A stretch of 22,383 nt of DNA from a virus. Position 1 is the stretch's first letter. Each line of letters opens with the position of its first letter. This document shows positions 1-22,383 of the stretch, in pieces. The DNA lies in the IMG/VR virus record IMGVR_UViG_3300048776_000012, positions 1 through 22,383 of that record; one strand, written 5' to 3'. The notes under the pieces were generated by a model that was given only the letters and a program-made list of their open reading frames with translations, searched no databases and had not been told where the DNA came from. The position numbers and the translations under genes were made by a program.

Positions 1-327
1 AAATCCGCCCGGTAAAGTAATATAACCCGGAAAAGCAAACGAAAACGACCCAACTTTGAATTGGTTGAAAAAATTTGTCAAGTTGGTTTTCAAAGTCGCA
101 AGGCTTGTATCTGTAATGGTAAATCCGCTTCCCCAATTTGCGATCACATAAGCCAAAGCGCAAACGAACGTCGATGATTGGTACCACGCTTTATTTAGCC
201 ACGGCGAAGGCAAAATATCATCAACGCCGATACCGCCAACCGTTAGCGAATCGCTGTCGTAAGTTGCGTCATTTTCCTGATTCGCCGCCGAAGGATTTGT
301 TTGAACAAAATTTGTTGTTCCAGCCAT
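1..327 (-). CDS. Tail fibre protein, N-terminal part (runs off window)
   Basis: This frame is open for 109 codons from an ATG at 327 to the window edge, so the C-terminal part is missing. The start has a strong ribosome binding site, AGGAGAAATTCA directly before ATG. The protein begins MAGTTNFVQTNPSAANQEN and continues with DSDSLTVGGIGVDDILPSPW. It is polar, has no signal peptide, and resembles the N-terminal attachment regions of phage tail fibre or collar proteins. Its place directly after the DUF2612 baseplate gene is where such phages put the tail fibre. It would bind the baseplate through this end and the host through the missing part. The family call rests mostly on position, so confidence in the exact role is moderate. 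Confidence 0.6.
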   Translation of the reverse strand, partial: MAGTTNFVQTNPSAANQENDATYDSDSLTVGGIGVDDILPSPWLNKAWYQSSTFVCALAYVIANWGSGFTITDTSLATLKTNLTNFFNQFKVGSFSFAFPGYITLPGGF

Positions 328-340
328 TGAATTTCTCCTA

Positions 341-925
341 TTAGATTGCGTGACCTAGATCGGCACCCGCAATATATGAATTGCTCAAATCAGCACCGAA
401 GATTGGGAAAGTTGGCGCAACAATGAAATTGTACATAACTCCTTCGGGTCTTGGAATAATCAAACCATTTTGAATCAGATCGCTCTCAATTGAACTGAAA
501 GTTCCGGCCAAAATAATCGTAGAAGTCATGTTTTGATTGTCAATAAAAACGATGCTGCCGCCCGGAAACAATGTTTGCCAAAGTGGATACAACGATTGAA
601 TTTTTCCGTTCCAAGTGTTGTTTGCTCGCTTCGCATAAAGCAGCAACCTATAAGTCGTATCGTTCAAAATTGGAGAAACACTGTCAGAAGGTTGAAAAGG
701 AACAGTTCGATTTGCTCCAATAATCTGCCCCAAAACATCTAACTGAACTCCAACCGCTGTATCAATATCATAAGCCGCTGTTATGCTCGCGGTACAAGTC
801 ATAATATCAGCGAGCGGTTGAAGTCTGATTGTCTGCCAAGCGTTTAACTTAGTCGCAGTTTTGTACTGAGACGTAAATAGATTCAGATAATAACTTAACG
901 GCGGTGCTGTGATTGGCGAACTCAT
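341..925 (-). CDS. DUF2612 baseplate protein (tail protein I-like)
   Basis: A 194-residue protein. It matches the DUF2612 pattern: an N-terminal segment ending in a proline-containing helix, then YDIDTAVGVQLDVLGQIIGA (about residues 52-71), then YRLLLYAKRANNTWNGK (about 92-108), a WQTLFPGG stretch, IDNQNMT, and a PRPEGV motif near the C terminus. These phages place this protein after the J-like wedge protein. It is thought to complete the baseplate wedge and connect it to the tail fibre. Its ATG overlaps the stop of the upstream J-like gene as ATGA, which suggests translational coupling. The family is well supported; the exact function is inferred from position. Confidence 0.82.
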   Translation of the reverse strand: MSSPITAPPLSYYLNLFTSQYKTATKLNAWQTIRLQPLADIMTCTASITAAYDIDTAVGVQLDVLGQIIGANRTVPFQPSDSVSPILNDTTYRLLLYAKRANNTWNGKIQSLYPLWQTLFPGGSIVFIDNQNMTSTIILAGTFSSIESDLIQNGLIIPRPEGVMYNFIVAPTFPIFGADLSNSYIAGADLGHAI

Positions 926-2136
926 GTTGTCACCACTATATTACCTGAAACTGTTGAAGCAACTGAAGTATATGCAATATCAATGTCAACAGTTACAACC
1001 GGCGAAGCTGCGATCCCTGCCGTTAACGCTGTAATTGAGAATAGCGGAGTAATGATACTAGGCATAGTTGCCATAGCAGCCGCGTATAAAGCCGAAATAG
1101 TTACATTTTCTCCAATTTGCAATTCGTTCAAATAAGCTACAAGCGCCGCTTGAATCGCCGCCGTGCTTGCAGATGTGTAACCGGCCAAAGGTTCGATGGT
1201 TAAAGAAACAAAAATCGGAACATATGTTGGCCGAAAGAAACTTATATTATTGCTAATTCCAGTTACAGGATCAATAACAGGAACCGTTGTTGATCCATTG
1301 GTTAAAGCGCCCGGTGTTTTGTTTATATAAATTGCCGTCGCAACTTCCAAATCCGTTGCGCCCTCAACAACCATTGAAATTGAATGTGCTGGATTGCCCC
1401 ACGAATCCGTTGATCCAGATGGATTTTCAATTGAAGTACCGGGAGCGCCGCCCGGTGTAGGTATGCCAACAGAATAACGAGTAACCCCGTCCGTTGCGCC
1501 AATTTCAGCAAGCGTTCCGGTCACTAAACTTTGCGAAGGCAACTCTTGACTAATTGCTTGTCTCGCTCGATAATCTGAATCCGCTTCAACCGGAACACCC
1601 GGAATTGCCGCCGCTGGATTAGTTATGCTTAACCAATTTGCGGTCGGGGTTTGAAATCCAGTAATTGTACTTGCGGAAGCTGTGATATTTCCTAACACTT
1701 GCGCTTTTACAGTTACACCAGTTGCGTTGCCGCTTCCATCAAAAGTTACGCTTGCGGGTAAATTCCAAAGATTTCCAAGTTGATCAACAGCAACACAATT
1801 TGTAATTGTTGAACTAGGCTTTCCGGTTAGGTTACAAACTGCGGTCGAATAAGTTGGTTCGTTTCGATCAATACCGTTCAACTTATACAAAGTATCTTGC
1901 TGCGTTCCAATCGCGCCAACCGGACTCATGCCGTTGAACACAGCTTGCAGTAAATTCATGCAATCGTTGATCATTAAGGCATCGTTTGTATTAGCTTGAA
2001 TATCGCTTGTACTTACATTACCGGAAATTGTTTGACCATAGATATTGGCATAATTAGTTTGAAGGTAAGCGTTAATATCAACGAACGAAGGAATATGAAT
2101 ACCGTCTTCGTCAATGTAGGGAGCAAAATACGCCAT
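922..2136 (-). CDS. Baseplate J-like wedge protein (Mu gp47 family)
   Basis: A 404-residue protein of the baseplate J/gp47 family, which forms the wedge that holds the baseplate ring and changes shape when the tail contracts. The N-terminal half has the usual DINAYLQTNYANIYG region and a GTQQDTLYKLNGIDRNEPTY segment (about residues 78-97). The centre has the family's EADSDYRARQA motif, followed by GTLAEI.ATDGV and a VVEGATD segment. The C-terminal part, around LTIEPLAGYTSASTAAIQAA and GENVTISALYAAA, fits the usual last domain. The start has AGGAAGGGTTAA directly before ATG. It sits between the gp25-like and DUF2612 genes, as in Mu-like and Pam3-like tails. Confidence 0.9.
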   Translation of the reverse strand: MAYFAPYIDEDGIHIPSFVDINAYLQTNYANIYGQTISGNVSTSDIQANTNDALMINDCMNLLQAVFNGMSPVGAIGTQQDTLYKLNGIDRNEPTYSTAVCNLTGKPSSTITNCVAVDQLGNLWNLPASVTFDGSGNATGVTVKAQVLGNITASASTITGFQTPTANWLSITNPAAAIPGVPVEADSDYRARQAISQELPSQSLVTGTLAEIGATDGVTRYSVGIPTPGGAPGTSIENPSGSTDSWGNPAHSISMVVEGATDLEVATAIYINKTPGALTNGSTTVPVIDPVTGISNNISFFRPTYVPIFVSLTIEPLAGYTSASTAAIQAALVAYLNELQIGENVTISALYAAAMATMPSIITPLFSITALTAGIAASPVVTVDIDIAYTSVASTVSGNIVVTT

Positions 2137-2146
2137 TTAACCCTTC

Positions 2147-2554
2147 CTAAGCCGCCAACGGTAGAACAGCTAAGTTACCCGGTGAATAGGTTACAGTAAC
2201 AGTTCCGAACGCCGTTTGAACGTCGCAAGCATAACTAAAACTTCTGGTTGCAGATGTGTACAAAAATTGAACATTAAAAATTGCGGTAACATATTCAACG
2301 CTCAAAATTACTTGCTGGATCAACAACGAAATTACAGCTTGCCTATTGTTTTCACCTTGCCCGACAATTGACTGAAAGACTGGTAATCCGATAATTCGAT
2401 TTAACCACCATTCGCCTTGAAAAAGCAACAGACTTGTTTCGATGATTTGAGCAACGGCATCCAAATCAGCAAGGAAGCAAAGAATACCATTACCATACAA
2501 AGGATCGTGGTTAGAGTCTAAAGCGCGAACAATCACTGTAGGAGTTACGCTCAT
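2147..2554 (-). CDS. Baseplate wedge protein, gp25-like
   Basis: A 135-residue protein with the features of gp25/W-type wedge proteins: an N-terminal DPLYGNGILCFLADLDAVAQ segment, then IETSLLLFQGEWWLNRIIGL (about residues 38-57), whose GEWWLNRxxGLP core is typical of the family. The C-terminal half ends in short beta strands. In contractile tails this protein caps the sheath at the baseplate and helps start sheath assembly. The ATG overlaps the stop of the spike gene as ATGA. The next gene, J-like, is the known partner of this protein in wedge assembly. Length is normal for the family. Confidence 0.85.
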   Translation of the reverse strand: MSVTPTVIVRALDSNHDPLYGNGILCFLADLDAVAQIIETSLLLFQGEWWLNRIIGLPVFQSIVGQGENNRQAVISLLIQQVILSVEYVTAIFNVQFLYTSATRSFSYACDVQTAFGTVTVTYSPGNLAVLPLAA

Positions 2555-3285
2555 GGAGTAGAACTAAGCCTCATGTAATAAGTAACTCCGTTTAACACAA
2601 TCGGCACACTGTGATTTGAACCAGTTGTTGAAGCAGTTGGAGTTTGGGTTGTTGCCAAACTGTTAGCGAGTAACTGTGAGTTAACAACAAAAGAAGGCGA
2701 GCTAGGAGTTACGTTGCTTGCACTAAATACTATAGTTTCGCCGCCAATTGTCAACACAATTTCGGTATCGGTCATGGAAAGTTTGACTGTCCCGGCCCTG
2801 TTCCTAATTTCCATCGCTGTTGTTGAGTAATTAGGAATTACGTTTGGTTGACTTCGTGGACACAGTATTGCAAAGCCATCGCTCAAACTGTGACGGCGAG
2901 TTATTTCTTGATTTTGAACGCCTGTTGCGCCGGGTCCATTCGTTGACCATGCACTTACGCACATATCGGCAAACAAAACTAGGCATTCCGATCCTACTAA
3001 CGAAGGAAAGGTTTGACACCAATTCGAGTCTCCCGGCAGCATCAATAATACATCTTGCAAAACATCAATTGCTGTTGCTTTTACAACTTCGTTTATAACT
3101 ATATTTTCTGTAATCGTTAACTGAACTGAACACATTTGAGTTACAGGATTAAATGTCTTAATTACTCCGGGCAATCCAACTCGCAACGTATAAGCAACCC
3201 GTTTGCAGATAGCTTTGAATATAACGTTTGGATCGTCTACAAATTCAACAATAGTTGGACTACCTACAAATGGAGGACTACTCAT
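2551..3285 (-). CDS. Baseplate spike protein, Gp138 N-terminal-like
   Basis: A 244-residue protein. Residues about 30-150 match the Gp138-like OB-fold found at the base of membrane-piercing spikes: LRVGLPGVIKTFNPVTQMCS, then LLMLPGDSNW..FPSLVGSE, LVLFADMCVSAW, and RRHSLSDGFAILCPRSQPN. The C-terminal part (about 155-244) is rich in beta strands and Thr/Ser, consistent with a spike stem, and ends near NHSVPIVLNGVTYYMRL. The protein would form a trimeric tip under the hub and pierce the outer envelope. It overlaps the hub gene upstream and the gp25-like gene downstream by four bases each. No lysozyme domain is present in the spike; that activity appears to sit in the tape measure. Confidence 0.85.
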   Translation of the reverse strand: MSSPPFVGSPTIVEFVDDPNVIFKAICKRVAYTLRVGLPGVIKTFNPVTQMCSVQLTITENIVINEVVKATAIDVLQDVLLMLPGDSNWCQTFPSLVGSECLVLFADMCVSAWSTNGPGATGVQNQEITRRHSLSDGFAILCPRSQPNVIPNYSTTAMEIRNRAGTVKLSMTDTEIVLTIGGETIVFSASNVTPSSPSFVVNSQLLANSLATTQTPTASTTGSNHSVPIVLNGVTYYMRLSSTP

Positions 3286-4229
3286 ATTCCCGCCTGAAGA
3301 GAAAGAATTGAAGCCGCATTAACGAATCCGGTTATTCTAGTATCCCATGTGTTGCCTCTTGAATCGCCAACATGATTAATTCGCCCAACAATATATAATC
3401 CGTTTTTATCTAATATCGTTGGATAACTTGGAAACGATCTTGCCAATTGAGCTATAACAACATTTTCGTTCAATTGAACTTGACTTCTTAATACTGGTCG
3501 CGGGTCCAAGTTAACAATCATTTCAACGCCTTCTTGTGTTTGTTGGGGAGTTCCTAGTAGTCCTGTTCCGGGTCCATAAGAAATTGTAGGTAGTGTGTTT
3601 TGTTGAGCCAACGTTCCTATGTTGATAGCCAAATTGCTAAACCACATATTAGCGTTGTTGAAATCAGCAATATCTTGAAAATGATCCCCCGGTTGTCCAA
3701 AATAAGTTGATGCTCGCGTTTGTTTCATAGAACTAAGGGGATCAACGTTACTTGCATCCAAAGGAAAGCGACAAGCCGCTGCCATTTGTGCGACAAGTTG
3801 GCGTTGCGTATAGCCGCTTGCAATTGTTTGATTGACAAAATTTTTTCCATCTTCAATCAAACCACAAACGCATAACAACGTAACTTTATAATCTGTTCCG
3901 TTTTCACGCTCCCAAAGAGGCTGATATATAGTCCCTTGAAATATCGTACCGTATTGCTTATTTTGATAACCAGCATCAAGAGTAATTGTATTTCCTTGAA
4001 CCAAAACTTCTTGTTCTGTTGGACCGTTCAAATTATAAATCACAATTTCAGCGGTCCACCATCCTTGTATCGCCATTTTAATATCAAATGTTATTTGAAG
4101 TGGTTCAGGAACAAAAGGATTCCCCGGCGAAGGCGTTGTTCCAAATTGAACCGTAGTACCGTCGCTATTTTTGATAGTTAGTTGCCACGCTCGACCGAAA
4201 AGGGGTAGTCCAACGGATGAGCTAGACAT
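3282..4229 (-). CDS. Baseplate hub protein (gpD/gp27-like)
   Basis: A 315-residue protein. Early residues include LQITFDIKMAIQGWWTAEIV and IYNLNGPTEQEV, then ITLDAGYQNKQYGTIFQGTI (about 82-101), the pattern of phage hub proteins of the late control D/gp27 type (a tail-tube-like beta fold where 'AGY...G.IFQG.I' recurs). A second domain follows from about residue 125. Hub proteins make a trimeric ring that joins the tail tube to the spike. Position supports this: it lies between the gp18-like protein and the spike. It overlaps the gp18-like gene by eight bases and the spike gene by four. Confidence 0.8.
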   Translation of the reverse strand: MSSSSVGLPLFGRAWQLTIKNSDGTTVQFGTTPSPGNPFVPEPLQITFDIKMAIQGWWTAEIVIYNLNGPTEQEVLVQGNTITLDAGYQNKQYGTIFQGTIYQPLWERENGTDYKVTLLCVCGLIEDGKNFVNQTIASGYTQRQLVAQMAAACRFPLDASNVDPLSSMKQTRASTYFGQPGDHFQDIADFNNANMWFSNLAINIGTLAQQNTLPTISYGPGTGLLGTPQQTQEGVEMIVNLDPRPVLRSQVQLNENVVIAQLARSFPSYPTILDKNGLYIVGRINHVGDSRGNTWDTRITGFVNAASILSLQAGI

Positions 4230-4563
4230 TATCCCCCCAAAGCAAAATGAAATCTGTTCCCAAATTTTGCCCGTTTGGATTGTCTAAAGTTGATCCGCCG
4301 TTTGTTACATTCAACAGATAACAACTGCCAATTTGTTTGTATTGATATTGTCCTAAGATGTTGGCAGCGGGCCAACTTCCTGTTAGTAAAGGAACACTAG
4401 CTAAAATTATATTGTTGCTTACATCTGCAATACTCATTGTCCAATACTGTGCAATTTCGTTAAACTTAACCGATAGATTCAGTTTTAGTGCCGCCCCGTT
4501 AACCGTAAGGTTAGCGAGAAAGGTTTGATTCGGACTAGAACTTAAAGGAACAATTTGATTCAT
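4222..4563 (-). CDS. Pam3 gp18-like baseplate protein
   Basis: A 113-residue protein that looks like the single-domain family named after cyanophage Pam3 gp18. It has an N-terminal beta strand with SPNQTFLANLTVNGAALKLN, then QYWTMSIADVSNNIILASV (about residues 39-57), a hydrophobic PLLTGSWPAANILGQY stretch, and a final LGTDFILLWGD. In Pam3-like tails this protein links the Dit-like/initiator ring with the hub. The ATG overlaps the stop of the Dit-like gene as ATGA, and its end overlaps the hub start. The length matches the family. The assignment rests on motif spacing and gene order. Confidence 0.72.
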   Translation of the reverse strand: MNQIVPLSSSPNQTFLANLTVNGAALKLNLSVKFNEIAQYWTMSIADVSNNIILASVPLLTGSWPAANILGQYQYKQIGSCYLLNVTNGGSTLDNPNGQNLGTDFILLWGDNV

Positions 4564-5267
4564 GGCAAAATCGTATTGGCGTTGCTACTGTAGTTCCCTG
4601 CACCCGGAATGTTTGTTGTATCTGAATTCCCGTATTGAGCCGCTATGGACGCATCTGGATTGGTTGGTTGAACGGTTCCTTGCTGAGTGTCACCTGTAGT
4701 TTGCGAACGCGCTGAATTTGTTTGAACAGATACAGTTGAAATAATTAGTTGTTCAAACGTCAATATCAATTCAGCGCCGTAGTAATAGCGTTCATTATCT
4801 GTGCATCTAATGTTAGTTAGAAGACAGTTCTGATAAGTTTGAAGACGAGTGTTCAAAGTAATTAGCGATCTGTTTTTCATCAATGTAATCATTTGCTGAA
4901 AAGCAGAAACACTCTTGGAAGGATTGCCGCTCCACATTCCGCTTGAATAAGCAGCAATAGTATCGGACATAACCGCTTCAAGAACAACGATTGCCGGTTG
5001 CAAAACCGCATTATCAGAAGAATTGTAACCAGTCTGCAAAGGTTTCTTTGTAGGTATGCACGATTGATTATGATCCGCACTCCTTATAGCATCAAACACA
5101 AACATTGTTGTTGTCGTCGATCCAGCAACAGGGGCAGATGTTCCAGAGTTGTTAACTACAATTGAATACAAAGCCGGTTGCGTTCCCCAATTTGGCGGCG
5201 AATACTGCCTCGATCCTGTTGTTGACGGATTAGCAGTTGGCGAAATTGAAGTAGCGGCGCTAGGCAT
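4560..5267 (-). CDS. Dit-like tail/baseplate protein
   Basis: A 235-residue protein. The region around PTKKPLQTGYNSSDNAVLQP (about residues 72-91) followed by AIVVLEAVMSD is characteristic of the Dit-like N-terminal domain of phage tail proteins, which forms the ring at the distal end of the tail tube. The following AFQQMITLMKNRSLITLNTRL, TYQNCLLTNI and LILTFEQLIIST segments complete the domain. The first 60 residues are Ser/Thr/Pro-rich and the last 50 are Gln/Thr/Asn-rich, probably flexible. The start lies inside the last codons of the tape measure gene, with AGGACAGTTT directly before ATG. Confidence 0.78.
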   Translation of the reverse strand: MPSAATSISPTANPSTTGSRQYSPPNWGTQPALYSIVVNNSGTSAPVAGSTTTTMFVFDAIRSADHNQSCIPTKKPLQTGYNSSDNAVLQPAIVVLEAVMSDTIAAYSSGMWSGNPSKSVSAFQQMITLMKNRSLITLNTRLQTYQNCLLTNIRCTDNERYYYGAELILTFEQLIISTVSVQTNSARSQTTGDTQQGTVQPTNPDASIAAQYGNSDTTNIPGAGNYSSNANTILP

Positions 5268-6732
5268 AAACTGTCCTAGTTTGTATTAAACCGTGTTTAG
5301 TTTGAAGTGAGATATGCTGTTTTATTTTTTTAACAACAATGTTTCCAACTTGTTCGTTGGTAAGTCCCGGTTGAGTGATATGAATATCCCCAACCGAAAT
5401 TGAAGAAGATGAATTTCCACCGTTAGCATAAGCACCTTGAAAATTTTTCATTCCATGCTCATAATTATCTAAACTATCAGCAAAATATCCACCTTTTTTT
5501 AATACCTTTGCATAATCATCAATGGTACTCGATCCAATCGCGCTTGTATACTTACGTTGAATCAGATTTGTATAATAACTTGCAAAATCATTCAGCGATC
5601 CAAACGAACGATAACTTCCATCTGCATTTTCAATTCCAGCAAGATTGTTCAACGATTTTGCACCGCGATTGGTGAAATTGCCAGTCTCATGCGCCCATTG
5701 CGCGAAAATGATGCTAGGGTCAACTCCAAGAGCCATTCCAACCTTACCAGCCAGCAATCGCACCTGATCCGCTGTAGTACCCGTTTTGGCCCCGCCAGTG
5801 GCGCTAGGAGCGTTAGAAGCCCCGCCGGTGGCGCTAGGAGCGGCAGTTTGCTTGCGATCCCACCACGGCCCCTGAGCTATTAACGCTTTAACATGGTCCC
5901 ATATACTACTTTTGCCAGTAATCGCATCAGAAATTGATCCAAAAACTTTACCGTATATATCAACAATTTTTAACAACGTATCAAGTAACACTTTTACACC
6001 CTTTAGCATCACAAGAATCAAAGGTTCCAATTTAATAAATATAACAGCTAAGTCTTTGAAAATGCCAAGTGTAATTTTTAATACAGGCACAAGATAGGTT
6101 GAAAATTCCCTTGACCACATTGGAATGTTTTTTATTATAAAATCATTGAGTCCATGTAGACTCTTTGTAAAGTCTCCACCGCCTAATGCTTGAAAAACAT
6201 TCTTAGCAACGCTATATGTAAAGTATTTAAATTCAACTTCCATTCGAGTAAATTCAAACATAACATCGCGGATTTGTTTCATCGACCCTTCGTAATCACC
6301 GCTCAATCCTGCCGAAAGTAAAAGTTGATCTTTCCGTAATTGATTGTAACGCGCATGAAGTTCTGGATCAAAAGCAATGTTTTCAATTGGTTGTCCTAAC
6401 GCGTCAAGTGTAATCTTCAACGATCTGGCTTGCTCAGTATTCAACATCATGCGTTCGCCAAATAGACGGAATTCTTGATCACTAGAAGCAACTTTTGAAA
6501 GCATTCCCAAACTAGCCCCTGTTATACCTACAAAAGCAGCCGCAACCGCTAGAGATGCTTCGGCAATGACACCAGAGCTTCCTTTGAAATCAGCAGCCAT
6601 TTCAAACGTTGTTTTCTTAACAAGCGTCTTTGCATCTTTCAACGCAGAGTTGAATCTATTTAATTGACTTTGATTAACGTCAAAGCCAAGCGAGACTAAG
6701 TAGGATTTGAGGGATTTTATATCGCCAGCCAT
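5260..6732 (-). CDS. Tail tape measure protein with C-terminal glucosaminidase domain
   Basis: A 490-residue protein directly after the tail chaperone, the place of the tape measure gene. The N-terminal part has a Lys-rich helix with LKDAKTLVKKTTFEMAADFK (31-50), a hydrophobic segment at about 56-79, and another hydrophobic stretch at 213-250, as expected for a protein threaded through the tube. Residues about 322-432 look like a GH73/FlgJ-type glucosaminidase: GVDPSIIFAQWAHETGNFTN with likely catalytic Glu349, then LNNLAGIENADGSYRSFGSL and a GGYFADSLDNYEHG end. This domain would cut peptidoglycan during DNA entry. A linker at 298-317 repeats APSATGGA twice. At 490 residues it implies a short tail, roughly 70 nm. 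The start follows the TAG of the chaperone extension with no gap. Confidence 0.88.
   Translation of the reverse strand: MAGDIKSLKSYLVSLGFDVNQSQLNRFNSALKDAKTLVKKTTFEMAADFKGSSGVIAEASLAVAAAFVGITGASLGMLSKVASSDQEFRLFGERMMLNTEQARSLKITLDALGQPIENIAFDPELHARYNQLRKDQLLLSAGLSGDYEGSMKQIRDVMFEFTRMEVEFKYFTYSVAKNVFQALGGGDFTKSLHGLNDFIIKNIPMWSREFSTYLVPVLKITLGIFKDLAVIFIKLEPLILVMLKGVKVLLDTLLKIVDIYGKVFGSISDAITGKSSIWDHVKALIAQGPWWDRKQTAAPSATGGASNAPSATGGAKTGTTADQVRLLAGKVGMALGVDPSIIFAQWAHETGNFTNRGAKSLNNLAGIENADGSYRSFGSLNDFASYYTNLIQRKYTSAIGSSTIDDYAKVLKKGGYFADSLDNYEHGMKNFQGAYANGGNSSSSISVGDIHITQPGLTNEQVGNIVVKKIKQHISLQTKHGLIQTRTVYA
5789..5842. repeat. 30-bp-period tandem repeat in the tape measure gene
   Basis: Two 24-base copies, 5789-5812 and 5819-5842, start at a 30-base spacing and differ at one base. 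They are GC-rich compared with the surrounding gene. They encode two copies of a ten-residue unit beginning APSATGGA, forming the linker between the threaded part and the glucosaminidase domain. Two copies only, in frame, so this is a recent linker duplication and not a regulatory array. Confidence 0.85.
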
Positions 6733-7400
6733 CTAACGATCCCCCGTCCACTTTGCATATTTGTAACGATTCAATTCTTGAATGTCGAGGATTTCGTGAG
6801 CGTTGACAAGATCAGCAAACGAATATGTACCGTCTATTGCTTCATGCTGTTTCCAAAGTCCTAAAGCAACAGGCCGATACAAATAGTTGTCAATGGTCGG
6901 AAACGGTGTTGGCTCAAAACCCCCTAATTCGTCGCCGCTTTGAATCCGCCGCTTAAAAAAAAAGGTAACAGATTGAAATGAAGCGATTGTTGAGTTAACG
7001 CAACTGTTGTCTGAATATCAGTTTTCAAACTTGGAATTGCGATCTTTCCGTTTGCCATCAAAACAGGAAGAATTGTTTCAGTTTCTCCAACCGCTGTGAA
7101 CTGTCCGCAAACACTCAAAGCATCTCTTTGAATCTTACCAAACATAACACGATCAACGTTCATCAACATGCTTTGAATCATAGCAGAAACAGCATCTTCG
7201 GTTTGCTTAACTTGATCTTCCGGCGATAACTCCGGTTTTGGCCGTTCTTGCTTGTTAGGTTCGTCGTTTTCATCGTCTTCTTTCATCACTTTTCGCAAAG
7301 ATGCCAAAAGTTGAAAAAGAAGGAATGAGCCGGTTTCTGAATCAACCCGCGAAATTTGAAAACGCGAACTACCGATAACAGTTTCTTTTGTCGCTTCCAT
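6733..7400 (-). CDS. Tail assembly chaperone, frameshifted long form (gpGT-like)
   Basis: The upstream frame (7400 to 6924) can shift by -1 at a TTTTTTA heptamer and continue in a frame that stops at 6733. The length fits exactly: 668 bases plus one re-read base give 223 codons, so 222 residues. After the shift the protein reads KRRIQSGDELGGFEPTPFPT, then IDNYLYRPVALGLWKQHEAI and DGTYSFADLVNAHEILDIQE, and ends RYKYAKWTGDR. Without a shift this 190-base stretch would hold no gene, yet it codes for a plausible protein up to a TAG that touches the tape measure ATG. Tail chaperones of lambda (G/GT), Mu and many others use the same device. The T domain would bind the tube protein while the G domain coats the tape measure. 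Confidence 0.85.
6924..7400 (-). CDS. Tail assembly chaperone, short form (gpG-like)
   Basis: A 158-residue protein in the unshifted frame, ending GGFKAATN at a TAG at 6924. I chose the ATG at 7400 (MEATKETVIGSSRFQISRVD) because GAGGA lies five bases upstream; an earlier ATG at 7448 lies inside the tube gene and has no such site. The protein has a Lys/Glu/Asp-rich central linker (about residues 38-62) and a helical region with AVSAMIQSMLMNVDRVMFGK. It sits between tube and tape measure, the conserved place of the tail chaperone, which keeps the tape measure soluble and is absent from the finished particle. Function is inferred from position, the frameshift and length. Confidence 0.85.
   Translation of the reverse strand: MEATKETVIGSSRFQISRVDSETGSFLLFQLLASLRKVMKEDDENDEPNKQERPKPELSPEDQVKQTEDAVSAMIQSMLMNVDRVMFGKIQRDALSVCGQFTAVGETETILPVLMANGKIAIPSLKTDIQTTVALTQQSLHFNLLPFFLSGGFKAATN
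6954..6960 (-). other. Programmed -1 ribosomal frameshift site TTTTTTA
   Basis: On the minus strand a run of nine T is followed by A. In the upstream frame the codons are CCT TTT TTT TTA AGC, so the heptamer T TTT TTA fits the X XXY YYZ rule for tandem -1 slippage. After slippage the codons become TTT TTT AAG and the frame stays open to 6733. The unshifted frame stops ten codons later at 6924. I see no strong downstream hairpin by eye. Confidence 0.88.
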
Positions 7401-7411
7401 CGAATCCTCAG

Positions 7412-7897
7412 TTATTGATTGACCAGATTCGCCGCGAGAAGAATCCAAGTCACATTGCCGGGGTTCTTGTCATAAGACTTATCTGGAACTTTGGTTGGAG
7501 TAAGGCCGGTTACAATGTGACTTGAACCGTCAACGGTGTTTCGCATCATTAGCGCAGAAGCAGCCCAATTGCTTACGTCGCCGCTGCTACCGGCATTGAC
7601 GTGTAAATTGTGCCAATACAAAAGGTACTTGTGAAAAATACTTGTTTGCTGAACTTCAATTGTAATCCTTCCCGATTGTCCAGCAACAAACCCCGGAACA
7701 ACTGTACCATCGGCAGCGGTATCCATAACGCCGTGATCTGTTGTATTTTCAACAACGATCTTACCCGCTCCGATTTGACCGGCAAAAGCAAACGCGCCCG
7801 CAAGCGGGGAAGTCATAGCCCCACTCAAATCTTTGAATGAATACGTTGTTCCCTGCCCGGAAAACAACGCAGCAAACGCATTCGCTGATGCACTCAT
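7412..7897 (-). CDS. Tail tube protein (DUF3277 family)
   Basis: A 161-residue protein matching the DUF3277 tail tube family. Visible landmarks are TTYSFKDLSGAMTSPLAGAF (about residues 17-36), a GQIGAGKIVVENTTDHG segment, AADGTVVPGFVAGQSGRITI, the EVQQTS.FHKYLLYW stretch, and a C-terminal TPTKVPDKSYDKNPGNVTW with the Lys-Val-Pro-Asp signature. The protein stacks as hexameric rings inside the sheath and forms the DNA channel. It directly follows the sheath gene, as in related myoviruses. AGAGGAAAACT precedes the ATG. Confidence 0.9.
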   Translation of the reverse strand: MSASANAFAALFSGQGTTYSFKDLSGAMTSPLAGAFAFAGQIGAGKIVVENTTDHGVMDTAADGTVVPGFVAGQSGRITIEVQQTSIFHKYLLYWHNLHVNAGSSGDVSNWAASALMMRNTVDGSSHIVTGLTPTKVPDKSYDKNPGNVTWILLAANLVNQ

Positions 7898-7908
7898 AGT
7901 TTTCCTCT

Positions 7909-9504
7909 TTACTGTTGAACTAGAACTTCGATGATAACCTGTTGAACTGCGTTTGTTTGAATAACGGCGCTGTATACTGGTGCGCTTGCGCGTTTAGCAG
8001 GAACAGCACCAAGTTGAGCGTAGGAAGGCGAAACGTTCAAGAACCCGTTTGGTATCGAAGTTCCGGCCTGAAGTGCTATCGTTGAACCAAATTGAATTGT
8101 GTTTCCTTCCCAAACTCCGGGTGAAAGAAATCCACGATTGACTGAAGGTTGGCAACCGTTTACATTCATCGCATGAAGGATGATTGATTGTCCTTGATCA
8201 TTCTGTCCAACGGCATTGTAGGCAGCTAGACAATTTGCCCCGGCATACTGAATATCGGCAACCAACATATCGAGTCCCAAAATGTTATCGAAGTATTGGC
8301 CGCTTCCAGTAATGCCAGTTGCGTAAGAATCGAACGATCCCCCAAAATTGCCGTACACGTTACCGTTATTGCCGGCAATTGTGTTGTAAACAAGTTGGCT
8401 GATTGGTTCGGGAGTCATACCGATCAAATTCTTATTTGTCAAAGTGAAGTAAGAATTGTTAAACCCGGTGTTCAAACCCATCGCAAGGCCCATCAAAGCA
8501 CAAGCTATGTAAGCATTGTTTGGAGCCGCGTTAAAATTCAAAGAAACGCTTGAGGAAGTTGCTGTTGCGTTATTCGATAAAACGCCAGCGGTTCCAACAA
8601 GTGAAAGCAAAGTTGTTCCAAGTGGAATTCCAGTCCCTAAAATACCTTGACCGGCAACAACTCCGGTTGCAGAAGTCAAAGTTATATTGGGCGATCCACT
8701 GGTTGTAGCGCAATTTGTAGTTGCTGCTGTTTGAACAGTTGAATAAACTCCCTGATAACGATTGTAATTACCCGCTTTCAAAGTAGAAAAAATGTTTCCA
8801 GATGCGCCCGTTGTGACATTGCTCGAAGCTGTTTTGAAAAAGTTCTGACAAACCGGAGTTGCGGTTTGCGCCCATTCTGTCATAGCGATATTATCGCCAT
8901 CAGAAGAACCAATAACATGAAACAGATACCAACTTGGAGAAACAACACGGCAAGCCTCGATTGCTTCCAAAGCAGTTTCGCCCAAAGAACTTACGTCAAT
9001 TTCAAGTCCTGTTCCAGAACCATTCGTTGTAGTCGCAATATCGGTTGTAACAGTTGCCCCTGTTCCTTGCTGAACAAAAGCCAAAGCACTCGGTATTCCG
9101 CCCGGAGCCGCTGTAACTTTCAAAATAGCATTGGAAATTCCGGTTGGATAAATCAAATCCCCAACCGCATAACCTGTTCCAGCAACAGCAATTGTAAATC
9201 CGCCGATTGCTGTTGTATCTTGCCGCCCGATTGCAAGATAGAAAGGATTTGATGAAGCAGCCAAAAAGCTCTGAGCCGCTAAATACTCTTCCGAGGTGCT
9301 GGAAAAACCATAACTCAACATCTGTTGAAGTATGGTTGAGCCGCCAGAGAACAACACAACACGCCCGCCAACTCCGTAACTTGGAATAGTCGAACTGTTG
9401 CCAACAATCAACGCTTGATTAAAAGCAGGGGGAGCAACCGCGTTTGGTTGAATCTGAACAGTTACATCAACGATATTAAGCAACGGAAGAGTCGAACTTG
9501 ACAT
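7909..9504 (-). CDS. Tail sheath protein (DUF3383 family) with two inserted beta modules
   Basis: A 531-residue sheath protein. The N-terminal part (IVDVTVQIQP at 11-20; YGFSSTSEEYLAAQSFLAAS at 65-84) and the C-terminal part (from about 330, with a Gly-rich Y.NFGGSFDSYATG region and a final VYSAVIQTNAVQQVIIEVLV) fit DUF3383 sheaths. Two segments look like insertions. One at about 98-174 contains GTGYAVGD and a Gly/Thr-rich end. One at about 258-325 contains TLTSATGVVAGQGILGTGIP and GTT, a beta module also seen in two neck proteins here. In a sheath such inserts would be expected on the outer surface. AGGGGGAATAA precedes the ATG. The protein contracts to drive the tube through the envelope. 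Confidence 0.87.
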   Translation of the reverse strand: MSSSTLPLLNIVDVTVQIQPNAVAPPAFNQALIVGNSSTIPSYGVGGRVVLFSGGSTILQQMLSYGFSSTSEEYLAAQSFLAASSNPFYLAIGRQDTTAIGGFTIAVAGTGYAVGDLIYPTGISNAILKVTAAPGGIPSALAFVQQGTGATVTTDIATTTNGSGTGLEIDVSSLGETALEAIEACRVVSPSWYLFHVIGSSDGDNIAMTEWAQTATPVCQNFFKTASSNVTTGASGNIFSTLKAGNYNRYQGVYSTVQTAATTNCATTSGSPNITLTSATGVVAGQGILGTGIPLGTTLLSLVGTAGVLSNNATATSSSVSLNFNAAPNNAYIACALMGLAMGLNTGFNNSYFTLTNKNLIGMTPEPISQLVYNTIAGNNGNVYGNFGGSFDSYATGITGSGQYFDNILGLDMLVADIQYAGANCLAAYNAVGQNDQGQSIILHAMNVNGCQPSVNRGFLSPGVWEGNTIQFGSTIALQAGTSIPNGFLNVSPSYAQLGAVPAKRASAPVYSAVIQTNAVQQVIIEVLVQQ

Positions 9505-9513
9505 TTATTCCCC

Positions 9514-10323
9514 CTAGATCGAAACGTTGAAATCTTGCTTTTCCGAAGTCATTCCAATTACCTGAATTGAAGCAACCTTTGAAATAGTAATTGACTCGTT
9601 CACTTGTTCATTGAAGATTGCCGCCCAATCCCAACGTTCCCACCATTGCGATTCAAATAACTCCGGGTTCCGATCCGGTGTAACTGTATCGGGAACCAAA
9701 TACAGATTAGACCTGGCAAGCGTATCATGGGGGAAATCTTCAAGCAACATCGATCTTAATAACCGCAAAGAATTGCCTGCGTTCGGTCCATAAGCAACAA
9801 ACGCTATGCGCCATTGGCGAGTATATATTCTGTTCTTTGAAAGTGTTGTTTCTGACAAAACAGTTAAATTTTCATCACGAATGTTGTAATTCGTTGGTTC
9901 TAATACACAACGAATAAACAAAACATCGTCTTCAATTCCAAACCCCGGAGCGCCTTTTTCTTGCCAGCTTGTTTTAACTCTAGTGTTATAAGCAGGATCA
10001 AAAAATGTGATTAACTCTGAGCTATTTTGGGTTGGAGTCGTAGAAAGTTCAATTAAAAGATTTGAACCTTCTGTTGTTATACCTACAATAACAGTACCTT
10101 CGGGAATGTTCACCCCGGAAATCTCAAATCCATTTGCGATATTTGCAGCAACCAACGGTGTAGCAATTACATTTGATAATTTAGAAAGTTGGCATTGCAT
10201 TTGAAATCCAGCCGTTAACCCTAACATTTGGCAACAGAGCAATTGAAAGATCGCATCAACGTTTTTATCCGTCAAAGCCGAACTTGTTAGAACTTGCCCG
10301 TTTTGAAATGTTGTTGTTGTCAT
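9514..10323 (-). CDS. Neck/tail terminator protein (gp12-like)
   Basis: A 269-residue protein. I chose the ATG at 10323 (MTTTTFQNGQVLTSSALTDK) because it overlaps the previous stop as ATGA; the open frame extends further upstream only inside that gene. Residues from about 115 match neck terminator proteins: VLFIRCVLEPTNYNI, then IYTRQWRIAFVAYGPNAGNS, RSNLYLVPDTVTPDRNPELF and WWERWDWAAIFNEQV. Such proteins cap the tail tube and sheath at the head-proximal end. Residues about 44-109 do not fit and resemble an inserted beta module (EISGVNIPEGTVIVGITTEG). The order connector, then terminator, then sheath is the expected one. Confidence 0.78.
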   Translation of the reverse strand: MTTTTFQNGQVLTSSALTDKNVDAIFQLLCCQMLGLTAGFQMQCQLSKLSNVIATPLVAANIANGFEISGVNIPEGTVIVGITTEGSNLLIELSTTPTQNSSELITFFDPAYNTRVKTSWQEKGAPGFGIEDDVLFIRCVLEPTNYNIRDENLTVLSETTLSKNRIYTRQWRIAFVAYGPNAGNSLRLLRSMLLEDFPHDTLARSNLYLVPDTVTPDRNPELFESQWWERWDWAAIFNEQVNESITISKVASIQVIGMTSEKQDFNVSI

Positions 10324-10694
10324 TGCCCGCTTATCCTCGATCCAATTGCTTTGTAGTAGCCAAAATCCTCCCACGGCCATACTTTGACTAGCCTGTAGTT
10401 TTGACCACGGTAACAAATAACATCACTTGTTCCAGCGAACTTGTCATTTGGGCCTCTAGTGTGAGTTTCATACAACGGGCATTCGGAGTGAAAACTTAGA
10501 GAACCTTTAACCCTATCGCCTTCAGGAACTTGATCTAATTCTTCAGGTGTTGCGGGTTGAATAACTCCGTACCCCGGAACCGTAATTGTTTTGCTAATCC
10601 AAGTTCCAGCTTGCCACGATCCACCGCTCGAACGTTGGATTTCAAAATCTTGTGCGAAATCGGAATCATTCACAACTTCAGCAACGTTAATCAT
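10320..10694 (-). CDS. Head-tail connector (head closure/stopper-like) protein
   Basis: A 124-residue protein, mostly beta in character. Its C-terminal half contains DVICYRGQNYRLVKVWPWED followed by FGYYKAIGSRI, a pattern common in small head-tail joining proteins ('Y.G..Y.V..V..W...G....I'). It overlaps by four bases both the HK97 gp10-like gene upstream and the terminator gene downstream, so translation is likely coupled. In tailed phages the gene between the gp10-like and terminator genes usually encodes the stopper that closes the portal channel. The role is inferred from position and this short motif; no catalytic feature is visible. Confidence 0.65.
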   Translation of the reverse strand: MINVAEVVNDSDFAQDFEIQRSSGGSWQAGTWISKTITVPGYGVIQPATPEELDQVPEGDRVKGSLSFHSECPLYETHTRGPNDKFAGTSDVICYRGQNYRLVKVWPWEDFGYYKAIGSRISGQ

Positions 10695-11272
10695 ATCAAT
10701 TCCTCAACGTGAGTAATAGATCGCCGCATTTGTCCCGTATCAATAAGCGGAGTATTGATTTCATCTAACGCCGAATTTCCAACTAACGGCATTGGTTCGT
10801 TAACTGAATTCAAAACATCCAACGCTTTTCGTAATCGTTTGCCGGTCAACTTTGCCAGTTTGCGCCGAATTGTTTCCGGCGAATTTTGCCGCCAACCGTT
10901 ACGGGGATCGGTAAACCATTTCTTCGCACCATTCGCTCCAAGTGTTCCAACCTTTTTCAACATGGTGTTTGCTTCAGCAATGTTACCGTCAAGAACAAAA
11001 CTTGCCGTTGCATGTAAACCCTGTTCAATTGATTCGTGATTTGCTTCAATGCTAGGTTCGATTACTGGCCTTGCTGGAATATGGCGAAGCGGTGAACCGT
11101 TGGTATGAATAAACAGAAGTCCAGCGTTTGTTACTTCATGGTTCTGATCTTCGCGGGTAGTTTCTGCTTGTGGAATTCCAACATATACCTTAGCATTTTG
11201 AAGCGTTCCCATTGCCTCTTTTACGAAGAGTTCACCGTCGCCGTCTTCCGTCAATGTAATTGTCGGATTCAC
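10691..11272 (-). CDS. Neck protein, HK97 gp10-like / virion morphogenesis
   Basis: A 193-residue protein. Features of gp10-like neck proteins are AKVYVGIPQAETTRED near the N terminus, LLFIHTNGSPLRHIPARPVI (about 52-71) with the family's IPARPV/P motif, a helix after it, and a C-terminal IDTGQMRRSITHV, where TG.LR.SI is the common closing motif. The segment between (about 105-165) is basic. The ATG overlaps the stop of the DUF4054 gene as ATGA. This family sits between the connector and the tail completion proteins. Confidence is good for a neck role, less for the exact family. Confidence 0.75.
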   Translation of the reverse strand: MNPTITLTEDGDGELFVKEAMGTLQNAKVYVGIPQAETTREDQNHEVTNAGLLFIHTNGSPLRHIPARPVIEPSIEANHESIEQGLHATASFVLDGNIAEANTMLKKVGTLGANGAKKWFTDPRNGWRQNSPETIRRKLAKLTGKRLRKALDVLNSVNEPMPLVGNSALDEINTPLIDTGQMRRSITHVEELI

Positions 11273-12198
11273 AATAAAAGCATATTACCTGATCCAATTG
11301 CTTTTGCGTATGTTGCTAGTTGTTGTCCGTAAATTGTTAATTGATACGCGCCCCAATCTTCTAATCCGGGAAGTGCTGTCATTCCAGCCGATACATCACC
11401 AGCACTTTTTGACGTTTTAACGCCCAACGCTAAACCAGCTTCAGCAACGCGAGCCATAGAAGAACCCGGTCCACCAGCATAAGCCTTAATAAACATTTCG
11501 CAATTGTGAGCAATAAATAATCCCATTGCAAAAGGCCACAACTCGCACCATCTTTCAGATTGAATTTGAGCCGATGCGAGATAAATAAAAGCCTTCATTA
11601 CAACCGCCGTAATCATCGGAGTTGTGAAAACATTCAAACCCACTGTTCCAACTTCAGTTGTAGGCAAAGAAAGAGTCATTGACGGATTTTCGCCAATTTG
11701 AAGTGGAACGTTTGAACCGTTTGCGTTTGCCTCATTGGACATTGTTACGGTGTTTCCAATAGCAGCAAGAACAGTTGTGTTGGCGGGGATTCCAGCGCCA
11801 GAAATAGGCTTGCCTACAACTATTCCGATAATGCTCGAAACGGTAATGTTGGCGTTGTTGAGTACGGTTGTGGCTGTAACCAGAACCGGCCCCGGTGTCA
11901 AACTCTGGATCAGGGAACCCACTTGGATGCCCGGTCCTGTCACTAGCTGCCCCGTAGCAAGGCCGGCGACACTAGAAAGGCTCGATACGACCCCTGTAGC
12001 CCCGTCAATCGTTCCTGTGACCCTTGTGGAGCATCCAGCGAACTGAGGATGAAAGGTTAAGAAGTCTGAAATTGAATAAGGAGGATTGTTGCCGACAAGA
12101 ACGTTTGAGGCTGAAGCAATAAGAGCTAGACCCGCGCTGCTCTCATTACTCCAACCCCAACATTCCTGCAAGAATTGATTAAGATTCTGCCAAGCCAT
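11269..12198 (-). CDS. DUF4054 head-tail connector with tandem beta-module insertion
   Basis: A 309-residue protein, about twice the usual DUF4054 length. Residues 41-55 (YSISDFLTFHPQFAG) are the typical start, and the family resumes at about 195 with VMKAFIYLASAQIQSERWCE, LFIAHNCEMFIKAY and, near the end, ALPGLEDWGAYQLTIYGQQL. Between them, about residues 58-168, are two related beta modules in tandem: VAGLATGQLVTGPGI and IIGIVVGKPISGAGIPANTT. The DNA of the first module is clearly richer in GC than its surroundings (37 of 60 bases in each of the lines 11881 and 11941, against 25 of 60 at 11641). DUF4054 proteins form the adaptor ring below the portal. AAAGGA lies about ten bases before the ATG. 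Confidence 0.82.
   Translation of the reverse strand: MAWQNLNQFLQECWGWSNESSAGLALIASASNVLVGNNPPYSISDFLTFHPQFAGCSTRVTGTIDGATGVVSSLSSVAGLATGQLVTGPGIQVGSLIQSLTPGPVLVTATTVLNNANITVSSIIGIVVGKPISGAGIPANTTVLAAIGNTVTMSNEANANGSNVPLQIGENPSMTLSLPTTEVGTVGLNVFTTPMITAVVMKAFIYLASAQIQSERWCELWPFAMGLFIAHNCEMFIKAYAGGPGSSMARVAEAGLALGVKTSKSAGDVSAGMTALPGLEDWGAYQLTIYGQQLATYAKAIGSGNMLLL
11695..12021 (-). other. Inserted tandem beta modules within the DUF4054 gene
   Basis: This stretch encodes two copies of a roughly 55-residue module, each with a strand, a Gly-rich turn of the form VxGxxxGxxIxxGT, and more strands. Copy one covers about 11863-12021 and is GC-rich; copy two covers about 11695-11862 and has normal composition. 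The flanks join into an ordinary DUF4054 protein. Boundaries are estimates made by eye. Confidence 0.65.
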
Positions 12199-12222
12199 CG
12201 GCCCGATCCTTTGGCGTTTCGG

Positions 12223-12582
12223 TTAAGCTGTTTTCCCGCCAATGTCGTTGCCGTTAGGCAATCCAGCGCCCGGTTTTGCTCCCCAACCCGAAGCGGCGGG
12301 TTCGTCTGCCTTCTTTACCACTTCGCCTGAAGGTTTTGCGACTGTACCGGATTTGCCTTTTAATTTGGGAACCGAAAGAACCTGAACAACGGTGATAGCT
12401 CCATCTTCAACCGAAAGACGAAACAAGTCGTCGTTCCTGATCCAATCTGGAACTTCTTGAGGATGAATACTCGGAGCAACCGTTGTTTGCTGTTTCAAGA
12501 CCGCAACGTTTTCATCGGTCTTTGTGTTCTTCACAATTTCGTGATCCTGAAAGTGAAGTCTTTTGCAACAAATGATTTGCAT
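12223..12582 (-). CDS. Small protein downstream of the capsid gene, unknown function
   Basis: A 119-residue protein starting MQIICCKRLHFQDHEIVKNT. I prefer the ATG at 12582 because GAGGAAATCAACA lies directly before it; the in-frame ATG at 12597 has no binding site and follows the hairpin closely. The central part has VPDWIRNDDLFRLSVEDGAI, and the C-terminal third is Lys/Gly/Pro-rich and probably disordered. I do not recognise a named family. Small proteins with a similar WIR..DLF...V.DG.I pattern occur between capsid and connector genes in related phages, so a head or connector-associated structural role is likely but not shown. Confidence 0.7.
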   Translation of the reverse strand: MQIICCKRLHFQDHEIVKNTKTDENVAVLKQQTTVAPSIHPQEVPDWIRNDDLFRLSVEDGAITVVQVLSVPKLKGKSGTVAKPSGEVVKKADEPAASGWGAKPGAGLPNGNDIGGKTA

Positions 12583-12608
12583 TGTTGATTTCCTCATCGA
12601 ATGCTGAA

Positions 12609-12632
12609 GAAGGGACTGTTGCCAGTCCCTTC
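12609..12632 (-). other. GNRA-capped hairpin after the major capsid gene
   Basis: A perfect 10-base-pair stem, GAAGGGACTG with CAGTCCCTTC, lies 25 bases after the capsid stop. In the sense (minus) RNA the loop is GCAA, a GNRA tetraloop on a GC-rich stem, so it should be very stable. Only UUCUUC follows it, so as a sense terminator it would be weak. On the plus strand the same stem is followed by AATTTTT and could stop antisense transcripts. It may stabilise or process the capsid mRNA. Confidence 0.7.
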
Positions 12633-12656
12633 AATTTTTCCTCAAATAGAGGATGC

Positions 12657-13670
12657 TTAGGAAATTCCGTCGAGGTAGTAAAACGATTGACCCCGAAGGA
12701 ACTGAACCTGTCCAATGCAACCATTGAACAGCGTAACGTAAGCGCCGCCCTTGTCCGTTGTTGGAATGGTGAACACTTTGCGAGCCTGTTGGGGAGCGCG
12801 AATCAAAACGTTCTTTTCATCGTTCCGATAGAAACACGCTCTGCCTGTTCCGCCCGCGCCTTGAGTTGAAATCCACGGATTCGCAACTGGTTTGAATTTG
12901 AAATCAACCCCGGAAGCCTTTGCGATGTTGTTGGCTTCGATGTAAGCGCCAACGCTCTGATACCCGCCAACCGTTCCAAGAACAAACGGTTGAAACAAAG
13001 TGTTGAAAGCTGTGTAATCAACCAAGCATGAATCCGGGTATGCCGCATTCGCATAAACCGCTTGACCGATTGCAGCCGCTAATGCGCCGTTTACGTCCGA
13101 TTGAATTTGAAGCGGAGTTTTGGTACTCCAAAGCCGCGAAGCGCCGGTTCCAGTTGCAGGAGCAAGAGCCGAAGTAATGTTGCTGTTGTTCAACAGTCCC
13201 GGTTGTCCCATCCAACCGTTATAAACAATAACTTCCATTGCTTTGTTCCAAACTTCCTGAACACCTTCTTCGAGCAATGAATTCAGAGAGAACGGAGCCG
13301 GTTGACCTGTTCTCGCTGCCGTTGCCAGCTTTTCGGTATCAAGAACAGTAATGGTGAAGCCCTGCCCCCAAAGCCAAGTCTGCCAAACGCCTTTGATCAA
13401 GTTGACCTGAACTTCGGGAATATCCGTGTTGTTGGTATCCTGAAGACCGTATTGATTGCCGCCTGTCGTACCGAAGTCGGAAGCATACGCGGTCAAATAG
13501 TCTGGAAATCCGCCGCCGAATTTCACGGTAATATCGCGGGGATGCGTCATGCTGGAAAGGGGTTTGACCAAATCCGGCAACATCAATTCGAGTTGCGAAT
13601 TCAGCCAAGCAAACGAACCCGAAGAAGCTGAATCAAAAGCAAGACTACCATTTCCCGCTCGCGTGATCAT
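12657..13670 (-). CDS. Major capsid protein (DUF2184 family)
   Basis: A 337-residue protein with the pattern of DUF2184 capsid proteins of the HK97 fold. Landmarks are SGSFAWLNSQLELMLPDLVK (about 17-36), PRDITVKFGGGFPDYLTAYA, a long central region with QEVWNKAMEVIVYNGWMGQP, then ANAAYPDSCLVDYTAFNTLF (about 208-227), and a C-terminal RNDEKNVLIRAPQQ. It would assemble the icosahedral shell around the scaffold. Gene order supports it: protease, cement, capsid. A TAGGA lies about nine bases before the ATG. The 60 bases upstream contain only the binding site and a weak 5-bp hairpin. A strong hairpin follows the stop codon. Confidence 0.9.
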   Translation of the reverse strand: MITRAGNGSLAFDSASSGSFAWLNSQLELMLPDLVKPLSSMTHPRDITVKFGGGFPDYLTAYASDFGTTGGNQYGLQDTNNTDIPEVQVNLIKGVWQTWLWGQGFTITVLDTEKLATAARTGQPAPFSLNSLLEEGVQEVWNKAMEVIVYNGWMGQPGLLNNSNITSALAPATGTGASRLWSTKTPLQIQSDVNGALAAAIGQAVYANAAYPDSCLVDYTAFNTLFQPFVLGTVGGYQSVGAYIEANNIAKASGVDFKFKPVANPWISTQGAGGTGRACFYRNDEKNVLIRAPQQARKVFTIPTTDKGGAYVTLFNGCIGQVQFLRGQSFYYLDGIS

Positions 13671-13730
13671 ATTTGTAAATCCTACCTTTCGAAAATTTGC
13701 TTTCGATTCAACTTCAACGCCACCAAAGTT

Positions 13731-14591
13731 CTAGGCAGCAACTCTGTTCTTTAGGGTAATTTCTGCCGAACCATTTCCGTCCAAAACGCCGGTTGTAAAA
13801 ACAACACCTGGTAAGGCAACCGTGAGCAATGCCGAAACAGTCACGGTGAACGAATCGTTTGTAATGAATACAACCGAACCGTTTGTAAGAGTAAATCCAA
13901 TCGTTCCGTTGTTGAATTTGGAAGTATGAGTTGCGGTTGCAACAATGGTTCCGGTTCCAAGAATGTTGCCGTTGGCATCCGTAACCTTGTAGGCAGTTCC
14001 GCTTGCGAACGTCACAGTGTAAACCTGATCTGTAGCATTCGGTCCAATGACCGGAGCCGTAAGCGTTCCGTTGCCAGTATTGCTACCGGCAGCGCCTACA
14101 ATGCTACCATCTGGAACCGCTTCAAAATCTCCAATGGTTCCTGCCGGAATTGCGCCATTCAAAGCAACGCGAGTGTAAACAGGCGATTGCGAAACGGGTT
14201 GTCCGTTGGCAATCGAAACAACAGTTGAACCCCGTTCAAGGATACCGGCAATCGAAGAAGGCGGGAAACTGCCGGTATATGGCGTTTGATTGCCGATGTT
14301 GCCCAACGTTGAATAATTCAACTCGGTTCGCACGTTACGAACAGCAACACCCGCAAAGAAGTTGGTGCCAATAATGCCGCCGCCCGCGATGTAATCGGCA
14401 ATACTTTGAACCGTTCCGCCCAAAGAATCAGGAACGATCACAACGCCCTGACCAAACAAAATGGAATTAGGCGTTGTTGGTAAAACTTGCCGTGAGTGAA
14501 TAACACGTTCGCCAACGCGAGAAATGTTTCCGGGGAAGCCTAAGTTCAATGCCAAAACTGGAATTACTGTACCAAATCCACCAGCAGCCAT
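13731..14591 (-). CDS. Structural cement / head decoration protein with inserted beta domain
   Basis: A 286-residue protein. The N-terminal part, with NLGFPGNISRVGERVIHSRQ (16-35) and ILFGQGVVIVPDS, then YIAGGGIIGTNFFAGVAVRN, fits the cement proteins that lie between the protease and capsid genes in DUF2184 phages. The cement fold seems to end with LTVALPGVVFTTGVLDGNGS AEITL. Between them, about 175-253, is a separate beta domain: QVYTVTFASGTAYKVTDANG, then GTGT, and IGFTLTNGSVVFITNDSFTV. This repeat type is found in head decoration and head fibre proteins. The insert probably projects from the capsid surface. GAGGGAAATAAC precedes the ATG. The 61 bases upstream hold nothing else that I can see. 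Confidence 0.78.
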   Translation of the reverse strand: MAAGGFGTVIPVLALNLGFPGNISRVGERVIHSRQVLPTTPNSILFGQGVVIVPDSLGGTVQSIADYIAGGGIIGTNFFAGVAVRNVRTELNYSTLGNIGNQTPYTGSFPPSSIAGILERGSTVVSIANGQPVSQSPVYTRVALNGAIPAGTIGDFEAVPDGSIVGAAGSNTGNGTLTAPVIGPNATDQVYTVTFASGTAYKVTDANGNILGTGTIVATATHTSKFNNGTIGFTLTNGSVVFITNDSFTVTVSALLTVALPGVVFTTGVLDGNGSAEITLKNRVAA

Positions 14592-14652
14592 GTTATTTCC
14601 CTCACTTGATTGAAATGCGTTACCGTTGCATGAACCAATGCTTCACAAACTT

Positions 14653-15435
14653 TTAGTTACGTTGATTGCGGCGAGCCGTGTACATATCATCAACTTCTTT
14701 TTGTTTCTTTGTTGCAAGTTCCATTACATCCTTCGCGTCTTTCGCATCCTTGCCTTGCGAAGCCGCCGCCGTTGCTACAGCGCCGTAACCGCCTTTTCCA
14801 GCGGTTCCACCAGCGGTTAAACCGCCGTTGACTATTTTCACAGCGGTATCAAATGCGCTGATTGTAGTTTTGTTTTTTGATGCTGCAACAAAGGGACGCA
14901 TTGCCTTGAATGCGGCATTCGCGCCTTCCTGTTTTGCCTTCAACAACGCCGCCGAATCGGTTGCACCACCAGTTGATTCCGGGCGATCACCCGGTTCAAT
15001 TGTCAACGCTTCAATCGCATCGTTGCCGGGTTCAATACCGCCGTCTTTAGGCATTTCTTCACCCGTCTGATCACCCGCAACGGTTTCATCCTTGCCCTTG
15101 CCGCCAGTGAACATTCCCTTCAGTTCTTCCATATCGGCATCTTGAGCGTTCATTTCTTCTTCCTTGCCGTCCATCATGCGATCAAGCGCATCGTGATAGC
15201 GTTTGCGATCCTTCGCTTTGGCATCCGTCGCCGTTTTCGCATCCTTCGTGCCCTTGCACTCCGCGCAATCGCAATCAGCGGGATGCGCGTCTTTGCCTTC
15301 GTCTTTCTTTTCCACTTCTTCAACCAACGCATCAAACGCTGTTGCCACTTCTTCAGGCTTCGCCGTTTTCGCCCATTCAATGACTTTGTTCTTCGTTGTA
15401 GTCCTACCCAAAATTTGATCCAAAAGATTTGCCAT
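14653..15435 (-). CDS. Probable nested scaffold protein (internal in-frame start)
   Basis: Met198 of the protease reading frame (MANLLDQILGRTTTKNKVIE) is preceded by GGAG eight bases upstream, a good ribosome binding site in the middle of a gene. It falls exactly at the border between the protease domain and the charged, helical scaffold part. Starting here would make a 260-residue scaffold without protease. Lambda (C/Nu3) and Mu (I/Z) make their scaffolds in the same way from an internal start. The product is therefore likely but not proven from sequence. Confidence 0.6.
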   Translation of the reverse strand: MANLLDQILGRTTTKNKVIEWAKTAKPEEVATAFDALVEEVEKKDEGKDAHPADCDCAECKGTKDAKTATDAKAKDRKRYHDALDRMMDGKEEEMNAQDADMEELKGMFTGGKGKDETVAGDQTGEEMPKDGGIEPGNDAIEALTIEPGDRPESTGGATDSAALLKAKQEGANAAFKAMRPFVAASKNKTTISAFDTAVKIVNGGLTAGGTAGKGGYGAVATAAASQGKDAKDAKDVMELATKKQKEVDDMYTARRNQRN

Positions 15436-16026
15436 GCTAAACACTCCGTTTCCTGTTGAAGTAGGTTCCAACGAATCTTGTATTGAAGCTTCCGGTCCTG
15501 CTCTGCCAGCGTTTACAATAGCAACGTGATTGCCAAGTATGTCAACCTGCAAAAGCAAACCGTCTTGCCTCAGAACGTGATAAGTATACCCACAAGACAG
15601 TTCCCTAAGTCCAGCTTTTATTTTTTCAATCAAGAATCGATTCTTTACGACTAGATCAGCGAGCAAAGGGAAATCGCCAGATTCGAGCGGTTCCGCGCCC
15701 CGGCGAACATTGGTGATTTGACCTAGCTCATGCTCTCTTACTGTGTCCAAATTGAGCATCTTGTCTGGATGCCCTTCGGTAATGGATTTCACATTGAAAC
15801 TTGCGATTGTTGCGGCGGAAAAAACTTCTTCGGGCGAACGATAAAGTTCAACTTCGTCTTCTAAGTTGCCTTCGATGTGTTGCGATTGACGTTCCGCTTC
15901 ATCAATTTCTTTTAACTTATATTTCTGAAATCCAGTTCGCGCAATGATAGCGTTCTTGAAAATAAGATACTTTTCAGGCGTTTCAACCCAATTATCAGAA
16001 AGTTTAACGCCGTAATAACCTAACAT
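14653..16026 (-). CDS. Prohead protease with C-terminal scaffold (DUF2213)
   Basis: A 457-residue protein. Residues 1-190 match DUF2213: MLGYYGVKLSDNWVETPEKY, RSPEEVFSAATIASFNVKSI, TEGHP with His86, RELSCGYTY with Ser144, and LGNHVAIVNAGRAGPEASIQ with His167. The conserved His and Ser are the likely catalytic residues of a herpes-assemblin-like serine protease. Residues about 198-457 are charged, helical and low in complexity (Lys, Glu, Asp, Ala), typical of a scaffold. Embedded in this linker is H248-x3-C-x-C-x2-C (HPADCDCAEC), a possible metal knuckle. The protein would direct shell assembly and then cut itself and its partners. AGGGGCGGCA precedes the ATG. The next gene, cement, confirms the context. 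Confidence 0.85.
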   Translation of the reverse strand: MLGYYGVKLSDNWVETPEKYLIFKNAIIARTGFQKYKLKEIDEAERQSQHIEGNLEDEVELYRSPEEVFSAATIASFNVKSITEGHPDKMLNLDTVREHELGQITNVRRGAEPLESGDFPLLADLVVKNRFLIEKIKAGLRELSCGYTYHVLRQDGLLLQVDILGNHVAIVNAGRAGPEASIQDSLEPTSTGNGVFSMANLLDQILGRTTTKNKVIEWAKTAKPEEVATAFDALVEEVEKKDEGKDAHPADCDCAECKGTKDAKTATDAKAKDRKRYHDALDRMMDGKEEEMNAQDADMEELKGMFTGGKGKDETVAGDQTGEEMPKDGGIEPGNDAIEALTIEPGDRPESTGGATDSAALLKAKQEGANAAFKAMRPFVAASKNKTTISAFDTAVKIVNGGLTAGGTAGKGGYGAVATAAASQGKDAKDAKDVMELATKKQKEVDDMYTARRNQRN

Positions 16027-16038
16027 TGCCGCCCCTAG

Positions 16039-16269
16039 TTAAGTGATCAACCCAACTTGAGTACCTTTGTAGGTAAGGATCGTTCCATTGTCAACCAACC
16101 CGGAAGGCGAATAAACGCACAGCCCGCCGCTGAACTGATTGCACATTGGAATCGTTCCAAGCACAGTAGGATTAACAAAGTAAGCGCCGGAAAGAAAACC
16201 ACCTTGCGCTCCAACTTCAATTGCAGCTAAGATAACAAACCCAATTGCAAATAAATAACGTTTCTTCAT
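16039..16269 (-). CDS. Small secreted protein of unknown function
   Basis: A 76-residue protein with a clear signal peptide: MKKRYLFAIGFVILAAIEVG followed by AQG, with a likely cut after AQ or GA near residue 22. The mature part is about 54 residues, without membrane segments, with two Cys (in PMCNQFSGGLCVYSPSG) that could form a disulphide outside the cytoplasm. GGGGGATCAA precedes the ATG. It sits between the Mu F-like and protease genes, where virion assembly does not need a secreted protein. I do not recognise the family. It could alter the cell envelope, for example in superinfection exclusion, but this is only a guess from location and secretion. Confidence 0.7.
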   Translation of the reverse strand: MKKRYLFAIGFVILAAIEVGAQGGFLSGAYFVNPTVLGTIPMCNQFSGGLCVYSPSGLVDNGTILTYKGTQVGLIT

Positions 16270-16292
16270 TTGATCCCCCGATACCTACAAAA

Positions 16293-17141
16293 TCATGCCA
16301 CAAGCCGAAGCGATAATCCAGAAACAAGCAAAAAGCGCGATTGACTCATTAGAGAAATTCTCCCTTGAGTGTAAACCTTATGCGGCCATTGTAAAAGATT
16401 CAACGAAAGTACAGGCAATGCAACGCAACGACAATTCCAAATGTTTCCGGCGTTGTAGTGGCCTTCGCTGGTTTCGCGGGCAAGTTGTTCTGGTGAAGGC
16501 GGATCGCTGAAGTTAACTAGAACGCCGTTCATCAAACGATGCGAGTCTCTAACTCTAGCATCTTGGCTTGTTTGCCATTCGTACCAATTCAAGCCAAGCT
16601 CTTCAGCGCGAACGCGAGTAATTGCAGTATCCGCTTTTGCAACTTCAGTTCTAGCAATTCTTTGAATTTGATATTCTTTTAGATGCTGCATATACGGTTG
16701 AATATCTTTAACTATATCTTCGGCCCGCCGTCCCTTCAATTGTTCGCGCTGTATGAAGTGGACCGCTCGTTCGGAAATGTCTTCCGGCAAACTCGTAATG
16801 TATTGAACATTTTCTTGAATTAAAGAATGCAAACGAATTCCAAGCGGGCCTTTCAACTCGTTCTTCAACATCGAATAAATAAGCCGCCCTTTGCTCGCTT
16901 TTGTTGCCGCCGCTCGCCAACTTCGGCTGTTCCCATTGGCAACCATCGTAATCATGTTGGATGCTAGTTGATGGGCAAAGCCTTGAATAAAATTTCGCGT
17001 TTGCGCGAATTCCACCAATCGAGCATTTAGCTCGCCTAACGTTGAACTTGTTGGAAACGCAAAATACCGATCCATCAATCGGCGGATTTCCCGTTGATAG
17101 ATCAGTTCAAACCGTGTTGGACGATGGAACGGGGAATTCAT
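16293..17141 (-). CDS. Minor head protein, Mu F-like (phage head morphogenesis)
   Basis: A 282-residue protein of the Mu gpF/SPP1 gp7 family. The diagnostic region is residues about 161-243: RIARTEVAKADTAITRVRAE, then WQTSQDARVRDSHRLMNG, DPPSPEQ and YNAGNIWNCRCVALPV. The D.R.RDSH, G and NCRC elements are the family signature. The N-terminal half is helical. After NCRC there is an unusual 40-residue tail rich in Leu and Ser. These proteins bind the portal and a few copies enter the head, where they help assembly or DNA ejection. AAGGATTAA lies before the ATG, and the start touches the portal stop. Confidence 0.88.
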   Translation of the reverse strand: MNSPFHRPTRFELIYQREIRRLMDRYFAFPTSSTLGELNARLVEFAQTRNFIQGFAHQLASNMITMVANGNSRSWRAAATKASKGRLIYSMLKNELKGPLGIRLHSLIQENVQYITSLPEDISERAVHFIQREQLKGRRAEDIVKDIQPYMQHLKEYQIQRIARTEVAKADTAITRVRAEELGLNWYEWQTSQDARVRDSHRLMNGVLVNFSDPPSPEQLARETSEGHYNAGNIWNCRCVALPVLSLNLLQWPHKVYTQGRISLMSQSRFLLVSGLSLRLVA

Positions 17142-19022
17142 TTAATCCTTGTAAGCGACTGCATTCTTTATTGCATCCGGTTCGAAGAACGCACCATGAA
17201 CAACTTCTAGTTCTCTCGTTTTCTTGTTGTATTTCGCAACTTTTAACTTGATCATTGTATTCATTGCTTTTTCAGCTTCCTTTTCGCTGATTCCAGCAAT
17301 TCGAGCAAGATTGTCTTGAAATCTTTGCTCAGTTGTTTTGAGCGGACCTACTTTGGCTCGCCATTCTTTGTGAACTTGTTCCATATGTTCACGTTTGCGT
17401 TTTTCTTCCTCTTGACTTGCTGCGATATTTCTAACCGCTTGTACTTCCTTTTCGGATAGACCGCCGCTTGAAGATTTCACAGAACTTCCCCCGCCCGATC
17501 CAAATTCGCCGTTTTCCGCTCTTGGATGATCGCCTTCGTTCCATTCATCGCTTGCTTCACTACCTTCCTCAAACTCCGCTGTACCGGCCCGCGCTTCGCC
17601 CTGCTCAACTTCAATTGGCGGTTGCGGTTTGTCGTCTGCCTCTTCAATAATTTCATCGGTGACGTTGCTAAAGATTTCAGTTTTATCTCCAAGCTGTTTC
17701 AGTTCTTGTAGTGTCAACTTTTGCGAAGTAATACCAGCATTGAACGGCGCAAGAATAGCTTCACTGCCTTCCTTAGCAAGTTTAGATTTGTCTTCTTCGC
17801 TCAACACGCGAATTGACGGCCATGTTATATCAAGATTATCCGGTACGTCGCCAAACTCACTCATGCAAATAACCGGATACAGTTGTTGCATGAGTTGAGG
17901 TTCCAAATCGTCGTGTTGCGCTTGCGCTATTGCCTCTTCATAATTGCGTTCATCAGCATCGTTGCTGTTATCCAAGCCACTCGAATTCTTCCCAAACAGT
18001 TTGGAATAGGGGATAGACGGAATGGCGGAAGCTGCAACTGCAATCTCGAATCTATCCAAAACATCTGCAATTCCTCCAAACGTGTATTGATGCGATTCAA
18101 GTTTTCCATCTTTGCCAAGTATCAGCATAGATTGATTAGAAAGCAATTCGTTTTGCTGTTGATACACTTGTGCAAACTTCGTTAACGCTGGACCGTTTGC
18201 AGTTGCGCCGCTCAACATCTGAGCTAATTCTGGATTAACCTGCGTCATAACTTGCGCTCGAAACAACAATTGAAGAATTGACCAAGACGCATTATCGCGT
18301 TTCCGCATTTCTTCCATTATTAACTCAAGAACACTAACCCCCCAATACTGGTTTGCTTCGTGTTCTGGTGTTGGAACATCCGGCCCTGTAAAACGAAGAA
18401 TACGCGAAGCATGAATATCAAACAATGCTTCGTTTCCGTTTTGACCATGAACGGTATAGTATTCCGGCAATCCAAAAGTTAAAGGTGATTCAATATCTTG
18501 CATCTGATTACCTTTTGGAGTTATACCGCTCCAACGATCAAACACAATTAAACCCTTATAGGAATCAGGGTTAACATCGTCTAACTTCAAAGGTTTGTCA
18601 AGAATGTTTTCTTGACCCTTAATTACCATCAACGCACCAGCGCCGCCGAACAGTCGCGCCCATGTAATAGCGCGTTTAATTTTCTTTTGTGTCAATGTCC
18701 GTTTTATTGTTCTATCGAAATTGCTAATCTGATCAGGAGTTAAATTGCAATTTAGTCTAGGCCACGCCTTAACCATATCCTTAGCAGGAATTTCAACAAC
18801 CTTACGCGGAATCCAATGGTTACGAAACAAAGTGATCATCAACCAATAATCGTTTGTCCAACGATTGAGAATATAATCAACGCCTTCTGCAACCGAAGGA
18901 GTTCCGTAACCCATGCGAGCAATTGGATTACTAAACGCATCTTGAGCAACTGAATCTTTGCCTACACTAAGAACAGTGTTAGCGAATGTTCTATAACGAT
19001 CCATGAACTTGTTATTGATCAT
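17142..19022 (-). CDS. Portal protein (DUF1073 family) with extra C-terminal domain
   Basis: A 626-residue protein. Residues about 25-465 match DUF1073 portals: NPIARMGYG, then LFRNHWIPRKVVEIPAKDMV (65-84), AITWARLFGGAGALMVI (118-134), LIVFDRWSG, IHASRILRFTGPDVP, WGVSVLELI, and IPYSKLFGKNSSGLDNSND (337-355). It would form the dodecameric ring that passes DNA and binds terminase. After an acidic linker (458-500) comes DHPRAENGEFGSGGG (498-512), a short motif also found between domains of other phage head proteins, and then about 100 charged, helical residues with ARIAGISEKEAEKAMNTMIK near the end, possibly a winged-helix-like fold. AGGATCAA precedes the ATG. Databases label this family after Acb1, but I see no paired HxT motifs here. 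Confidence 0.88.
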   Translation of the reverse strand: MINNKFMDRYRTFANTVLSVGKDSVAQDAFSNPIARMGYGTPSVAEGVDYILNRWTNDYWLMITLFRNHWIPRKVVEIPAKDMVKAWPRLNCNLTPDQISNFDRTIKRTLTQKKIKRAITWARLFGGAGALMVIKGQENILDKPLKLDDVNPDSYKGLIVFDRWSGITPKGNQMQDIESPLTFGLPEYYTVHGQNGNEALFDIHASRILRFTGPDVPTPEHEANQYWGVSVLELIMEEMRKRDNASWSILQLLFRAQVMTQVNPELAQMLSGATANGPALTKFAQVYQQQNELLSNQSMLILGKDGKLESHQYTFGGIADVLDRFEIAVAASAIPSIPYSKLFGKNSSGLDNSNDADERNYEEAIAQAQHDDLEPQLMQQLYPVICMSEFGDVPDNLDITWPSIRVLSEEDKSKLAKEGSEAILAPFNAGITSQKLTLQELKQLGDKTEIFSNVTDEIIEEADDKPQPPIEVEQGEARAGTAEFEEGSEASDEWNEGDHPRAENGEFGSGGGSSVKSSSGGLSEKEVQAVRNIAASQEEEKRKREHMEQVHKEWRAKVGPLKTTEQRFQDNLARIAGISEKEAEKAMNTMIKLKVAKYNKKTRELEVVHGAFFEPDAIKNAVAYKD

Positions 19023-19034
19023 TTGATCCTTTCG

Positions 19035-20282
19035 CTACGCCGCTATAGCCAATGTTATGCGCCAAGCCGGAACCTTTGTTTGAACAAAATATCGCAATGC
19101 GTCCGGGGCGTGATCGTTGATCTTCAACGGTTCATCTTCCCCAACCTTCTGTTTATTCGGGTTCCAAGCATAAGATTCTAATTCAGCCCGAAGTTTAACA
19201 CAACGCTCATGTATCCTAATCTTTTTCTGAGCTAAAAGGCTAGAAGTATTTCTGATCCCGTTTTCAACATCGTTATCCGCGTCACAATGCCAAACGCCTT
19301 TCAAATTCATTTCAGCTTTCACACTTGCCGCCGAAGGATCGACAATACATTGCGCTTGCGGAGCAAACGTATCTCGAAATTCAATCAAATCCGCAACGTA
19401 TTGTCCATCGGTTTTTTGAATCGTTGTTTCTTTTGAATCCCAATAATACTCTTGATCGACCCAATACGTTGTTCCGTCGTCAATGATCAATAGGAATACA
19501 GTTGGGTTTCCCGTTCCGTAGTCAATAGCAATGAACTTTTCAACAAAGCCACCAGAGTTACCCAAACCTAATGGCCGGGTCGTATCGCTGTAAAGAAGTT
19601 CGTCGTTATAAGAGTCTTTGTAAATTGCTCCTTCGGCAACGCACCAAATTCCGTCAATGTAGCGCTTTTTGAAAACGCCGCGAAACATAGTTTCAAATTG
19701 AAGAATCTTAGCTGGTGACAAAGACAAGTTATCCCGAAGCATGAACTTTTCAGACCATACCAACCCGCTTGTTTTTTTCTCTGCATTGGTAATGTAATCT
19801 GCGTTGATGTAATGAAATGGATTATCGGGGTTGGTTGTTCCATACAAACGAGCGCCTTCTGGTGACATTCTCGAAAGCATCATTTCAAAGAACGATTGCG
19901 GAATCTTAACTAATTCGTCTCCATAAGCAACACCAACCGTTGAACCGCGAATGTATTTTTCTGAACCTGCGTCTTTAGCGCCAACAACTCGCCATTTTGT
20001 GTTACCTAACCAAAGTTCTCCACTCATTCGATTGTAGTTATAATTTTTGCTTCCGTAAAAGTTGAAAAGATCATTCAAAACGTTGTGATAAATAGTATCT
20101 TTTGAAACACCGAACATTACCTTTTCGCCGTCAACTTTGTAATCGTTCAAGCCAAACGCAATCTTAGGAATCATAGTGTAATTCTTAGAAGAGCGAACCG
20201 CTCCTTCTAAGATGTTAATGAAAGCGTCGTTCTCCGGTCGTCTTTTAATAAGTCTAATTGATTTTTCGCTATAAGGGAACAT
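19035..20282 (-). CDS. Terminase large subunit
   Basis: A 415-residue protein (SPP1 gp2 and PBSX XtmB are close in size). I chose the ATG at 20282 (MFPYSEKSIRLIKRRPENDA) with GGGGGCGAG upstream; it overlaps the small subunit gene by 14 bases. The ATPase part has LEGAVRSSKNY (25-35) at the P-loop place, VGVAYGDE (116-123) as Walker B with Asp122 and Glu123, and GTTNPDNPFHY (148-158) as coupling motif. The nuclease part has IAIDYGTGNP with Asp254, DPSA with Asp315, and NDHAPDALRY with Asp390 and Asp394. It translocates DNA through the portal and cuts it. The P-loop differs from the usual GK[ST]; see findings. Confidence 0.9.
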   Translation of the reverse strand: MFPYSEKSIRLIKRRPENDAFINILEGAVRSSKNYTMIPKIAFGLNDYKVDGEKVMFGVSKDTIYHNVLNDLFNFYGSKNYNYNRMSGELWLGNTKWRVVGAKDAGSEKYIRGSTVGVAYGDELVKIPQSFFEMMLSRMSPEGARLYGTTNPDNPFHYINADYITNAEKKTSGLVWSEKFMLRDNLSLSPAKILQFETMFRGVFKKRYIDGIWCVAEGAIYKDSYNDELLYSDTTRPLGLGNSGGFVEKFIAIDYGTGNPTVFLLIIDDGTTYWVDQEYYWDSKETTIQKTDGQYVADLIEFRDTFAPQAQCIVDPSAASVKAEMNLKGVWHCDADNDVENGIRNTSSLLAQKKIRIHERCVKLRAELESYAWNPNKQKVGEDEPLKINDHAPDALRYFVQTKVPAWRITLAIAA

Positions 20283-20682
20283 TGCTCGCCCCCAAAACAG
20301 CGTCACGAAGTTCTTTCATACGATCTGAAAAATCCGAACCGTCGTCTTTTTTAGCGATACTCCAACCCATAATCTTACCAATTTCAGAAAACGCCCGAAC
20401 GCGATCAGTGTACGGAACACTTAAGCCGGTTGCGATCTGATACAAGTTTTGAATAACAACTTCCCTTTCAATTGGAAGCCGGTCTAGCCGGTCAACTTCA
20501 GCTAAAACAAATTCGTCGTTGATCCACGCTTCGGCAATTCGCAAAACATATTGCGGATATTTTTCAGTGTTCTCTTTTCCAACTACTTCTTTCGCAATAA
20601 GGGGTTGAGGAAGAGAACGCAAGTCTTTGGAAAGCCGTTGAAGCCGCTTTGCAAAGGCAAGTTTGTAATCGCTCTCTTCCAT
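20269..20682 (-). CDS. Terminase small subunit (probable)
   Basis: A 137-residue protein starting MEESDYKLAFAKRLQRLSKD. It is helical, with an N-terminal basic region and a C-terminal VPYTDRVRAFSEIGKIMGW (about 89-107), the kind of segment that closes many small terminase subunits. It directly precedes and overlaps the large subunit gene. It would recognise the packaging site and load the large subunit. The open frame extends upstream through the terminator region, but that part is not protein-like, so the ATG at 20682 is the best start. Its binding site is poor (AAGG twelve bases away). The role rests on position and shape, not a strong motif. Confidence 0.72.
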   Translation of the reverse strand: MEESDYKLAFAKRLQRLSKDLRSLPQPLIAKEVVGKENTEKYPQYVLRIAEAWINDEFVLAEVDRLDRLPIEREVVIQNLYQIATGLSVPYTDRVRAFSEIGKIMGWSIAKKDDGSDFSDRMKELRDAVLGASNVPL

Positions 20683-20703
20683 ACCAGCATGATACCTTGA
20701 AAA

Positions 20704-20739
20704 CAAAAAAGCGAGCAATCTTTTCAGACAGCCCGCTTT
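20704..20739 (-). terminator. Intrinsic terminator between the lysis-side genes and terminase
   Basis: In the minus-strand RNA a 9-bp stem, AAAGCGGGC with GCTCGCTTT (one G-T pair), encloses a 14-base loop and runs into a T-run followed by GTTTT. It lies in the 70-base gap after the 84-residue gene and before the small terminase. It would end or reduce transcription coming from 22383 and separates the two groups of genes. Confidence 0.82.
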
Positions 20740-20752
20740 AATGATCGCTCGA

Positions 20753-21007
20753 TTACTGCCGGACGGATTGCACCAAATCGAACAATTTTGATTCGATGGT
20801 TTGCATCGAAGGATCAAGCATTCCGCGATTGATTACGAAAATCAAAATCGAACTGCCGTCATACTTCCATGCAATACTTACACCCAATTTCGACGCGGAA
20901 CTGTCATTTCCGGTAACAACAATTCCAGTTTGTGTTTCCGCCTGTTCGCAAATTTTTGCGAACTGATCAGGTGTTACGTTGCTGAAGGATAAAGTGCCTT
21001 GACTCAT
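20753..21007 (-). CDS. Small protein of unknown function (84 residues)
   Basis: An 84-residue protein with no signal peptide or membrane segment. It begins MSQGTLSFSNVTPDQFAKIC and has a beta-rich middle, SIAWKYDGSSILIFVINRGM (about 44-63), then a C-terminal helix with PSMQTIESKLFDLVQSV. It looks like a small folded alpha/beta domain. AAAGGAATTTTGCGCT lies before the ATG, so the start is good even though it lies 41 bases inside the end of the lipoprotein gene. An intrinsic terminator follows its stop codon. I do not recognise the family; similar small proteins near phage lysis genes are mostly uncharacterised. Confidence 0.65.
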   Translation of the reverse strand: MSQGTLSFSNVTPDQFAKICEQAETQTGIVVTGNDSSASKLGVSIAWKYDGSSILIFVINRGMLDPSMQTIESKLFDLVQSVRQ

Positions 21008-21635
21008 AGCGCAAAATTCCTTTCTGTTGAAGTGCGTTGATTGCTTGCGATACAGTCATATCCGGGGGAGCGTTACCCTCGGACTTGAACTGATCGAGCG
21101 CCCGCTGTAGCATTGCAACATTCAATTGAGTATTCGCGGGCAACTCGATGGAAGCAGTTTGGCCTGTACTCGCAAGGATACCGTCAAGAATAGTGATCGC
21201 CGTTGCGAGTGTAGTTAATACGCCTTTGGCTATCATCTGCGAGTTTGCATCCTTGATATTCAAGACCTGCAAAAGACCAGTTGAAATAAGACTCGAACTG
21301 GCAGTTACCAAATTTGTTATCTGTGTCAAAACAGTTGCCGTTGGATTCGTAAGATAGGCTTGACACAATGCTTGAATCGGCGCTACATCAGCCTGAATCT
21401 GCGCTGCAATCGAGTTCAACGCCGCTGCATCGTTTGGATTAAATGATGTCAGATCACTGATCAAGGCTTGAGCATCGCTCGCAATTACCGGAGTCCAATT
21501 CTCAATGTCTTGTACAGCGGTATTGACTTTGGCTTGTGTTGCGGGAGAACAGCCTGTTATTACAACAACAGGCAACGCAACGATCAAACAAATCAACGGG
21601 TAAACCAGAAAGCGAAGTTTTGTATCCTTTTTCAT
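20967..21635 (-). CDS. Predicted lipoprotein of unknown function
   Basis: A 222-residue protein with a lipoprotein signal: MKKDTKLRFLVYPLICLIVA, then a hydrophobic stretch ending VVITGC, where the Cys at residue 29 would be lipidated. I chose the ATG at 21635 because AAAGGAGACTTG precedes it and it joins the previous stop as TGATG. The mature part is helical and rich in Ala, Thr, Leu and Ile, with repeated hydrophobic heptads such as LTQITNLVTASSSLISTGLL, consistent with an extended coiled-coil or bundle in the envelope. It sits after a holin-like gene, so a role in lysis or in protecting the envelope is possible. It lacks the Pro-rich pattern of classical Rz1 spanins. Confidence 0.75.
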   Translation of the reverse strand: MKKDTKLRFLVYPLICLIVALPVVVITGCSPATQAKVNTAVQDIENWTPVIASDAQALISDLTSFNPNDAAALNSIAAQIQADVAPIQALCQAYLTNPTATVLTQITNLVTASSSLISTGLLQVLNIKDANSQMIAKGVLTTLATAITILDGILASTGQTASIELPANTQLNVAMLQRALDQFKSEGNAPPDMTVSQAINALQQKGILRYESRHFILQQRNT

Positions 21636-21970
21636 CAAGTCTCCTTTAACAATGCGGCGGTTGATTTGGACGCAACAGGCCGCACAGCCAAAGCGTTCAA
21701 ATAACTGGTGAAATCGGGCCACAACTTAATTAAAAGCTGAAGCGTAGTCGCGTCAAGTGTTATATTCAAACCATCTTGTGCCGCCGCTGCCATTCCGTCT
21801 GTGATTGCAGGAACCATTGCAGTAGCAAGGATCGCAAGCGCAAGCATGGCTTTTGGTGAAGCAATTTGTTTTGCTTCGCCAGCAATGTCTTTGCCAAGAG
21901 TATCGAAAAAGTTAGCCGCGTCTTGCGCGTCAACTTGAATTCCCTTGCCAATTGCCAAAACTACATTCAT
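21635..21970 (-). CDS. Hypothetical protein with one hydrophobic helix
   Basis: A 111-residue protein. The N-terminal 40 residues are mixed (MNVVLAIGKGIQVDAQDAAN), then PKAMLALAILATAMVPAITD (about 39-58) is a hydrophobic helix that may cross or sit on the membrane, and the rest contains LQLLIKLWPDFTSYLNALAV. The final KST.ALLKET is polar. The ATG follows GGTGAACT, and its stop shares a base with the lipoprotein start (TGATG). Together with the holin-like gene 10 bases upstream and the lipoprotein downstream it forms a three-gene membrane-associated group. The family is unknown to me; a holin partner or inhibitor is only one possibility. Confidence 0.62.
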   Translation of the reverse strand: MNVVLAIGKGIQVDAQDAANFFDTLGKDIAGEAKQIASPKAMLALAILATAMVPAITDGMAAAAQDGLNITLDATTLQLLIKLWPDFTSYLNALAVRPVASKSTAALLKET

Positions 21971-21980
21971 AGTTCACCAG

Positions 21981-22208
21981 TTATGGTTTGATTGGTGCGT
22001 CTCCGGTTAAAAACGCCAGAGTTACGCGAGCGGAACCAAAAAGAAACGTAATAACTGCGGGAATCACAATAGACCAAACGCTACTGTGAATTGAAGGAAT
22101 AGCAAACAACGCCGCCATCAACGCCGTTACGTTTCCAGAAAGAGCCAAACCCAAAGCAAGAAAACCTTCGATAGTACTCTTGCTGATTCCAAAAATTGTT
22201 TTGCCCAT
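21981..22208 (-). CDS. Holin-like small membrane protein
   Basis: A 75-residue protein starting MGKTIFGISKSTIEGFLALG. Two hydrophobic segments are visible, about 14-39 (FLALGLALSGNVTALMAALF) and 44-68 (VWSIVIPAVITFLFGSARVT), joined by a short PSIHS turn, with a short polar C terminus DAPIKP. Size and two-helix topology are those of class II holins, which open the inner membrane at lysis. AGAGGAATTCA precedes this ATG; the longer frame upstream overlaps another gene and is rejected. No endolysin gene is visible in the window, so the call remains tentative. Confidence 0.6.
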   Translation of the reverse strand: MGKTIFGISKSTIEGFLALGLALSGNVTALMAALFAIPSIHSSVWSIVIPAVITFLFGSARVTLAFLTGDAPIKP

Positions 22209-22221
22209 TGAATTCCTCTTT

Positions 22222-22383
22222 TCAGTTACGATTTTCTGATCTATCGTAAACAGCCCGCGCAGAAGCGTATCCATCACGCCATGCTTTTAATTCTCGAATA
22301 TCAAGGCGATTTGTGGTAATATCTCGCGTATGCTCCTCAAGTTGAGCATCGTGAGCGTTCAAACGTTTTGATTGATTGAATTG
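22222..22383 (-). CDS. C-terminal end of a coiled-coil-like protein (truncated by window)
   Basis: This frame is open from the window edge to a TGA at 22222 and encodes 53 residues: QFNQSKRLNAHDAQLEEHTR, DITTNRLDIRELKAWRDGYA, ending RAVYDRSENRN. It is charged and heptad-like (Leu/Ile spaced by three or four), so probably a coiled coil, then a short tail. The stop is 13 bases before the holin-like ATG, which suggests one transcript. No start is in the window and I do not recognise the family. A spanin or tail-associated protein is possible. Confidence 0.6.
   Translation of the reverse strand, partial: QFNQSKRLNAHDAQLEEHTRDITTNRLDIRELKAWRDGYASARAVYDRSENRN

Follow-up and report, generated by a model that had tools for sequence, protein, structure and literature searches.

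A candidate −1 frameshift on a T run links a tail assembly chaperone to a DUF6889 domain in an uncultured myovirus

Gene order and proposed decoding of the locus

Is the open reading frame that continues from the end of the tail assembly chaperone gene to the tape measure gene of this virus translated, and by what means? The source is the 22.4-kb IMG/VR virus contig IMGVR_UViG_3300048776_000012 (the whole stretch of 22,383 nucleotides is called the window here). Tail chaperones made by frameshifting have long been known, from lambda onward. In the window, a long form of the chaperone is almost certainly made by ribosomes that slip back one base on a T run, as judged from the sequence and its relatives. 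The features of the locus and the evidence for each are as follows.

5260–6732, minus strand: tape measure protein, 490 aa (phrog_12506, tail length tape measure, E = 4.6e-5; phrog_22539; PF01832)
6733–6954, minus strand: −1-frame extension (T domain, DUF6889), 73 codons and TAG (phrog_4364; PF21829; pN/pS)
6954–6963, minus strand: shift site, a nine-T run (6963–6955) followed by A (sequence; in-phase T6 in relatives)
6924–7400, minus strand: TAC-N, short form of the tail assembly chaperone (lambda gpG analogue), 158 aa, 0 frame (ORF and profile matches)
7412–7897, minus strand: tail tube protein (KPP10_Orf10 family), upstream neighbor (PF11681, E = 9.8e-29)
7909–9504, minus strand: tail sheath protein (DUF3383 family; phrog_205, tail sheath, E = 1.3e-51; PF11863)

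Dit-like and baseplate proteins are encoded among the further neighbors and, together with the sheath, tube, and tape measure genes, identify the virus as a contractile-tailed phage. The chaperone gene lies between the genes for the major tail tube and the tape measure protein, which is the position of a G/GT-type chaperone, and nearly all annotated relatives inspected have the genes in the order sheath, tube, chaperone, extension, tape measure. The tape measure protein is short and has a glucosaminidase (peptidoglycan hydrolase) domain (PF01832, residues 331–419, E = 7e-13).

The TAC-N ORF starts with an ATG at 7400, with GAGG just 5′ of it, and its TAG ends at 6924. Direct reading and a script both place CCT TTT TTT TTA AGC near the 3′ end of this ORF, where the nine-T run forms two overlapping in-phase heptamers, T TTT TTT (6963–6957) and T TTT TTA (6960–6954). 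The original prediction of a T TTT TTA in the correct phase close to the end of the chaperone frame is thus borne out, with nine sense codons and the stop following in the 0 frame. It had also stated that the −1 frame stays open up to the tape measure start; from AAG at 6954, this frame comprises 73 sense codons and then a TAG at 6735–6733, and the tape measure ATG adjoins that stop, its A being 6732. Whichever heptamer is used for the slip, the −1 frame encodes KRRIQSGDELGG...KWTGDR up to its stop at 6733, and TAC-N joined to the extension by a −1 shift gives a 222-aa long form. The open frame is weak evidence by itself because 241 of 5000 dinucleotide shuffles (5%) are also open for 73 codons, and the case for a frameshift is decided by conservation in relatives.

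The locus is very probably a chaperone of the G/GT type in which a −1 slip on the T run gives the 222-aa, DUF6889-bearing form, with roles like those of gpG and gpGT. Most ribosomes would make the 158-aa TAC-N, and a minority would slip back one base on CCT TTT TTT TTA and continue in the −1 frame. At the slip, the P- and A-site tRNAs would re-pair one base upstream (TTT TTT to TTT TTT, or TTT TTA to TTT TTT), and the resulting 222-aa protein would carry the DUF6889 domain at its C terminus. By analogy with lambda gpG/gpGT, many copies of TAC-N would coat the tape measure protein, the rare extended form would recruit tail tube subunits and start tube polymerization, and both forms would leave afterwards.

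The two overlapping heptamers mean that the junction peptide could be either FFFKRR or FFLKRR. A slip at T TTT TTT, a slip in the P site only, or one U added to the mRNA would yield FFFKRR, whereas a tandem slip at T TTT TTA would insert Leu and yield FFLKRR. The junction FFFKRR named in the original prediction therefore stands as one of two expected peptides, not as the only one. Mixed products of U UUU UUA are described in the review by Atkins and colleagues (PMC5009743). The nearest relatives have CCT TTT TTT TCA (T8C) and share only T TTT TTT with the window, which has T TTT TTA in addition; in the more distant L058 and L060, T6 occurs as T TTT TTC.

Short form, extension, and selection by frame

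TAC-N matches phrog_1688 (tail assembly chaperone) at E = 3e-4 and, taken alone, matches Pfam PF21822 (Phage_TAC_15) weakly, at 16.2 bits, below the curated cut-off of 22. Among the aligned relatives, 55 of 56 short forms match Phage_TAC_15 (E ≤ 0.01) and 54 of 56 match phrog_1688. The extension matches phrog_4364 (E = 2e-12) and Pfam PF21829 (DUF6889), the latter at 24.4 bits, above the curated cut-off of 23.9; the extensions of 53 of the 56 aligned relatives match DUF6889 as well. A tblastn search of phage records with TAC-N gave no match because the protein is too diverged, and sequence searches found no solved structure for TAC-N or the extension.

An AlphaFold model of TAC-N built from 56 sequences has a pLDDT of 94, and a fold search showed it to be similar to predicted tail chaperones of phages (lowest E-value 2e-5), the chaperone of phage Moogle being among the matches with a weak E-value. 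In the PDB, the fold search with this model gave no significant match, the HK97 chaperone 2ob9 appearing at E 7.2. The model puts the shift site at the end of a long helix of TAC-N (129–149), and in the extension a flexible leading segment is predicted to precede a small compact helical domain.

The extension evolves as a protein in the −1 frame only. In three near relatives (76–79% nucleotide identity), the stretch 3′ of the 0-frame stop has a pS of 0.56–0.70 and a pN of 0.13–0.14 when read in the −1 frame (pN/pS about 0.2), whereas pN/pS is about 1 or more, with no such contrast, in the other two frames. Substitutions in the near relative L011 are distributed over the −1-frame codon positions as 12/8/27, third positions dominating. 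The −1-frame protein is 79–81% identical to those of the nearest relatives, contrary to the lack of conservation that would have spoken against the original prediction.

Conservation of the shift site and competing explanations

Homology to the extension served to gather the loci, and the annotation of representative phage records was examined. The two wide scans relied only on peptide patterns (WKQHE, DGTY) that lie in the middle of the T domain, and the selection was therefore independent of the shift site. The 116 loci obtained fall into 85 clusters at 85% nucleotide identity, and an in-phase TTTTTT (on the −1-frame codon boundary) with both frames open is present in 80 of them, which extends the predicted two-frame arrangement to the relatives. 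The heptamer is TTTTTTC in 63 of these, TTTTTTT in 11, TTTTTTA in three, and TTTTTTG in three. Runs of at least six T in any other phase of the region were found in no cluster, and Phe–Phe pairs elsewhere in the same loci are encoded by TTTTTT in 21% of 160 cases.

In the five clusters lacking T6, visual inspection shows slip-prone strings at the corresponding position: Faunus (L019) has G TTT TTC, unlike the T TTT TTC of other Chaseviridae; L030, L031, and L106 have a T TTT A string; and L078 has G AAA AAG. The last of these is the sole relative with an A-rich candidate slip string (GCG AAA AAG AAA, at about 2536–2548). In Edwardsiella phage vB_EpM_ZHS (L031, 1400–1700), the record treats the extension as a gene of its own that starts with ATGATG; GGGGATTTTATG is nonetheless in phase at the expected place, and this lineage possibly uses a different decoding solution. 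In three Clostridiales MAG contigs (L039, L045, L046), homologs of the extension lie beside unrelated or rearranged upstream genes, and these loci are possibly prophage remnants or chimeric contigs.

Elements that stimulate slippage were searched for on both sides of the site. Downstream folding in the window is no better than that of shuffled sequences (MFE z +0.5 to +1.4, and +0.87 in the family-wide run), in agreement with the original statement that no obvious stimulatory hairpin is present, and no upstream Shine–Dalgarno-like element was found. Across the 80 clusters, such an upstream element is not enriched (12 seen, 12.6 expected). The 55 nt downstream have a mean folding z of −0.86 vs. 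−0.36 in a control segment, with 27 vs. 14 of the 80 clusters below −1.5, and a stimulator may exist in some relatives, though none was found in the window. A palindrome that would place the T run in its loop was noted by eye in some clostridial relatives and shows no enrichment over the control. As no stimulator was found, frameshift efficiency cannot be predicted.

The lack of a detected stimulator of ribosomal slippage would also fit transcriptional slippage, in which RNA polymerase adds a U on T9 and a fraction of the mRNA reads directly into the extension. Nine T are long enough for polymerase slippage, and the inserted U would give the same frame and the peptide FFFKRR. However, the run comprises six T in 68 of the 80 clusters, seven in eight, eight in three, and nine only in the window; six T are short for this process, whereas the in-phase heptamer is constant. 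Polymerase slippage needs no phase, yet the phase of the run is what is kept. Polymerase slippage could contribute in the window but, with only six T in 68 of the 80 clusters, cannot explain the family, and as an account of the locus it is unlikely.

A reading of the DUF6889 segment as a small independent gene, translated from a start of its own, is very improbable, although many records list the segment as a hypothetical protein of its own or leave it unannotated. In the window, the −1 frame downstream of its upstream stop was searched for ATG and GTG and has neither, and its two in-frame TTG codons (6882, 6774) have no ribosome-binding site upstream; a separate start with a binding site, the other finding that would have told against the prediction, is thus absent there. 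Among the 80 clusters, 34 have no ATG, GTG, or TTG before the conserved core, 64 have no ATG, and only four have a start together with a Shine–Dalgarno-like sequence. Nor would a separate gene need TTTTTT to be kept at the nucleotide level in one phase. An assembly error of a single base splitting one ordinary ORF, with no recoding, is scarcely credible: long homopolymers are error-prone and one extra T would join the frames, but the two-frame layout is the same in relatives with six, seven, or eight T and with other heptamers, in IMG/VR contigs, MAGs, and isolate genomes alike, and nine T are likewise present in a sister contig that matches the window at 6999 of 7000 bases. Ribosomal −1 slippage on the T run accordingly remains the preferred reading, for which the relatives supply a firm, conservation-based case in an uncultured myovirus.

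Known systems and annotation of DUF6889

The lambda heptamer is G GGA AAG. The window locus shares the logic of lambda gpG/gpGT, although it belongs to a contractile-tailed phage and uses another heptamer, and no sequence relation to lambda emerged in the analysis; in lambda, the −1 slip occurs near the chaperone end, directly before the tape measure gene (PMC5009743). Klebsiella phage Mulock (MN098327, CPT_Mulock_014/015) has a homologous T domain, 29% identical to that of the window, in the same gene order, and at the corresponding position the depositor entered a joined CDS named "tape measure chaperone frameshift product." The Mulock shift string is GGGAAATTTTTTG, with several overlapping heptamers, as against T9A in the window. 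In Chaseviridae (phiEcoM-GJ1, flopper, Y2, PM1, Myduc, pAh6-C), TAC-N adjoins a DUF6889-like segment in the −1 frame, T TTT TTC is in phase, and the linker before the core is longer than in the window; the annotated rows inspected list no frameshift product, the extension being hypothetical or unannotated. For this tail type, a frameshifted chaperone was also argued in 2025 for Vandenendeviridae and Andersonviridae (PMC12846349), whose chaperones (phages Adele and Moogle) have a GTTTTT motif, in contrast to the T TTT TTN of the window family.

The frameshift in the window is well supported and its kind familiar; the new element is that a near-invariant in-phase T TTT TTN connects DUF6889 with Phage_TAC_15. 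Rather than being a protein of its own, DUF6889 as a whole is probably the trans-frame C-terminal domain of Phage_TAC_15 chaperones, reached by a −1 slip at this heptamer with no conserved stimulatory RNA element, in phages of Gram-negative and clostridial hosts. A domain of unknown function would thereby become the part of a two-form tail chaperone that probably recruits the tube, and the correction to annotation reaches well past the contig studied here. A full-text literature search found no paper that names DUF6889, and in public records the segment is mostly hypothetical or absent. In Faunus, LA93P2, AB434P3, Y2, and EKP1 (L019, L020, L023, L024, L032), the extension is an unannotated gap between the chaperone and tape measure genes. 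In Klebsiella phage ST340-VIM1phi10.1 (L022, 1546–1698), the DUF6889 segment is annotated as "NTP pyrophosphohydrolase," apparently a misannotated frameshift extension.
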